A program made the position numbers and the translations under genes. Positions 1-64,000 of a stretch of 64,000 bases of DNA are shown piece after piece; position 1 is the first letter of the stretch; each line of letters begins with the position of its first letter. Origin of the DNA: Halohasta salina (lineage in GTDB: Archaea; Halobacteriota; Halobacteria; Halobacteriales; Haloferacaceae); contig NZ_JAMZIE010000007.1 of the NCBI RefSeq assembly GCF_024178165.1, positions 1 through 64,000 of the forward strand. Direction: 5' to 3'. Below the pieces are notes generated by a model. That model was given only the letters and a program-made list of their open reading frames with translations. It had not been told where the DNA came from and ran no database searches.

Positions 1-30
1 CTGTACGGCGTACCGCAGGGGCGGGATCCC

Positions 31-80
31 CATTTCTTCGGATTAGATCGAACACGGTTGAGGGGTATAAACCCGTCGAA
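31..80 (-). promoter_or_regulatory. Tandem rRNA-type promoter unit, proximal copy
   Basis: On the minus strand the unit begins TTCGACGGGTTTATACCCC and ends ATCCGAAGAAATG, sharing both ends with the copy at 277..316 but with a 10-base longer middle. GTTTATAC is the TATA-like core. It is the last unit before the left edge, so any gene it drives lies outside the window. Confidence 0.5.
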
Positions 81-173
81 CCTCGCTCGGTGTGAGCGAG
101 ACGTGTTTGATCTGCTCCACGAGTGCCGACCGAGTTGAACGGTCTTGCAATCCCGTGTGTTGTCTGTTGCATT

Positions 174-212
174 CCATCCGAATGCCCTTATACACTTAAG
201 GGCATCGTTGTG
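174..212 (-). promoter_or_regulatory. Tandem rRNA-type promoter unit with palindromic core
   Basis: On the minus strand the unit reads ATGCCCTTAAGTGTATAAGG followed by GCATTCGGATGGAATG. The core is a near-palindrome (atgccctta / taagggcat) holding CTTAAGT, the typical A-box of haloarchaeal rRNA promoters, and the end (CGGATGGAATG) resembles the ends of the two flanking units. It is the middle member of the series. Confidence 0.5.
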
Positions 213-276
213 GGATGGCCGCCGTCGGGCGATTCCGACGGCGGGTGTCGTCCGGGAGTGACCCGTGCGACCTTCG

Positions 277-316
277 CATTTCTTCGGATGGGAGGTACAC
301 ATTTAACCCCGTCGAA
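277..316 (-). promoter_or_regulatory. Tandem rRNA-type promoter unit, upstream copy
   Basis: Read on the minus strand this unit starts TTCGACGGGGTTAAATG and ends ATCCGAAGAAATG. The A/T core GTTAAATG lies about 25 bases before the conserved end, as a TATA box should. The same start and end recur at 31..80. Haloarchaeal rRNA operons are known to have several such tandem promoters, so this is read as one of a series driving leftward transcription out of the window. The link to an rRNA operon is inference. Confidence 0.5.
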
Positions 317-617
317 GGAAGGCCGCTTCGGCATGCGGTTTCATGCCGTGTGAGGACTGATACATACTGTACACAACCAACAAAAGAACGTGGAAAGCCG
401 ACACTGAAACGTGATACACGGAGAAGCGACTGGGTAGTTCAGACACGCGCCTACGTGCGCGGAATGTGACGCGGCAGGAGATCGAACGGTCATCCCTTGC
501 TTTCACAGGCGGTCCCGTCGGGTGAATAGCCGCGCACGTGAGACTCACGGCAGCGGAGACTAAACAGTATCGGAGCCACGAGATGCCGCCAAAATAGTCA
601 GCCCTGTCGACCCGCAG

Positions 618-941
618 TCACTCCTCGAGATGCTCGATGCCCTGTTTGGAGACGTTGGCCTCGGTGATCTCGTCGGGCATCCAGTCGGGCTTGTTGTCCG
701 GGGCGTCTTCGTGCCAGGCCCACCCCTCGTAGATGTGGACCTTGTCGGTGCCCTTCTCGCGGAGTTCGAGGTCGACGCGCTCGGCGGCGTCTTCGGACGG
801 GGCCGGATCAAGCCGGCGGGCGGCTTTCAGGGCAGCCTGCCGGGGCGTGTTACCGGAAAACACGCTCTCTTCGGAGCCGTCCGATTCACGGAGTGCGAAA
901 TTGCGCTTACCATCTTCACGTACCATGGTTTTACTCACCAT
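618..941 (-). CDS. MC1-type non-histone chromosomal protein
   Basis: Small DNA-bending chromosomal protein of the archaeal MC1 family, which compacts DNA as a monomer. The order RNFALRE, VFSGNTPRQAALKAA, LRE(K)GTDKVHIYEGW and (N)KPDWMPDEI matches the family almost word for word, and the length of about 107 residues fits a family of about 93-110. A TATA-like run on the minus strand at 961..974 sits 27 bases before the ATG at 941, so that start is preferred. In-frame ATGs at 956 and 926 are alternatives. It stands alone, divergent from the AbrB-like gene. Confidence 0.9.
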   Translation of the reverse strand: MVSKTMVREDGKRNFALRESDGSEESVFSGNTPRQAALKAARRLDPAPSEDAAERVDLELREKGTDKVHIYEGWAWHEDAPDNKPDWMPDEITEANVSKQGIEHLEE

Positions 942-960
942 GGCAATCGAGTACATGGTC

Positions 961-974
961 TAATATAAATATAT
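961..974 (-). promoter_or_regulatory. TATA element of the MC1 gene
   Basis: The A/T run taatataaatatat is centred about 27 bases before the ATG at 941, the spacing expected for a leaderless haloarchaeal transcript. Confidence 0.6.
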
Positions 975-1163
975 CGGGTAAATGAGCACTTTTCGGGCGA
1001 ACGTTTAAATGCTGCCTCGGTGCCGCCGGTCGATTTTGGTGGAGATCGGAGGCCGAAAGCCACTGTCTACCGGTCGAAACGGATACCGCGCGGTGATCGT
1101 GCCCACAGGGCGGTAAACAACACTTATGTATTCGGTGTGGCGAAGTGCAGACAGACACCCGCG

Positions 1164-1361
1164 ATGGTTCGCAAAAAAAAGCTCAGCCCGAGTGGTGCGA
1201 AAGACGACGACGGCGAGTACCACAACGTCCACGTCAACCTGCACGAAGACGAGCTCGCGGTCGCCGGGATGGATATCGGCGACGAGGTGTTCGTCCGCGT
1301 GCGTGACGGCAAGATAATCATCCAGAAGGCGGATCCGGAAACGGTCGAACACGATTTCTGA
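1164..1361 (+). CDS. AbrB/SpoVT-type swapped-hairpin DNA-binding protein
   Basis: A 65-residue protein. Residues about 21-58 read NVHVNLHEDELAVAGMDIGD, then EVFVRVRDGKIIIQKAD. This has the pattern of the AbrB/MazE swapped-hairpin domain: beta strand, a short helix ending in a G-D turn, then two strands with a DGK turn. Such proteins bind DNA as dimers, either as transition regulators or as antitoxins. No toxin gene lies next to it, so a free-standing regulator is more likely. ATG 1164 is chosen because the upstream part of the frame has no domain. A TATA-like stretch lies near 1119..1129, giving a short leader. Confidence 0.75.
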   Translation: MVRKKKLSPSGAKDDDGEYHNVHVNLHEDELAVAGMDIGDEVFVRVRDGKIIIQKADPETVEHDF

Positions 1362-1423
1362 GTCCATCCAGTCGGACGGCGGCTTCGGGAAGTTGATTGG
1401 AGTGGAAACACTCACAGCAACTA

Positions 1424-2479
1424 ATGGGACCCTACAGCCTGACGAAGCCGATTTTGTTCTCCCTGCCACCGGAGACGGCCCACCGAACGGTTCACACCGG
1501 ACTCCGAGCGGTTCAGGATACGCCGGTCGCCGACCTCTTGCGTCGACGGTATGCGGTCACGAACCCACGATTAGAGACGACCGTCTTCGGACTCGAGTTC
1601 CCGAACCCGGTCGGTGTCGCTGCGGGGTTCGACAAGAACGCCGAGATCCCCCGGACGCTCGAAGCACTGGGCTTCGGCCACGTCGAGATCGGCGGCGTCA
1701 CCGCCGAGCGCCAGCCGGGCAACCCACGGCCCCGAATGTTCCGGCTCCCCGAGGACGAGGCACTCATCAACCGCATGGGATTCAACAACGAAGGCGCCGA
1801 CCGGATCGGCCGACGGCTCGATAGCGAGCCACAGCCCGACGTCCCGCTCGGGGTCAACATCGGCAAATCGAAGTCGACGCCGCTCGAAGACGCTGCGGAC
1901 GACTATCTCTATACCTACGAGCGCGTCGCCGACGCGGGCGACTACTTCGCGGTCAACGTCTCCAGCCCAAACACCCCCGGCCTCCGCTCGCTCCAGAACC
2001 GGGAGGCCCTCGAGGAGATCCTCGGGACGCTGAAAGAGGCGGGTGCACGGCCGCTGCTCGTCAAACTCTCGCCGGACCTGCCCCGACCGGCGATCGAAGA
2101 CGCGCTGGCGGTCGTCGAGGACCTCGACCTCGACGGCGTGATCGCGACGAACACGACGACGAGCCGACCGGATTCGCTGGAGAACCCGAACAAGGCCGAA
2201 ACCGGGGGGCTCTCGGGAAAACCGATCGAGGGCGAGGCGACCGACCTGATCCGGTTTATCGCCGAGCGAACCGATACCCCGATCGTCGGCGTGGGTGGGA
2301 TCAGCGACGCCGAAGGGGCCTACGAGAAGATCCGCGCTGGTGCGAGTATCGTCCAACTCTACACCGGCCTCGTCTTCGAGGGACCAGCGATCACACGGGC
2401 GATTAATCGGGGGCTACTGGAGCTACTAGACCGCGATGGGTTCGACTCTATCGAGGATGCGGTCGGCGTCGACCTGTAG
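1424..2479 (+). CDS. pyrD: Quinone-dependent dihydroorotate dehydrogenase
   Basis: Class 2 dihydroorotate dehydrogenase, a membrane-associated flavoenzyme that oxidises dihydroorotate to orotate in pyrimidine synthesis and passes electrons to quinone. It is a beta/alpha barrel with FMN contacts: NPVGVAAGFDKNAE near residue 55, the GGVTAERQPGNPRPRMFRL stretch, INRMGFNN, and VNVSSPNTPGLR where the catalytic serine of class 2 enzymes is expected. The C-terminal phosphate site is GVGGISDAEGAYEKIRAGAS. ATG 1424 gives 351 residues, typical for the class. Upstream TTG codons are unlikely starts. The N-terminal segment (KPILFSLPPETAH) matches the membrane-docking helices of class 2. Confidence 0.95.
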   Translation: MGPYSLTKPILFSLPPETAHRTVHTGLRAVQDTPVADLLRRRYAVTNPRLETTVFGLEFPNPVGVAAGFDKNAEIPRTLEALGFGHVEIGGVTAERQPGNPRPRMFRLPEDEALINRMGFNNEGADRIGRRLDSEPQPDVPLGVNIGKSKSTPLEDAADDYLYTYERVADAGDYFAVNVSSPNTPGLRSLQNREALEEILGTLKEAGARPLLVKLSPDLPRPAIEDALAVVEDLDLDGVIATNTTTSRPDSLENPNKAETGGLSGKPIEGEATDLIRFIAERTDTPIVGVGGISDAEGAYEKIRAGASIVQLYTGLVFEGPAITRAINRGLLELLDRDGFDSIEDAVGVDL

Positions 2480-2573
2480 GACCGCAGCCACGGCGTCACG
2501 GTTCGGTCGACGTCAAACGTGGTCGCATTTGAGCCACCGCAACCCATTTTTCGGAACGACCGAGTGTGCTCGT

Positions 2574-3152
2574 ATGAACAGACGCCGGTTCCTCGCGTCG
2601 ACCGCGATACCGATCGGGATCACGACCGCCGGGTGTTCGGCCAACACCGGCCAGGCAGTGGATCTCGAAGCCGAAACCGAACGACGGGACGACGACCGGC
2701 AAAACGAGACGTATCTGGTCTACCGGCACGACGGGGAGGACGTCCGCGTCGTCGGGTTCAATCAGGGATCGTTCCCCCAGTCGCTGGACGAGCGGTTCGG
2801 GTTCGGGATGTTCATCGAGTACGCCGAGTCGACGACGCTCGAATCCTTCCGGTTCGACCTCCGTACCCCACCGACCGGGGCACCGGCCGACATCTACCTC
2901 GCCTCGCCCGCGGGCGGGGTGTGGCCGGCACTGACGTACGGCCGGGTCGAAGGCGATGGGTCGACGCGGATCGCCCTGTCGGACGCCCCGGATGTCACCG
3001 ACGAAACGGTGTTTATCAACACGATCGTCGACCCGCAGGCTGACCCGGCAGAGCGGATCGACGTCGACCTCGAACTGGAACTCAACGCGTCAGACGGTTC
3101 CACGACCTACCGTGCGGCAACGACCACCACGTTCGAACCGGAGACGCGGTGA
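2574..3152 (+). CDS. Tat-exported lipoprotein of unknown function
   Basis: A 192-residue secreted protein. The N-terminus MNRRRFLASTAIPIGITTAG followed by Cys is a twin-arginine signal with a lipobox, so the mature protein is probably anchored outside the membrane at Cys21. The rest is acidic and beta-rich, with no motif I recognise. It follows pyrD by 94 bases and is convergent with valS. No function can be given. Confidence 0.75.
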   Translation: MNRRRFLASTAIPIGITTAGCSANTGQAVDLEAETERRDDDRQNETYLVYRHDGEDVRVVGFNQGSFPQSLDERFGFGMFIEYAESTTLESFRFDLRTPPTGAPADIYLASPAGGVWPALTYGRVEGDGSTRIALSDAPDVTDETVFINTIVDPQADPAERIDVDLELELNASDGSTTYRAATTTTFEPETR

Positions 3153-3226
3153 AGGCCGTCGTCGACGAAAAAGTGGGCGTCGACCTGTAGTAGCGGTCGA
3201 CTAGTTATAATATGGGAGCCGAAGCG

Positions 3227-5896
<2,670 letters not shown>

Positions 5897-5995
5897 TAGT
5901 CGGCGAAAGACGCCGGGGGGACTAATGTTAATCGGCTCAGGAATCCGGGGAACCAACCGAACGACGCTATCAGGGGTGATACTACGCCCCACGCC

Positions 5996-6007
5996 CTTTA
6001 TTAAATA
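5996..6007 (+). promoter_or_regulatory. TATA element of the 7TM histidine kinase
   Basis: The run ctttattaaat is centred about 27 bases before the GTG at 6028, and a GGAG motif lies at 6021. The gene therefore has signals for both a leaderless start (6028) and an SD-guided one (6034). Confidence 0.5.
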
Positions 6008-6027
6008 GAGCCGAAAGAAAGGAGACA

Positions 6028-7746
6028 GTGGCAGTGACAGTTCCGTGGCCCGCAATCGGTTCGTTCGTCGCCGGAGTGATTTCGCTGTTCTTTCTGCGGT
6101 ATCTCTGGCCCTATCGGGGCGAGAAAGGGGCGAACTACTTTATCGGGGTGATCGGCTGTGTCACCCTCTGGACAGTCTCCTACGGCCTCGCGTTACTGGC
6201 GTTCGAGCCGACGCTCCGGTTCGCCTTCGAGATCCCGATCTGGCTTGCAATCAACGGCAGTGCCGTCTTCTTTCTGGCGTTTGCCTTCGAGTACACGGGT
6301 CGCACGGGGGCCGTCAAGTCGACGTTGATGCGTGGGCTCGTCGGGTTCCAGTTGCTGATGACGGCACTCGTGGCGACGAATCCGATCCACGGGCTCGTCT
6401 GGAGCGAGTACGACATCGAGCCGGTCGCGGGTGTCGCCGGCGTCGCAGTGACCAACGAGCCGCTGCTGTTTGCGATGCTCCTGATCACGGGGATGATCAC
6501 GACCGCGGGAATCGTCCTGTTGGCCGACGCGTTTGCGAGCTACGGCCCGCTCTACCGGTATCAGACGCTTGCGGTCGCGGTCTCGCCGCTCCCCGTCTTC
6601 GCCGGGATCCTCCTGTGGGCCTTTCAGGTCGGACCGGTCCCACAGCTCAACCTCGCGCCCCTGCTGTTTCCGGTCCATCTCGGCCTCGACATGTACGCCT
6701 TCTTCCGACGCAACATGTTCGAACTCACGCCGGCGGCCCGGCGAGCGGGCAACCAGACTGCCATCGACGACCTCGGACTCGGCGTAGTGATCGTCGACGA
6801 CGACACCCAGATCATCAATCTCAACGAGACGGCCGCCGAGATATTCGACCGCGAGAAGCGAGCGCTCCTCGGCACGCCGCTGGAAAACATCTGCCCCGAG
6901 GTCGACCTCGCGGCGACCGACCAGCGAATTCAGCGGCGCAGCGAGCGCCGGAAGCGGGAGTACGCCGTCTCGGTCTCCGAGATCACCGACTCCAGTGGGA
7001 CCCCGATCGGCCACACGGTGACACTCCAAGATATCACGGTCGAGCGGCAACGAGAACAGCGGCTGGCCGTGCTCAATCGCGTGCTCAGACACAATCTGCG
7101 GAACGACCTCAACGTCGCCACCGGCTATCTCGATATCGCCGCCGAGGATGCCGACGAGGAAATCGGAGAGATGCTGTCGGTCGCATCGAGGAATATCGAG
7201 GGCGTACTCGAACTCGGCGAGAAGGCCCGAACGGTTGAACGGACCCTCGAATCGGACGAGTTGGGAACCCAACCGATCGAAATGGCGGCCGTTATCGACG
7301 AACTCACCCCGAAACTGACCGAAGAATACGGGGGAACAGTCGAAAACCGGGTGCCGGCGGACCTCATGATCGAGACGAACCCACAACTACTCGAAAGCCT
7401 GTTTGCGAACCTCATCGAGAACGGCCTCGAACACGGCGGAGAAGACGGACCAGCAGTCACCGTCGACGGCGTGGAAGACGGGGAGACGGCGCAGTTCGAG
7501 GTCCACGACGACGGCCCGGGGATCCCGTCGCACGAACTCGAAGTGCTCAAGGAAGGCGAGGAGACCGATCTCGAACACGGCAGTGGGATCGGTCTCTGGA
7601 TCGTCACGTGGGCGAGTGCGGCCCTCGGCGGCGAGGTCGACTTCGAGACCGGCCCCGACGGCACGACTGTCACGGTGCAGCTACCGGGTGTGGTCGGGTC
7701 GACGGCAGCCGACGGGACGTCGACCGCCGAGAGCCGGTCGGCGTAG
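6028..7746 (+). CDS. 7TM sensor histidine kinase with PAS domain
   Basis: Membrane sensor kinase of 572 residues. Residues about 1-225 form seven hydrophobic helices of the N-terminal 7TM type found in many haloarchaeal kinases. A PAS domain follows (about 240-345, GLGVVIVDDDTQIINLNETA). Then comes an H-box, NRVLRHNLRNDLNVATGYLD, with the phospho-acceptor His near 355. The HATPase domain has the N-box NLIENGLEHG, G1 DDGPGIP and G2 GSGIGLWIV. There is no HAMP domain and no response regulator next to it. The start is GTG; 6034 (GTG) is an alternative. Its signal is unknown. Confidence 0.9.
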   Translation: MAVTVPWPAIGSFVAGVISLFFLRYLWPYRGEKGANYFIGVIGCVTLWTVSYGLALLAFEPTLRFAFEIPIWLAINGSAVFFLAFAFEYTGRTGAVKSTLMRGLVGFQLLMTALVATNPIHGLVWSEYDIEPVAGVAGVAVTNEPLLFAMLLITGMITTAGIVLLADAFASYGPLYRYQTLAVAVSPLPVFAGILLWAFQVGPVPQLNLAPLLFPVHLGLDMYAFFRRNMFELTPAARRAGNQTAIDDLGLGVVIVDDDTQIINLNETAAEIFDREKRALLGTPLENICPEVDLAATDQRIQRRSERRKREYAVSVSEITDSSGTPIGHTVTLQDITVERQREQRLAVLNRVLRHNLRNDLNVATGYLDIAAEDADEEIGEMLSVASRNIEGVLELGEKARTVERTLESDELGTQPIEMAAVIDELTPKLTEEYGGTVENRVPADLMIETNPQLLESLFANLIENGLEHGGEDGPAVTVDGVEDGETAQFEVHDDGPGIPSHELEVLKEGEETDLEHGSGIGLWIVTWASAALGGEVDFETGPDGTTVTVQLPGVVGSTAADGTSTAESRSA

Positions 7747-7754
7747 CCGGCCGA

Positions 7755-8708
7755 TTACTGGCCGGCTTCGAGGACGTCGTTCGTGTAGAGCGCTGCCGTA
7801 TCGAGGTCGCTGGCCGGGATGGGCTCGCCCTCGATCGTGGTGAGGATCTCCTTTTCGGCGAGCCAGTCGACGAACCCGTCCCACCGCTCGTGATCCATGA
7901 GGCCCCACTCGCCGTCGTCGGTGAGATAGGCCTCGGCGATTTCCTGCTGGCTCTCCCGAAGGAAGTCGGGATCGTCGTTATCCATCCCGGTGGCTTCCTC
8001 GCGGAGGACGGCAGCGGCTTCGTCGGGGTTGTCGACGGCGAACCGATACCCCTCGGCGGTGGCCGCGAGGAAATCGGCCAACAGGTCGGCGTCGGTCTCG
8101 ATGGTGTCGGGTCGGGCGAGCAGCAGCGGGGTGTAGCCGTATGGGACGGCGTAGTCGTCGAGATAGAAGGCGTTGAGCCCGATCCCGTCGCGGGCGGCCA
8201 TGACGCCCTCCCACGGCATGAACACCCACGTCGAGTCGGCCTCACCCTCCAGCAAGGTGTTCCAGATGCCGAGTTTCGGCGGCGTCGTGATCTCGATATC
8301 GCCGTCGCCGCCGTCGTTTCTGACCAGTTGGCGGACGATGTGGTCCTCGAAGCGGGCGTCGTAGGAGGCATACCGCTGGCCATCGAGTTTTGCGGGCCGA
8401 TCGATCCCGCTGTCTTCGAGGGTGACGATCGCGCTTCTGTCCTCCTGACAGACCGCGGCGATGGCGGTCAGCGAGGGGTAGTCGGGATGGGTCTGGTAGC
8501 TGATCACGCTCTCGCTCGGCGCGATCGCCAGCGTCGACTCACAGGTGGCGACCCGCTTTGCGGGCGTCGTCTCGTAGTCGTCGTCCGCCGGCGAGTGGAT
8601 CGCCACGTCGACCCCTCGGTCGGCGTAATAGCCCTCCGCTTGGGCGACGTAGAAGCCGGTATGGTTCGTGTTCGGTGTCCAGTCGAGCGCGAGGTCGATC
8701 GTCGACAT
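7755..8708 (-). CDS. NMT1/THI5-like (ThiY-like) protein without a signal peptide
   Basis: A 317-residue protein of the NMT1/THI5 periplasmic-binding fold. The opening IDLALDWTPNTNHTGFYVAQ is characteristic of ThiY, the lipoprotein that binds pyrimidine precursors of thiamine, and of the related THI5 enzymes. Unlike bacterial ThiY there is no signal peptide or lipobox: the fold begins at residue 3. It may therefore act in the cytoplasm, or its upstream part may be unrecognised. The Cys-rich loop of yeast THI5 is not seen. It is followed by DoxX and the AIR-synthase-like gene on the same strand, but no ThiX/ThiZ transporter parts are nearby. Family is secure; role is not. Confidence 0.8.
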   Translation of the reverse strand: MSTIDLALDWTPNTNHTGFYVAQAEGYYADRGVDVAIHSPADDDYETTPAKRVATCESTLAIAPSESVISYQTHPDYPSLTAIAAVCQEDRSAIVTLEDSGIDRPAKLDGQRYASYDARFEDHIVRQLVRNDGGDGDIEITTPPKLGIWNTLLEGEADSTWVFMPWEGVMAARDGIGLNAFYLDDYAVPYGYTPLLLARPDTIETDADLLADFLAATAEGYRFAVDNPDEAAAVLREEATGMDNDDPDFLRESQQEIAEAYLTDDGEWGLMDHERWDGFVDWLAEKEILTTIEGEPIPASDLDTAALYTNDVLEAGQ

Positions 8709-8759
8709 TCACCAGTGGTATCAGTCGGCGGTCGGAAAACAGTACTGATGGGTCGACCG

Positions 8760-9227
8760 TCACTCCTCGCGGAGTGTGCCACCGATGACCAGCGCCGCGC
8801 CGATGATGACGAGGTTCTTGATGATGTACTGTCCCTCGACGGTGAGCCCGTGGGGAAACGCCGTGAAGACGACCTCCGGAAGCAGGACGATCGGGAGGAA
8901 CGTGCCCGGAAGCTGGAGGAACAGCAGGAAGATCCCGAAGCGGGTCAACGGGCGATAGAGCAGACAGAGCCCGATCAGCACCTCCCAGACGCCGAGGACG
9001 GGGACGAACAGCGCGGGATCGACGACGTAGACGGTCGCGGCGACGAGTTCGCCCGCGGGACTGATGCCGAAGATCTTGAGCGCGCCGAACCAGACGAAGA
9101 CGACCGCAATTGCGATCCGGAGGACGGGAACGCCCCAGCGATCCATCTGGGTAGTGATCGTGTCGTCGACTTCGTCGGCTCGCTGGCGGTACGACTGGAG
9201 CTGTGTACGAATGGATTCGGTAGACAT
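8760..9227 (-). CDS. DoxX-family membrane protein
   Basis: A 155-residue protein with four hydrophobic helices. The first one, LRIAIAVVFVWFGALKIFG, is the hallmark of the DoxX/MauE-like superfamily (the W-F-G-x-x-K motif), and GVWEVLIGLCLLY follows in helix 2. DoxX-type proteins are linked to redox or quinone-related functions, but most are uncharacterised. The N-terminal 28 residues are soluble. It lies 51 bases upstream of the NMT1-like gene on the same strand, so joint transcription is possible. Confidence 0.8.
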   Translation of the reverse strand: MSTESIRTQLQSYRQRADEVDDTITTQMDRWGVPVLRIAIAVVFVWFGALKIFGISPAGELVAATVYVVDPALFVPVLGVWEVLIGLCLLYRPLTRFGIFLLFLQLPGTFLPIVLLPEVVFTAFPHGLTVEGQYIIKNLVIIGAALVIGGTLREE

Positions 9228-9296
9228 CGGGGACCTCCAGCAGGAGTTGCTGGTCGAAGTACGTAGGTCCCGGTCGGGTAAGGCGGTTCTGATCAG

Positions 9297-10310
9297 TTAC
9301 TGACCCGTCTCCAGCAGCGCCTCGTAGACCGGCCACGAGGCGTCGCCCTCGGGTGGCTGCGTCGACTCACCATCGACAACGACTCCCGATCCAACGTCGG
9401 CCCGACCGATCACGGCGGCGGTCGTCCCGCGGGCTCGCAGGGCCTCGACCACGCTGACTGTGGAGTCGGGATCGACCGCGATCAGGAGCGAGCCGGAACT
9501 CGTCGCGCTCCAGCGGTTCATGCCGAGGGCCTCACACAGCGTCTCGACATCCGGGTCGGCGGGTACCGAGGCGCGGTCGACGGCGAACTCGACCCCGGCT
9601 CCAGCGGCCATCTCGTGGAGCGCGCCCAAGAGGCCGCCCTCGGTTACGTCGTGCATGGCTGTGACCCCGCCAGCGTCGACCGCCGTGCGAGCATCACGGA
9701 CCGCATCGAGATCGTCGAGTCGACTGGCAACGCGGTCGACGACACGCTGCTCGCAGTCGATCTGGTCGGGAAACAGCGAGGCGAACAGTGCGGCCGATTC
9801 GACTGCGGGTCCGGTCGTCAACACGAGGTCGTCGCCCGGCCGCGCGCCGTCGGGGCGGATGATGTCGTCGTGATCGCCGACCGCCATCGCGGTCGCTCCG
9901 CCGACCCACGGGAACGAACAGCCCGCATATCGGGCAGTGTGGCCGGTGACGATGTCGACGCCGAGGTCGGCACACTCGTCGTCGATTGCGCCCCAGACGG
10001 TGGCGAAGTCGTCGTCGGCCATCTCGGGCGGCAGCGAGAAACTAATCGCGAGATGTGAGGGGTTGAGCCCCGAGACCGCGACGTCCGCGAGGACGATCCG
10101 GACCGCAAACCGGCCGGCGCGCTCGAAGCCGAGATCGGGGAGGATCGAGACGGGGTCGGTGGCGAGGGCGAGGGCAGTGCCGTCGACGTCGATCACGCCG
10201 AAGTCGACGCCGTGTTTCGGGCCGATCCGAACGTCCGAGCGGTCGACACCGAGGTAGGGGGCGATCTGTGAGCGGAAGAACTCGCGTGATATCTTTCCCG
10301 TCGACGGCAT
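9297..10310 (-). CDS. AIR synthase-related protein (PurM/HypE/ThiL superfamily)
   Basis: A 337-residue protein of the ATP-binding PurM/HypE/ThiL/SelD superfamily. Features include an early DFGVIDVDGTALALATDPVS segment where the family binds metal-ATP, RIVLADVAVSGLNPSHLAIS in the dimer core, TGHTARYAG, and MHDVTEGGLLGALHEMA near residue 230, typical of HypE-like members. No hydrogenase genes are nearby, so a HypE role is doubtful. Its position next to a THI5/ThiY-like protein hints at thiamine, but ThiL identity is not shown by the sequence. Substrate unknown. Confidence 0.8.
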   Translation of the reverse strand: MPSTGKISREFFRSQIAPYLGVDRSDVRIGPKHGVDFGVIDVDGTALALATDPVSILPDLGFERAGRFAVRIVLADVAVSGLNPSHLAISFSLPPEMADDDFATVWGAIDDECADLGVDIVTGHTARYAGCSFPWVGGATAMAVGDHDDIIRPDGARPGDDLVLTTGPAVESAALFASLFPDQIDCEQRVVDRVASRLDDLDAVRDARTAVDAGGVTAMHDVTEGGLLGALHEMAAGAGVEFAVDRASVPADPDVETLCEALGMNRWSATSSGSLLIAVDPDSTVSVVEALRARGTTAAVIGRADVGSGVVVDGESTQPPEGDASWPVYEALLETGQ

Positions 10311-10360
10311 TTAACCGATACAAGAAGGCGACCGGTTTGGATGTGTCGACAGCCTATGGC

Positions 10361-12115
10361 CTATCTGAGTGCGTCGAGCCGGAGCTCAAACGCTGCCACC
10401 GGCAGTTCCAGATCGTGGTCGACCAAGACCTGCGGATGCACTTCGCCGATCACACCCACCGTCTCGCCGTCGACCACCACGTCGGCCACCCGCCCCGAAA
10501 TGAACGACGGATGCTCAGTCGGCGGCGTTTCGAGGGTAGCGTCGAAGTCGTCGCACAGCGCGGCCAGCCGCGCCTTGGCGTCCTCGTAGGTCGCGTCGTG
10601 GCGCGCGATGACCGCACCGATCGACCGCCATTCGGCGACGTTCGTGTTCTCGATCTCGTCGACCGCGGCGGCCAGCCCGATCTCGGCCAATTCCTGCGGA
10701 TAGGCCCGGTGGGTGTTGTTCTCCAGCACCATCAGCAGCGACGGCAGGACCCAGCTCCGAAGCTGGGTGTAGTCCTCGCTGTAGGGGCCGGTGATCTCGA
10801 CTGGCTCACCCGCGCCGACGACGCCGCTGCCGGGTTCGATGCCGAGGCGGTCGTAGTTGGCCTCGGCGGAGATCATGTGGAAGTTCAGCAGGTCCTCGAA
10901 GCCCAGCCCGACGAGACTCGCGCGGGCGGCGTCTTCGAGGCGGGTCCGCTCGTGTCGACCGCCCACCGTCCCCACATCGGGGTACCGCGGTTCGAGTTCG
11001 TTGAAGCCGTAGGCCCGCCCGAGGTCGTCGACGAGGTCCATCGGATGGAGCACGTCGACCCGGTAGGGCGGAATTTCGACCTCGTAGACCACGCCGTCGT
11101 TGTCTCCCGCCTCGTCATCGCCGACCGATGCCGAGAGGCCGGACCGCTCGAAGAGGTCGATGACGGTGTTCTGGTCGAGGTCGACGCCCAGCACGGTCTC
11201 GATGCGGTCGTGGCCGAGGGATTTCGTCCGAACCGAGAAGTCCGGGCGGACGAGGTTCGCGCCGTACTCGTCGTCGGCCGCCGCGGCGTCGGCGTACTCG
11301 ATGTCGACGTCCTCGATGGTGCCACCGCGCGCCGAGAGGGCGTAGCAGATGATGTTGCAGATGTGGTCGATGGTCCACTGGTCGGTGCCAGTGAGTTCGA
11401 TCAGCAGATCGCGGGACTCGGCTTCGACCTCCGTTCGGCGGCCGTTGATCACCGGCGGGAACGAGAACAGCCCGAGTTCGTCGTAGATCGCCGGGTAGCG
11501 GTCGAAGTCGGCCACGAGGTCGGCGTACTTCTCCCCGGTGGCGTGCTGCTCCAGCACCTCGGCGGGCGTCATCTCCGCGTCGGCGTCGAGGGGGACGAAG
11601 CTCACGCCCTCGGGGTCGACGCCCCGGTAGGTGATCGACGGCCCGTCGGTCTCCTCGTCGTAGGGCTGGCCCTTCAGCATCGTCAGATCGTGGATGCCGA
11701 TGGCGGCCTTGGCTCGCTTGCGACCCATCGTCGCGTGGAGTTTTTCCTGTAGTTGGATGAGCGAGTCGAGAGCGTCTTCCGAGAGGTTCACATCCCGGAC
11801 GATCGCGCCGGTGACGTAGGGTCGACCCTCGGGGACCGTCTCGTCGACGTGGAACGTCCAGTCGGCGTCGTTCGTGTCGGGGACGTAGATGCCACGGTCG
11901 TCGCCGTACTGGTAGCGAAGGGATCGGGCGACACCCTCCACCGAGAGGCGGTCGAGCCGGTCGGGGGCGAACTCCAGTTGCAGTTCGCCGTCGTCGGTCT
12001 CGCCCTCGTATTCGAGGCCGAGGTTGAACAGGTCCTCTTTCAGTTCCTCGTCGGATTTCTCGTCGTGGCCCGTGAGGTCTCGGAGTTCGTCAGGATCGAC
12101 GTCGACGACTGGCAT
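10361..12115 (-). CDS. pheT: Phenylalanyl-tRNA synthetase beta subunit
   Basis: Beta chain of the alpha2-beta2 enzyme that charges tRNA-Phe. It has 584 residues, the compact archaeal form without the bacterial N-terminal tRNA-binding domain. It starts MPVVDVDPDELRDLTGHDEK and includes the B3/B4-type region (TGAIVRDVNLSEDALDSLIQ) thought to edit mischarged Tyr, the B5 DNA-binding-like domain and the catalytic-like core (GFEDLLNFHMISAEANYDRL). Its ATG overlaps the pheS stop by one base (TGATG), so the pair is translated as one operon. Confidence 0.96.
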   Translation of the reverse strand: MPVVDVDPDELRDLTGHDEKSDEELKEDLFNLGLEYEGETDDGELQLEFAPDRLDRLSVEGVARSLRYQYGDDRGIYVPDTNDADWTFHVDETVPEGRPYVTGAIVRDVNLSEDALDSLIQLQEKLHATMGRKRAKAAIGIHDLTMLKGQPYDEETDGPSITYRGVDPEGVSFVPLDADAEMTPAEVLEQHATGEKYADLVADFDRYPAIYDELGLFSFPPVINGRRTEVEAESRDLLIELTGTDQWTIDHICNIICYALSARGGTIEDVDIEYADAAAADDEYGANLVRPDFSVRTKSLGHDRIETVLGVDLDQNTVIDLFERSGLSASVGDDEAGDNDGVVYEVEIPPYRVDVLHPMDLVDDLGRAYGFNELEPRYPDVGTVGGRHERTRLEDAARASLVGLGFEDLLNFHMISAEANYDRLGIEPGSGVVGAGEPVEITGPYSEDYTQLRSWVLPSLLMVLENNTHRAYPQELAEIGLAAAVDEIENTNVAEWRSIGAVIARHDATYEDAKARLAALCDDFDATLETPPTEHPSFISGRVADVVVDGETVGVIGEVHPQVLVDHDLELPVAAFELRLDALR

Positions 12116-13620
12116 CAGTAGACCACCTCCGTCTCGCGGAGGAGTTCGAGATCACACAGCGTCCCGTGGACGTCCCGAATGTCCTCGAAGCCGTACATCA
12201 GCATCAGGAGGCGTTCGAGGGCGAGGCCCCACGCCATCACGTCGGCCTCGATACCCAGTGGTTCGAGCACCTCGGGACGGAACATTCCCGAATTCCCGAT
12301 CTCGACGAGTTCGCCCGTCGTGGGATGGGTACCGAACAGCTCGAAGGAGGGCTCCGTGTAGGGGTTGTAGTGGGGTTTGAACTGGATGTCTTCGATCCCG
12401 AACTGCTTGTAGAACTCCTCGAAGGTGCCCATCAAATCCCGCACCGAGAGATCCTCGGCGAGCACCCAGCCCTCGATCTGGAAGAACTCCAGCAGGTGGG
12501 TCGGATCAAGCGTGTCGTTGCGGTAGACCTTTTCAACTGAAAAGTAGCGCTGCGGCGGCTCGACGTTCGCACCCGCAAAGCCGGAGAGATACCGCATCGA
12601 CAACGAGGTCGTGTGACCCCGGAGGGCAACAGCCTCCGCGAAGTCACGGCTCCACGGCGAGTGATACCCCTCGCCGTCCTCGCCGACGCCCTCGCGGTGG
12701 GCCGACTCGACGCGGTCGACCAGTTGGTCGGGCAACTCCTGAATCCCCGGCACGTCGAGAGCGAACCGGTCCCAGTGGGTCCGGGCGGGGTGGTCCTGCG
12801 GCATGAACAGGCAATCGTTGATCCAGAAGTCGGCGTCGGCGTGGGGCCCTTCCATCTCCTGAAAGCCCATGCCGACCAGCACGTCCTTGACGCGGTCGGC
12901 GGTCTGTCGGAGAATGTGTTTGCGGCCGCCCTCGACGGCGGGCGCGTCGGCCTCAACGTTGTACTCAGCGAACTCCACCTCGGCCCACTCGCCGCTCGTG
13001 AGCATCTCGGGGGTGAGGCGGTCGACCGTCTCGGCGGCCTCGATCCCCTCCATCAGCGCGGTGACGGCTTTGTCGGTCAGCGTGACCTCACGAACGGTAC
13101 GCTCGCTCTGTTCGACCAACTCACGGCGTTCGAGTTGGTCCAAGAGATCGGTGTCGTCGACCGACTCGCCCGCCGAGAGGGCTTCAATCGCGGCGGCTTC
13201 GGGATCGCTGTCGGGGTCGGCATCCGGGTCGGCAGCGACTTCGCCGGAGTCGATCGAGCCGTACCCCTTGCGCGCGAAATTGGAAAGGGCGATGTCGACC
13301 TGTGGGCCGCCGAGATCCGAGGCACCGATGAGTTGGCCCATCGATACCGGCTCGTCGTCGGCCCCAGCCTCGATGGCGGCACGGTAGAGCCGGACCTCGG
13401 GAAGCCCATCGTCGAGGTAGTCGCGGGCTTCGTCGGTGAGTTCGGCGTCGGTTTCGATTCGTTCGTCGACCGTCACGAGGTCCTCCTCGCGGAGGTCGAA
13501 GGCCGCGCGAGTGACGGCGGCGGGGTCGAGGTCGGTCTCGTCGGCCAGCCGGTCGACGGCGGTCGGGTCTGTCGCGCTCGCGGCTTCTACCACCGCGAGC
13601 TGTGATTCCGGGAGTCGCAT
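12115..13620 (-). CDS. pheS: Phenylalanyl-tRNA synthetase alpha subunit
   Basis: Catalytic alpha chain of phenylalanyl-tRNA synthetase, a class II enzyme, 501 residues. The N-terminal 200 residues hold winged-helix-like tRNA-contact domains (ESQLAVVEAASATDPTAVDR). The core has ILRQTADRVKDVLVGMGFQE, motif 2 (VYRNDTLDPTHLLEFFQIEG) and motif 3 (MAWGLALERLLMLMYGFEDI). ATG 13620 is chosen; a longer frame adds 21 residues without family support. pheT follows directly. Confidence 0.96.
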   Translation of the reverse strand: MRLPESQLAVVEAASATDPTAVDRLADETDLDPAAVTRAAFDLREEDLVTVDERIETDAELTDEARDYLDDGLPEVRLYRAAIEAGADDEPVSMGQLIGASDLGGPQVDIALSNFARKGYGSIDSGEVAADPDADPDSDPEAAAIEALSAGESVDDTDLLDQLERRELVEQSERTVREVTLTDKAVTALMEGIEAAETVDRLTPEMLTSGEWAEVEFAEYNVEADAPAVEGGRKHILRQTADRVKDVLVGMGFQEMEGPHADADFWINDCLFMPQDHPARTHWDRFALDVPGIQELPDQLVDRVESAHREGVGEDGEGYHSPWSRDFAEAVALRGHTTSLSMRYLSGFAGANVEPPQRYFSVEKVYRNDTLDPTHLLEFFQIEGWVLAEDLSVRDLMGTFEEFYKQFGIEDIQFKPHYNPYTEPSFELFGTHPTTGELVEIGNSGMFRPEVLEPLGIEADVMAWGLALERLLMLMYGFEDIRDVHGTLCDLELLRETEVVY

Positions 13621-13691
13621 ACGGTTGTTGGAAAGGATTCTGTGGGGTCGACAGTTAGCGTTTGCGAAGACGGAGGGCGACACGTGCGGCG

Positions 13692-14257
13692 CTACTCGTT
13701 CTCGTCGACCTCTTTGATAATCGTTGCTGGATTGCCTCCGACGACGACGCCCTCTGGCACGTCCTCGGTGACGACCGCACCCGAGGCGATCACCGCGTCG
13801 TCGCCGACGGTCACACCGGGGTTGATCGTGGCGTGGCCGCCGATCCAGACGTTGTCGCCGATCTCGACGGGTTTGCCGTACTCCAAGCCGTCGGCGCGCT
13901 CAGTGGGGTCGACCGGATGCGTCGCAGTGTAGATATGGACACCGGGTCCGACCAGACAGCCGTCGCCGATGTCGACACGACAGACGTCAAGGATCACACA
14001 GTCGAAGTTGACCTCCAGCCCGTCGCCGACGTGGATGTTGAAGCCGTAATCACACCGGAACGGTGGCTCGATGGAACACGGTCGCCGTGTGAGCCCAGCA
14101 GCTCGTCGAGACAGTCCCAGCGGCGGTCGGTCTCGGCGGGAGCCGTGCGGTTGTACTGTCGCGTGAGGTCACGGGCGCGTCTGCGGTCGTCGACGAGTTC
14201 GGGATCCGACGCGTCGTACAGCTCGCCGTTCAGCATCTTGTCTTTTTCAGCAGTCAT
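13692..14257 (-). pseudogene. Frameshifted maltose/galactoside O-acetyltransferase
   Basis: Two open frames together make one sugar O-acetyltransferase of the Maa/LacA/NodL type, about 188 residues. The first part (from ATG 14257) has the N-terminal Mac domain: MTAEKDKMLNGELYDASDPE and [14 protein letters not shown]. The second part, read from about 13997, has the left-handed beta-helix with the catalytic-region motif [10 protein letters not shown] and hexapeptide repeats ([20 protein letters not shown]). The frames join if one base is added near 14074..14078, restoring [20 protein letters not shown]. This is either a real one-base deletion or a sequencing error. Confidence 0.8.
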
Positions 14258-14355
14258 AGTAGACGGGTGGCTGGATGACTGTCGGGCCGGTAGCGGTTGT
14301 GATGGCGGTCGTCGACCCGATAGTCGGCCCGTCCGTAGGATGAATAATCGATAGT

Positions 14356-14370
14356 ATTAACAATCATGAT
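14356..14370. repeat. 15-base A/T-rich element, copy 1
   Basis: The sequence attaacaatcatgat occurs here and again, identical, at 49653..49667. Here it lies about 16 bases before the GTG of the HTH gene at 14386, and its right end is the palindrome aatcatgatt. Its left part also sits where the TATA box of that gene should be. Confidence 0.5.
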
Positions 14371-14385
14371 TCACCCATTACAGTC

Positions 14386-14607
14386 GTGACTGTCGACTGT
14401 GAGAAGGGGGGAAATCCGACAGAGAATCTTCCTGACGAGACGATTCTCCACCTGCTCGAAGAACACAAAGCGCTGCCGACCGACAGGATCGCGTCGGAGA
14501 TCGAAGCGAGTATGTCGACCATCCGAAACCGGCTCCAAAAGATGGCGAAAGTCGGGCTGATCGAACGCCGCGAAACGGTCAAAGGCGACGTCTGGCTGAT
14601 CTGGTAG
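14386..14607 (+). CDS. Winged-helix transcription regulator, small
   Basis: A 73-residue protein that is almost only a winged helix-turn-helix: ETILHLLEEHKALPTDRIAS, then a recognition helix, SMSTIRNRLQKMAKVGLIER, then a wing, RETVKGDVWLIW. It resembles the small ArsR/MarR-like HTH proteins common in haloarchaea. The start is GTG, placed about 27 bases after the TATA-like gtattaac, so the mRNA is probably leaderless. The target is unknown. It is divergent from the broken acetyltransferase and convergent with trpS. Confidence 0.75.
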   Translation: MTVDCEKGGNPTENLPDETILHLLEEHKALPTDRIASEIEASMSTIRNRLQKMAKVGLIERRETVKGDVWLIW

Positions 14608-14628
14608 GCGCGGTAACGCCCGACCCGA

Positions 14629-16227
14629 TTACTCCGAGCCGCCCGGTCCCCGTCGACCCGAATCGAGGTCGATATCAAGGTCGTCGAGCAGTTCTTTCGC
14701 TTCTTCGCGTTTCTCCTGATGCTTTTTCAGGAACTCCTTCATCAGCACAGCGGCCTGTTCCTTGCAGTCACCACAGAGCCGCTCGCCGCCGACACACTCC
14801 TCGTAGACCTCGGTGGCGAGATCGTCGTCGTCGTTCGCCAGCAAGTACGCATAGAGTTCGTAGACGGGGCAGTCGTCGGCCTCGCCGCCGAGTTCCCGCT
14901 GGAGTTCGGCGGTCTCACGGCCACCCGTCGTTGCGGATTTGACCTTGTCGTAGCCCTCAGACGGGTCGTCCAGCAGGCTGATGTGACTGGCCGGAATCGA
15001 CGACGACATCTTGCCGCCCGTCAGGCCGGTCATAAAGCGGTGATAAATGGACGAGGGCTGGATGAAGCCGTAGCCGCCGTTGTCGACCTCCACCTCGCGG
15101 GCCAACTCCTCGGCCTCGTCGAGATCCATCTCGAAGGCGTCGATGTGACCCTCGTAGACCCGCTTTTCACCCTCGATGGCCTCGATCATCGACTCGAAGG
15201 CCTCGTCAGGCCCGTGACGGTGGAAAAAGCGGACGCGAGGGCGAACCGGCTCCATCCCGGCCTCCGAGAGTTTGTCGACTGCCGAGGCACGGGCCGCCGT
15301 GAGTTCGGCGTCGACTTCGTGGCCCTCCAACCAGTCGGCGGCGTCCTTACAGCGGACCATCTCGTCATCGTCGAGGTCGGCCGCGAGCGCGTCGTAGGCT
15401 TCCCGGATCAACTCACCTTCGGCGGCGTCGGTCTCGAAGCTGGCATACGCTTCCGTTACCTTGAAAAACCGCATCCGGACCGAGAGATCCCGCGCGAGCC
15501 GGACGTGGGGGTCCTGATCCGGGCCGACCGGAATGACGGTGGGTTTGGGGCCGTCGACCAGCTGCGGATAGAGCATGTCGGCCATCTGGGTGACGACGCT
15601 CTGCATATGGGAGACGTTGGTCTCGCCGTCGAAACCGTAGATCGAGCCGAACTCGGCGAATCTGGCTTTGGAGCCGAGTTCGAAGGCCAGATCCTGTAGC
15701 TCGCGGTTCTGTGATTGGCGATAGAGCGTCCCCTCCTCGGCGTCGAAGCCGAGCGCGAGCAGGCTCAACAGGTAGCTCTCGGCGTGTTCGTCGATCTCGT
15801 CCCAGTCCATTCCGCGGGCCGAGTGAGCCTCCAAGTCGGCAATGAGGCCGTAGGCGTCCGCGCCCTGCTGTTGGTGCCAGATGATCTCGTCGAAGACGAG
15901 TTTGTGGCCGATATGCGGGTCGCCAGTCGGCATGAAGCCCGAGAGGACGGCCGCATCGTCGCCGTTTGCGAGGGCGTCGGCAACCGGGCTGTAGTCGCGG
16001 TGGCCGAAGATGACTCCCCGGCGCATCAGGTAGTGGGGGTTGGGCACCTCGGGGAGGATCTCCTCGAACTCCTCGATGCCGAACTCCTCGAACAGTTTGC
16101 GGTAGTCGGCAATCGTCGACGAGCCCCAAGGGTCGATGGTGGTCTCGTCGACGCCGCCGTCGGTCAGCGGCGTGGCTTCGCGTCCAGTGCCACCATCTGC
16201 CGTCCGTGGTGTCTCGTCGTCGGTCAT
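14629..16227 (-). CDS. trpS: Tryptophanyl-tRNA synthetase
   Basis: Class I synthetase that charges tRNA-Trp. Signature GDPHIGHK lies at residues 102-109 and the KMSSS loop (GGKMSSSIPASH) near residue 405. The protein has 532 residues, including an archaeal N-terminal extension and an acidic 30-residue low-complexity head. It ends with a helical, Lys/Glu-rich tail after a Cys pair (LCGDCKEQ). The ATG at 16227 overlaps the endA stop by four bases, so the two tRNA genes are co-translated. Confidence 0.95.
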   Translation of the reverse strand: MTDDETPRTADGGTGREATPLTDGGVDETTIDPWGSSTIADYRKLFEEFGIEEFEEILPEVPNPHYLMRRGVIFGHRDYSPVADALANGDDAAVLSGFMPTGDPHIGHKLVFDEIIWHQQQGADAYGLIADLEAHSARGMDWDEIDEHAESYLLSLLALGFDAEEGTLYRQSQNRELQDLAFELGSKARFAEFGSIYGFDGETNVSHMQSVVTQMADMLYPQLVDGPKPTVIPVGPDQDPHVRLARDLSVRMRFFKVTEAYASFETDAAEGELIREAYDALAADLDDDEMVRCKDAADWLEGHEVDAELTAARASAVDKLSEAGMEPVRPRVRFFHRHGPDEAFESMIEAIEGEKRVYEGHIDAFEMDLDEAEELAREVEVDNGGYGFIQPSSIYHRFMTGLTGGKMSSSIPASHISLLDDPSEGYDKVKSATTGGRETAELQRELGGEADDCPVYELYAYLLANDDDDLATEVYEECVGGERLCGDCKEQAAVLMKEFLKKHQEKREEAKELLDDLDIDLDSGRRGPGGSE

Positions 16228-17294
16228 GGCGTAACTCGGCTCACGGTGAGCCACTCTACTTCTCCCTTCGCTGTGGTCAGCGCAAAAACCATTCGTTTCC
16301 GGACCCCGCCGGCGAGTCGCACGTCCAGCGATAGCTCGCGGGGATCGAACGCGTGGTCGGCTTCGAGGACCCGCACGAGACACTCCGAGTGCGGCAGATC
16401 GTCGACCGATTCGACGGTGTTGTAGGTCCGGAAGTCGGCACCGAACTTGAACCCCGTTTTGGGAACGACCTGCCGATCCCGCAGGGTGCGGTAGACCGCC
16501 AGCCGGCGGTCGAACCGTTCGCCCTCAACGGCGCGGCCACGCTCGCGGATCGCGTCGACTGCCGGGCCGTCGACCCCCTGTAGATCGAGAACCCCCTCAG
16601 CGGCGAGACCGGCAGCCTCGACGAGCGAGAGTTGGACCGCGCTGTCGACGATAGCCTCACGGGCGGTCAGCGGCTGGCCGTAGAACCCGTGGTCGAAGAA
16701 GCCCTCGGGAGCGTCCCAGACGACGACCCGATCGTCGAGCAGCGACCCCGAGAGGGCGTCGGGCGGCTGGTAGGTCGTGCCACCATCGAAGTCGGGGGTG
16801 TCGGTCTCGAAATACGAGATCTCGCTTTCCTCGTCGACGACCGCCAGCGTCACGCCACCCAGTTCGGCCGCGGGCACCGCCGCACGCTCGCCGACCACGA
16901 CGATCCGGTGAGCGGGGTCACCGTCGCCGGGTTTGGTGCCGCGGGGGTAGACCGTCAGATCGGTCCACTCAGTGTCGTCGTCGCCGGGCCATCCCTCGCG
17001 GGCGGGCGAGAGATAGAATCCCCGGTCGCGGAGTTCGGCGTAGACGAGGAACCGAAGGGCGAATCGGTCGACGGCCGCCGCGGAGTCGGCGAAGAAGGCC
17101 TCGAAACCGAGGTGGGTGCCGTTGCCGTCGACGACGTGGTCGAGATCACCCCGAAGGAGCAAGTGGGCGGCCTCGACCCGCGAGAGGGAGATCGCGTTGC
17201 CGCCGTCGGGGCTGCCGTAGCCGCGGGCGTCGTGGAACTGCTGGCGGGCGTTGCCAGCGACTGCGACGACGCCGTCCCGTAGCTGTCCGTTCAT
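16224..17294 (-). CDS. endA: tRNA-splicing endonuclease
   Basis: Cuts introns from archaeal pre-tRNA at the bulge-helix-bulge. At 356 residues it is the fused, two-repeat form used as a homodimer by halophiles and other euryarchaea. The N-terminal half (SRVEAAHLLLRGDLDHVV, RFLVYAELRDRGFYLSP) is a degenerate repeat. The C-terminal half is catalytic: LSLVEAAGLAAEGVLDLQG, YRTLRDRQVVPKTGFKFGAD, then the Tyr in FRTYNTVESVD, His in DLPHSECLV and Lys in VRKRMVFAL, the family triad order. It overlaps trpS by four bases. Confidence 0.94.
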   Translation of the reverse strand: MNGQLRDGVVAVAGNARQQFHDARGYGSPDGGNAISLSRVEAAHLLLRGDLDHVVDGNGTHLGFEAFFADSAAAVDRFALRFLVYAELRDRGFYLSPAREGWPGDDDTEWTDLTVYPRGTKPGDGDPAHRIVVVGERAAVPAAELGGVTLAVVDEESEISYFETDTPDFDGGTTYQPPDALSGSLLDDRVVVWDAPEGFFDHGFYGQPLTAREAIVDSAVQLSLVEAAGLAAEGVLDLQGVDGPAVDAIRERGRAVEGERFDRRLAVYRTLRDRQVVPKTGFKFGADFRTYNTVESVDDLPHSECLVRVLEADHAFDPRELSLDVRLAGGVRKRMVFALTTAKGEVEWLTVSRVTP

Positions 17295-17360
17295 ACCCGG
17301 TGGGCGGCTGGCTTGGCCAAAGGCACTGCGGTTCGCAGCTAGGATCGGTTCCGACGGGCG

Positions 17361-17870
17361 TTAGGCGAGGTAGTCTCGGAGTACGCAGCCGACCCCGACG
17401 GCACCGACGACGAAGGAGACGAGCCCGCCGATCCCGGTCAGCGCGAGGCCACCGTTGAGTGCCGCCGCGACCAACAGCGGTTTGAGCCAGCCGCCGTCCC
17501 GGCTGACCAGTCGGTCGCTGACGGCGAGAAAGGCGATCGTCGCCCCGACCGCCCAGACCACATAGGCGGCGATGATGAGCGGCACAGCGACCAGTATTCC
17601 GACGAGCGTCAACACGAGCAGGACCGAGAGGACGATCAGGCCGACCAGCGCACCGAAGCCGTAGAAGAACGACGACAGCGGGTCGTCGAAGGCCGCGGCC
17701 ACCATGCGCTCGGTGTAGTCGGGCACGATAGCGACGAGCAACGCCCCCACGACGAGCGTCGTGACAAACGACGAAAGCCCACCGGTGAGCAGGCTTCGGC
17801 CACCTGCCTGCGGGAGGTCGACGCCTGCTTGCAGCAGTATCTCAACGGGGACCAACAGACTGTCCAACAT
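17361..17870 (-). CDS. Multi-pass membrane protein, unknown
   Basis: A 169-residue hydrophobic protein with about four predicted membrane helices, for example FVTTLVVGALLVAIV, LIVLSVLLVLTLVGILVAVP and YVVWAVGATIAFLAVSD. Gly/Ala/Val-rich, no charged motif in the membrane parts. It stands alone, convergent with nothing and divergent from the HxlR regulator, separated by 139 bases. I do not recognise the family. Confidence 0.7.
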   Translation of the reverse strand: MLDSLLVPVEILLQAGVDLPQAGGRSLLTGGLSSFVTTLVVGALLVAIVPDYTERMVAAAFDDPLSSFFYGFGALVGLIVLSVLLVLTLVGILVAVPLIIAAYVVWAVGATIAFLAVSDRLVSRDGGWLKPLLVAAALNGGLALTGIGGLVSFVVGAVGVGCVLRDYLA

Positions 17871-18009
17871 AGGTGAACGATACGCGGGCAGACGGATAAG
17901 GAGTCGACTCGTGTGTCAGGTACTGAAACCGTGCTTCGAGCTCGTTGGTTACATTGTGCAACCACGTTACGATACGAACTCCTATATTTCGTGAAGTGTA
18001 TGCTGGAGT

Positions 18010-18339
18010 ATGGCAGACCAGCAGCAGGCCGAAGCAGTTGCGGACGACTCCCCGTGTCCGGTGATCGAATCGCTCGAAGAGATCGGCTCCCAGTGGCGGC
18101 TGGCGGTGCTGTACGACCTCCAGGAGGGCGAAAAGCGGTTCAACGAACTCAAGCGGTCGACCGGCGCGAACTCCCGGACGCTCTCGCGGGTATTGGACGA
18201 TCTCCAGGAGACCGGGTACGTCGCCCGGCGATTCGAGGAGGCCAGCCCCATCGCGACCTACTACTCGCTGACCGAGAAAGGCGAGTCGCTGTGTCCGGTG
18301 TTCGACGAGATCAGCGCGTGGTCCGCCGAGTGGCTGTGA
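18010..18339 (+). CDS. HxlR-family transcription regulator
   Basis: A 109-residue winged-helix regulator. CPVIESLEEIGSQWRLAVLY at residues 16-35 is the classical HxlR opening (Cys-Pro ... Gly-x-x-W), followed by RFNELKRSTGANSRTLSRVL as the HTH and YYSLTEKGESLCPVFDEI as the wing and dimer helix. Cys16 is at the position used by redox- or aldehyde-sensing HxlR proteins. A TATA-like ctatattt at 17981..17989 lies 27 bases before the ATG. The alcohol dehydrogenase starts 45 bases after it and is a plausible target. Confidence 0.88.
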   Translation: MADQQQAEAVADDSPCPVIESLEEIGSQWRLAVLYDLQEGEKRFNELKRSTGANSRTLSRVLDDLQETGYVARRFEEASPIATYYSLTEKGESLCPVFDEISAWSAEWL

Positions 18340-18384
18340 CCGAGCGACGAGTGGCTTTTTGGATCGGCGGTACCCTCATCCGGT

Positions 18385-19422
18385 ATGCGCGCAGCGAGAT
18401 ACCACGGTCCGGGCGACATCCGTATCGAATCGGTCGACGAGCCCACACTCGACTCCCCGAAGGGTGCGATCGTTCGGGTGACCCACACCGCAATCTGCGG
18501 CTCCGATCTCTGGTTCTACCGCGGCGAGAGCGACCGGGACGTCCCCTCCCGCGTCGGCCACGAGCCGATGGGGATCGTCGAGGACGTCAGCGACGATGTC
18601 GTCTCTGTCGAGCCGGGCGACCGCGTCTTTGCGCCCTTCTTCATTAGCTGCGGGCGGTGTGAGTTCTGTCGGAAGGGACTCCATACCTCCTGTGTGAACA
18701 GCGGCAGCTGGAGCGGGGCCAACGGCGGCGCACAGGGCGAGTACGTCCACTGCCCGGAGGCCGACGGGACCCTCATCCGGGTGCCGGACCGCCACGCCGA
18801 CGACGAGGAGACCCTGCGGTCGATCCTCCCGCTGACGGACGTGATGGCGACCGGCCACCACGCCGCAGTAAGCGCGGGCGTCGAGGCGGGGTCGAGTTGC
18901 GCGGTCGTCGGCGACGGGGCGGTCGGGCTCTGTGGCGTGCTGGCCGCCAAGCGACTCGGCGCGGAACGAATCATCGCCATCGGCCACCACGAGGATCGGC
19001 TCGACATCGCCGAGGAGTTCGGCGCGACCGACCGCGTGAGCGAGCGCGGCGAGGCAGCCGTAGACAGGGTCCGAGAGATCACCAACGGCGGCGTCAACCA
19101 CGTCCTCGAATGCGTTGGTGCGACCTCCTCGATGGAGACCGCCCACGAGGTCTGTCGACCCGGCGGCACCGTCGGCTACGTCGGCGTTCCCCACGGGATG
19201 GGCGAGGGGCTTGATCTCGAACCGTTCTTCCGCGGCAACATCACGCTCAACGGGGGCGTCGCGCCGGTCCGGGCCTACGCCGAGGAGTTGCTGGCCGACG
19301 TGCTGCAGGGGACGCTCGATCCCTCGCCGATCTTCACCAAGACGGTCGACCTCGACGGCGTCCCGGAGGGGTATGCGGCGATGGACGACCGCGAGGCGAT
19401 CAAAGTGTTAGTCAAACCCTAA
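18385..19422 (+). CDS. Zinc-dependent alcohol dehydrogenase (MDR family)
   Basis: Medium-chain dehydrogenase/reductase of 345 residues. The catalytic zinc site shows AICGSDLW with Cys38 and GHEPMG with His-Glu near 60. The structural zinc lobe has four cysteines in SCGRCEFCRKGLHTSC. The nucleotide fold is AVVGDGAVGLCGVLAAKRLG. The natural alcohol or aldehyde is unknown. Position right after an HxlR regulator suggests control by that protein and perhaps a role in aldehyde stress. A TATA-like ctttttgg near 18355..18362 gives it its own promoter. Confidence 0.9.
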   Translation: MRAARYHGPGDIRIESVDEPTLDSPKGAIVRVTHTAICGSDLWFYRGESDRDVPSRVGHEPMGIVEDVSDDVVSVEPGDRVFAPFFISCGRCEFCRKGLHTSCVNSGSWSGANGGAQGEYVHCPEADGTLIRVPDRHADDEETLRSILPLTDVMATGHHAAVSAGVEAGSSCAVVGDGAVGLCGVLAAKRLGAERIIAIGHHEDRLDIAEEFGATDRVSERGEAAVDRVREITNGGVNHVLECVGATSSMETAHEVCRPGGTVGYVGVPHGMGEGLDLEPFFRGNITLNGGVAPVRAYAEELLADVLQGTLDPSPIFTKTVDLDGVPEGYAAMDDREAIKVLVKP

Positions 19423-19427
19423 CCGGG

Positions 19428-20186
19428 CTACTGGGCCGACTCGGTCCGTGGTTGGTCGACCTCACAACCGCCATCGAGACAGCGCTCGCCGGAGGCCGTC
19501 CGGAACCGCGGCAGCCCACACTCGCAGTCGTCGACGACGGTGCCGGCGGGGAACGAAAACGAGGTCTCACAGTCGGGGTAGGCCTCACAGCCGAGGAAGA
19601 TCCGCCCGTCGGGGCTCCGGACGCGGAGCGGCGCGCCACAGTCCGGACAGGTCCATTCCTCGTCGAACCGCTCGCGGACCGCCGCCGACAGCGACTCGCA
19701 GGCGTAGTCGACACACAACTCGAAGGCGTCGCCGCGGTCGACACGCATCCGGGGGAGGCCGCACTCCTCGCAGTGGTCGTCGAGCACGGTCGCCCCGGCC
19801 GGCAGACCATAGCGCTCCTCGCAGTCGAGACACGCGATCTCACCGCGGACCCGGATGAGGGGGCCATCGCAGTCGGGGCAGGTCCCGACCGGGACCCCGG
19901 CATCGGAGACGTCGAACGACTCGAAGCCGCAGGCGGCGTTCGAGGTCACCAGTAGCTCCTGGCTATCGGCGTGGGCCCGCAGGCTGAAGGCCGTGCCGTC
20001 GTGTTCGATCGTCACGTCGTCGGGCCGAGTGAGCCAGGCGACCGGCTGGTAGCCGTCGGCGTCGTGGACCAACACGGTGCGGTCGGGCTTGACGAGGACG
20101 ACCACGTGGCCGCGCTGGATGCGGTCGCGGGTCCCTTCGAAGCGAACGGTGCAGTCACCGGCAAGAATCCGGGTTTGCGGAGGCAT
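19428..20186 (-). CDS. NucS-like N-terminal domain fused to C4 zinc fingers
   Basis: A 252-residue protein. Residues about 8-75 (CTVRFEGTRDRIQRGHVVVL, VKPDRTVLVHDADGYQPVAW, LTRPDDVTIE) resemble the N-terminal DNA-binding and dimer domain of archaeal and actinobacterial NucS/EndoMS mismatch endonuclease, including the DG-Y-P-x-x-W core. The nuclease half of NucS is absent. In its place are CPDCDGPLIRVRGEIACLDC, a second C-x2-C pair unit, and topoisomerase-I-type C4 fingers (CPDCGAPLRVRSPDGRIFLG C). It therefore looks like a DNA-binding protein, perhaps for single-stranded or branched DNA. The NucS match is by eye. Confidence 0.75.
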   Translation of the reverse strand: MPPQTRILAGDCTVRFEGTRDRIQRGHVVVLVKPDRTVLVHDADGYQPVAWLTRPDDVTIEHDGTAFSLRAHADSQELLVTSNAACGFESFDVSDAGVPVGTCPDCDGPLIRVRGEIACLDCEERYGLPAGATVLDDHCEECGLPRMRVDRGDAFELCVDYACESLSAAVRERFDEEWTCPDCGAPLRVRSPDGRIFLGCEAYPDCETSFSFPAGTVVDDCECGLPRFRTASGERCLDGGCEVDQPRTESAQ

Positions 20187-20258
20187 ACGCCGTGTGGAAT
20201 CTTTTCAGGTCTAAATGTACGTGCGAGACTCTTTACCCGAAGCCGCCGACCGGGCTGT

Positions 20259-20924
20259 ATGGCCGATACTGAAACCCAGGTTACGGCCGTACTGTTCGAT
20301 ATGGACGGCGTGATGGTCGACTCCGAGCGCTACTGGCACGACGAACAGCCCGAGCACATCTTTCCCCAGACCCTCGACGGTGAACAGCCGGATCTCGACG
20401 AGACGACCGGGATGTACTACAAGGAGATCTACGACTACCTCGACGAGGAGTACGAAACGACGATTAGCAAAGAGGAGTTCGTCGACCTCTTCGACGAGGT
20501 GGCGATGGACATCTACCACAACCGCGTCGACCTGCTTGAGGGCTTCCACGAACTCCGCGATGAGCTGGCCGAGCGCGAGATTCCGGTGGCCATCGTGACT
20601 TCCTCGCCGTCGTCGTGGCACGACATCGTGATCGAACGCTTCGAGATCGACGTCGACGAGATCATCACCGCCGAAAACCTCGATGCCGACGGGAAACCCG
20701 CACCGGATATTTACGAGAAAGCCGCCGAAATCGTCGGCCACCCGCCGGAGAACTGTCTCGTGATCGAAGACTCGGAAAACGGGATCGAGTCGGCCGAACG
20801 GGCCGGAGCCGTCGTCGTCGGCTACCGGGCCGAACACAACGCCGATACCGATCTCTCTGAGGCCGATGTCGTCGCCGAGAACCCCGAGGAGCTACGCGAG
20901 GCGATCCTCTCGCGGGCTGAATAG
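20259..20924 (+). CDS. HAD-family phosphatase (beta-phosphoglucomutase-like), copy 1
   Basis: A 221-residue HAD hydrolase. Motif I is VLFDMDGVMVDSERYW, motif II IVTSSPSSWH, motif III Lys in DGKPAPDIYEKA and motif IV VIEDSENGIESAE. The helical cap between motif I and II has ETTGMYYKEIYDYLDEEYET. Such enzymes remove phosphate from sugar phosphates or related metabolites; substrate unknown. A TATA-like ctcttta at 20228..20235 precedes a leaderless start. It is followed by a close paralogue. Confidence 0.9.
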   Translation: MADTETQVTAVLFDMDGVMVDSERYWHDEQPEHIFPQTLDGEQPDLDETTGMYYKEIYDYLDEEYETTISKEEFVDLFDEVAMDIYHNRVDLLEGFHELRDELAEREIPVAIVTSSPSSWHDIVIERFEIDVDEIITAENLDADGKPAPDIYEKAAEIVGHPPENCLVIEDSENGIESAERAGAVVVGYRAEHNADTDLSEADVVAENPEELREAILSRAE

Positions 20925-20969
20925 CGCCCGATCCCAAGGTAGTTCACTTACGGCAGTCGACGGGACAGT

Positions 20970-21638
20970 ATGGCAGACAGTGCCGACTCCAACCGGGCAG
21001 TCTTCTTTGACATGGACGGCGTCATCGTCGACTCCGAGCGCTACTGGCGAACCGAACAGCCCGAACGGATCTTTCCGGCGACGCTCGCCGGCGAGCATCC
21101 GGATCTCGACGAGACGACCGGGATGAACTACCGGGAGATCTACGACCACCTCGACGAACAGTACGAGACGAAAATCAGCAAAGAAGAGTATATCGAGATC
21201 TTCGATGCGGTCGCCCGAGAGATCTACAGCGAGCGGGTGAGTCTCCTCGATGGGTTTCAGGCTCTCGTCGACGATCTCCAAACAGCGGGCGTCCCGGTCG
21301 CCATCGTCACCTCCGCGCCGCCGGCGTGGCACGGGATCGTTACCGAGCGGTTCGACATCGACGTCGATGAGACGATCAGCGCCGAGGATATCGACGGCGA
21401 CGGGAAACCCGCGCCCGACATTTATCAGTACGCTTCCGAGGAGGTCGACCGCGAGCCGGAGGAGTGTCTCGTGATCGAGGACTCGAAAAACGGCGTCGAG
21501 GCGGGGAAGAACGCGGGGATGACCGTCATCGCCTACCGGAGCGGGCCGAACGACGACACCGATCTCTCGGCGGCCGATGTAATCGTCGAGAGCGCCACCG
21601 AACTCCGAACAGAGATCCGGTCGTGGGCAGAGGCCTGA
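20970..21638 (+). CDS. HAD-family phosphatase, copy 2 (tandem paralogue)
   Basis: A 222-residue HAD hydrolase, clearly a duplicate of the previous gene: both share DMDGV(M/I)VDSERYW, DLDETTGM, EIYD(Y/H)LDE, ETKISKEEY and KPAPDIY. Differences are spread evenly, so the copies have diverged for long. All catalytic motifs are kept (motif IV VIEDSKNGVEAGK). It has its own TATA-like cttac at 20943..20951, so the pair is probably not one transcript only. Substrate unknown. Confidence 0.9.
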   Translation: MADSADSNRAVFFDMDGVIVDSERYWRTEQPERIFPATLAGEHPDLDETTGMNYREIYDHLDEQYETKISKEEYIEIFDAVAREIYSERVSLLDGFQALVDDLQTAGVPVAIVTSAPPAWHGIVTERFDIDVDETISAEDIDGDGKPAPDIYQYASEEVDREPEECLVIEDSKNGVEAGKNAGMTVIAYRSGPNDDTDLSAADVIVESATELRTEIRSWAEA

Positions 21639-21664
21639 CCGCGTAGTCGAAATCGCAGCGTCGC

Positions 21665-24079
21665 TCAGTCGAGCGGCCGAAGCGTCGAGTTGAGCACGAC
21701 CAGCAGGCTGCTGGCCCCCATGGCGACCGCCGCGAACAGCGGATTGAGGAGGCCGGTCGCGGCCAGTGGGATGGCCACGCCGTTGTAGAGGAACGCCCAG
21801 CCGAGGTTCTGGCGGATGCGGCTCCGGGTTTTAGCGGCGATCGTGAACATCGTCGGGACGGCCGACAGGTCGCCGTCGACGACTATCACGTCGCCCGCGT
21901 CGGTAGCGAGTTTGGTCCCCGTCGCCAGCGCGATGCCGAGATCCGCCGCCGCCAGCGCGGGGGCGTCGTTGCTGCCGTCGCCGATCATGGCGACGCGGCC
22001 GTCGGACTGGAGCCGGCGGACCGTCTCGGCTTTCGCTTCGGGTGGCACGCCCGCGAAGACGTGGTCGACCGCGGGGTGAGCCTCGAAGGTCCGGGTGGCA
22101 GCGGTGTCGTCGCCGGTGAGGACGACGATCTCCCGATCGCCGTCGGCCAGCGAGTCGACGACGGCCTCCCAGTCGGCCTTCGGCTCGTCGCCGACGCCGA
22201 TCACACCCTGGATCGTTTCGTCCCAGCCGACGACGACCGCGACATCCCCCTGTTCGGCCAGCCGCTCGGCCTCGGTGCGGTAGTCGTCAGGGTCGGCCCA
22301 GTCCTCGAACAACGCAGGGTGACCGACGGTCACCTCGCGGCCCTCAACCCGGCCGCGGACCCCCTTGTCGAAGGTCTCGACCGCGTCGACGCCGGCTGCG
22401 GTGTCGATGGCTGCGCTGTCGTCGTCCGCGAGTAGTTCGCCGCCATCGGTGGCGTGATCGCCCGTCGATGGTGTGTCGTCGGTCGTCGACGCGGCGGCGA
22501 CGATGGCGTCGGCGATCGGGTGGGCTGAAGCGCGTTCGACGGCTGCCGCAGTCGACAGCAGGTCGTCGGGGTCGTCGCCTGCCACCTCGGTGACCCGCAT
22601 CTCGCCGCTGGTGAGCGTCCCCGTCTTGTCGAGGGCGATCACGTCGACGTCGGCGGCGGTCTCGAAGATCGCCGAGGAGGCGACAACCATCCCGTGTTGG
22701 GCGGCGGTCTGGATTCCCTGTGCGACCGCCAGCGGCGTCGCCAGTCCCAGCGCGCAGGGACAGGAAGCGATGACGACCGTCAAGCCGACCAGCAGCGCGG
22801 CAGTCGGGGTGCTGCCGGTAACGAGCGTCCAGCCGGCCGCGAGGACGCCCACCGTCAGGACGAGAGGGACGAAGATCGTCGCCAGCTTGTCGGCGAACCG
22901 CTGGACGCCCGGCGAGCCGCTCTGGATCTCCCACAGCAGTTCGACGATCCGGTCGAGGGTGCTTTCGGCCGCCTCGCCGGCCCGGATCGTCAGCGGCTGG
23001 TCGGTGACAACCGTCCCGCCCCGAACGTCGTCGCCCGGTCGCTTGGTCCGCGGCACCGACTCCCCAGTGACGAGGGCTTCGTCGACCGCAGCAACGCCCG
23101 ACTCGACGACCCCGTCGACCGGGATCCGGTCGCCCGGCCGGACCAGCAGTTCCTCGCCCGGCTCGACTGCCGCAACGGGAACCGTCGATCCGTCGGGGCG
23201 GCGGGCCTCCTCGACTTGGATCGCCGTCAGGTCCGTGAGGAGATCGGAGGCGCGGCTTTTGATCGTCGACTCGTAGTAGTTGCCGACCGTGACCACGAGG
23301 ATGATCGCCACCGTGACATCGAAGTAGAGGTCGGTCCGACCCATGAACATCGCCAGCGTGCTGTAGCTGTAGGAGCCGAGGGCGGCGACCGAAACCAGCA
23401 GGTCCATGTTGGGTTCGCCCGCCCGGAGACTGACGAACGCCCCCCGAAGGATCGGATACCCCGTATAAAACAGGACGAGGGAAGCCAACAGCCAGATCTG
23501 GGTGAAGAGGTAGAGGCCGTCGAAGCCGCCGAGGTCGACCAGCGACTGGAGGCCGAAGTATTTGGGATAGATGAACAGCACGTACCACAGCATCGTCATC
23601 ATGCCGAACAGCCCGCCGCCGATGAGGAACTTCACGACCTCGATGTCGCCCGCAAGCTCGCGGTCGGCGTCGACCGAGCGCTCGCTGGCTTCGTAACCGT
23701 AGCCCGAGACGATCTCAGGGAGGTCGTCGGCCGCCAGTTCGTCGGGGTCGTAGTGGACTTTCAGCGTGTCGGTCGCGTAGCTCGCGCTAACTGCGCCGAC
23801 GCCCTCGTGGGATGTGGTCGTCGACTCCAAGAAGGCCTCGCAGGTCGCACAGTGCATCCCCGAGACGCTGAGGTATTGGGCGTCGTACCCCTCTAGGTCG
23901 TCGGCGTCGTCGACCTCCTCGCGGAGCTGATCGCTGGCCGTCTCGGCGTCGGCCGCAGCCACGTCGTCGACCGTGCGGGCGACCTCCAGACAGCCCCGAC
24001 AGCAGTAGACGCCGTCGACGTCGGCGTCGGTGACTGGCGGCGACGGTGTGGGGAGGTCACAGAGCGTGCAGTCGGTCAT
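21665..24079 (-). CDS. Copper-transporting P1B-type ATPase, CcoI/FixI-like
   Basis: An 804-residue P-type ATPase that pumps Cu+ across the membrane. It begins with a Cys-rich metal-binding domain (CTLC ... YCCRGC, residues 4-30) of the type seen in CcoI/FixI ATPases, then an HMA domain with GMHCATC (Cys77, Cys80). The membrane part has the CPC site ASCPCALGLATP near residue 438. The P-domain has DKTGTLTSGE near 483, TGESVP and GDGSNDAPALAAAD. CcoI-type pumps deliver copper for oxidase assembly rather than detoxification, which fits the ba3 oxidase beside it. A small membrane protein lies just upstream on the same strand. Confidence 0.93.
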   Translation of the reverse strand: MTDCTLCDLPTPSPPVTDADVDGVYCCRGCLEVARTVDDVAAADAETASDQLREEVDDADDLEGYDAQYLSVSGMHCATCEAFLESTTTSHEGVGAVSASYATDTLKVHYDPDELAADDLPEIVSGYGYEASERSVDADRELAGDIEVVKFLIGGGLFGMMTMLWYVLFIYPKYFGLQSLVDLGGFDGLYLFTQIWLLASLVLFYTGYPILRGAFVSLRAGEPNMDLLVSVAALGSYSYSTLAMFMGRTDLYFDVTVAIILVVTVGNYYESTIKSRASDLLTDLTAIQVEEARRPDGSTVPVAAVEPGEELLVRPGDRIPVDGVVESGVAAVDEALVTGESVPRTKRPGDDVRGGTVVTDQPLTIRAGEAAESTLDRIVELLWEIQSGSPGVQRFADKLATIFVPLVLTVGVLAAGWTLVTGSTPTAALLVGLTVVIASCPCALGLATPLAVAQGIQTAAQHGMVVASSAIFETAADVDVIALDKTGTLTSGEMRVTEVAGDDPDDLLSTAAAVERASAHPIADAIVAAASTTDDTPSTGDHATDGGELLADDDSAAIDTAAGVDAVETFDKGVRGRVEGREVTVGHPALFEDWADPDDYRTEAERLAEQGDVAVVVGWDETIQGVIGVGDEPKADWEAVVDSLADGDREIVVLTGDDTAATRTFEAHPAVDHVFAGVPPEAKAETVRRLQSDGRVAMIGDGSNDAPALAAADLGIALATGTKLATDAGDVIVVDGDLSAVPTMFTIAAKTRSRIRQNLGWAFLYNGVAIPLAATGLLNPLFAAVAMGASSLLVVLNSTLRPLD

Positions 24080-24139
24080 AGGAAGCCGCAGTGGTGGCTC
24101 CGACGGGTGCTGTGAAGGGACGACCAGTAGACAGCAGCC

Positions 24140-24325
24140 TCAGGCGTGGGTCGAGTGATCATGGCCGCCGCCCTCGACCGGCGTGAAGATGAGGTACAGC
24201 GCGGTGGCAATGATACCGACGTTGAGGACTGAGATGCCGACGATCGGGTCTTTCAGCAGCGCATAGGAGACCATCGCCGGTAGGGCGCCCAAACTCACGA
24301 GACTGGCGGTACGTGGTGATACCAT
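24140..24325 (-). CDS. Small membrane protein with His-rich tail
   Basis: A 61-residue protein with two hydrophobic helices (ASLVSLGALPAMVSYALL and VGISVLNVGIIATALYLIF) and a C-terminal tail GGGHDHSTHA. Three histidines in the tail could bind metal. It lies 60 bases upstream of the copper ATPase on the same strand and is divergent from the oxidase genes, so it probably belongs to copper handling or the oxidase. A TATA-like gttatgaatat lies about 27 bases before its ATG. Function unknown. Confidence 0.7.
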   Translation of the reverse strand: MVSPRTASLVSLGALPAMVSYALLKDPIVGISVLNVGIIATALYLIFTPVEGGGHDHSTHA

Positions 24326-24429
24326 TTGTCGAGAGTGTCGACCCGATATTCATAACTCTTTGCTCGCGTTCCCAGTCGGCGAGAATCCAGAATCCATATT
24401 TAGGAGAGGTTTTCATAATGGTACCAACG
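24326..24429. promoter_or_regulatory. Divergent promoter between copper ATPase and oxidase operons
   Basis: On the minus strand a TATA-like tatgaatat at 24343..24354 faces the small membrane protein and copper ATPase. On the plus strand catatttagg at 24392..24400 faces the oxidase operon, with a start near 24418..24430. The two cores are only about 40 bases apart. Confidence 0.5.
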
Positions 24430-24588
24430 ATGTCCGGAGAGAACACGGTCAGAGAGATCGGGCACGACGAGTTCGACCCGAAAGGGACGCTGGTGTTGAT
24501 ACTCGTGTATTTCGGGGTCCTCAGCGTCATGTGGGTCTTCATGTACTTCGTCGAATTCCTTGGAAACGACCTGACGGTCCTCGTATAA
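24430..24588 (+). CDS. Small ba3 oxidase subunit (CbaD/IIa-like)
   Basis: A 52-residue single-helix protein (LVLILVYFGVLSVMWVFMYF) that ends one base before subunit II. Thermus ba3 oxidase has a similar one-helix subunit IIa encoded just ahead of subunit II, so this is read as that subunit. The identification rests on size and place. An ATG at 24418 would add four residues. Confidence 0.75.
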   Translation: MSGENTVREIGHDEFDPKGTLVLILVYFGVLSVMWVFMYFVEFLGNDLTVLV

Positions 24589-24589
24589 T

Positions 24590-25099
24590 ATGAACATTCA
24601 CAACTACGAAAAAATATGGCTCGTGCTGTCGATGCTGCTGATCATCGGCTTTATCAGTACCGTCGTCTACGGCGCGACGGCAGTCGGCATCGAGATGGTC
24701 AACGACGAGGGCGGGACGATCGACTCGACGGCCCTCGACGAGGACGACCGGTTCAGCGAACCGCGGGTCGAGAAGGTCGGTGAGGACGAGTACGAAGCCT
24801 ACGTGGTCGCCCGGCAGTTCATCTTCGAACCGAATCCGATCGAGGTGCCGGCCAACAGCACCGTCACGTTCTACGTGACGTCGCCGGACGTGCTGCACGG
24901 CTTCGAGGTCGTCGGCACCAACGCCAACGCGATGGTCGTGCCGGGAGAGATCACCGAACTGACCGTCGAAGTCAACGAACCCAAGGAGTACGGCATCCTC
25001 TGCAACGAGTACTGCGGTGGCGGCCACCACACCATGGAAGGCAAACTGATCGTGGTTCCGGAAGACGAGTTCGAACTGGGGGACAGTAACGATGAGTGA
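24590..25099 (+). CDS. cbaB: ba3-type cytochrome oxidase subunit II (CuA)
   Basis: Subunit II carries the CuA centre that takes electrons from a small copper protein or cytochrome. One N-terminal helix (IWLVLSMLLIIGFISTVVYG) is followed by an external cupredoxin domain. Ligand set: His103 (VLHGF), Cys138, Glu140, Cys142, His146 and Met149 in CNEYCGGGHHTM. The spacing 0-2-4-8-11 is the same as in Thermus ba3 CuA. At 169 residues it is the short ba3 form. It starts one base after the small subunit and overlaps subunit I by eight bases. Confidence 0.95.
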   Translation: MNIHNYEKIWLVLSMLLIIGFISTVVYGATAVGIEMVNDEGGTIDSTALDEDDRFSEPRVEKVGEDEYEAYVVARQFIFEPNPIEVPANSTVTFYVTSPDVLHGFEVVGTNANAMVVPGEITELTVEVNEPKEYGILCNEYCGGGHHTMEGKLIVVPEDEFELGDSNDE

Positions 25100-26864
25100 A
25101 CAGCTCGAATCGGGCGCACCGACGTTCCTCGATAAGTTCCCCGACGAGGCGGCGGTCGTCCGGGCGGCGCTGTGGAGTTCGTTTATCGCACTGGCGCTGG
25201 GCGCGGTCTTCGGGCTGATTCAGGCGCTCCACCGAACCGACGTCTTGCGACTGATCGACTCGACGGACTACTACACCGTGTTGACCGCCCACGGCGTGCT
25301 GATGGTGGTCTCGTTCACCATCTTCTTCCTTGTCGGGCTGTTCACGTGGGCGACCGTCCGGAGCTTCGACCGGGGCGTCGAGTCCATCCGCTACACGTGG
25401 ACGTGGTACGGACTGATGGTTGCGGGGACGCTGATGGCGGTCGTGGCGATCCTCGGCGGCTTCGTCCCCCAGACCGACATCAGTGCTGACGTGCTGTTCA
25501 CGTTCTACGCGCCGATGCAGGCTCACCCGCTGTTCTACGGCGGGCTGGCGATCTTCGTCATCGGGACGTGGCTCGCGGGTGCCGACTACATCTGGACGTG
25601 GCGCGCGTGGGCGGCCGAGAACCCCGACGAGCGCATCCCGCTGCAAGGATTCATGGTACTGACGACGATGCTGATGTGGTACGTCGCCACCATCGGGATC
25701 GCCATCGCAGTCGTCGCCTTCCTCCTGCCGTGGTCGCTGGGGCTGTTCGACCAGATTAACCCCCTGTTGACGCGGACGCTGTTCTGGTTCTGGGGCCACC
25801 CGGTCGTCTACTTCTGGCTCATGCCGGCCTACCTGCTGTGGTACACCGTGCTGCCGACGATCGCCGGCGGCCGGCTGTTCAGCGATCCGCTGGGCCGGGT
25901 CGTCTTCGTGCTGTTCTTGCTGCTGTCGACCCCGGTCGGCATCCACCACCAGTACGTCGACCCCGGCATCGCGGAAGGGTTCAAGACGATCGCGATGACC
26001 AACACGATGTTCCTGCTGCTGCCGAGCCTGCTGACGGCCTTTACCGTGGTGGCGAGCGTCGAACACGGCGCACGCCAGCGCGGCGGCACCGGCCTGCTGG
26101 GCTGGCTCCGAGCGCTGCCGTGGCGCAACCCGGCCTTTACCGGGATGATGCTCGCGGGACTCATGTTCGCGGCGGGCGGCTTCAGCGGGATGATCAACGC
26201 CGGGATGAACATCAACTACCTCGTCCACAACACCATCTGGGTGCCGGGGCACTTCCACCTCACCGTCGGCACCGCCGTGGCGCTGACGCTGATGGCGGCG
26301 ACCTACTGGCTGTGGCCCCAGCTGACGAACCGACGGCTCTACAGCCGGCCGATCGGGCTGGCGCAGGTCGTTATCTGGTTCGTCGGGATGGGGCTGATGT
26401 CGAACGCGATGCACGTCCAGGGGCTGTTCGGTATTCCGCGACGGACCGCCGAACCGCAGTACGAAGGGTTCGACTTCGTCGCCTCCTTCGGTTCGGTCAG
26501 CGAACTCAACCTCCAGCTGGCGATCGGCGGCACGCTGCTGTTCATCTCGACGATGCTGTTCGTCACCAACATCGCCCTCAGCGCGGGGACGCCGAAGCTC
26601 AGCGGAATCGGTCAGCCGCTGTCGGAGCCGCTGTCGACGGTCGACGACTCCCCGGAGATCCTCGATAACCTGAAACTCTGGTTCGGGATCGCGCTCGTGC
26701 TCGTGGTGTTGGCCTACGCGCTGCCGCTGGCGAGCATCATCGACCGCGGCGGCCTCCTCGGGCCCGGCGTCGACCCCGTGCCGATGATCGTCGAGCCGGT
26801 CGCGGCGACGATCGAGCCGACGCTGGGTCGGCTCGCCGCCGCAGTCGGGAGCGTGGTACCATGA
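25092..26864 (+). CDS. cbaA: ba3-type cytochrome oxidase subunit I
   Basis: Catalytic subunit of a B-type heme-copper oxidase, which reduces O2 and pumps protons, 590 residues and about 13 helices. Heme b ligand His67 (TAHGVLM). CuB ligands: His236 in GHPVVYFWL, with cross-link Tyr240, and His285-His286 (GIHHQYVDPG). Heme a3 and b ligands His387 and His389 in PGHFHLTVG. The A-type Glu of the D-channel is absent, as expected for ba3. The gene overlaps subunit II by eight bases and the next gene by four. Confidence 0.96.
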   Translation: MSEQLESGAPTFLDKFPDEAAVVRAALWSSFIALALGAVFGLIQALHRTDVLRLIDSTDYYTVLTAHGVLMVVSFTIFFLVGLFTWATVRSFDRGVESIRYTWTWYGLMVAGTLMAVVAILGGFVPQTDISADVLFTFYAPMQAHPLFYGGLAIFVIGTWLAGADYIWTWRAWAAENPDERIPLQGFMVLTTMLMWYVATIGIAIAVVAFLLPWSLGLFDQINPLLTRTLFWFWGHPVVYFWLMPAYLLWYTVLPTIAGGRLFSDPLGRVVFVLFLLLSTPVGIHHQYVDPGIAEGFKTIAMTNTMFLLLPSLLTAFTVVASVEHGARQRGGTGLLGWLRALPWRNPAFTGMMLAGLMFAAGGFSGMINAGMNINYLVHNTIWVPGHFHLTVGTAVALTLMAATYWLWPQLTNRRLYSRPIGLAQVVIWFVGMGLMSNAMHVQGLFGIPRRTAEPQYEGFDFVASFGSVSELNLQLAIGGTLLFISTMLFVTNIALSAGTPKLSGIGQPLSEPLSTVDDSPEILDNLKLWFGIALVLVVLAYALPLASIIDRGGLLGPGVDPVPMIVEPVAATIEPTLGRLAAAVGSVVP

Positions 26865-27082
26865 GACGCACTACCCAAGGCGGGATTCTGGTCGGCTGCG
26901 GTGTGCTGTTCGTCATCGTCTGGGAGATCCGCAGCGCACTCGGGCTGCTGGCGGGCGTCGACACCAACCCACAGCTGTACATGCTGCTGACCCTCGCGGT
27001 CGTCGGTCTCACGGCGGTCGCCCTCGCCATCGGGCTGATCGGCCTCCGACCGGAGCCGCCGGCCGACGAAGACGCCCAGTGA
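26861..27082 (+). CDS. Small two-helix membrane protein in oxidase operon
   Basis: A 73-residue protein with two hydrophobic helices (GILVGCGVLFVIVWEI and MLLTLAVVGLTAVALAIGLI) and an acidic tail. Its ATG overlaps the subunit I stop, and its stop overlaps the next gene, both by four bases, so it is translated with the oxidase. It may be an extra small subunit or an assembly factor. I do not recognise a family. Confidence 0.75.
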   Translation: MRRTTQGGILVGCGVLFVIVWEIRSALGLLAGVDTNPQLYMLLTLAVVGLTAVALAIGLIGLRPEPPADEDAQ

Positions 27083-27801
27083 GCAACCCCACCTCGACCG
27101 CCGCGGTCGTCCGCCGGGCGTTCGCCGACCGCTCGCCGACGGCGCTGGCCATCTGGGGGGCCGCCATCGCCGTCGGGAGCTACGCGGTGGCCACGAGCGC
27201 CTATCTCGCAGCCGTGGCCCCGCGGCTGACCGACCTCCGGGTGTTCGTCTATCCGGCCGTCTGGCTCGCCGCGAGCGTCGCCGCCGCCGTCTGGGTCGAC
27301 CGAACCGTCCGCCACCGCCCCCGGCGGTGGCTCGGCCGGACCGTCGGGATCGGCTACGTGCTCGGTCTCGCGTGGCTGAGCGGGCTGGTCGGCCCCAGCG
27401 CCGGCAGCGAAACCCTCCGGCTGGTGTCGACGCTGCCGGGCTGGGGGCCGATCGGCCTCTACGACAACGGGCTCGTCCACGTGTCGGTCGTCCCGTTCAA
27501 ACTGGTCGCCTACCTCGCGCTCGGCCACATCGTCGCGGTGCTGGTCGCCGCCACCGGCGGCTCGGCCCGGGCAGCGGTCCTCGGGATGGCCTCCTGTGTG
27601 AGCTGTGCGGCCCCACTGCTGCTGGCGATCGGGGGACTCCTCGGGGGGACGCAGGCGACCACGGCGGTGGCCTCGCTGGGGTACGATATCGCCACCGTGG
27701 TGCTGGTCGTCACCTTCGGACTGCTGGTCCGGGCGGCGAGTCGAACCACGCCGTCGACCTGTCGCCCACAGGACGCCGAGACGGCGGGAGGCGGGCCGTG
27801 A
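27079..27801 (+). CDS. Multi-pass membrane protein in oxidase operon
   Basis: A 240-residue protein with about six membrane helices and a Cys pair in the helix MASCVSCAAPLLLAIGG near residue 175. A CxxC within a membrane helix suggests thiol redox or copper transfer during oxidase assembly, but this is inference. It starts with GTG in a GTGA overlap with the gene before and ends in a GTGA overlap with the gene after. I do not recognise the family with certainty. Confidence 0.75.
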   Translation: MSNPTSTAAVVRRAFADRSPTALAIWGAAIAVGSYAVATSAYLAAVAPRLTDLRVFVYPAVWLAASVAAAVWVDRTVRHRPRRWLGRTVGIGYVLGLAWLSGLVGPSAGSETLRLVSTLPGWGPIGLYDNGLVHVSVVPFKLVAYLALGHIVAVLVAATGGSARAAVLGMASCVSCAAPLLLAIGGLLGGTQATTAVASLGYDIATVVLVVTFGLLVRAASRTTPSTCRPQDAETAGGGP

Positions 27802-28340
27802 ACCGCCGGCGGCTGCTGGCCGGCCTCGCCGGCCTCGGCGTCGTCGGCGGCGGCTGGGCTGCCACCGGCGGCTGGCCGGATGGCCCGTCGGGCGGCGAGA
27901 CGGCCGACGAAGACGCGACGACCGCCGCGTTCACCGTCGACACTATCGACGCGCCGGGCAGCAGCGCCGGGACGCTGTCGGTGCCGGCCGACCGGCCGAC
28001 GCTCGTCGACTTCGTCTCGGTCGGCTGTGAGGTCTGTAGCGACTCGATGCCCGCCCTCACCGCGTTTCACGCCGAGTACGGCGACCGCCTCCGGTTCCTC
28101 TCGCTGTCGACCGACCCGGTCGGGTTTTCGGTCGAGGAATCGAGCCTTCGGGAGTGGTGGGCCGACCACGACGGAGCGTGGGCGTTGGGCGTCGACGACC
28201 AACTGTCGGTCGCCAACGACCTCGACGTGACCAGCGTGCCGACGGCCGTGGTGATCGACGCCGAGGGCCGAATCCGTGGCCGCACCAGCGGTCGAAAATC
28301 GGTCGACGAACTCGAATCGCTGGTCGAACCGGTCGGATAG
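27798..28340 (+). CDS. TlpA/ResA-like thioredoxin-fold protein, exported
   Basis: A 180-residue thiol-disulfide protein outside the membrane. The N-terminus NRRRLLAGLAGLGVVGGGWA is a twin-arginine signal without lipobox Cys. The redox pair is Cys77-Cys80 in VGCEVCSDSMP, with the cis-Pro loop VTSVPTAVVID near 150. Such proteins keep the CuA cysteines of oxidase subunit II reduced or reduce heme-binding cysteines; the operon place points to CuA. The start is GTG in a four-base overlap with the preceding gene. Confidence 0.88.
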   Translation: MNRRRLLAGLAGLGVVGGGWAATGGWPDGPSGGETADEDATTAAFTVDTIDAPGSSAGTLSVPADRPTLVDFVSVGCEVCSDSMPALTAFHAEYGDRLRFLSLSTDPVGFSVEESSLREWWADHDGAWALGVDDQLSVANDLDVTSVPTAVVIDAEGRIRGRTSGRKSVDELESLVEPVG

Positions 28341-28385
28341 CTCCGGCCGGAGACAGCGAGCGCGACCCCGGGCTGTCGACCGTTT

Positions 28386-28437
28386 TCACCTGTTGGGAAT
28401 CGAACAGTGACTTATAGGCGACCGTCGACACAGGTGA
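28386..28437. promoter_or_regulatory. Inverted repeat around the TATA box of the HTH gene
   Basis: Two perfect eight-base arms, tcacctgt at 28386..28393 and acaggtga at 28430..28437, flank a TATA-like acttatagg at 28409..28417. The right arm ends at the predicted transcription start, so the pair could be operator half-sites for self-control by the downstream double-winged-helix regulator. This is inference. Confidence 0.4.
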
Positions 28438-28440
28438 GAT

Positions 28441-28491
28441 ATGGGAGCCGATGCGACAGCAGGGAAGCGGTGGGGTGGCCGGGACGCATGA
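28441..28491 (+). other. 16-codon upstream ORF coupled to the HTH gene
   Basis: An ATG at 28441 opens a short frame MGADATAGKRWGGRDA ending in TGA at 28489..28491. The stop overlaps the ATG of the HTH gene by ATGA. The ATG lies 27 bases after the TATA core at 28413, where a leaderless mRNA would begin. It may serve as a leader whose translation delivers ribosomes to the HTH gene. Confidence 0.45.
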
Positions 28492-29015
28492 CCCGCGAGC
28501 GCATCCGCGAGCACGTCACAGCCAATCCGGGGATCCATTTCAACGAACTTACTCGATCTCTCGACCTCGCGCCGGGACAGGTCCAGTACCACATCCGAAA
28601 ACTCAAAACGAACGACGCGGTCGTCGAGGAGCCGCTGTACGGCCGGACCCACTACTTCACGCCGGAGTACGACGAGCGCGAACGCGGTGCGCTCGCCGTC
28701 GCCCGCCGGGAGACAGCCCGCGACGTCCTCGTCACGCTCCTGATACACGGGCCGAACACGCCGAACGCGGTCGCCGAGGAGGTCGACGTCGCCCGCAGTA
28801 CCCTCGAGTGGCATCTCGATCACCTCGTCGAACAGGGACTGGTCGACAAACGGCGGGACGAGCGCAACCGGATCACGCTCGTCCTCGCGGACCCCGAGTC
28901 GACGCCGGGGCTGATCCGAACGGTCGAGCCATCGCTGTACACACAACTAGTCACCCGCTTTTCGCGGCTGTTCGACGGGATGTTCGCGGTCGACCCGCGG
29001 CCGACCGACGGCTAA
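28488..29015 (+). CDS. Double winged-helix transcription regulator
   Basis: A 175-residue protein with two HTH units. The first is MTRERIREHVTANPGIHFNE ... APGQVQYHIRKLKTNDAVVE, residues 1-45. The second is ARDVLVTLLIHGPNTPNAVA ... ARSTLEWHLDHLVEQGLVDK, residues 75-125. Each looks ArsR/MarR-like. This layout is common in haloarchaea, and the spacing between oxidase and Nos genes suggests that it controls one or both. In-frame GTG codons upstream (28434, 28470) are alternative starts; 28488 is preferred because of the coupled short ORF. Confidence 0.8.
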   Translation: MTRERIREHVTANPGIHFNELTRSLDLAPGQVQYHIRKLKTNDAVVEEPLYGRTHYFTPEYDERERGALAVARRETARDVLVTLLIHGPNTPNAVAEEVDVARSTLEWHLDHLVEQGLVDKRRDERNRITLVLADPESTPGLIRTVEPSLYTQLVTRFSRLFDGMFAVDPRPTDG

Positions 29016-29029
29016 CAACGGACCCCTTT

Positions 29030-29854
29030 TCACAGGTGCCGACGCGAAAGGAGAAGCGTCGCCGCCGCCAACGAGCCGACGAGCCAGCCGAACAACCCGA
29101 GGACGCTTGGTAACGGCGCAGCGTAGCCGCTCTCGCCGGCCGCAGCGACCCCGATGACGGTCTCGAAGACCACGCCCCGGTAGGCGCTGTTGGGGGTAGC
29201 CGCCAGCGCCGACAGCAGGTTCGACTCGGCCAGCCAGCCGTCGGCCAGTCCGACGACGATCAGCGCATCGCCGCCCGCGGCGGCCAACAACACGCCGCCG
29301 GTCGCCAACACGACCGCCGCCCGCACCGACCGGGCGGCGACCGACAGCAACACGACGAGTGCCTCCATCACGAGGCCGAACAGCACCGTCAGAACGAGGA
29401 ATCGGCCCCAGAGGATCGGCGAGTCGACGCCGGAGTGGGTGGCGTACACGGTGGTATCGGGGGCCGACGCGAGGGCGATCACGAGTCCCGAAACCAGCAG
29501 GCTCGCGGTGAGCACCGCCGCCAGCAGCGCCGCCCGGCCGACGTAGACGGCGAGGACGTACACCCACGGCGAGACGTCGTAGGTCTCTAAAACCGCGAGT
29601 TCGCCGCGTTCGAGGTCGTCGACGACGCTCCGGTAGCCGACGGCGACCGCCGCCAGCGGCACCACCAACTCAAGGGGCAACAGCAGGTCGACGACCGCCG
29701 GGAGGTAGCCGGTCTGTCCGCCGCCACCCCCGGCGACCAGCGCGACCACCAGCCCCGCGAGGCCGACCGCCAGCAGGGCGTACACCCGCGTTCGGGCGAC
29801 GGTGCGGAGTTCTCGGCCCACCAGCGCTTTGAACTGTGCGAGCGCGCCGGTCAT
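29030..29854 (-). CDS. NosY-like ABC transporter permease
   Basis: A 274-residue membrane protein of the ABC-2 type with six hydrophobic helices, the membrane partner of the NosF-like ATPase. Key features are the amphipathic start LAQFKALVGRELRTVARTRV, YRSVVDDLERGELAVLETYD at the coupling region, and ILWGRFLVLTVLFGLVMEAL. NosY belongs to the NosDFY machine that helps mature copper sites of nitrous oxide reductase. The ATG at 29854 overlaps the nosF stop by four bases. Loading of copper or sulfur species is known only for the nos system. Confidence 0.85.
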   Translation of the reverse strand: MTGALAQFKALVGRELRTVARTRVYALLAVGLAGLVVALVAGGGGGQTGYLPAVVDLLLPLELVVPLAAVAVGYRSVVDDLERGELAVLETYDVSPWVYVLAVYVGRAALLAAVLTASLLVSGLVIALASAPDTTVYATHSGVDSPILWGRFLVLTVLFGLVMEALVVLLSVAARSVRAAVVLATGGVLLAAAGGDALIVVGLADGWLAESNLLSALAATPNSAYRGVVFETVIGVAAAGESGYAAPLPSVLGLFGWLVGSLAAATLLLSRRHL

Positions 29855-30573
29855 GCCTCGACCTCCCGGCGGGCGGCGGGTTCGCGGATGACGGACTGAT
29901 AAACCTCCCACAGTGTCTCCGAGTTGGTCGATTCGGCGAGTTCGGCGGGCGAACCACTGACGATCACCGACCCGCGGTTGAGAAAGACCACCCGGTCGGC
30001 GAAGCGGTCGACCAGCGAGAGGTCGTGAGAGCTGACCAGCACCGCGGTTCCTTCGCTGGCCTGCTCAGCGAGGATCTCGAAGGCGTTGGCGGCCATACTG
30101 GGGTCGAGCCCGCTGGCCGGCTCGTCGAAGACGACCACCGGCGGCTCGCCGACCAGCGACTGGGCGATCCCCAGCAGCCGGCGCATTCCACCCGAAAGCG
30201 CCTCGACGCGGCGGTCGGCGGCATCCGCGAGGCCGACCCGCCGGAGGGCCGCCTCGGTCTCGGCGGGCTCGTCGAGCAGTCCGGCGTAGAAGGCGATGGT
30301 TTCGGCGGCGGTGAACTGCGGCCGAAAGGACGGCTGCTGGGGGAGGTAGCCGATCGGCCGGTCGACCTCGGGGCCCGTGTACCGGACCTCGCCGTCGGTC
30401 GGCGAGAGATGACCCAGCAGGATCCGCAGCAGGGTCGTCTTCCCGGTGCCGTTCGGGCCGACGATGGCGGTGACCGCGCCCGGGTCGACCGCGATGTCGA
30501 CGCCCTCCAGCACTGAGAGGTCACCGTACTCGTGGCTGATCGCTTCGCCGACGAGGATCGGATCGGTGGTCAT
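29851..30573 (-). CDS. NosF-like ABC transporter ATPase
   Basis: A 240-residue ATP-binding subunit. Walker A is GPNGTGKTTLLRI near residue 39, the ABC signature LSGGMRRLLGIAQSL near 130, and Walker B VVVFDEPASGLDP near 153, with the His switch SSHDLSLVD. The gene is placed between nosD and nosY with four-base overlaps on both sides, which is why NosF is preferred over a general exporter ATPase. Confidence 0.88.
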   Translation of the reverse strand: MTTDPILVGEAISHEYGDLSVLEGVDIAVDPGAVTAIVGPNGTGKTTLLRILLGHLSPTDGEVRYTGPEVDRPIGYLPQQPSFRPQFTAAETIAFYAGLLDEPAETEAALRRVGLADAADRRVEALSGGMRRLLGIAQSLVGEPPVVVFDEPASGLDPSMAANAFEILAEQASEGTAVLVSSHDLSLVDRFADRVVFLNRGSVIVSGSPAELAESTNSETLWEVYQSVIREPAARREVEA

Positions 30574-32549
30574 GGCTGGCCCTCACTACGACTGGCTGGT
30601 GGGTCTGCTGTGGGTGTCATGGTGGTGTTGGTCGGGAGGGCATCGAGCCCGTCGTCGACGACCCGCTCCGAAAGCCGGAGCCGGTCGGGGTTCTGTGGCT
30701 CGGTCTGCGGGTAGGGGTCGATGACGCTGCCGGATCGGAGACCGGGGGCCGCCCCGCGGAGGGCCCGGAGCCCCTGTTTAACGGGGGATTCGGCGACCGT
30801 CCGGCGGGCCGCCGAGCGATGGAGTTGGCCGTCGACCGAGTCGGTCGGAACGTAGGCGCGGTCGTAGTGGCCGTCGGTGGCACTCCCGTAGGCCCCCTGC
30901 CAGTAGTTGCCGTGGCCGTCGTGGGCCCAGACCCGGAGCGGGCCGGCGCTGGCTCCGGCGTGGTACTCGTTGTCGACGTAGTCGTTCTTCCAGACCCGGC
31001 TGGTCGCCAGCACCGAGCCGGTTCGCATCCCGTAGGTGTTGTTCCGGACGACGTTGTGCTCGTACAGCGAGCCGACCGCGGTGGTCGTGATCCCCACCCG
31101 GCTGTCGACGGCGATGTTGTCGGCGATGTAGGAGTACGAGCCGCTGGTGGCGATCCCGTTGGAGGTGTTGGTGACGACGTTGCCGACGATGGCGTTCCGG
31201 GCGGGGTCGGTCATGATGGTGATGCCGCCGAACTCCTGATTGGCGAAGCGGCTGTCGGCGATCACCGCGTCGGAGGTGTGCATCAGGTGGACGCCGTAGC
31301 GGTTGTCGCGGAACGTGTTGTTCCGGATCACGGTCTCCGGCGAGCGGTGGAGGTAGATCCCGTCGCGGCCCGCCTGAAACGTCGAGTCCTCGACGACGAC
31401 CGACGAGCGCATCGCCATCACGCCCATGAAGCCGTCGTTCCAGACGGGGGTCCCGGTGACCGAGAGGTTCCTCACGACCGCCTCGGGACTGTCGCGCAGC
31501 AGCACGCCGTTGGCTGGCGTCGACGGCACCGTCACGTCGGCGACGTGGATGCCGGGCGCGCCGACCGCCGCGATCGCCGCGTCGCCGTGGCCGTAGCCGA
31601 GTTCGATGTTGGCGTCCCACTCGTCGCCGGTGACCGCGTCCTCGTCGCGGGTCTGGTTGCCGACGCCCGTGACCGTGAGTCCGACGATCCCCACGTCGGC
31701 GGCCGACACTTCGACCACCGACCCGGTGCCGTTGCCCTCGATCGTCGCCCCCGGCCCACGGAGGGTGATCGAGTGGTCGACGTCGATCGGCCCCTCGTAG
31801 CGGCCCGGGGCGAGACGGATCGCCGAGCCGTTCGGTGCGGCCGCAATAGCAGCGTCCACCGAGTCGCCCGGCGAGAGTTCGGCCTGCACCGGGCGGTCGA
31901 GGAGGGGCCGGTCGGCGTCGACGCGGGCGTCGGCGGCCGCTCGCTTGTCGTCGACCCCCTCGCGGACGACCGCGGCGTCGTCGGTTTCGACCGGCCGGTC
32001 GGCCAGCGCGTCCCACCCGACCACTGTGCCGCCGTAGTCGGCGGCGAAGGCGTCGGCGGCCGCCCGATCGGCGAAGGGGACCACGGCCGGGCCGGCGGGC
32101 GTCGACGCGCCGCTGCCGGCGACGAAGACTGCCTCGTCGGCGTCGACCCACTGGGGGTAGCCGTCGGTCCGGATCGTCCCGTCGTCGAGTTCGATCCCCG
32201 TATCGTCGTAGGCGGTGACGTAGGTGGCCACGGGGTAGCCGAACTGCTGTTGGCGGGTGGGGTCATCGATGGCGGCGATGGCGGTCTCGATCCCGTAGTA
32301 GCCGATGACGTACTGGTACTGCGAGTAGAACACCTGCGCCCGCGGGATCTGGCGGTCGTCGTCGATCTCCTGAGACACCTCGGAGGCGAAGCCGACCGAC
32401 CGGGTGTCCTCGAACGCGACGGGGTCCGGGGCGGCCGCGCCGGCGTCGACGACGAACAGCCCCCCGGCGAGGAGCCCACAGCCCACGAGGCCGACCGCGA
32501 GCACCGCGAGCGTGTGGTCGGCGACCAGTCGACGGCCGGGGAATGGCAT
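30570..32549 (-). CDS. nosD: NosD-like beta-helix protein with N-terminal NosL-like domain
   Basis: A 659-residue exported protein. After an N-terminal helix (LAVLAVGLVGCGLLAGGLFV), residues about 65-205 line up with NosL from this window: QVFYSQ, PVATYVTAYDD, EAVFVAGSGAS and VVPFADRAAADAFAADYGG. The copper ligands CxxCGM and the later Cys pair are missing. From about 210 it is a right-handed beta-helix of the NosD/CASH type with repeats such as IRNNTFRDNRYGVHLMHTSD. It ends with a helix near 640. NosD works with NosF and NosY in copper-site maturation. A TATA-like ggtaaaacc at 32570..32580 gives a leaderless start. Confidence 0.88.
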   Translation of the reverse strand: MPFPGRRLVADHTLAVLAVGLVGCGLLAGGLFVVDAGAAAPDPVAFEDTRSVGFASEVSQEIDDDRQIPRAQVFYSQYQYVIGYYGIETAIAAIDDPTRQQQFGYPVATYVTAYDDTGIELDDGTIRTDGYPQWVDADEAVFVAGSGASTPAGPAVVPFADRAAADAFAADYGGTVVGWDALADRPVETDDAAVVREGVDDKRAAADARVDADRPLLDRPVQAELSPGDSVDAAIAAAPNGSAIRLAPGRYEGPIDVDHSITLRGPGATIEGNGTGSVVEVSAADVGIVGLTVTGVGNQTRDEDAVTGDEWDANIELGYGHGDAAIAAVGAPGIHVADVTVPSTPANGVLLRDSPEAVVRNLSVTGTPVWNDGFMGVMAMRSSVVVEDSTFQAGRDGIYLHRSPETVIRNNTFRDNRYGVHLMHTSDAVIADSRFANQEFGGITIMTDPARNAIVGNVVTNTSNGIATSGSYSYIADNIAVDSRVGITTTAVGSLYEHNVVRNNTYGMRTGSVLATSRVWKNDYVDNEYHAGASAGPLRVWAHDGHGNYWQGAYGSATDGHYDRAYVPTDSVDGQLHRSAARRTVAESPVKQGLRALRGAAPGLRSGSVIDPYPQTEPQNPDRLRLSERVVDDGLDALPTNTTMTPTADPPASRSEGQP

Positions 32550-32635
32550 ACAGCCCCTAGCCGACTCGCGGTTTTACCGTCTCTGGTTCGGCCGTCGAAT
32601 ACGTCGGCTGGGCAGAAAATCGTCGAAACAGCACG

Positions 32636-32660
32636 CTTATAATTGTAGATTCCATACAAT
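32636..32660 (+). promoter_or_regulatory. ccdA promoter with adjacent palindrome
   Basis: A TATA-like cttataattg spans 32636..32644. The inverted repeat attgta (32642..32647), seven bases, tacaat (32655..32660) overlaps it and reaches toward the start site near 32666. A repressor bound there would block the promoter. Confidence 0.45.
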
Positions 32661-32669
32661 ACTCCTGTT

Positions 32670-32711
32670 CTCGGAGCACGGCCGCTGGGAGGAGGAGCGG
32701 GGGGCTCCGAG
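32670..32711 (+). other. Hairpin in the ccdA leader
   Basis: Perfect eight-base arms ctcggagc (32670..32677) and gctccgag (32704..32711) enclose a 26-base, G-rich loop. The hairpin lies between the predicted start site near 32666 and the ATG at 32725, giving this mRNA a leader of about 60 bases, unlike most genes here. It may control translation. Confidence 0.4.
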
Positions 32712-32724
32712 AGCACCGGTTTCC

Positions 32725-33372
32725 ATGGACGGCACCCTACTCAACGACATCGGGCTCGCAGTCGGGACGGGGGTAGCGACGTTCTTTTCGCCGTGTGCCT
32801 ACGCCCTGTTGCCGGGCTACGTCGGCGTCTATCTCGGGAGCGGCGACGACGGCTCGCTGGCCAGCGATGCGATCCACGGGCTGGCGGCAGCGGTCGGCGT
32901 GCTGGTCGTCGTCGGGGTCACGATCGCCGCGATCGCCGCCGTCGGCGAGCCGATTCGGCGGCTCGTCACGTGGGTCGAGCCGCTCGTTGGGGTGGCGCTG
33001 GCGGTGTTCGGCCTGCTGTTGTTGCGGGGCTCTGCGGTCGGCTGGCACCTCCCGCTGCCCGAACAGCGGCCCGGCGTCGTCGGCTTCGGGATCTTCGGTG
33101 GGGTGTACGCGATCGCCGCCGTCGGCTGTGTCGCGCCGTTGTTCTTCGGCCTCGTGCTCAACGCCCTTCGGGCGGGCATCACCGAGACCCTGCTCGTCGT
33201 GGGGGTCTACGGCGGCACGATCGCGGCGCTCCTGTTGGGGTCGACGTTCGCCATCGGGATGGGCTATGAGCTGGCCGAACTCAAACTGGCGCGGCTGTCG
33301 GTCGTCGGCCAGCGACTCGGCGGCGGCCTGCTGGTGGTCGCCGGCGCGATCCAACTAGCGCTGACGGTGTGA
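32725..33372 (+). CDS. ccdA: CcdA-type cytochrome c biogenesis / thiol transport protein
   Basis: A 215-residue membrane protein with six helices. It passes reducing power across the membrane to exported thioredoxin-like proteins. The two redox cysteines are in TFFSPCAYALLPGYVGVYLG (helix 1) and AIAAVGCVAPLFFGLVL (helix 4), the pattern of CcdA. The likely partner is the TlpA-like protein of the oxidase operon, so the pair would keep oxidase or Sco cysteines reduced. ATG 32725 is chosen; upstream sequence in the frame is not CcdA-like. Confidence 0.9.
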   Translation: MDGTLLNDIGLAVGTGVATFFSPCAYALLPGYVGVYLGSGDDGSLASDAIHGLAAAVGVLVVVGVTIAAIAAVGEPIRRLVTWVEPLVGVALAVFGLLLLRGSAVGWHLPLPEQRPGVVGFGIFGGVYAIAAVGCVAPLFFGLVLNALRAGITETLLVVGVYGGTIAALLLGSTFAIGMGYELAELKLARLSVVGQRLGGGLLVVAGAIQLALTV

Positions 33373-33398
33373 CACTCAGAAGCTCACGCGATCGAGGA

Positions 33399-33974
33399 TC
33401 AGGATTTGATGCTATCGACCAGTTCACGGTCGACGTCTGTGGCCGGCAGCACCTCGCCGCCGTACTCCTCGGCGAAGGCGTCGGCGTCTGCGGTGTCGCT
33501 AAAGGGGATCAGATCCGGTCCCATCGCGCCGATGACCTCGCTGCCGGCGACCACCGAGAGCGCCGATTCGACCACGTAATCCTCGGCGGCGAGGTGGGCC
33601 GTGATCGCCGGCTGATCGCCCTCGATCGAGTAGTCGACGGCGCTGTAGTCGGTGAGATAGGTGACGATCGGGGTCGCGCCCTCGGCCTCCTGATCCGAGC
33701 GGTAGGTATAGGTACAGGTGCCGCTACAGAACCACGCCGGGCCGTCGCGGTCCGACAGGTGGTCCTCGAAGAACACTTGGCCGGTCGGGCCGGGGTGTTC
33801 CTCGATCACCATGCCGCACTGGTCGCAGGTCTGTCCCTCGTCGAGGGCGACGGCCGCCGGCCGGTCGGCACCGTTGCCACCCATGCAGCCGGCGAGCCCG
33901 ACCGCCAGTCCGCCGGCGGCAGTCGTCAACATGGTTCGCCTGTCGATACCCGCCTCGTCGGTGGGTCCTGTCAT
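33399..33974 (-). CDS. nosL: NosL-like copper chaperone lipoprotein
   Basis: A 191-residue exported copper-binding protein. IDRRTMLTTAAGGLAVGLAG followed by Cys30 is a Tat-like lipoprotein signal. The Cu(I) site of NosL is present: CDQCGM with Cys50, Cys53 and Met55, followed by FCSGTC. The beta-alpha domain (TPIVTYLTDYSAVDYS ... VVAGSEVIGAMGPDLIPFSD) is the part shared with the N-terminus of NosD. NosL supplies Cu(I) to nitrous oxide reductase elsewhere, but no such enzyme is in the window. Minus-strand TATA-like gttaag lies near 34001. Confidence 0.9.
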   Translation of the reverse strand: MTGPTDEAGIDRRTMLTTAAGGLAVGLAGCMGGNGADRPAAVALDEGQTCDQCGMVIEEHPGPTGQVFFEDHLSDRDGPAWFCSGTCTYTYRSDQEAEGATPIVTYLTDYSAVDYSIEGDQPAITAHLAAEDYVVESALSVVAGSEVIGAMGPDLIPFSDTADADAFAEEYGGEVLPATDVDRELVDSIKS

Positions 33975-34092
33975 GGTACCGATCGACGGTCGAGAGCGGC
34001 TTAACGCATCTGGTACGGCCATCGAAGCCCGCAAGGGCGATTCGAGAGGTCGACCAGAGCGTACTTCGGGATCGAACGCTGTGGTACGACAA

Positions 34093-34782
34093 ATGCAACG
34101 ACGCAGCGTGCTTCGGCGGGCGGCCGCAGTCGGGGCCGCGGGCGCAGTTGGTGCGACCGCGGGCTGTCTCACCGGACTGTTCGATCCGGAACCGACGAAC
34201 GTCGTCCTCGGAGAGCCGGAGGACCAACTGGCCGACAGCGAGGATCTGGGCTACCCCGCCTACGGGCAGGCGTTCCCCGAGTTCACTCTTCCGGAGGTCT
34301 TCGCCGACGAGGCGTTCTCGTCGACCGACCGTGACCGCCCCGCCGTGTACACCGCCTTTTACGCGTTCTGTCCGGCCGAGTGTCTGCTGCTGATGGGCGG
34401 GATGGCCAACGTGCAGGCGTCGCTGGCCGACCGCGAAATGATCGACGCGGTCGACCTCGTGGCGATCACGTTCGATCCGACCCGTGATACGCCGGAGAAA
34501 CTCGAGGAGCACGCCGAGCAGATGGGGATCCGCCGCGAGCACGAGCGCTGGCACTACCTCCGGCCCGAGAGCGACGAGCGCGCCAAAACGGTCGTCAACG
34601 ACGAGTTGGGCATCGGCTTCGAGAAGACCGACGAGGGTGGCAATGCCTACGAGTTCGCCCACATCACGGTCACGTTCCTCGTCAACCCCGACGGCGTCGT
34701 CGAGCGCGCCTACCGCGGGGAGAACCTCGACGTCGAGCGGGTCGTCGACGATATCGAAACCGTCATCGACGCCTACGCGTAA
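34093..34782 (+). CDS. SCO1/SenC-type copper chaperone lipoprotein
   Basis: A 229-residue exported protein that delivers copper to, or reduces, the CuA centre of oxidase subunit II. The N-terminus has QRRSVLRRAAAVGAAGAVGA and a lipobox Cys25. The Sco site is complete: Cys93 and Cys97 in FCPAEC (CxxxC) and the distal His in FAHITVTFLVN near 190. It is divergent from nosL, and the membrane protein after it begins 11 bases on. The oxidase 8 kb away is the natural client. Confidence 0.93.
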   Translation: MQRRSVLRRAAAVGAAGAVGATAGCLTGLFDPEPTNVVLGEPEDQLADSEDLGYPAYGQAFPEFTLPEVFADEAFSSTDRDRPAVYTAFYAFCPAECLLLMGGMANVQASLADREMIDAVDLVAITFDPTRDTPEKLEEHAEQMGIRREHERWHYLRPESDERAKTVVNDELGIGFEKTDEGGNAYEFAHITVTFLVNPDGVVERAYRGENLDVERVVDDIETVIDAYA

Positions 34783-34793
34783 CCGTTCGAGTG

Positions 34794-35645
34794 ATGGTCG
34801 ACCTCGTATTCGTACTCCTCCAGACGTGTACGCCTTCGGGGACCAGTGGGGCCCTCGATGGGGCGACGGTCAATCTCGGCGTCTTCTTCCTGATCGGGCT
34901 GTTCGGCGGGGCCCACTGTCTCGGGATGTGTGGCCCGCTGGTGACGACCTACGCCGACCGGATGGACGGCGGGTCGACGGGCGGCCGGTCGGCTCGGGGC
35001 GGCGAGCGATCGAACCGGCTGTCGCTGCGGATGGTCCGGCAACACGGCCTGTTCAATCTGGGCCGGGCGTTGAGCTACACGCTCATCGGCGGACTCTTCG
35101 GGCTGGCGGGCTCGCTGGTGGCCGTCTCGGTCGGCGAGGTGACGACTCTCTTGCGCGAACTCAACATCGTCGTCGGCTTCACCATCGGCCTGCTGATCAT
35201 CGCCGCCGGGGTGAACTACCTGCTGCGGGGACAGGTACTGTCGCTGCCCGGCGAGTCGCTGTTCGGTCCGATCACTCGGGCCGTCCAGCGGCGGCTGACC
35301 GCCCGGATCGACGCCTCGGTCGACGGGCCGGGCATCCTCGGCCTCGGCGCGCTCCACGGCCTGCTGCCGTGTCCGCTGTTGTACCCGGCCTTTCTGTATG
35401 CGTTCGTCCAAGCATCACCGGCCGGCGGGGCGGTCTCGCTGGCCGTCCTCGGCCTCGGAACGATCCCGGCGCTGTTTATATACGGCACGCTGTTCCAGTC
35501 GCTGTCGACTCAGACGCGGGTACGACTCCACCGGGTGCTCGGCGTCGCGTTCATTCTGCTGGGCTACATCCCGCTGCAGCACGCCCTGATGTTGATGGGT
35601 GTCGACCTCCCCCACCCGCCGATCCCGTTCTACCAGCCGCTGTGA
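34794..35645 (+). CDS. TauE/SafE or DsbD_2-type membrane protein
   Basis: A 283-residue protein with about six helices. The first helix contains GLFGGAHCLGMCGPLVTTYA, the CxxxC motif typical of the DsbD_2/UreH-like transmembrane group found in cytochrome oxidase gene clusters. Another Cys lies in LHGLLPCPLLYPAFLYAF. These pairs could move electrons or copper. An inserted hydrophilic loop (residues 60-80) is Ser/Gly/Arg-rich. It follows sco by 11 bases and is probably co-transcribed. GTG 34791 is an alternative start. Confidence 0.85.
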   Translation: MVDLVFVLLQTCTPSGTSGALDGATVNLGVFFLIGLFGGAHCLGMCGPLVTTYADRMDGGSTGGRSARGGERSNRLSLRMVRQHGLFNLGRALSYTLIGGLFGLAGSLVAVSVGEVTTLLRELNIVVGFTIGLLIIAAGVNYLLRGQVLSLPGESLFGPITRAVQRRLTARIDASVDGPGILGLGALHGLLPCPLLYPAFLYAFVQASPAGGAVSLAVLGLGTIPALFIYGTLFQSLSTQTRVRLHRVLGVAFILLGYIPLQHALMLMGVDLPHPPIPFYQPL

Positions 35646-35707
35646 GGATTCCTATCCAGTGGGAACGCGCGTTCGGTATTATGTGATCGACAGTCGACGA
35701 GACAGAT

Positions 35708-35971
35708 ATGACACAGCAGTCCGACACACAACCGGCTGACTCGAGCAGCGACACCCTGTTCGTGGCGATCGGCATCGGCCTCGTCGCCCTCTCGGCGGTC
35801 GTCGGTCTCGCGGTGGTGGGGTACACCGTCGGCCTCGGGGCCCTCCAGTCGATCGCCAGCCCGTTCGCTCTCGGGACGGTCGTTTTTACCGTGATGGTCG
35901 CCATCGTGTTCAAAAAGACCTCGGACGTCGTCGACCGGCGGGTCGCCCGCAAGGGTCGTAGTGGGAACTGA
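35708..35971 (+). CDS. Small two-helix membrane protein
   Basis: An 87-residue protein with helices LFVAIGIGLVALSAVVGLAV and ALGTVVFTVMVAIVF and a basic end (RRVARKGRSGN). Convergent with the helicase and last gene of the copper and oxidase block. No family recognised; association with the block is by position only. Confidence 0.65.
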   Translation: MTQQSDTQPADSSSDTLFVAIGIGLVALSAVVGLAVVGYTVGLGALQSIASPFALGTVVFTVMVAIVFKKTSDVVDRRVARKGRSGN

Positions 35972-36009
35972 GACGCGCAGTAGTCACCGATTACTGGCCG
36001 CTGTACCTG

Positions 36010-38346
36010 TTAGTCGACGACTACCGACCGGCTCGCGCGGACCGGCGGCAGCGGCAGATCGGGGAACGTCACCTCGACGGTGAACTCCAGATCTTCGGCC
36101 GCGCCGAAGACGCCGACCGGGACCGTCGTGGTGTCTGATAAATAACACCTTTTTTCGTTCATCTCGACGCCGTTGACCGTCACCCGAACCCCAACGGTCG
36201 CGCTCCCGGCGGTCGTGTTGACGGTGATCTCCCGCATCTCGTTGTCGCCGCGAGCGATCGACTCCGGGAACGCCCCCCAGTCGACGGTGATCCGCGGCAA
36301 CTCGCGGGCCGACTCGACGATCCGCTCGGCGACGCCCGCCGTGATCCCCGCGCGGGTGAGTTCGCCGACGCCAGCGTCGACGACCTCGCCGGGGGTCGTG
36401 AGTCCGGCCTGAGCGAGCGTTTCGGCCCGGCCCGCCCCGACGCCGTCGATGGCCGTCAGGGCGACCGCCTCCCGTGAGACGCCGTTCTCAAGGCGGGCCT
36501 CGATCCGCTTGACCAGATTCGCCGCCCGTGGGCCGGCAAACCGGCCGAGGAACTCGTGGAGCGCCGCCAGCAGTCGGAGGGCGTTCTGTCGGATGACCCA
36601 CGCGTCGCTTCGGAGTTCGGCGGGCGTCTGGCCCTCCATCCCGGCGTGGAGAATCGCCAAGACCTTCCGGTGGCCGTCTTCAAGGTCGGTCGACGTGCCG
36701 CGGAGTACCTCGTCGACCGCGTCGGTTTCGGCCTGGCGGGCCGAGACGCTGTCGAACTCGTCGGCGCTGGCGACGGTTTCGAGCACGTCGTCGACGCTGA
36801 TCCGCTCGCGGTCGGCGAGCGTGGCGAATCGGGTGGCAGTCCCCAAGCGGAGGTAGTATTTCGAGGTCAGCGTGCCGATGGCGGTGGCCTCGACGCCGAG
36901 GTCGTCGTCGGTCTCGACGAAGCCGCGATCGACCAGCGTTTCGAGGGTCGACCGGACGCGCTCGCGGAGCCCGTCGAGGCCGTACTCGGTCGGCTTCGAC
37001 TGGGCCCGCTGGTAGTAGAAGGTGGTTTCGAGCCACGCCATCACGTCGTCGAGGTCCTGGATCGTCCCCATGGCGATCTCGGCGTTGAGATGGGCATCCA
37101 GATCCTCAGCGAGTCGGGATTCGATCTCCTTGCCCTCCCGGAGCAGCCGCCGGTATTTGTCGGCGTCGGCGTGATCGCAGACCACCCAGCCGTAGCCCAC
37201 GTCGTCGTACCCCGGCCGCCCGGCCCGGCCGAGCATCTGGAGGATGTCCAGCGGGCTGATGTCGATCTCGCCTTCGAGGGGGTCGTGGTATTTCGTATCC
37301 CGAATGACGACACAGCGGGCGGGGAGGTTGACGCCCCACGCGAGCGTCGAGGTCGAAAACAGCAGTTGGATCTTCCCCTCTTTGAACCACTGCTCGACCC
37401 GGTTGCGGTCCTCCTTGGCGAGGCCAGCGTGGTGAAAGGCCACGCCGTCGGGAACGCCCTTGCGGAGTTTGTCGTTGCTCAGTTCTTTGGCGTCGTTGTG
37501 GAAGTCGTAGTCGCCGCGGGCCCCCATCGGGATGTCGCGCTCGGCGATCTCGTCGCGGGCCTTGGCGGCCGCCCGGACCGCATCCTGCCGCGAAGAGACG
37601 AAGACGAGCGCTTGGCCGTCCTCGCGGATGTGAGGTTCGGCGATGTCGAGGGCCGCATACAGCCGCCGATATTTGTCGGCGAAGGCGTTGTCGCCGTGGC
37701 TGTAGGTTCGGACGTCCGAATGGAGGTCGACCGGCCGGTAGTCGTCGCCGAACTCGAAGGTCGCTTCGGGCGGCGCGTCGAGCCAGCCCGCCACGTCCTC
37801 GATGTTTGGCATGGTGGCAGAGAGCGCGACGATCCGGGGATCACAGAGTCGACGGAGCCGCGAGATGGTGGCTTCGAGGACGCCGCCGCGGCCGTCCGAG
37901 TCGAGCAGGTGGACCTCGTCGACGATGACCGAGTCGACGCCCGTAATAAACGAATAGCGCGGCGAGTCGTGTTTGCGGGTCGCCGAGTCGGTCTTTTCGG
38001 GTGTCATCACCAGAATGTCGGCGCGTTCAGCCCGCCGGGGGTTGAGATCGCGCTCGCCGGTGACGACGTACACCGAGTAGCCCAACTCTTCGAACCGATC
38101 CCACTCGGCCTCTTTTTCGTTGGTCAGCGCACGCATGGGCGCGATGAACAGCGCGGTGCCGTCGTCCCGCAGGGTGCGGCAGATCGCGAGTTCGGCGAGG
38201 GCGGTCTTGCCGGAGGCGGTCGGCGCGCTGGCGACGACGTTGTCGTCGCCCTCGAGGATGACCGGCAGGGCCTCCCGCTGCATCCGGTTGAACTCCTCGA
38301 AACCGAAGGCGTCGGCGAAATCGGGGACCGCCTCGGCGACCTTCAC
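36010..38346 (-). CDS. Hel308/Ski2-like DNA helicase
   Basis: A 778-residue superfamily 2 helicase. Motif I is APTASGKTALAE (Lys47), motif II VDEVHLLDS (DEVH at 143-146), motif III ALSATMPN, motif V/VI LFSTSTLAWGVNLPAR and QMLGRAGRPGYDD. After that come a winged-helix and a Sec63-like region (residues about 400-680) with a helix-hairpin-helix near 600-640 (LTAIDGVGAGRAETLAQAGL). The C-terminus has a beta domain (FTVEVTFPDLPLPPVRASRS). Hel308 proteins unwind stalled forks; halophiles carry more than one Hel308-like protein, so the exact subgroup is open. The start is GTG, joined by GTGA overlap to a short ORF. Confidence 0.9.
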   Translation of the reverse strand: MKVAEAVPDFADAFGFEEFNRMQREALPVILEGDDNVVASAPTASGKTALAELAICRTLRDDGTALFIAPMRALTNEKEAEWDRFEELGYSVYVVTGERDLNPRRAERADILVMTPEKTDSATRKHDSPRYSFITGVDSVIVDEVHLLDSDGRGGVLEATISRLRRLCDPRIVALSATMPNIEDVAGWLDAPPEATFEFGDDYRPVDLHSDVRTYSHGDNAFADKYRRLYAALDIAEPHIREDGQALVFVSSRQDAVRAAAKARDEIAERDIPMGARGDYDFHNDAKELSNDKLRKGVPDGVAFHHAGLAKEDRNRVEQWFKEGKIQLLFSTSTLAWGVNLPARCVVIRDTKYHDPLEGEIDISPLDILQMLGRAGRPGYDDVGYGWVVCDHADADKYRRLLREGKEIESRLAEDLDAHLNAEIAMGTIQDLDDVMAWLETTFYYQRAQSKPTEYGLDGLRERVRSTLETLVDRGFVETDDDLGVEATAIGTLTSKYYLRLGTATRFATLADRERISVDDVLETVASADEFDSVSARQAETDAVDEVLRGTSTDLEDGHRKVLAILHAGMEGQTPAELRSDAWVIRQNALRLLAALHEFLGRFAGPRAANLVKRIEARLENGVSREAVALTAIDGVGAGRAETLAQAGLTTPGEVVDAGVGELTRAGITAGVAERIVESARELPRITVDWGAFPESIARGDNEMREITVNTTAGSATVGVRVTVNGVEMNEKRCYLSDTTTVPVGVFGAAEDLEFTVEVTFPDLPLPPVRASRSVVVD

Positions 38347-38372
38347 GTCGACTCACCGGCACTGAGCCTCAT
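38343..38372 (-). other. Nine-codon upstream ORF coupled to the helicase
   Basis: On the minus strand an ATG at 38372 opens MRLSAGEST and ends in TGA at 38343..38345, overlapping the helicase GTG (38344..38346) as GTGA. A TATA-like cctttgatc near 38395..38403 lies about 27 bases before the ATG, so the leader peptide could be the first translated unit of a leaderless mRNA. Confidence 0.4.
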
Positions 38373-38435
38373 TGGTCCGTAGGCGGGTCCGGGCGATCAA
38401 AGGCGTTTCCTTCCGGTCGGCGCGACGGGGCAGCA

Positions 38436-38566
38436 GCATCCGCGCGAGCGGAGCGAGCGCGGTTCCCGGACGGCGAGGCCGACGGCCGAGCCATCCGCTC
38501 TTTTTCATTGAAGTTTTTGCGCCGAGCGGTTCGCCGCTGGCGAACCCGAGGCGGAAAAAGTTCGAG
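38436..38566. repeat. GC-rich hairpin element of haloarchaeal intergenic type
   Basis: A 130-base stretch between two divergent genes made of inverted repeats: ccgcgc/gcgcgg (38440..38445, 38457..38462), ggttcgcc/ggcgaacc (38528..38535, 38539..38546), and an outer imperfect pair tgaagtttttgcgcc / ggcggaaaaagttcg. Similar hairpin elements with (A)AAAAAGTTCG and (G)AAGTTTTTGC ends occur between genes of other halophiles as I recall. Role unknown. Confidence 0.45.
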
Positions 38567-38606
38567 CCACAACGCTTTATCGCCAACCCGAGTAACAGCC
38601 AATTAG

Positions 38607-39578
38607 ATGTCAGCTATTCAGCTCTCCAGTGTCACGAAGCGGTTCGGCGACGTCGACGCCGTTCGTGATCTCGATCTCACCGTCGAAACGGGGGAGATCT
38701 ACGGCTTTCTCGGCCCCAACGGCGCGGGCAAGTCGACGACGATCAACATGGTCCTCGATCTCGTCCGGCCGACCGAGGGGACGATCACAGTGCTCGACGA
38801 GCCGGTCGACACCGCCGGCGCGGCCCTCCGCGAGCGGATCGGCGTCCTCCCCGAGGGGTTCGACGTCTACAGCCGCCTGTCGGGCCGCAAGCACGTCGCC
38901 TTCGCCATCGAGTCGAAGGATGCGGACGACGACCCCAACGAAATCCTCGACCGGGTCGGGCTGGGCGAGGCGGCCGACCGCCCCGCGGGCGGCTACTCGA
39001 AGGGAATGCGCCAGCGACTCGCGCTGGGCATGGCGCTGGTCGGCGAGCCCGAGCTGTTGATCCTCGACGAGCCCGGAACCGGTCTCGATCCCGCCGGGGC
39101 CAAGGAGATGCGGGCGATCGTCCGCGAGGAGGCCGCTCGCGGGGCGACGGTCTTCTTTTCGAGCCACGTCCTCGGGCAGGTCGAGGCCGTCTGCGACCGG
39201 GTGGGGATCCTCCACGAGGGCGAACTCAAGGCCGAAGACAGCATCGACGGGCTCCGGGACGCCAGCGAGGCCGAGGAAACGCTCATTTTGACCGTCGACG
39301 ACGCGACCGACGACGATCTGGATCCGGTACGGGCGATCGACGGCGTCTCGGGGGCGGCGATCGACGGGACGATGGTCACCGTTGCCTGCGAGGCGGCGGT
39401 CAAAAGCGACGCGATCGCCACGCTGGGCGAGGCCGGCGTCGAGGTCCGCGATATCGAAACCGAGTCGACCTCCCTCGAAGAGCTGTTCCTCTCCTACACC
39501 GACGGCGAGGGTGTCGTCGAGCGGGACGAACCGGCGTCGACCGACCGACCGGCCCCGACTCCGGAGGGGGGTCGATGA
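38607..39578 (+). CDS. ABC transporter ATPase
   Basis: A 323-residue ATP-binding subunit. Walker A GPNGAGKSTTINMVL near residue 38, Q-loop region, signature YSKGMRQRLALGMAL near 132, Walker B LLILDEPGTGLDPAG near 152 and His switch FFSSHVLGQVE. A C-terminal extension (residues 215-323) is typical of exporters of the CcmA/NatA group. It is coupled to the permease by a four-base overlap. Substrate unknown. TATA-like gctttatc at 38572..38581 lies 27 bases before the ATG. Confidence 0.92.
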   Translation: MSAIQLSSVTKRFGDVDAVRDLDLTVETGEIYGFLGPNGAGKSTTINMVLDLVRPTEGTITVLDEPVDTAGAALRERIGVLPEGFDVYSRLSGRKHVAFAIESKDADDDPNEILDRVGLGEAADRPAGGYSKGMRQRLALGMALVGEPELLILDEPGTGLDPAGAKEMRAIVREEAARGATVFFSSHVLGQVEAVCDRVGILHEGELKAEDSIDGLRDASEAEETLILTVDDATDDDLDPVRAIDGVSGAAIDGTMVTVACEAAVKSDAIATLGEAGVEVRDIETESTSLEELFLSYTDGEGVVERDEPASTDRPAPTPEGGR

Positions 39579-40387
39579 GCTGGGTCGTCGTCGCCCGGAA
39601 AGATTTCGAGGACGCGATCCGCTCGCGGTGGCTGCAGGGGTTGACCGCGCTGTTCGTCGGCCTCGTCGCGCTGATCGCGGCGATCAGTCTCCCGCCGGAG
39701 GGCCAGACGGTCAGTACGAACGCCGTGTTGGGTGGGAGCTTCGTCGGGCTGCTGTCGGGGACCCTCGCCCCCCTGATCGCGCTCGTGGTCGCCTACAGCG
39801 CAGTGAGTGGCGAACGCGAGTCGGGATCGCTCAAACTGCTGCTGTCGCTGCCCCACTCGCGGGCCGACGTCGTCTTCGGGAAGGTCGCCGGCCGGGCGGC
39901 GGCGCTGTCGACGGCCATCATCGTCGGCTTCGTGGTGCCGGCGGTCATCCTCGCGTTCGGCCCGCTCGAACTCGACGTGCTGACCTACATCGGCTACACG
40001 CTGCTGGTCGCGCTGCTGGTGTCGGTGTTCGTCGCCATCGCGGTCGGCTGGTCGGCCGCCGCGCCCTCCCAGCGGACCGCCCTCGCCGGCGCGATCGGCC
40101 TGTATTTCCTCTTCGTCCCCTTCTGGGACGCCGTCCGGTTCCCGCTGCAGTTCGCTCTCCAGTCGCTGCCGGAGTGGGTGCCCGTCAGCGCGACGGCGGT
40201 GAGCAACGCGCTGTTCCTCATCAACCCCGCCTCGGCGTTTCGGGGGCTGACAGGCGCGCTGCTTCGGGGGCAGTTGTTCGCCGGCGAGACGGCGGCCCTG
40301 CAGGTGTCGGCGCTGTCGATGCTGCTGTTCTGGCTGCTGGCCGCGCCGCTGGCCGGGCTCTACGTCTTCCAGCGGCGGGACCTATGA
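39575..40387 (+). CDS. ABC-2 type transporter permease
   Basis: A 270-residue membrane protein with six helices, beginning SWVVVARKDFEDAIRSRWLQ as an amphipathic elbow and containing LIALVVAYSAVSGERESGSL KLLLSLPHSR, a coupling-loop pattern of NosY-like ABC-2 permeases. Its ATG overlaps the stop of the ATPase gene by four bases. It resembles the NosY of this window but has no NosD beside it. Substrate unknown. Confidence 0.9.
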   Translation: MSWVVVARKDFEDAIRSRWLQGLTALFVGLVALIAAISLPPEGQTVSTNAVLGGSFVGLLSGTLAPLIALVVAYSAVSGERESGSLKLLLSLPHSRADVVFGKVAGRAAALSTAIIVGFVVPAVILAFGPLELDVLTYIGYTLLVALLVSVFVAIAVGWSAAAPSQRTALAGAIGLYFLFVPFWDAVRFPLQFALQSLPEWVPVSATAVSNALFLINPASAFRGLTGALLRGQLFAGETAALQVSALSMLLFWLLAAPLAGLYVFQRRDL

Positions 40388-40390
40388 CGA

Positions 40391-42520
<2,130 letters not shown>

Positions 42521-42635
42521 TCAAAAACCGAGTGGGTGGCCACAGGCGGATGTCTGGATAGTTAGGTCGGGACGACCGGGTCGACCGAGGGTGAGACTGC
42601 CGAGTCGACCAGTCACTATTATTGAATGCGATATT

Positions 42636-42661
42636 CGGGCGATAGGGTATATACTCGCCCG
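42636..42661. promoter_or_regulatory. Palindrome enclosing the TATA box of the second kinase
   Basis: Perfect seven-base arms cgggcga (42636..42642) and tcgcccg (42655..42661) flank 12 bases holding the TATA-like ggtatatac. The TATA centre near 42649 is 27 bases before the ATG at 42678. A protein that recognises the arms would cover the TATA box. Confidence 0.5.
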
Positions 42662-42677
42662 ACAGCAAGCGATTTCA

Positions 42678-44363
42678 ATGGGAGATGACGTGTTGCTGAG
42701 TCTGTTCGTCGTCTCATTGGTCGTCGTGGCGACTGTCGTAAGTTTGGTGTTGGCGGGCTACTCGTGGCGCTCGATCGAGCATCCGATTTCGAACTCGTAT
42801 GCGCGGCTGCTGGCGGCCGACAGCCTGTGGGCGGCCTGCTATCTGGGCATGATCCTCGGCGACGGCGGCCTGTTCACGCGGGCGGCGATCGTCGGCCAAG
42901 GGTTCGCCGCGGCGCTGGCGGGGGTCACGTGGTTCCTGTTCGTCATCGAGTACACCGGCGACAGCGAGTGGATCCCGGCCGGTATCGGTCGACTGCTGTA
43001 CGCCGAGGCGGTGATCTATGGGCTGTTGCGGATCGTCAACCCCGGCGGGCTGGTCGCCAGCGAAGTCGTTTACGGCGAGTTCGGCCCGTTCCTGCTGCCG
43101 GCGGAGGTGTACGGGCCGATCGTCTACGCGCAGGTCGGGTTCGTCTACCTGCTGCTCGTCGTCTCGTTTCTGCTGTTGGGCCGGTTCATCCGGACCACCC
43201 GGAGCCTCTACCGATATCAGGCGGTAGCGATCCTGCTGACCGCCGTCGCGGTCATGGTGTCGACGCTGCTGTTCGTGACCCGGTTCCGGCTCCACCCGCA
43301 ACTCGACCCGACACCCGTGTTGTTCGTCTTTCAGGCGCTGATCGTCGGGGTGGCGCTCTACCGGTACGACTTCCTGAAGATCGCGCCGGTCGCCGCCGAC
43401 CGGTTCTTCCGGGAGATGGCCGACCCGGTGGTGATCCTCGACGGGAACCGACGGCTCATCGACTACAACACCGCCGCCGAGACGATCGTCGACGGGCTCG
43501 ACCCTCAGAGGCCGGTCGACGCGCTCGGCCCCGAGGGACTCAACGGGGCCATCGAGGAGGCGATCGACGCCCGGGACGAACGAACCGAACACACCCTGAC
43601 GGGAGAGGGACCCTCGCGGAGCTACGACATCCGGGTGACGCCGATCGACGACCAGTTCGGCATCGCTCAGGGGTACGTGGTCGCGCTCCGGGAGATCACC
43701 GAGCGGAAGCGACGTGAGCGCCGGCTCCGCGAACAGAACGAGCGGTTGGAGGAGTTCGCCGACGTCGTCTCCCACGACCTGCGGAACCCCCTGTCGGCGG
43801 CGGCCGGCTGGACCGAGGCCGTCGACGGACAGTTGGCCGCCGAGGAATCCGATATCGAAGCCGCCAGAGCCGGGCTCGCTCGGGTCGAGCGCTCCCACGA
43901 ACGGATGGACGAACTCATCGAGATGCTGCTGTCGCTGGCTCGGGAGGGCCAGACGGTCGACGACCCCGAGCCGGTGCCGGTGGGGACGACCGCCACCGAG
44001 GCGTGGGAGACCGCCGACACCGGCGAGATGGAACTCGTCGTCGAGGCCGACCGCACGGTGTCGGCCGACCCCACACGGCTGCGGCAGGTCTTCGAGAACC
44101 TCTTTCGGAACGCCAACGAGCACGGAACGGCGACCACGGTCACGGTCAGCGACACGCCGGAGGGGTTCGTCGTCGAAGACGACGGCGAGGGGATCTCGGC
44201 GGCCGACCGGGAGTCGCTGTTCGAGTTCGGCTACAGCACCGACGACGACGGCACCGGGATCGGACTCGCCGTCGTCAAACGCATCGTCGACGCTCACGGC
44301 TGGGTGGTCGACGTGGGCGAAAGCGACGCCGGCGGCGCGCGCTTCGAGATCAGCCAGCCGTAG
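42678..44363 (+). CDS. 7TM sensor histidine kinase with PAS domain, second copy of this layout
   Basis: A 561-residue kinase. Residues 1-225 carry seven helices of the 7TM-kinase type, then a PAS domain (VVILDGNRRLIDYNTAAETI, about 250-345), a HisKA domain with FADVVSHDLRNPLSAAAGW (His near 368) and a HATPase domain with NLFRNANEHG, EDDGEGI and GTGIGLAVVKRI. It has the same plan as the kinase at 6028 but a different H-box (SHDLRNP instead of RHNLRND). No response regulator is close by. ATG 42678 is set by the TATA box. Confidence 0.9.
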   Translation: MGDDVLLSLFVVSLVVVATVVSLVLAGYSWRSIEHPISNSYARLLAADSLWAACYLGMILGDGGLFTRAAIVGQGFAAALAGVTWFLFVIEYTGDSEWIPAGIGRLLYAEAVIYGLLRIVNPGGLVASEVVYGEFGPFLLPAEVYGPIVYAQVGFVYLLLVVSFLLLGRFIRTTRSLYRYQAVAILLTAVAVMVSTLLFVTRFRLHPQLDPTPVLFVFQALIVGVALYRYDFLKIAPVAADRFFREMADPVVILDGNRRLIDYNTAAETIVDGLDPQRPVDALGPEGLNGAIEEAIDARDERTEHTLTGEGPSRSYDIRVTPIDDQFGIAQGYVVALREITERKRRERRLREQNERLEEFADVVSHDLRNPLSAAAGWTEAVDGQLAAEESDIEAARAGLARVERSHERMDELIEMLLSLAREGQTVDDPEPVPVGTTATEAWETADTGEMELVVEADRTVSADPTRLRQVFENLFRNANEHGTATTVTVSDTPEGFVVEDDGEGISAADRESLFEFGYSTDDDGTGIGLAVVKRIVDAHGWVVDVGESDAGGARFEISQP

Positions 44364-44423
44364 CCCACACGGCGACCGAAAGCCCGACCCCCCAGCCAGC
44401 GGCGACTTTTGCCGTAACTGACG

Positions 44424-44449
44424 TGCATAAAGGCGAATAGATATATGCA
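44424..44449. promoter_or_regulatory. metY promoter with inverted repeat
   Basis: The TATA-like gcataaagg at 44425..44433 lies 27 bases before the ATG at 44458. The arms tgcata (44424..44429) and tatgca (44444..44449) form a six-base inverted repeat across the region between TATA box and start. A third related piece, gcata, follows at 44452. It may be an operator of the methionine cluster. Confidence 0.4.
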
Positions 44450-44457
44450 TAGCATAC

Positions 44458-45738
44458 ATGACCGAGGGTTTCAACACGCGGAGCCTCCACGCCGGGACCG
44501 AGCCGGACCCCGCCACGGGCGCGCGGGCCCCCCCGATCTACCAGACTACCTCCTACGTCTTCGAGGACGCCGAGACGGCCGCGGATCTCTACGCGCTCCG
44601 CGAGGAGGGCGACGTCTACTCGCGGGTCTCGAACCCGACCGTTCGCCAACTGGAGGCCAGACTGGCCTCCCTGGAGGGCGGCGTCGACGCGGTGGCCACG
44701 GCGGCGGGGATGGCGGCCCTCGATTCCGCGACGACGATCCTCGCCCAGAGCGGCGACACCGTCGTCGCCAGCAGCGACATGTACGGCGGCACCGGCACCT
44801 ACCTCTCGAAGCTCGCGCCCCGCCGTGGGATCGAAACCCGAACGGTCGAGACCCTCGACTACGACGCCTATGCCGACGCCATCGACGACGACACCGCCTA
44901 CGTCCACGTCGAGACGCTGTCGAACCCCTCGCTGCTCACCCCGGATTTCGAGCGCCTCGCCGACATCGCCCACGACCACGCGGTGCCGCTGGTCGTCGAC
45001 AACACATTCGGGACGCCCTATCTGTGTCGACCGCTCGAACACGGCGCGGATATCGTCTGGGAGTCGACGACGAAGTGGATCCACGGCTCGGGGACCACAG
45101 TCGGCGGGGTCTTGGTCGACGGCGGCACCTTCCCGTGGGACCACCCCGACGCCGACTACCCCGAACTCTCCGGCGAGAATCCCGGCTGGGGGTTCGACTT
45201 CTCCGAGCGGTTCGGCGAGCGCGCGTTCACGCTGGCGGCGCGCCACCGCGCGATCCGGGCGCTCGGGAACCAGCAGGGCCCGTTCGACGCGTGGCAGACG
45301 ATGCAGGGGCTCGAAACCTTGCCGCTGCGGATGGAGCGCCACTGCGAGAACGCACGCAGCGTCGCCGAGTTCCTCCGGGACGATCCGCGTGTCTCGTGGG
45401 TCACCTACCCCGGCTTCGAGGACCATCCGACCCACGACAACGCCACCGAGTATCTCGACGACTACGGCGGGATGGTCACCTTCGGCGTCGAGGGCGGCTT
45501 CGAGCCGGCCAAGACGTTCTGCGAGAGCGTCGACCGCATCAGCTTCCTCGCCAACATCGGCGATGCGAAGACCCTCGTCATCCATCCGGCGTCGACGACG
45601 CACGCCCAGCTCAGTGCGGACGAACAGCGCGCGGCGGGCGTCGCCCCCGACATGCTCCGGCTGTCGGTCGGGATCGAGAACAGCGACGACATCATCGCGG
45701 ATATCGACGCCGGACTGACGGCGGCAAACCAGCAATGA
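44458..45738 (+). CDS. metY: O-acetylhomoserine sulfhydrylase (MetY-like), copy 1
   Basis: PLP enzyme of the Cys/Met metabolism family, 426 residues. It makes homocysteine from O-acetylhomoserine and sulfide. Motifs: [40 protein letters not shown], cofactor Lys206 in [16 protein letters not shown], and the long insert with (F)[19 protein letters not shown] typical of MetY rather than cystathionine synthase. The exact donor (acetyl or succinyl) is inferred from metX next to it. Leaderless start 27 bases after the TATA core. Confidence 0.92.
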
Positions 45739-45770
45739 CAAACCACAGCACTACCGAGGGGAGACAATGA
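45735..45770 (+). other. Eleven-codon ORF bridging metY and metX
   Basis: The 28-base gap between metY and metX is exactly filled by a short frame, [11 protein letters not shown]. Its ATG overlaps the metY stop by four bases and its stop TGA overlaps the metX ATG by four. A G-rich SD-like gaggggag precedes metX. Ribosomes could thus pass from metY to metX without leaving the message. Confidence 0.45.
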
Positions 45771-47023
45771 GCGCGACCGACGTCGACCGGGGGACCGTCG
45801 AACTCGGGGAGTTCCGCTTCGAGTGCGGCGAGACCATCCCGGAGCTGGAGATCGCCTACGAGGCCTACGGCGAGTTCACCGGCGACAACGCCGTGTTGGT
45901 CTGCCACGCGCTGACCGGCAGCCAGAACGTCGCCAGCTACAACACCCCCGGCACCGCCGGGCAGGCCCGAGCGTGGTGGGGCGATATTGTGGGACCGGGC
46001 AAAGCCATCGACACCACCGAGTACTACGTCGTCTGCGCCAACGTCCCCGGCTCCTGTTACGGTTCGTCGGGGCCCTCGTCGACCAACCCCGAGACGGGCG
46101 AGCCGTGGGGCACCGACTTCCCACCGGTCACCATCGGCGACTGGACCCGCGCCCAGCGTCGCTTGCTCGATCACCTCGGCGTCGGTCGACTGCGGCTGAT
46201 CGTCGGCGGCAGCGTCGGCGGGATGAACGTCCTGGAGTGGGCCAAACAGTTCCCCGACGACGCCGAGTTGATCGCCCCCATCGCCGCCGCGGACAAACTC
46301 GACCCCCAGTGTCTCGGCATGGACGCGGTCGCCCGCCGAGCCATTCGGAGCGACCCCGACTGGAACGGCGGCGACTACTACGGAACCGGCGACGACGACG
46401 CCAGCCCACCCCGCCAAGGATTGGCCATCGCCCGCCAGATCGGCCACCTGATGTACCTCTCGAAGGCCTCGATGGACCGCAAGTTCGGCCGTCGATCCGC
46501 CGGTCGGGACAGCGGCATCGAGGGCAGCGACGCGCTGTTCCCGCCGGACAAGGCCGCCGCCTTCTTCCCCTATCGAGAGGTCGAATCCTATCTCGACTAC
46601 AACGCCGAGAAATTCGTCGACCGGTTCGACGCCAACAGTTACCTCTATCTCACGCGGGCGATGGACGACTACGACCTCGCCGAGGGGTACGGCACCCCCG
46701 ACCGCGCCATCTCGGCGTTCGAGGGCGAGGTGCTGCTCGTCTCCTTTACAGGTGACTGGCATTTCACCGTCGAGCAGAGCGAACTGCTGGCCGAGGCGTT
46801 CCGGGCGGTCGACGTTCCGGTCGCCCACCACGTGGTCGACTCCGACCACGGCCACGACGCCTTCCTCGTCGAACCCGAAAACGTCGCCCCGCCGGTCGCC
46901 GACTTCCTCGAAGCCGGCGTCGCGGGGCGGGCGATCACCGACACGGCTGGAGACGACGACCGCGAGGCCGACGACGGCGATTCGGATTTCGCACCGGTCC
47001 ACACCAGCCTCTTTTCGGGCTGA
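45767..47023 (+). CDS. metX: Homoserine O-acetyltransferase
   Basis: Activates homoserine with acetyl-CoA as the first step to methionine. It is an alpha/beta hydrolase of 418 residues with [15 protein letters not shown] at the oxyanion region, nucleophile Ser149 in [12 protein letters not shown], Asp in FTGDWHFT near 327 and His in [12 protein letters not shown] near 360. It stands between two MetY-type genes that would use its product. MetX and MetA differ by fold; this is MetX. Confidence 0.94.
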
Positions 47024-47090
47024 ATCCGAGATACCGGCAGGGTTTCGAGAGGCAGTGGTGTTTAGGTTCCCGGCAATCCTTGGGAGCGAT

Positions 47091-48377
47091 ATGTCCGACG
47101 ATCACGGATTCGAGACCCGAAGTTTGCATGCCGGAACCGACCCCGATCCCACGACGGGATCGCGGGCCCCGCCGATCTATCAGACGACCTCCTACGTCTT
47201 CGACGACGCCGAGGACGCCGCCGCCCAGTTCGCCCTCGAAAAGCCGGGCCACATCTACTCGCGGCTGATGAACCCCACCGTGGGGAGCCTTCAAGAACGG
47301 TTGGCCTCCTTAGAGGGCGGCGTCGGCGCGGTCGCCACCGCCTCCGGAATGGCCGCCTTCGATCTGACGACGTTCCTCTTGGCGTCGGCCGGCGACAACA
47401 TCGTCTCCTCGTCGGCGCTCTACGGCGGCACCTACACCTACCTTACCCACACCGTCGAGCGCCGCGGCATCGAGACGCGGTTCGTCGACACCCTCGACTA
47501 CGACGCCTACGAGGAGGCCATCGACGAGGATACGGCCTACGTCCACCTCGAAACCATCGGCAACCCCGCGCTCGTCACCCCCGACATCGAGCGGATTGCC
47601 GACATCGCTCACGAACACGACACGCCGCTGTTCGTCGACAACACCTTCGCCTCGCCGTACCTCTGTCGGCCGCTGGAACACGGCGCGGATCTGGTCTGGG
47701 AGTCGACGACCAAATGGATCCACGGCGCGGGTTCGACGGTCGGCGGCGTCGTGGTCGACGGCGGTTCGTTCGACTGGGCCGAACACGCCGACAAATACCC
47801 CGAGATCGGCGCGGCCAATCCGGCCTACCACGGCGTCAACTTCGCCGAGACCTTCGGGGATGCAGCGTTCACCTACGCCGGAATCGCCCGCGGGCTGCGC
47901 GACCTCGGCAATCAGCAGTCGCCGTTCGACGCGTGGGTCACCATGCAGAAACTCGAAACGCTGCCGATGCGGATGGACCGCCACTGCGAGAACGCACAGG
48001 TCGTCGCCGAATTCTTGGAGGCTCACGACGAGGTCTCGTGGGTCAACTACCCCGGACTGGAGAGCCACGAAACCCACGAGGAAGCCAGCAAGTATCTCGA
48101 CGGCGGCTACGGCGGAATGATCTCCTTCGGACTGGAAGCGGGGTACGACGCCGCCCAGGGCACCGTCGAGTCGACCGAACTCGCCTCGATGCTGGCCAAC
48201 GTGGGCGACGCCAAGACGCTGATTATTCACCCGGCGTCGACGACCCACCAGCAACTCAGCGAGGAGGAGAAGCTCTCGGCCGGCGTCACGAACGATCTGG
48301 TGCGCCTCTCTGTTGGGATCGAGGACCCACAGGACATCATCGACGACCTCGATCAGGCGATCGAACAGTCGACCTGA
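47091..48377 (+). CDS. metY: O-acetylhomoserine sulfhydrylase (MetY-like), copy 2
   Basis: A 428-residue PLP enzyme related to the first copy; about two thirds of the aligned positions look alike by eye. Cofactor Lys208 sits in [16 protein letters not shown]. This copy has [35 protein letters not shown] and YHGVNFAETFGDAAFTYAGI, the standard MetY sequence. RLMNP rather than RVSNP is the usual form, so copy 1 is the more diverged. A TATA-like gtttagg at 47058..47065 lies 27 bases before its ATG, giving it a promoter of its own in addition to possible read-through. Confidence 0.92.
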   Translation: MSDDHGFETRSLHAGTDPDPTTGSRAPPIYQTTSYVFDDAEDAAAQFALEKPGHIYSRLMNPTVGSLQERLASLEGGVGAVATASGMAAFDLTTFLLASAGDNIVSSSALYGGTYTYLTHTVERRGIETRFVDTLDYDAYEEAIDEDTAYVHLETIGNPALVTPDIERIADIAHEHDTPLFVDNTFASPYLCRPLEHGADLVWESTTKWIHGAGSTVGGVVVDGGSFDWAEHADKYPEIGAANPAYHGVNFAETFGDAAFTYAGIARGLRDLGNQQSPFDAWVTMQKLETLPMRMDRHCENAQVVAEFLEAHDEVSWVNYPGLESHETHEEASKYLDGGYGGMISFGLEAGYDAAQGTVESTELASMLANVGDAKTLIIHPASTTHQQLSEEEKLSAGVTNDLVRLSVGIEDPQDIIDDLDQAIEQST

Positions 48378-48408
48378 ACGGCAGCGACACTGGTAGCCCG
48401 GTCGGCGG

Positions 48409-49011
48409 CTACTGGAGTTCGAACGTCAGACGCTGGTCGGCGTGACGTCTGGACGAGACCGAGTGGACGATCCGGGCGACTTCGACACCCTCTGGCAGTC
48501 GTTCGACGAGCGTCATCACCCGCGCCCGGCAGCCGGGTTGGATCTCGACCGACCGGGTGTGACAGCCGGGACCGAGCCGCGAGGGGTCGAGGGTGATGTG
48601 GGCTCCGCGGTACGTGTAGCCGTCGCTCCCGATAAACGAGGTTCGGTTTGGATCCCACCGGATCGGTCGACTACTGGTGTTTTCGACGTCGAACAGGGCA
48701 CTCGGTCTGATCTCGCCGTCAGTCTGGGAGTCCAGTTGGTGCCGGTAGACGAAGGCGTCGACGGCGATCCGTGGGACGCCGAGGAGCGTCGCCGAGAGCG
48801 CGTCGGTCGAGACGGTCGTCGGCTGACCGAACGCGGCGTCGACCCGGCCGGTGAGTCGGTCGGCAGAGTCGACAGCCGTCTCTTGGGGAGCCGACTGGGG
48901 CGTCGATCCGCCGGAAGCCCGTGCTGGCGGTCGGCCCCTGCCCGCCTCCGGATGACGCGTCGACCGGCTTGAGTGTCCGGGGGTACTGTCCTGTGTGTCA
49001 TCCAATGGCAT
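48409..49011 (-). CDS. Acidic beta-domain protein, unknown
   Basis: A 200-residue protein. The first 50 residues are low-complexity (Ser/Arg/Pro/Gly) and the rest look like one beta-sandwich: DAFVYRHQLDSQTDGEIRPS, ALFDVENTSSRPIRWDPNRT, FIGSDGYTYRGAHITLDPS, RVMTLVERLPEGVEVARIVH. The pattern of a partner-binding immunoglobulin-like domain (for example DUF4352-type) is possible. It has no signal peptide. The A/T-rich stretch at 49011..49030 sits too close to the ATG to be an ordinary TATA box for it, so the start may be wrong. Confidence 0.6.
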   Translation of the reverse strand: MPLDDTQDSTPGHSSRSTRHPEAGRGRPPARASGGSTPQSAPQETAVDSADRLTGRVDAAFGQPTTVSTDALSATLLGVPRIAVDAFVYRHQLDSQTDGEIRPSALFDVENTSSRPIRWDPNRTSFIGSDGYTYRGAHITLDPSRLGPGCHTRSVEIQPGCRARVMTLVERLPEGVEVARIVHSVSSRRHADQRLTFELQ

Positions 49012-49107
49012 AATTTATATTTAACCAGTCAGCACATTATTCTTTTGTCGTAGAAACAACTGATTGGTGAGAAGTACACGAGTATATACGAGGCGTGGTG
49101 AGTGACT

Positions 49108-49350
49108 TCAGACGACCTGTTCACCGTCGTCGTCGTAGAGTTCGATGGCGTCGACCGGACACGATCGGGCGGCGAACTCGGCGTCGAACTCGGCGTCTTC
49201 GGGGACCTCGGCGACGAAGAGGTCCGCCTCGATTTCCTCGCTGTCGGCGAGATCGGCCTTGCCGGCGTCCATGTTCTTCTCGAAGGCGTCCCACTCCTCG
49301 ACGCACTGGAACATCCCGATACAGGTGTCGCGATCGAACTCGATCTTCAT
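49108..49350 (-). CDS. Three-cysteine ferredoxin, probably [3Fe-4S] or [4Fe-4S]
   Basis: An 80-residue soluble ferredoxin. Ligands that can be seen are Cys10 and Cys16 (DTCIGMFQC) and Cys64 in RSCPVDAIEL. The usual second cysteine of CxxCxxC is Met13, so only three cysteines remain, as in [3Fe-4S] ferredoxins or those using another ligand. A 25-residue acidic insertion separates the two Cys clusters, as in other salt-adapted proteins. It is monocistronic; the electron partner is unknown. Confidence 0.85.
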   Translation of the reverse strand: MKIEFDRDTCIGMFQCVEEWDAFEKNMDAGKADLADSEEIEADLFVAEVPEDAEFDAEFAARSCPVDAIELYDDDGEQVV

Positions 49351-49662
49351 ACGTCAGCTTCGTGGGTTGGCTACAAAGCCGTGTTGGAGCCGGCGAAGTC
49401 GGGTACTCGACCGGCTCCAACCGTGTCTCGAAGCCGACCGGACGATCGTCACGACCGACTGCGACCGAGAACCCACCGGTCAACGCCCCAAATCGAAGAC
49501 GAACAGCTCCTGTGGATCGCAAACCACGAACGCGACAACGTTGGGCGTCTGTGTTCGATCGATGTCGGTTCCATCCGCGCCGAACAGGAAACCCCGAGGG
49601 GACAGAGCCAACTGTAACCCGTGCTGGAAGGGAAAGAATTAATACATTGTTCATTAACAATC
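49351..49662. other. 312-base intergenic region with a strong hairpin
   Basis: No protein gene is supported here. Near its left end are perfect ten-base arms, ttggagccgg (49384..49393) and ccggctccaa (49411..49420), with a 17-base loop. The right end has an A/T-rich promoter-like region and the shared 15-base element. Between about 49430 and 49620 I see nothing recognisable. Confidence 0.6.
49384..49420. other. Perfect ten-base inverted repeat (hairpin)
   Basis: Arms ttggagccgg and ccggctccaa match without a mismatch around a 17-base loop. It lies about 34 bases upstream of the ferredoxin ATG, so it could be an operator, an RNA hairpin or part of a small RNA. Confidence 0.55.
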
Positions 49663-49667
49663 ATGAT
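49653..49667. repeat. 15-base A/T-rich element, copy 2
   Basis: Identical to 14356..14370 (attaacaatcatgat). Here it spans the ATG of the short ORF at 49663 and lies upstream of the GNAT gene. Its distance to the next start differs from copy 1. Confidence 0.5.
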
Positions 49668-49896
49668 GTATATGGCACGCAGTCATAGTCGGCCACACGA
49701 CGGAAGCGAACTGGTGAACGGAGCCGTTCCGGATACGGTTACGGCAGCATCGAACCAGTCGCTGGTGGCCGTGCCGCCACTGCAAACGTCGGCTGAGCCA
49801 TCAGCCATCGTCCGTTCGGTCGGGCGGACCACCCGAAGCTCACGGACAGAAACCCCGATGCGGGAGCCAAATCCCCCGATAACAGGTATCTCATGA
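49663..49896 (+). CDS. Short ORF ahead of the GNAT gene, doubtful
   Basis: A 77-residue frame with no domain (MMYMARSHSRPHDGSELVNG ...). It is Ser/Thr/Pro-rich and less acidic than other genes here. In its favour, its stop overlaps the GNAT ATG as ATGA, and a TATA-like aattaatac lies about 25 bases before 49663. Against it, third-position GC is modest and no homologue is known to me. It may be a leader ORF of the GNAT gene. Confidence 0.3.
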   Translation: MMYMARSHSRPHDGSELVNGAVPDTVTAASNQSLVAVPPLQTSAEPSAIVRSVGRTTRSSRTETPMREPNPPITGIS

Positions 49897-50561
49897 CCGA
49901 GTCGTCCACAGGCTACAACGGGTGGAACAGCTCACAGTGCCGGGGGACGGAGTACTGCCAAGCCCGCTGTCCACGGTTCGTCGACAAGGAGGGCGCGAGC
50001 TGGAGGCTCCGATCAGCACGTGAGGCGGACGCCGACCGGCTGGCGGACATGTACGCCGACATCAGTACGGCCGACCGCGCACAGGGGCTCCCGCCGGTCG
50101 ACGCCCACCGGCGGCAGGAGTGGGTCGAGACGCTACTCGAAGAGGGCCACAACATCGTCGCCGAGGGACCGGACCAGCTGGTCGGCCACGTCGCCTACAC
50201 GCCGGTCGAAGCCGATCAACCGGAGGTGGCCGTCTTCGTCCACCCCGAGTTCCACAACCGCGGGATCGGCACCGAACTCTGCAACCGGATCGTTGCGGCC
50301 GCCGCCGACGCCGGCCGTGAGGCGCTGGAACTCTACGTCGAGCGGCGCAACCGCGCGGCGATCGCCGTCTACCGACGGCTCGGCTTCGAGGTCGTCGACG
50401 GCGGCCACGACATGCGGATGGTGCGTCGACTGGACGACTCGGTCGCGACCTCGGTTCGCGCCCCGCCAGCCGAACAGTCGCCGAGGGCCGAACCGGTCGG
50501 CGTCGACAGCAGTTCCCAGCCCGCTCAACGCAGTGTCCACAGCAGCGATCGGAGTTTGTAG
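49893..50561 (+). CDS. GNAT-family acetyltransferase
   Basis: A 222-residue protein. Residues about 35-185 form the Gcn5-related fold: WRLRSAREADADRLADMYAD, then the acetyl-CoA motif VFVHPEFHNRGIGTELCNRI (HNRGIG), and LELYVERRNRAAIAVYRRLG at the end. The head has three cysteines (CRGTEYCQARCPRF) that could bind metal. The tail (190-222) is Ser/Pro-rich and its last 37 bases overlap the convergent rhodanese gene. Substrate unknown. The start is coupled to a short ORF. Confidence 0.85.
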   Translation: MTESSTGYNGWNSSQCRGTEYCQARCPRFVDKEGASWRLRSAREADADRLADMYADISTADRAQGLPPVDAHRRQEWVETLLEEGHNIVAEGPDQLVGHVAYTPVEADQPEVAVFVHPEFHNRGIGTELCNRIVAAAADAGREALELYVERRNRAAIAVYRRLGFEVVDGGHDMRMVRRLDDSVATSVRAPPAEQSPRAEPVGVDSSSQPAQRSVHSSDRSL

Positions 50562-50893
50562 CTGATCGAACCGTTCCGGTAGCCCGACCAGCCGCTCATC
50601 CCACCTAGCAGGGTGGCGGCCTCGTACCCTTCCTCGCGGAGAATACGCGTCGCCCGTTTGGCAACGACCCCCATCTTGCAGACGACGACCACGTCTCGGT
50701 CCTGTGGAATCTCTCCGAGTTGGTCCCGGAACACATCGTCGTTGCCACGCTGGAGATCGCTGTACACCGGGATGTTGTGGCTGCCGTCGATTGCCGCACG
50801 TTGGTAGGAGGCGGTCGGTCGGATGTCGAGGACAAAGGGGTCGTCGCCGGACTGCAGCCGTTCGTCGACCGCGGCTGGGCGAACCGTATGCAT
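50525..50893 (-). CDS. Rhodanese-like sulfurtransferase
   Basis: A 122-residue single rhodanese domain. It opens LQSGDDPFVLDIRPTASYQR and has the active Cys in VVVCKMGVVAKRATRILREE, then AATLLGGMSGWSGYRNGS. The loop CKMGVVA is the short kind seen in GlpE/PspE-like proteins, which move sulfur onto a thiol acceptor. It ends 37 bases inside the convergent GNAT gene. The ATG at 50893 gives a normal length for one domain. Confidence 0.9.
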   Translation of the reverse strand: MHTVRPAAVDERLQSGDDPFVLDIRPTASYQRAAIDGSHNIPVYSDLQRGNDDVFRDQLGEIPQDRDVVVVCKMGVVAKRATRILREEGYEAATLLGGMSGWSGYRNGSISYKLRSLLWTLR

Positions 50894-50996
50894 ACCCGAA
50901 CAGTGGTGTCGACTGGCCAAAACGGTGCCGTTCGGACCACTGCAATCGGTACGCCAACGTTCCGTCGAGATGCTCGAAGAGAACGAGACCCGGAAG

Positions 50997-53189
50997 CTAC
51001 AGACCGGCTGCCGGATCAGTCGTGTCGACCAGCTGGAGCCGCGTCTCGAACTCGACCCACGAGGGGTGAGCCCCCGGCTCGTCGGGGAGATACGTCCCCT
51101 CGCTGCCACACCGCGTCACCAGCGGACAGACCGTCCGCTCGGGCGGCCAGACCGCCTCGACGCTGCCGCCAGCCGACCGAACAGCGGCCTCCTGCCGATA
51201 GGTAAAGGTCGACCCCTCGGGATCGACCAGCGTGATCAGGAGCCGGACCTCGTCGGTGTCGTCGACCGGAATCGCTGTGTTGTTGACTGCCACCGACCGG
51301 TCGGCCGTGCCAACGGTGTCGAGCCGGGCCGCGTCGGGCGTGAGCGTCCAGTCGACGGTGACGTTCCGGGTCGGCGAGTCGAGATCGTAGCTCGCAGTGT
51401 CGGAGTCGGTTTCGAGTCGGACGGTCGCCCGGCTGATCCGGTTGGGGACGCCGACGGTCGACGCGCCGGCCAGCGACGGCCCCGACCGGATCGCCAGCGG
51501 TTCGAGTTTCGGCTGGACGTAGTCGTCGGGGTTCGGCGTCCACTCGCCACGGTAGGCGTAGCGGTAGTAGGTTCGGTTGGGGTAGGCATCGAGGACGGCG
51601 AAATCGCCGGCCGGATCGCGGTCCAGCGCATACACTACCTCGCCGTCGAAGCCGGGCTCGTTCCGGAGCGGCTGGAAGGGGTGGTTCTGCCACGGGCCGT
51701 AGGGGTCGGGGATGAAGACGAGCGCGTTGTCGAACTCGGCGGCCTCGATCGGCTCGTAGGCGACTTCGAACGTCTGGGTGGGTTCGACGTTCTCCTCAAG
51801 GGGGTCGGCCAGCAGCGCCGCGTTCGCCCCGCCGACCGCGAGGAGGCCAACCACGAGGGCAGCAACGGCGAGCCGACGCCGCGTGGCGGCACCAAACAGG
51901 GGAGCCAGCCGGTCGACCAGCCGGCTCCCGCGGAGCTGCCGCCAGCCGGCGACGACGCCGACTGCCGCAAAGATCGACAGCGGCACCAGCAGATCGAAGT
52001 AGTAGAAGGGGCCGAAGTGGGCCACCAGCCCGTCGGTGGGGTCGCTCAGCGTCGCCAACATGTTGTAATTGCCCCAGAAGGCGAGGTTCCCCAGCGGCAC
52101 CGAGACGAACAGCCCCGCCAGCAGCAGGCCCGCGGTGGGGTCGACGCCCTCTCCGATCCCGCGCCAGCGACCGAGAACAACCCCGAGGCCGACGACTGCG
52201 GCCGCGATACCGAGGAGGCCGCCGGTGAACCACCGGGTGCCGAGATACTGCAGCGCGTAGCTGTTGGCCTCGATCGCGAGCGGAAGGGTGTAGTCGACCG
52301 AGTGATCGAGGATCTCTCGGGTGCCGAACCCCGGCCCGTCGCGGGGGGCGAACACCTGATAGGGGAACACCAGCGGCGAGCCCGTCAGTCGGCGGTTGTA
52401 GGCCAGCGTGAGGCCGACGAAGGCGAGTCCGCCCAGCGCGGTCAGGCCGTTGCGCCGAACCGGATCCGGCAGCGAACCGAACCGCAGGTCGGTGCGGGCG
52501 ATCAACACCTCGCGTCGACGGAGTGCCCGCCAGATCGTCCACAGCGCGTGGGCGATAAACGGCGCGGCGAACAGCACGGCGGTGTAGGGCCGCGCGAAGA
52601 AGGCCAGTCCGATAGCGATCCCCGCCGCGGCCGCCGCCCGCGTCGACCCTGTACGGACGCCGTGGAGGTAGGCGACCGCAAACGCGAGATTCAGCAGTGT
52701 CGTCGGCGCGTACGGCAGAAACACGGCCGAGGTAAACAGCGTCATCGGTGCGGCCGCGAAGACGGCCGCCGCGACGAGGCCGGTCGACCGGTCGGCGACG
52801 GTCGATCCGAGCCGGTAGACCAGCGCGGTCGAGCCCGCGGCGATCAGCGCCAGCGTCACCCGCGGCTCGCCGAACAGGGCCATCGAGACGGCGTACATCG
52901 CCGCCGGCACCGGGCTGTACTTCGAGTAGAGCCGCCCGCCGTCCTCGATGAAGAACCACGGCCGGAACGCCTCGGCCAGTTCCCCGGCCTGCAGTTCGAG
53001 GCGGCCCTCCAGTAGCATGGCGGCCTGCATGAGATAGACGCCCTCGTCGTGGTTCGTCGAGTGGTAGGGGAAGACGACGAGCGCGATGAGGAAGACGACG
53101 GCACCCGACAGCGCGGCAACGGCCGCGGCGAGCCACTGCTGGCGGTCGACGGCGGCGAGCCGACGCCGGAGTCGGGCGGGGAGTGACAC
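50997..53189 (-). CDS. GT39/ArnT-like membrane glycosyltransferase
   Basis: A 730-residue protein with about ten membrane helices in its first 460 residues and a 250-residue external C-terminal domain. The first outer loop has NHDEGVYLMQAAMLLEGRLE, the acidic pair of PMT/ArnT-type enzymes that use polyprenyl-phosphate sugars. It also has YSKYSPVPAAMYAVSMALFG. Sugar and acceptor are unknown. The GTG start at 53189 follows the stop of the FbpA-like gene by one base, so it is read with it and probably shares its iron-box-like control. Confidence 0.85.
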   Translation of the reverse strand: MSLPARLRRRLAAVDRQQWLAAAVAALSGAVVFLIALVVFPYHSTNHDEGVYLMQAAMLLEGRLELQAGELAEAFRPWFFIEDGGRLYSKYSPVPAAMYAVSMALFGEPRVTLALIAAGSTALVYRLGSTVADRSTGLVAAAVFAAAPMTLFTSAVFLPYAPTTLLNLAFAVAYLHGVRTGSTRAAAAAGIAIGLAFFARPYTAVLFAAPFIAHALWTIWRALRRREVLIARTDLRFGSLPDPVRRNGLTALGGLAFVGLTLAYNRRLTGSPLVFPYQVFAPRDGPGFGTREILDHSVDYTLPLAIEANSYALQYLGTRWFTGGLLGIAAAVVGLGVVLGRWRGIGEGVDPTAGLLLAGLFVSVPLGNLAFWGNYNMLATLSDPTDGLVAHFGPFYYFDLLVPLSIFAAVGVVAGWRQLRGSRLVDRLAPLFGAATRRRLAVAALVVGLLAVGGANAALLADPLEENVEPTQTFEVAYEPIEAAEFDNALVFIPDPYGPWQNHPFQPLRNEPGFDGEVVYALDRDPAGDFAVLDAYPNRTYYRYAYRGEWTPNPDDYVQPKLEPLAIRSGPSLAGASTVGVPNRISRATVRLETDSDTASYDLDSPTRNVTVDWTLTPDAARLDTVGTADRSVAVNNTAIPVDDTDEVRLLITLVDPEGSTFTYRQEAAVRSAGGSVEAVWPPERTVCPLVTRCGSEGTYLPDEPGAHPSWVEFETRLQLVDTTDPAAGL

Positions 53190-53190
53190 G

Positions 53191-54324
53191 CTACGTTTCG
53201 ATGCCGACCTCACGCATGAGGTCGATGGTCGCCTGGACGTCCGACAGTTCGGCGAGCCGGAGGTCCGGCACGTCGAGTTCGTCGATCGTCGGCAGCTCAC
53301 CGACGGGGTCGACGTCGGGGATCAGGGGGTACTCGTAGGTCTCGACGGCGAAGTACTCCTGGGCTTCGGCCGACAGCAGGTGGCGGATGAAGTTCTCCGC
53401 GAGGTCGGGGTCGTCGGCCTCGTCGATCACGGCCGCGCCGGCGACATCGAAGATCGAGCCCGCATCACCCTCGGTGAAGGCGGTCTCGATCGGCGCGTCG
53501 GGCGAGCCGGCCAGCACGCGCTGGATGTAGTAGTGGTTGGCGAAGCCGGCGTCGAGTTCGCCGTCGGCGACCGCCTGTGAGACCCGAAGCTCGTCGTCGT
53601 AGGCCTGAATGCCGGCCTCAACGACGCCCTCCAGCCACTCGCGAGTGGCCTCTTCGCCCTCTAGCTGCCGCATTGCAGTCACGAAGCCCTGACAGGACGG
53701 ATAGGAGGGAGCCCAGCCGAGGTCGCCCTCGAACTCCGGGAACTCCATGATGCTCGCGGGGAGCTCCGAGTCGCTGTAGGCGTCGGTGTTGAACGGAATC
53801 GATCGGGCGCGGCCGGAGGTCCCGGTCCAGGAGTCGGTGTGGAACTCGTCGCGAACCAGATCGGTGATCGTCGACGAGAGGTCCTGGGTTCGGCCTTCAT
53901 CGGCGAGCGCGCCGAGACCGCCGGAGTCGACGGTATAGAAGACGTCGGCCGGCGTCCCAGCACCCTCGCTGATGATCTGGTTGACGAGGTCGCTGCCGTC
54001 GCCGTAGCGGACGATGGGTTCGAAGTCCGGATAGGTGTCGTCGAGGAACGAGATCAGCTGGCCGACGAGGAACTCCCCGCGGCCCGAGTAGATCGTGAGT
54101 TCACCCTCCAGATCGGGCATCTCCGCGACCGGCGTCCCGCCGGGAGCATCCCGGCCCTCGCGGCCAGATCCGATCTGGCCGACCGTCGAGCCGGCGGTCT
54201 CCTCGCTGCCGCCGCCGTCGCCGACCAGATTCGTACACCCTGCGAGCGTCACTGCGCCGATCGCCGCCGATCCCGCGAGGAAGCGTCGACGGTTCGAGCG
54301 CTGCGGATCGTTCTGTCGTGTCAT
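53191..54324 (-). CDS. FbpA-like iron(III)-binding lipoprotein, without transporter genes beside it
   Basis: A 377-residue exported protein of the FbpA/FutA type. SNRRRFLAGSAAIGAVTLAG followed by Cys is a Tat lipoprotein signal. The fold includes LTIYSGRGEFLVGQLISFLD, GTPADVFYTVDSGGLGALAD and the conserved tyrosine pair in NHYYIQRVL, the Fe(III) ligands of FbpA. The permease and ATPase are not here. The promoter carries a palindrome that resembles an iron box, consistent with use during iron shortage. The glycosyltransferase gene follows after one base. Confidence 0.9.
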   Translation of the reverse strand: MTRQNDPQRSNRRRFLAGSAAIGAVTLAGCTNLVGDGGGSEETAGSTVGQIGSGREGRDAPGGTPVAEMPDLEGELTIYSGRGEFLVGQLISFLDDTYPDFEPIVRYGDGSDLVNQIISEGAGTPADVFYTVDSGGLGALADEGRTQDLSSTITDLVRDEFHTDSWTGTSGRARSIPFNTDAYSDSELPASIMEFPEFEGDLGWAPSYPSCQGFVTAMRQLEGEEATREWLEGVVEAGIQAYDDELRVSQAVADGELDAGFANHYYIQRVLAGSPDAPIETAFTEGDAGSIFDVAGAAVIDEADDPDLAENFIRHLLSAEAQEYFAVETYEYPLIPDVDPVGELPTIDELDVPDLRLAELSDVQATIDLMREVGIET

Positions 54325-54327
54325 ATT

Positions 54328-54343
54328 TTTAGGCTAACCTAAA
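54328..54343. promoter_or_regulatory. DtxR/IdeR-like iron-box palindrome, copy 1
   Basis: The 16-base palindrome tttaggctaacctaaa has perfect six-base arms tttagg and cctaaa. It lies between a minus-strand TATA-like tataagtt (54346..54354) and the ATG at 54324 of the FbpA-like gene, where a repressor would block transcription. It resembles one half of an IdeR/DtxR box. Confidence 0.65.
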
Positions 54344-54372
54344 ACAACTTATACTCGTCGGTTCGCCCGGCG

Positions 54373-55527
54373 TCAGGCGGTCGACTCGATGGCCTCGAGG
54401 CAGTCGAGGTAGTCGTTCATGAACTCGCCGATGTAATTGAAGAACGCGCCGTTGTTGTACTCCGAGAAGTCGCCGTCGGCGAGTTCGTCGGCCATCGCCG
54501 CGAAGATCGCCGCGTAGGGCTCGTCGTCGTCGGGCGAGACGTCGCCGCCGACGTCGTCGACGATCTCCCAGAGGTGTTCGTTGAGTTCGAGGCCGGGGAC
54601 CTCGTTGTTGAGGTCGTCGAAGGTGCTGCGGGGAGCCTTGTTGTGCTCACAGAGCGGCGCACCGTTGTAGATCTGTTTGCCGAGAATGTCGCAGGCGCGT
54701 TTGAGGAAGACCCCCGACCAGATGTCGTCGAACCGGCCGACGTCCCACTCGTTTTCGTCCATCGGCAGCTGGTAGAACGCCGGAATCACTTCGCGGCGGA
54801 ACGCGAGATTCATGGAGCAAACGGTGAGGTACTGGCCCTCCGCAGCGACGAAGTCGTCACCGAAGTCGTCGGCGGTGGTTCGGGTCTGGGCCTGTCCCTG
54901 CAGGTCACCGTCCATCAGGATGCGGACGGCATCGAGGTCCGGCACGTTGGTCCACAGGCCTTGAGAAGCGACGATCTCGCCGCCGTCGATCTCCGTCGTC
55001 CCGGTGTCGACGCTCTCGTGCATCGCCGAGTAGGGATAGCCGCGCGGGTACAACTCGTGCTCGTCGGCGTTCTGGTAGAGCACGTTGACCCACTGCTCGT
55101 CGGAGGCAACCGACTCGATCTCGCCCTCGAAGGCGAGGTTCGCCATGTGGGTGCCGAAGAAGTCCTGATCGTCGTGGGGCAGCGTATCGTCGTCGATGAA
55201 GAAGCCGTACTCGTAGTCGCCGGCCCACATGTAGAGGAGGCCGAAGCTGGTCTCGGCGTGGCTGGCGGCGGGGATGATGTGGCTGTAGTCGGCGACGCCG
55301 TGGGCCTCAAACCACTCCTCGCGGCGACTGCCGTCGAAGACCTCGCCGTCGACGTCCTCTTCCTCGAGCATCGCTTCCATCTGGTCGGTCTCACAGAAGT
55401 CCTCGGTGACCAGCACGACGTGGAGCCGCGAGAGGTCGAACCCGTGCTCGCGGGCGTTCTCGAAGTAGGACCGCATACACTCGTACTCCCGGATCGTCGG
55501 CACAACGACGCAGATATCCTGACTCAT
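54373..55527 (-). CDS. Reversibly glycosylated protein-like glycosyltransferase (GT75)
   Basis: A 384-residue cytosolic protein of the RGP or alpha-1,4-glucan-protein synthase type. It starts DICVVVPTIREYECMRSYFE, has the metal-binding acidic motif GFFIDDDTLPHDDQDFFG near residue 126, and FDDIWSGVFLKRACDILG near 268. In plants such proteins convert UDP-arabinopyranose to the furanose or take up a sugar on themselves. In archaea their product is unknown. A palindrome of the iron-box type lies just upstream, so it would be regulated together with the FbpA-like gene. Confidence 0.85.
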   Translation of the reverse strand: MSQDICVVVPTIREYECMRSYFENAREHGFDLSRLHVVLVTEDFCETDQMEAMLEEEDVDGEVFDGSRREEWFEAHGVADYSHIIPAASHAETSFGLLYMWAGDYEYGFFIDDDTLPHDDQDFFGTHMANLAFEGEIESVASDEQWVNVLYQNADEHELYPRGYPYSAMHESVDTGTTEIDGGEIVASQGLWTNVPDLDAVRILMDGDLQGQAQTRTTADDFGDDFVAAEGQYLTVCSMNLAFRREVIPAFYQLPMDENEWDVGRFDDIWSGVFLKRACDILGKQIYNGAPLCEHNKAPRSTFDDLNNEVPGLELNEHLWEIVDDVGGDVSPDDDEPYAAIFAAMADELADGDFSEYNNGAFFNYIGEFMNDYLDCLEAIESTA

Positions 55528-55544
55528 TTCGGTAGCTGAATCTT

Positions 55545-55560
55545 TTTAGGCACTCCTAAA
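55545..55560. promoter_or_regulatory. DtxR/IdeR-like iron-box palindrome, copy 2
   Basis: The palindrome tttaggcactcctaaa has the same six-base arms and four-base centre as copy 1. It is 18 bases upstream of the ATG (55527) of the RGP-like gene and 26 bases from the stop of the gene before it. Confidence 0.65.
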
Positions 55561-55586
55561 GAATTGTCGATCTCCGTCGGTAGCCT

Positions 55587-56687
55587 CTACTGAGCGGTTT
55601 CGGCAGCGGTCCCCTGCTCGGCGGCCTCGGTGGGTGAGACCCCCAGCCGAGCGATGGCTACGGCGCCACCGACGAGCGTGACGGCGTTTTTCAACGCGTG
55701 GTCCACGACGGCAGCGGCGAGAGCGGTACTCGCACCCAGCGGCGTCAGCGCGACCACGAGCGCGGTGAAGGCGGCCTCGTAGAGGCCGATCCCGCCCTGG
55801 GAGAGCGGCAGCACTTTGGCGAGGTTGCCGACGCTGACCGCAAGGGTGCCGACGACGAGCAGGTGGCCGACCGCGAGACTGCCGTCGAGGGCCGCGAGGA
55901 CGAGGATCGCCGTGGCGACGTCCAGGGCCCACACCACCAGACTCTCGGCCCCGACGACGACCATCGCGCGTGGGTTCCGCGCGACGACGGCCACGTCACT
56001 GGCGAAACTGACGACCGCCGCGACCAGCGGGTCGAGCCGTGGAAACCGGTCGACGACGGCGGTGGCGACCGCTCCCGGTCGGAACCGAGAGCGGGCAGCG
56101 GCGACCGTCGAGACGCCAACCGCCAGCGTCACCGCGGTCACACCCCCCGCAGCCAGCAGTGCGGTACGGCCCCGTTCGGCCTCGGCGAGCAGGGTCAGCG
56201 GGCCGACGTCGCCACCGACTGCGAGCCACAGCGTGGCGAGGCCACCGAGGACTGCGATCGCGGCGAGGTCGAAGACGCGTTCGACCGCCAGAGAGGCGAA
56301 GCCGGCGGGGTAGGGCACCTGACGGCGGGCTTGGAGCACGTAGGCCCGCACCCCGTCGCCCGCCCGGGCCGGCAACACGAGGTTGGCCGTCTGGCTCAGA
56401 AACACGGCCAAGGTGAGAAACCGCGTGCCGAGGGGGTGGCCGGTCGCCGCCAGCACGTCGCCGTAGCGGCGGCCCCGGAGCGGCCACGACAGCGCGTAGA
56501 GGCCGACCGCCGCCGCGAGCAGTCGTGAGTCGGCGCGGGCCATCGCCGCGATGACCGAGGCGACGTCGACGTCCCGAAAGGCGACGACGAGCCCGGCGAA
56601 GACGGCCACCGTCCCCAGAATGGCCAGTCGACGGCGCGTCGCCGCGGCTCGAAGGCGGCCTGCCAGTCCGGTGCCGGCGCGATGCAT
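55587..56687 (-). CDS. Flippase-like membrane protein (LPG synthase TM domain / UPF0104)
   Basis: A 366-residue protein with about eight helices. The hallmarks of the UPF0104/lysylphosphatidylglycerol synthase TM family are present: LAVFLSQTANLVLPARAGDG VRAYVL (the N-x-x-x-P-x-R-x-G-D motif), FASLAVERVFDLAAIAVLG (ER-x-x-D), and the late LPLSQGGIGLYEAAFTALVV. Members move or modify lipid-linked sugars in surface-polysaccharide clusters. Iron-box-like palindrome upstream. It is the first gene of the minus-strand series. Confidence 0.88.
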   Translation of the reverse strand: MHRAGTGLAGRLRAAATRRRLAILGTVAVFAGLVVAFRDVDVASVIAAMARADSRLLAAAVGLYALSWPLRGRRYGDVLAATGHPLGTRFLTLAVFLSQTANLVLPARAGDGVRAYVLQARRQVPYPAGFASLAVERVFDLAAIAVLGGLATLWLAVGGDVGPLTLLAEAERGRTALLAAGGVTAVTLAVGVSTVAAARSRFRPGAVATAVVDRFPRLDPLVAAVVSFASDVAVVARNPRAMVVVGAESLVVWALDVATAILVLAALDGSLAVGHLLVVGTLAVSVGNLAKVLPLSQGGIGLYEAAFTALVVALTPLGASTALAAAVVDHALKNAVTLVGGAVAIARLGVSPTEAAEQGTAAETAQ

Positions 56688-56711
56688 ACACTCCCGGTTC
56701 GCCCAGAGGTT

Positions 56712-56727
56712 TTTAAGCCTGCCTAAA
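56712..56727. promoter_or_regulatory. DtxR/IdeR-like iron-box palindrome, copy 3 (imperfect)
   Basis: The sequence tttaagcctgcctaaa differs from the consensus tttagg-N4-cctaaa by one base in one arm. It lies 25 bases before the ATG of the flippase-like gene. Confidence 0.55.
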
Positions 56728-56781
56728 ACTTGATCAGGGGCCGGGTTCGAGACGCCTGGCCGCGGTATCCGGAACGAACGA

Positions 56782-57711
56782 TCAACGGAGTTCGTCGATC
56801 AGTGCGCGGGTCGAACGGCGGACAGCTTCGTCGCTGCTGAGTTCGGGCTCCCAGCCCAGCGCCGAGAGCTTCTCGATGGACAGACGCATCTTCGGGACAT
56901 CACCGGTCCAGCCGCGGTCGCCGCCGGTGTACTCGTAGTCGGGGTCGAGATCCATCTCGTCGGCGACGATGGCGGCGATCCGGTCGACCGAGGTCGTCGT
57001 CCGGGTGCCGAGGTTGTAGGTATTCACCGCGTCGTCGGCGGTGGTGACGATGTGCAGCATGGCGTCGACGCAGTCGTCGATGTGGAGGTAGGATTTCTCT
57101 TGGCGGCCGTCGCCGAGGATCGTCAGCGTCTCGGGATCGTCGACCAACTTCTCGATGAAGTCGGGGATCACCGCGCCGCGGAGGCCCGATCCGACGACGT
57201 TCGCAAAGCGGAAGTTCCAGACGGTCAGGTCGTGGCTGTGGGCCCGTGCCGACAGCAGCCCTTCGTCGGCGAGTTTGCTCGCGCCGTAGGCGCTGATCGG
57301 TTCGAGCGGGGCGTAGTCCTCGGGGGTCGGACGGGGGGCCTCCCCATAGACTGTCGACGAGGAGGTGTAGGCGATCTTCGTGACGCCTGCGTCGGCCATG
57401 GCTTCGAGCAGATTGCGGGTCATCTTCGTGTTGTCCTCGAACTGGCCGTGTGGCCGGTCGGTGTCGACGAGTTTCGAGGCCGCGAGGTGGAACACGAGGT
57501 CGACGTCGTCGAGGACGCCGTCGAGGGATGCGGGGTCGGTGAGGTCGGCTTCGACGAACTCTGCGTCGTCGGCGACCCGCTCGCGGGAGCCGTTCGAACA
57601 GTCGTCGACGACCGTTACGGCCGAGCCGTCGGCGAGCAGTCGGGAAACGAGGTGTGCCCCGACGAAGCCCGCGCCGCCGGTGACCAGAACGTGGTGGTCG
57701 GCAAGATCCAT
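56782..57711 (-). CDS. NAD-dependent sugar epimerase/dehydratase (GalE-like)
   Basis: A 309-residue short-chain dehydrogenase-type sugar nucleotide enzyme. It has HVLVTGGAGFVGAHLVSRLL, DLVFHLAASKLVDTDRPHG, and the catalytic Thr/Ser-Tyr-Lys set YTSSSTVYGEAPRP and SAYGASKLADEGLLS (YxxxK). It converts one UDP-hexose to another, probably for glycan building, next to glycosyltransferase genes. Its own upstream region lacks the iron-box palindrome. The precise sugar is unknown. Confidence 0.9.
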   Translation of the reverse strand: MDLADHHVLVTGGAGFVGAHLVSRLLADGSAVTVVDDCSNGSRERVADDAEFVEADLTDPASLDGVLDDVDLVFHLAASKLVDTDRPHGQFEDNTKMTRNLLEAMADAGVTKIAYTSSSTVYGEAPRPTPEDYAPLEPISAYGASKLADEGLLSARAHSHDLTVWNFRFANVVGSGLRGAVIPDFIEKLVDDPETLTILGDGRQEKSYLHIDDCVDAMLHIVTTADDAVNTYNLGTRTTTSVDRIAAIVADEMDLDPDYEYTGGDRGWTGDVPKMRLSIEKLSALGWEPELSSDEAVRRSTRALIDELR

Positions 57712-57866
57712 ACGCCGAGAAATCAGCGACCGATAATGAACCGTTTGACTCGGCCTCGGCCGACCCGGCGGACCACCGCCTATCGGGTGCGGCCGGACAG
57801 CTATGTAAATTATGTAATTTTATTCTCCGAAAAATACAATAACTCACGTGGGTCTCAACTGCATGT

Positions 57867-58595
57867 ATGCTTTCAGGAAAGACTGCAATCGTTACCGGTG
57901 GATCGGCAGGAATCGGGAAGGCGATCGCCGAGGAGTTCCTCAATCAGGGTGCGTCGGTCGTCATCGCGAACCGCTCCGAAGAGAACGGCCGACAGACGGC
58001 CGAGGAACTCGGCTGTTCGTTCATCCAGTGTGATGTCTCCTCCTACGACGCGGTGACCGACCTCGTCGACCGGACGGTCGAGGAACACGGCGGGCTGGAT
58101 ATCATGGTCAACAACGCCGGGATCGGGCTGACCGGCACCGTCGAGACCACCTCGCTCGACGACTGGCAGCAACTGCTGGAGGTCAACCTCAACGGCGTGA
58201 TATACGGAACGCGGGCGGCGATGCCATACCTCAAGGAGTCGTCGGGCTGTGTCCTCAACGTGGCGTCGGTCTTCGGGCTCGTCGGCGGACCACAGACCGC
58301 CGCCTACGCGACCGCCAAGGGGGCGGTCGTCAACTTCACCCGGACGACGGCCGTCGACTACGCCGAGGCGGGCGTCCGCGTCAACAGCATCTGTCCGGGG
58401 TTCGTCCGGACGGCGATGACCGAGTCGGAACTCGAGAAGGACTCCTTCTACGAGTTCGTCCTCAACCAGACCCCAATCAGCCGCGTCGCCGAACCCGAGG
58501 AGGTCGCCGAGCCGGCGGCGTTCCTGGCTTCGGACAGCGCCTCCTACATCACCGGGGTGAACCTCCCGATCGACGGCGGCTGGACGACGCACTGA
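57867..58595 (+). CDS. Short-chain dehydrogenase/reductase
   Basis: A 242-residue SDR oxidoreductase. Cofactor motif TGGSAGIGKAIAEEFL, NNAG as NNAGIGLTGT, catalytic Ser in VLNVASVFGL, and YATAKGAVVN (YxxxK). The C-terminal end PAAFLASDSASYITGVNLPI DGGW is typical of 3-oxoacyl-ACP-reductase or glucose dehydrogenase-like members. Substrate unknown. The upstream 155 bases are A/T-rich with a direct repeat of atgtaa at 57803 and 57812, and a TATA-like aaaatacaat near 57831 fits a leaderless start. Confidence 0.92.
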   Translation: MLSGKTAIVTGGSAGIGKAIAEEFLNQGASVVIANRSEENGRQTAEELGCSFIQCDVSSYDAVTDLVDRTVEEHGGLDIMVNNAGIGLTGTVETTSLDDWQQLLEVNLNGVIYGTRAAMPYLKESSGCVLNVASVFGLVGGPQTAAYATAKGAVVNFTRTTAVDYAEAGVRVNSICPGFVRTAMTESELEKDSFYEFVLNQTPISRVAEPEEVAEPAAFLASDSASYITGVNLPIDGGWTTH

Positions 58596-58602
58596 CGCGG
58601 CC

Positions 58603-59577
58603 TCACAGCCGCTCGGCGATCCCCACGAGCGTCTGGCCCGCCGTCACGGTCGACTCCCGGGCGACCGAGTAGACGATCCCCTCGCGGTCGGCGGTCACGG
58701 TCTGGAGCGGTTCGTACGTCGTCGGCGCGTACACCGTCCCGAACGTATCGCCAGTCGCGACCTCGGCTCCGAGTTCAACACCGTCGTCGACCACGAACAA
58801 CCCCGACTCCGCGGCCCGGACCCGACCGAGGTGGTTTCTGGCGCGGGTGCCGTCCCACGGCTCGGGCGCGCCATCGAGCAGCCCGAGGTGTCGACACACG
58901 CCAAAGAGCCCGTCGAGGCCGGTTTCGACCGCCGCCGGATCGAGTTGCTTGTTCGAGCCGAGTTCGGGCGTGATCGAGGGGATCCCCTCGCGGGTCGCCG
59001 CCACGCGGAGTTTGCCGTCGAAATCGCGGGTGTCCCACTCGGCGTCGGCCTCGGCGCCGGCGGCTTCGGCCAACAGGAGGTTGGTGCCGAAGGCCTCGGC
59101 GAGTCGCCGGGACTCAGCGTCACCCCGGAGGTAGACCGTGTGGGTCAGCATCTCGGGGCTCCCGGTGTGGAGGTCGACGATGGCGTCGGCTCCCTCGATG
59201 TCGGCCCAGAGCCGGGCGGCCATCCGCTCGTGGATCGAGCCGTCGGCGTCCCCCGGCCAACACCGGTTCATGTTGGGTGCCGCCGAGTCGATGGGTTCGG
59301 GCGTGGTGTAGGAGACCCGATCGAAGGTCAGCGGGTCGGCGACCGGCACGGCGATCAGCGTGCCGTCGAGGTCGGTATGGTGGGGGCCTGGCGAATCGTT
59401 GCTGGTGAGTCGGCCGTGGAGCCGACGGAGGAGTTCGGTGCCGTTGAGCTCCCGGCCGTGCTGGGCGGCCTGGACGTACAGTGTGGGCCCCGCGCCGGTG
59501 CCGTAGCGGTGGACGGTCGTCTCGACGGCCACACCCGACGGGAGTCGGGCTAACGTAGCCTGCTCGGCAGTGTGCAT
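58603..59577 (-). CDS. Succinylglutamate desuccinylase/aspartoacylase-family zinc hydrolase
   Basis: A 324-residue zinc-dependent deacylase of the AstE/AspA fold. The metal motif is QHGRELNGTELL (His-x-x-Glu), then AIVDLHTGSPEML with the third ligand His. The C-terminal domain is the beta-barrel typical of the AstE/AspA group. It removes an acyl group from an amino acid or similar compound, but its substrate is not shown. It is convergent with the SDR gene (7-base gap) and divergent from upp. Confidence 0.88.
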   Translation of the reverse strand: MHTAEQATLARLPSGVAVETTVHRYGTGAGPTLYVQAAQHGRELNGTELLRRLHGRLTSNDSPGPHHTDLDGTLIAVPVADPLTFDRVSYTTPEPIDSAAPNMNRCWPGDADGSIHERMAARLWADIEGADAIVDLHTGSPEMLTHTVYLRGDAESRRLAEAFGTNLLLAEAAGAEADAEWDTRDFDGKLRVAATREGIPSITPELGSNKQLDPAAVETGLDGLFGVCRHLGLLDGAPEPWDGTRARNHLGRVRAAESGLFVVDDGVELGAEVATGDTFGTVYAPTTYEPLQTVTADREGIVYSVARESTVTAGQTLVGIAERL

Positions 59578-59625
59578 ACCGGGACCACGGCCCGCGGGCT
59601 TGTAGCGCTACGGGATGGTCGACTC

Positions 59626-59637
59626 TTTTATTTATGT
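59626..59637 (+). promoter_or_regulatory. TATA element of upp
   Basis: The run ttttatttatg sits 27 bases before the ATG at 59657, a clear leaderless-promoter spacing. Confidence 0.6.
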
Positions 59638-59656
59638 CCACCCCACTGTACGCCGT

Positions 59657-60337
59657 ATGGCGATTGAAACGCGGGATCACGCCCATCTCATTACGCACGC
59701 GCTGGCCCAGGACACGCTGTCGACGCTCCGATCGACCGAGACCGAACAGGTCGCCTTCAGGAAAGGCCTCGTCCGGCTGGGCCGGATCTGCGGCTACGAG
59801 ATCATCGACGGTGCGATGGACACCGAGTTCGTCCCGATCGAGACGCCGCTGGCCGAGACGACCGGCGAGCGCGTCAAAGGCCTCGACAACGTCGTCATCA
59901 TCAACGTGCTCCGGGCCGCAACCCCCTTCGTCGAGGGGCTGCTCAAGGCCTTCCCACGGGCCAAACAGGGTGTCATCTCCGCCGGCCGCGACGAGTCGGC
60001 GGGGATGGACGACGACGGCGAGTTCCCGATCACCATCGACTACGTGAAGCTCCCGGATATCAGCCCCGACGACACCGTCATCGTCGCCGATCCCATGCTG
60101 GCGACGGGCTCGACGATGTGCAAGGTCCTCGATCACGTCCGCGATGTGACCGACAGCTACGAGAACCTCTTCGTGCTCTCGGCGGTCTCGGCTCCGGCCG
60201 GCCTGATCCGCGTCGACGAGGCGTTCCCCGAGGTCGACCTCCTGACGGTCGCGATCGACGACCGGCTCGACGAGAACGGCTACATCGTCCCCGGACTCGG
60301 CGACGCCGGCGACCGGGCGTTCCGAACGACCGACTAG
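59657..60337 (+). CDS. upp: Uracil phosphoribosyltransferase
   Basis: Salvages uracil with PRPP to UMP. The 226-residue protein has the PRPP loop [14 protein letters not shown] at residues 141-154 and the C-terminal uracil-binding [28 protein letters not shown] lies near the active site. The stop overlaps that of the convergent YigZ-family gene by four bases. Confidence 0.95.
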
Positions 60338-60960
60338 TCGAGTTCGACCCGCCCGCTCGTCGCGTTCAACAGACGCTCTCTGAGGCCCGGGGCGTCGTCG
60401 ACGGGCACCCGAACCGCAAACGAGGCCCGTTCGTCGTAGCTGGCCTCGAACTCGACGTCGACCGACTCCAAGATCCCCCGAACGGTACCGGAGTCGTCGT
60501 ACGCGACGGTCGCGGTGAATCGCTCGTGTGGCACCGTCTCGACGATCCCCGCATCGTCGACGGCCCGCTTGACTGCCGCGGAGTAGGCACGGGCTAACCC
60601 GCCGACACCGAGGTTAGTCCCGCCATAATACCGGGTGACGACCGCCACGAGGTGCTGGAGATCCTGTTGGACGAGCACGTTGAGCGCCGGCTTTCCCGAC
60701 GAGCCGCTGGGCTCGCCGTCGTCGCTACACCACTCCCTGAGCATGGTCTCGCCCAACTGATCGGCCGAGGCCTCGCCCGCGGGAACGCGGTAGGCCGGGA
60801 CGTGGTGAGTTGCATCGGGGTAGGTCTCGCGTTCCTCGGCGATGACGGCCTCGGCCTCGTCGACGGTGTCGACCGGCTCGACGACGCCGATGAACTCCGA
60901 GCCCTGTCGGTCGAGTGTCGCTTCGCCGCGGCCGTCGACGGTTCGGAACGGATCGCTCAC
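60334..60960 (-). CDS. YigZ/IMPACT-family protein
   Basis: A 208-residue protein of the UPF0029/YigZ family, related to eukaryotic IMPACT. Core features are [47 protein letters not shown] and [22 protein letters not shown]. The second domain ([20 protein letters not shown]) is the UPF0029 C-terminal part. Function is uncertain; the eukaryotic relative regulates translation stress. The start is GTG at 60960. Its stop shares four bases with upp. Confidence 0.88.
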
Positions 60961-61010
60961 GGCCGCGGGTTGGCGACGAACGTAAAAAGCCCCGTCGACG
61001 GCGGGGTGGG

Positions 61011-61433
61011 CTACTCCTCTGCGGATGGGATGGGCGAGCCGAACCGGTCGGGGTGGTGGAGGTAGTACAGCAGCCCGAAGGCGACGATACCGACGAGTTC
61101 GACGGCTTTCGACACCGCCGCCAGCGGCTCGGCGGCCAGCGCCGCGGCGAGCGGGCCGTCGGTCCAGAGCCAGTAGCCGACCAGCAACGCCGCCAGCGTC
61201 CCGCCGCCGAGGGCGCTGAGCCGGCGATAGCGGTAGCCGCGGAACAGCGCCGCCGCGACCGCGACCAACAGGAAGGCAGCGGGAACGAAGAGGAACGGGC
61301 GGCTGTCGGCGACCGGGTTCCGGAGGAGCGAGACCGAAAGCCGGGGAATCGCCCAGAGGAGGTGGATCGCGGCGACGACGAGGGCGGCCTGAATCGCGGC
61401 CAGTCGACACAGGCGCTCGATCGTGGCCGGCAT
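61011..61433 (-). CDS. Four-helix membrane protein, unknown
   Basis: A 140-residue protein with four hydrophobic helices, such as AALVVAAIHLLWAIPRLSVS, FVPAAFLLVAVAAALF, GTLAALLVGYWLWTD and VSKAVELVGIVAFGLLYYL. It starts 3 bases after the ACT-domain regulator gene and is probably read with it. No family recognised. Confidence 0.7.
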   Translation of the reverse strand: MPATIERLCRLAAIQAALVVAAIHLLWAIPRLSVSLLRNPVADSRPFLFVPAAFLLVAVAAALFRGYRYRRLSALGGGTLAALLVGYWLWTDGPLAAALAAEPLAAVSKAVELVGIVAFGLLYYLHHPDRFGSPIPSAEE

Positions 61434-61435
61434 GG

Positions 61436-61936
61436 TCAGAACTCGACGCGCCGGACGAACGGTAGCTCGCGGATCGACAGGAGGAGGTCGCCGGGGACGG
61501 CCTCGTCGGTGATGATGTGGAGCTGTGGCTCGTCGGTGAACTCGGGGTCCTCGCTGATGATCTGGCGGATCGATATCTCGTGGTCGGCGATGAGGCCGGT
61601 GACCTCGGCGACGATCCCCGAGGCGTCGGCGGCCTCTACTTCGACGGTCATCACGGTGAGATCGAGGACGGGCGCGAGATCCCGGAGGCTCGGAATCGCC
61701 GAAATGTTCGCGAAGATCCGCTGGAGTTCGGGATCGGAGCGAATGGCATCCGTGGTGGAATCGACCACCCGGCGGTCGACGTCGATCTCGCGGGCGATCC
61801 CGGTGTAGGGGATCTCGATGCCGCCCGAAACCACCCGGCCCTCCTCGTTGACCGAGAAGCCGCGTTCCAGCAGCAGGCGAATGACCGCCTGCTGGCTCGG
61901 AGACCCCTCGAACTTCTCCATGATCTCGTCGAACAT
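61436..61936 (-). CDS. HTH and ACT-domain regulator of amino-acid metabolism
   Basis: A 166-residue protein. The first 80 residues look like an HTH (QQAVIRLLLERGFSVNEEGR ... ISGIAREIDVDRRVVDSTTD). Residues 95-166 form an ACT domain (VEVEAADASGIVAEVTGLIA, ISIRQIISEDPE), the ligand-binding unit of amino-acid regulators. It lies next to hisB and may sense an amino acid. A palindrome directly upstream of the ATG is listed separately. Confidence 0.8.
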   Translation of the reverse strand: MFDEIMEKFEGSPSQQAVIRLLLERGFSVNEEGRVVSGGIEIPYTGIAREIDVDRRVVDSTTDAIRSDPELQRIFANISAIPSLRDLAPVLDLTVMTVEVEAADASGIVAEVTGLIADHEISIRQIISEDPEFTDEPQLHIITDEAVPGDLLLSIRELPFVRRVEF

Positions 61937-61955
61937 CGTTAGTAGCCTCCTAACG
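61937..61955. promoter_or_regulatory. Palindrome upstream of the ACT regulator
   Basis: Perfect six-base arms cgttag (61937..61942) and ctaacg (61950..61955) with a seven-base centre lie directly before the ATG at 61936. It may be the self-regulation site of the HTH and ACT protein. Confidence 0.4.
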
Positions 61956-61977
61956 AAGTGTGATGCCGGTCCATCCG

Positions 61978-62571
61978 CTACAGTTCGCCCTTCGTGCTCG
62001 GCGTGTCGCTCCGCCGCTCGTCGACTCGCGTCGCGTCGTCGAGCGCCCGCGCCAGCGACTTGAACAGGGCCTCGACCTCATGGTGGGCGTTGTCGCCCGC
62101 GATGATCTCGGCGTGGAGCGTCAGCCCGGCGTTGAGGGCGAGCGATTCGGCGAAGTGTCGGGCCATGTCGCTCGTGAAGTCGCCAATCTGGTCCTGTGAA
62201 AAGTCGCCGTCGAAGACGAAGTAGGGTCGACCGCTGACGTCGACGACCACGGAGGCCAGTGCTTCATCGAGCGGTACCCGGCGGTCGGCGTAGCGGACGA
62301 TGCCGCGTTTGTCGCCCAGCGCCTCGTCGAAGGCCTCCCCGAGAGTGATCCCCACGTCCTCGACGGTGTGGTGGTCGTCAATGTCGAGATCGCCGTCACA
62401 CCGGACGGTGAGATCGAACAGGCCGTGTGTGGCCAGCGCGGTCAGCATGTGGTCGAAGAAGCCGATGCCGGTGTCGACGGTCGACTCGCCGTCGCCGTCG
62501 AGAGCCAGTGTGACCTCGATGGTCGTCTCGCCGGTTTCGCGGCTGACGGCGGCGGCGCGTGAGTCGCTCAT
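61978..62571 (-). CDS. hisB: Imidazoleglycerol-phosphate dehydratase
   Basis: Sixth step of histidine synthesis. The 197-residue monofunctional enzyme has all metal-binding histidine motifs: [38 protein letters not shown], and [19 protein letters not shown] near the C-terminus, with [18 protein letters not shown] 62571 is chosen because the upstream part of the frame is not family-like. A TATA-like ccatattccc at 62593..62602 on the minus strand fits. hisA lies 550 bases further upstream on the same strand. Confidence 0.95.
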
Positions 62572-62698
62572 AGGGGTACTGAAACACGCGGGGAATATGG
62601 TGGTTGCGCTGTTGTCCGTTCGGTTCGATCGTCGACATCGCGCACTGGGGACCCAGTCGAGGGCTGTTCCTCCGTACCCCCCTCTGTCGTCGGGAGCG

Positions 62699-63019
62699 CT
62701 AGGTTTCGGCCACAGTGAGTTGATACGTTCCATTCTGGTATCGCACGGCATCACTGTCGTACCACACCGGGGAGTTGGTGTCGTCGGGGATCTCTGTGAA
62801 CTCGTCGGCGACTGCCCGCTCGAAGACCGTCTGCTGGGCGGCTGTGAGGGCCTCGTACTCGATCACTGCTCCCTCGGCATCCCCCGGCTCATCGATCTGC
62901 TCTACATACAGAAACGCCGTACTGGTTCGGTCAGGGGTCGCGTCGCCCCAAACGGCGATCAGACCACCCCCTGCGACGGCGGCAGCGACCACGAGTCCGA
63001 CCAACAAGAGCCGTTTCAT
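62699..63019 (-). CDS. Small exported or membrane-anchored protein, unknown
   Basis: A 106-residue protein with an N-terminal hydrophobic helix ([20 protein letters not shown]) and an acidic outer part with [20 protein letters not shown] and [20 protein letters not shown]. Likely anchored by its uncut helix. The TATA-like gttaagcatt at 63042..63051 (minus) lies 27 bases before ATG 63019. It is inserted between hisB and hisA and is not recognised. Confidence 0.7.
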
Positions 63020-63119
63020 TGATACATCGTATTCCGAACGAATGCTTAACAGTCCCGATCGGATCTGTCCTCCTGAACCGTCCCGCGCGGTAGTTGCTAT
63101 CCGAATGTGGAGGAGCGAC

Positions 63120-63854
63120 CTACGTGGAGGCAACCTCGATCGCCGCCGCCAGCGTGAACGCCCCCTCGTAGAGGGCGGTGCCGACGACGACTGCCGCCGC
63201 GCCGGCGTCCCGGAGTTCGAGAACGTCGTCGACCGACGCCACCCCGCCGCTGGCGACCACCGGGATGTCGACGGCTTCACACACTCGACCCACGAGTTCC
63301 GTATTGACGCCCTCCAACTGTCCCTCGACGTCGACGTTCGTAAAGAGGATCGCGCCCGCACCCAGCTCCTCGTAGCGCCCAGCGGCCTCCGCAGGGTCGA
63401 GGCCGGTCGACTCGGTCCATCCCGAGACGACGACTTCGCCGTCCTTGGCGTCGAGGCTCACCATCACCGTACCGGGGTACTGCTCGGAGATCTCGCCGAC
63501 GATCTCCGGGGTCTCGACCGCTGCGGTCCCGAGGATGACGCGGTCGACGCCCAGATCGAGCAGTTCGACAGCGTCGTCGGCCGTGCGAATCCCGCCGCCG
63601 AGTTGGAGGTCGACGTCCGCGGTGTCGATGATCGCCTCGAAGGCCGCGCTGTTGACGCGTTCGCCCTCGAAGGCTCCGTCGAGATCGACGAGATGCAGCG
63701 TCTCGGCCCCCTGGTCGACCCACTGGTCGGCCGCGGCGCGCGGCTCGCCGTACCGTTTTTCGGTACCGCGTTCACCCGCGACGAGTTGGACGACCTCGCC
63801 GTCTTGGACGTCGACTGCGGGGATCACCTCGAAGGTCGGAAAGGGGTCGCTCAT
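63120..63854 (-). CDS. hisA: ProFAR isomerase
   Basis: Fourth step of histidine synthesis, isomerisation of ProFAR to PRFAR. The 244-residue beta/alpha barrel has IPAVDVQDGEVVQLVAGERG with catalytic Asp15, LQLGGGIRTADDAVELLDLG at one phosphate site, VSLDAKDGEVVVSGWTES with the second Asp region, and SGGVASVDDVLELRDAGAAA at the other. The N-terminal length is normal. It may be transcribed with the small membrane protein and hisB. Confidence 0.95.
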   Translation of the reverse strand: MSDPFPTFEVIPAVDVQDGEVVQLVAGERGTEKRYGEPRAAADQWVDQGAETLHLVDLDGAFEGERVNSAAFEAIIDTADVDLQLGGGIRTADDAVELLDLGVDRVILGTAAVETPEIVGEISEQYPGTVMVSLDAKDGEVVVSGWTESTGLDPAEAAGRYEELGAGAILFTNVDVEGQLEGVNTELVGRVCEAVDIPVVASGGVASVDDVLELRDAGAAAVVVGTALYEGAFTLAAAIEVAST

Positions 63855-63902
63855 GGACGCTGGTTCGACGGCCGGCTGATAAAAGTCGACGGTCGGCGGC
63901 GC

Positions 63903-64000
63903 TCAGATCGAGAGGATGATGCTGACGACTTCACGGGTGAAGACCGCGGTCAAACAGCCGAGCCACGTCATCATGACGAAGTGGATGTAGGCGGTCGCCT
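63903..64000 (-). CDS. C-terminal end of a membrane protein, cut by window edge
   Basis: The last 32 residues of a minus-strand gene that begins beyond the window. They form one hydrophobic helix, AYIHFVMMTWLGCLTAVFTR, ending EVVSIILSI and stop. It lies upstream of hisA on the same strand. Too short to assign. Confidence 0.55.
   Translation of the reverse strand, partial: ATAYIHFVMMTWLGCLTAVFTREVVSIILSI

Follow-up and report, generated by a model that had tools for sequence, protein, structure and literature searches.

Most of the salt-loving archaea sampled here carry genes for ferric iron import and for sugar transfer in one iron-switched block, an arrangement which suggests that the iron-catching protein of the cell surface is decorated with sugar when iron is low. 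The block was analyzed in a window of 64,000 nucleotides of Halohasta salina DNA, meaning the whole stretch under study, in the rest of that genome, and in a comparison sample of 146 related genomes from haloarchaeal families. What was computed is where the sites lie and how they are distributed, how the operons are built, which genes co-occur, to which families the proteins belong, and which active-site and tether motifs they carry. Our joint reading is that DtxR-type operators control both an FbpABC ferric transporter and a furanosyl glycosylation route for which the tether of FbpA is the acceptor, a combination that we consider slightly better than evenly supported.

Iron boxes in the window and in the genome

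The palindrome TTTAGG-N4-CCTAAA occurs exactly at 54328-54343 (TTTAGGCTAACCTAAA; box 1, with CTAA as its centre) and 55545-55560 (TTTAGGCACTCCTAAA; box 2), and with one mismatch at 56712-56727 (TTTAAGCCTGCCTAAA; box 3), as a preliminary description of this DNA had claimed. Allowing up to two mismatches, there are no further matches in the window, and in 100 dinucleotide shuffles of it the mean was 0.17 matches and three were never reached. Box 1 lies, again as claimed, between the TATA box and the ATG (54324) of the FbpA-like gene; the TATA element, read from the sequence (TATAAG, 54348..54353, reverse strand), is centred about 27 nt 5′ of the ATG, a spacing that fits a leaderless transcript, and in an order-wide profile anchored on the box this A/T element recurs directly 5′ of it. 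Box 2 overlaps the core promoter of RGP, 18-33 nt before the ATG, and box 3 that of the flippase-like gene, 25-40 nt before the ATG, and in both the palindrome itself covers the expected TATA position. The attribution of palindromes to FbpA, RGP and flippase-like genes thus stands, but the GT39-like gene counted with them has no box of its own. Chance occurrence of the palindromes is ruled out by the shuffles, a reversed-pattern control, conservation of the box and its placement outside gene interiors.

There were 9 exact sites in the whole genome and 7 with one mismatch, compared with no exact site and 4 matches per strand at up to one mismatch for the reversed control pattern. The genes at these sites, some of which carry one mismatch, include FeoAB, a Fec-type siderophore ABC transporter, FbpB, FbpC, DpsA and a GT2 glycosyltransferase, so that the tally of the palindrome proposed earlier returns an iron list in which the targets (FeoAB, Fec, FbpA/B/C and DpsA) are genes of iron uptake and storage sharing one palindromic operator over their core promoters. 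The partners of FbpA are encoded elsewhere in this genome, with a boxed FbpB at C19:219586 and a boxed FbpC at C18:321816; the block is split up in Halohasta salina. Boxes at random genes, which had been named in advance as grounds for refutation, are ruled out by the iron gene list and by the position of all 273 exact cores (97 loci) outside gene interiors. The 14 bases TTAGGCTAACCTAA of box 1 equal the last 14 of the mycobacterial IdeR consensus.

The palindromes are thus very probably operators of an iron-dependent repressor of DtxR/IdeR type. This reading, which the preliminary description had proposed, holds because the site marks iron genes throughout the genome; that evidence is comparative, without binding or expression data, and the binding protein is inferred. 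A full-length IdeR-like repressor is encoded (E=4.5e-34 to IdeR). It is conceivable that the palindrome instead serves another DtxR-family metal regulator, for example of manganese type, or an unrelated repressor, as three DtxR-family proteins pass the Pfam cut-off in this genome, two of them short, and the binder is unassigned. We consider this very improbable: the gene list is one of iron, no manganese transporter was found among the sites examined, and ferR (iron) signals precede all Haloferax siderophore transporter operons (PMC11349517).

Glycan enzymes beside the ferric transporter genes

The RGP gene (54373..55527, reverse strand; Pfam RGP) had been described as an RGP-like sugar enzyme, a label that is correct and can be narrowed. 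By phmmer the protein matches the MtdL-type structure 7yua (E=1.1e-23) and the UDP-arabinopyranose mutase 8cid (E=2.4e-5), and the DDD metal motif, PRG with its nucleophilic arginine and LC-H with its metal-binding histidine are invariant in 98 orthologues, aligning with the MtdL stretches whose key residues have been described (PMC9937993). Judged by its sequence it is not just any sugar enzyme but a GT75-type NDP-sugar pyranose/furanose mutase, with activity and substrate inferred; a plain glycosyltransferase was set aside because the best solved relatives are GT75 mutases.

The GT39-like gene (PMT_2 + DUF7846; 50997..53189, reverse strand) lies directly 3′ of fbpA and is presumably transcribed from the FbpA box, because its GTG start at 53189 follows the FbpA stop after a gap of 1 nt; in relatives it is the final gene of the fbpABC operon. 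For membership in CAZy GT39, the protein O-mannosyltransferases proper, there is only the PMT_2 Pfam match, at 29.2 bits against a cut-off of 26.1, and comparison of the sequence with the PDB gave no useful match, so a structure model and fold search were used. The AlphaFold model (mean pLDDT 81.6) matches the folds of ALG9, AglB/OST, ArnT and Emb, and an acidic motif in the first outer loop, Asp85-Glu86 (numbered from an upstream GTG at 53300), is invariant in 31 sequences. The protein thus models as a membrane GT-C glycosyltransferase; its transferase activity and acceptor are inferred, and the model cannot separate protein from lipid or glycan acceptors, as its nearest folds include ALG9, OST, ArnT and Emb.

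The remaining genes are more loosely attached. The flippase-like membrane protein (55587..56687, reverse strand) belongs to UPF0104 / LPG_synthase_TM (Pfam E=5e-43; TIGR00374), a family of predicted flippase activity tied to S-layer glycosylation (PMC5898192), and a Haloferax member, HVO_1859, rose 11.6-fold under iron starvation (PMC11349517), orthology to the Halohasta protein not being shown. Its gene is linked to the block in only 24 of 98 loci, and in many genomes its closest homologues are contained in open frames of about 610-650 aa, as long as a GT2-flippase fusion such as AglD should be; with many of the best homologues elsewhere being AglD-sized, the idea that it is an essential linked part is not supported. 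The GT2 matches dolichol-phosphate-mannose synthase (5mlz, E=1.2e-14). An NAD-dependent sugar epimerase assigned by Pfam (56782..57711, reverse strand) is a neighbour without a box, and is linked in 15 of 98 loci with its own box in one of the 15.

Across the comparison sample the usual gene order is [box]RGP-[box]FbpA-FbpB-FbpC-GT39, and in many cases a GT2 with its own box lies opposite. An exact box precedes RGP in 93 of 98 orthologues spread over haloarchaeal families, and a box precedes FbpA in 91 of 98, with 0.00 expected in both cases; it is found exactly before GT2 in 32 of 49, with up to one mismatch before all 24 linked flippase orthologues, and before none of 98 GT39 genes (expected counts for these gene sets were 0.14 or less). 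RGP and GT39 are all-or-none, with 100 against 101 among the 146 genomes and a single exception in a genome 77% complete, and they adjoin Fbp genes in nearly all carriers. The model species Haloferax volcanii has an RGP-family gene. The link between iron and glycans proposed in the preliminary description is therefore borne out more strongly than it was claimed, through the boxes at RGP and the association of RGP and GT39 with the Fbp operon, and it seems to us likely that the glycan enzymes are functionally coupled to FbpABC. Many boxed FbpABC systems have no glycan genes at all, which means that ferric uptake as such can do without the sugar. The literature searched yielded nothing relevant on RGP in haloarchaea or on a link there between iron and glycans.

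The FbpA tether and the destination of the sugar

FbpA (53191..54324, reverse strand) is encoded as a Tat lipoprotein, and its earlier description as FbpA-like and iron-binding can be sharpened, by sequence, to a ferric-binding protein: phmmer alignments to solved ferric-binding proteins span the whole domain (best to PDB 7w3w, E=2.8e-52), and the Tyr-Tyr of NHYY is invariant among 98 orthologues. In relatives FbpB and FbpC are contiguous with it. A phosphonate or thiamine binder was excluded, as the NCBIfam phnS2 and sfuA scores fall far under their cut-offs with ferric-binding proteins matching at 1e-52. In its tether (residues 1-57, pLDDT<50, predicted disordered) lies Gly52-Ser53-Gly54 (54163..54171, reverse strand), a motif found in 99 of 99 module-linked FbpA proteins and in 1 of 40 others. 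Some otherwise similar tethers have Asp in place of Ser (GDG, GDT), in genomes with the module, FbpA paralogues encoded apart from it lack the motif (L209, L221, L222, L227, L228), and one module-less FbpA (L194) retains it. On the tree the correlation runs in the same direction, with two well-supported and up to four independent pairs, and the sign test is not significant. That FbpA is itself O-glycosylated is possible but falls somewhat short of an even chance, the acceptor being inferred from co-evolution of the motif with the module without glycan data. The cell-surface glycans first proposed as the target may accordingly be narrowed to FbpA, rather than surface glycans in general.

The proposed mechanism would run as follows. 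With iron present, RGP, fbpA(-GT39) and the flippase gene would be kept off by a DtxR/IdeR-type repressor bound at their TATA boxes or immediately 3′ of them; with iron short, their promoters would open along with other iron-uptake genes. One product would be the ferric-iron ABC transporter, with FbpA at this locus and FbpB and FbpC elsewhere, each boxed; the other would be a dedicated route making a lipid-linked, probably furanosyl, sugar. RGP may convert NDP-pyranose to NDP-furanose, GT2 may attach the sugar to dolichyl phosphate, and flipping may fall to the UPF0104 protein or to an AglD-like one. On the outer side of the membrane the GT-C enzyme would then transfer the sugar to an acceptor, of which the GSG serine in the flexible tether of FbpA is the most likely. 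The assignment of the binding DtxR protein, the nature of the sugar and of its chemistry, and the choice of acceptor are inferences, there being no expression, binding or glycan data. As a dedicated, iron-controlled haloarchaeal O-glycosylation from GT75 donor through GT2, flipping and a GT-C of the same operon to that serine, the scheme is tentative and could well be wrong.

An alternative explanation could be that the target under iron shortage is the cell surface in general, with the module altering S-layer glycan, exopolysaccharide or glycolipid (a furanose placed at the end of S-layer glycans, for example) and FbpA merely co-regulated. Galactofuranose has been reported in the Halobacterium surface glycoprotein, and the nearest folds of the GT-C model include enzymes of lipid-linked glycans (ALG9), lipid A (ArnT) and cell-wall arabinan (Emb); the tie of the flippase family to S-layer glycosylation points the same way. 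This would not account for the presence of GT39 and RGP with Fbp genes in nearly all carriers and their joint absence from all others, or for a tether motif that tracks linkage to the module and is missing from non-module paralogues in the same genomes, and we regard it as unlikely without dismissing it. The operon linkage and iron control would suit a secreted or membrane-bound sugar ligand, a glycolipid or saccharide chelator passing ferric iron to FbpA, but no gene for synthesis of a chelating group is shared among the 7 loci with gene content listed, and relatives of FbpA bind bare ferric iron through tyrosines, conserved here in NHYY, making such a ligand improbable. Finally, the glycan genes could be passengers, chance neighbours of fbpA that acquired boxes, and the splitting of the block in Halohasta salina does mean that linkage alone is loose. 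Conservation over many families, the separate RGP box, all-or-none co-occurrence, and the boxes still carried by GT2 and FbpB after moving apart disfavour this at the level of sequence to the point where it is hardly credible.

Relation to known systems

The operators resemble DtxR/IdeR boxes and those of the haloarchaeal Idr/SirR/TroR (“ferR”) regulon, with the same TTAGG...CCTAA in the core promoters of genes for taking up and storing iron, but the Halohasta-type regulon adds a conserved set of glycan enzymes; no mention of glycan enzymes in a ferR-type regulon was found in the literature examined, and a prior listing is not excluded. With FbpABC, SfuABC and HitABC the haloarchaeal system shares the whole-domain FbpA match, the Tyr-Tyr motif and, in relatives, FbpB and FbpC next in order; unlike these bacterial ferric transporters its FbpA has an extra tether with an invariant Gly-Ser-Gly, and we know of no built-in mutase or GT-C enzyme in the bacterial systems. 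RGP shares with the GT75 mutases (MtdL, plant RGP/UAM) a significant sequence match and the DDD, arginine and histidine motifs, but sits in an iron operon, whereas the GT75 mutases characterised so far work in making antibiotics or plant cell walls. The GT39-like protein has the predicted fold of the GT-C enzymes that use lipid-phosphate sugars (ArnT, PMT, Emb, AglB/OST) and, behind its first membrane helix, a conserved Asp-Glu, and a dolichol-phosphate-sugar-synthase-like GT2 adjoins its gene in relatives; it differs in iron control and in a C-terminal DUF7846 beta-domain that has two conserved cysteines.

In Haloferax, Tat lipoproteins, one of them an ABC solute-binding protein, have been described as likely carriers of di-hexose (PMC8241124), and the archaeal and haloarchaeal O-glycosylation pathway is stated to be unknown, with no enzyme assigned (PMC8241124, PMC8305020). 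The module is a candidate for such a pathway, but it predicts a furanosyl sugar rather than di-hexose. The block offers a named candidate enzyme, a donor route, an acceptor residue and an inducing condition, which makes haloarchaeal O-glycosylation testable and gives a first lead on the attachment of sugar to serine in archaea. It suggests use of a GT75 mutase outside plants and antibiotic clusters, and it shows iron status and extracellular glycosylation to be coupled in a conserved way, in roughly 70% of the genomes sampled.

Palindromic sites in the window and the genome

The preliminary description had placed an iron-box-like palindrome, TTTAGG-N4-CCTAAA, ahead of three glycan and iron genes, and this observation was confirmed: exact copies lie at 54328-54343 and 55545-55560 and a copy with a single mismatch at 56712-56727, with no further match within two mismatches anywhere in the window (shuffle mean 0.17). 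In minus-strand reading, copy 1 lies, as had been described, between TATAAG (54348-54353) and the ATG (54324) of FbpA (53191-54324), copy 2 is 18-33 nt ahead of the ATG of RGP (54373-55527), and copy 3 is 25-40 nt ahead of that of the flippase-like gene (55587-56687). The GT39-like gene (50997-53189, minus strand) lacks a box, and its GTG start at 53189 is one base past the FbpA stop. Box-anchored profiles from relatives showed an A/T element and then the box in FbpA promoters, and in RGP promoters an A-rich element and then the box, whose TTTTTAGG arm stands where the TATA element would be expected. Both geometries are, by inference, compatible with repression by blocking transcription assembly or start.

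The window is part of contig C23 in a 3.04 Mb haloarchaeal genome, in which the exact pattern occurs nine times and the reversed control pattern not at all; with one mismatch allowed there were 16 sites, and the control gave 4 matches per strand. Besides the three window genes, sites in this genome are found at FeoA-FeoB, a Peripla_BP_2/FecCD/ATPase siderophore transporter, an FbpC-like ATPase, an FbpB-like permease, a DUF5059-plastocyanin lipoprotein divergent from DpsA, a GT2 enzyme, a PAS histidine kinase, DUF7553 and DUF7547 proteins, and an operon that encodes a short DtxR protein. This gene list makes the palindrome a marker of iron genes and, together with conservation of the boxes in relatives, supports and extends the earlier proposal of an iron regulon that includes glycan genes. 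DtxR-type iron regulation is already known in haloarchaea (Idr, SirR, TroR; ferR signals; PMC11349517). Three DtxR-family proteins exceed the Pfam cut-off in this genome, one full length (IdeR match 4.5e-34) and two short.

Paired boxes were frequent, with starts 34-36 bp apart (C18:484481/484515, C19:7348/7384, C23:107241/107277), and occurred likewise in other genomes, e.g. G031 and G090, suggesting two repressor dimers on a single DNA stretch. A short DtxR-family gene in a row with DUF7552/DUF7551 proteins (L028:475-2947, C19), adjoining the siderophore transporter, lies 3′ of an exact box, possibly reflecting autoregulation. An exact box (L029:6749-6764; C19:34748) touches the predicted ATG of the PAS-domain histidine kinase, and a signalling protein may therefore be under iron control. 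A 77-aa DUF7553-like protein without known function (L027:6202-6531, C18) has two exact boxes ahead of it and is an unexplained member of the iron regulon.

Conservation of the boxed block in relatives

Of the 146 genomes sampled from the order, 100 had RGP and 101 had GT39, the two sets being identical save for G133, a 77% complete genome. Gene neighbourhoods were compared for 98 RGP orthologues, one of them in the window and 97 at other loci. The usual arrangement is a compact [box]RGP-[box]FbpA-FbpB-FbpC-GT39 run, with GT2 encoded on the other strand; in the present genome FbpB, FbpC and GT2 are on other contigs and retain their boxes. An exact box precedes 93/98 RGP, 91/98 FbpA and 32/49 GT2 genes, and a box with at most one mismatch precedes all 24 linked flippase genes, while none was found ahead of GT39 (0/98). 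Shuffled expectation in these genes was 0.00 for the exact box and at most 0.14 with one mismatch. All 273 exact cores in the 97 loci fell outside gene interiors, and a scan of 97 near-complete genomes found the exact 16-base pattern in 96. These comparisons, made on sequence alone, are strong evidence that putative iron control of RGP and the FbpA-GT39 operon is under selection. No published account was found of RGP, FbpABC and GT39 as a conserved set under joint iron control, though the regulon paper of Leyn and Rodionov (2015) may list some of these genes.

On C19 a GMC oxidoreductase and a gluconate-2-dehydrogenase-subunit-3-like lipoprotein (L030:7431-9556) lie between boxed GT2 and boxed FbpB; the pair remains beside GT2 in many relatives and is possibly a further part of the iron block. 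A sugar epimerase (56782-57711) is block-linked in some lineages without a box, and an SDR gene (57867-58595) adjoins it on the opposite strand.

Protein identities and a possible sugar pathway

Both Fbp transporters and GT75 enzymes belong to families described previously. FbpA matched solved ferric-binding proteins (E down to 2.8e-52) and has the NHYY tyrosines. RGP, nearest among named records to that of Halohasta litorea (89%), matched the GT75 enzyme of 7yua (1.1e-23) and UDP-arabinopyranose mutase (2.4e-5). GT75 enzymes interconvert NDP-pyranose and NDP-furanose by means of a DDD motif, an arginine that serves as nucleophile and a histidine that binds the metal (PMC9937993); counterparts of these motifs are invariant in the 98 RGP orthologues. 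The GT39-like protein has PMT_2 and DUF7846 domains and an invariant Asp85-Glu86, and its AlphaFold model (mean pLDDT 81.6) matches GT-C enzymes including ALG9, AglB/OST, ArnT and Emb. The flippase-like protein belongs to UPF0104, predicted to flip lipid-linked sugars (PMC5898192), and the GT2 encoded on C19 resembles dolichol-phosphate-mannose synthase (E=1.2e-14).

Under the mechanism proposed, low iron would release a DtxR-type repressor (which of the three DtxR-family proteins binds has not been shown), and ferric uptake would be induced jointly with a lipid-linked sugar pathway. The sugar on the lipid carrier would probably be furanosyl, and the GT-C enzyme would move it onto an acceptor outside the membrane, most likely FbpA. 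In Haloferax, iron starvation raised the UPF0104 protein HVO_1859 11.6-fold and the GalE-type epimerase HVO_0655 12.7-fold (PMC11349517), consistent with the proposed response, with orthology to the window genes not established; an RGP-family gene is present in Haloferax volcanii.

The FbpA tether as candidate acceptor

The stretch from lipobox to binding domain differs among FbpA proteins in both length and composition, and residues 1-57 are predicted to be disordered (pLDDT<50). Within this otherwise variable tether Gly52-Ser53-Gly54 is invariant: GSG occurs in 99/99 module-linked FbpA proteins versus 1/40 unlinked ones. The unlinked set includes paralogues from genomes that do hold the module, and proteins whose tether is similar except that it reads GDG or GDT. 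Module linkage changes four times on a tree built without the tether. Its two well-supported (up to four) independent pairs point the same way in nearly all random pairings, but their number is too small for significance. At L194, the FbpA locus of a genome without RGP and GT39 (G006), the tether yet retains GSG, with GDG in near relatives, and the module may have been lost recently.

Because the serine is invariant, lies in a disordered tether and tracks the mutase and GT-C enzyme, the data suggest it as a modification site; this inference is the weakest step of the argument. A lipoprotein acceptor has precedent, since an earlier study reports a probable di-hexose modification of Tat lipoproteins, one of them an ABC solute-binding protein (PMC8241124), although that sugar differs from the one proposed here. 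The enzymes of haloarchaeal O-glycosylation are stated to be unknown (PMC8241124; PMC8305020). A sugar-serine bond in FbpA would count as O-glycosylation, and the block offers a testable route into this process in archaea.
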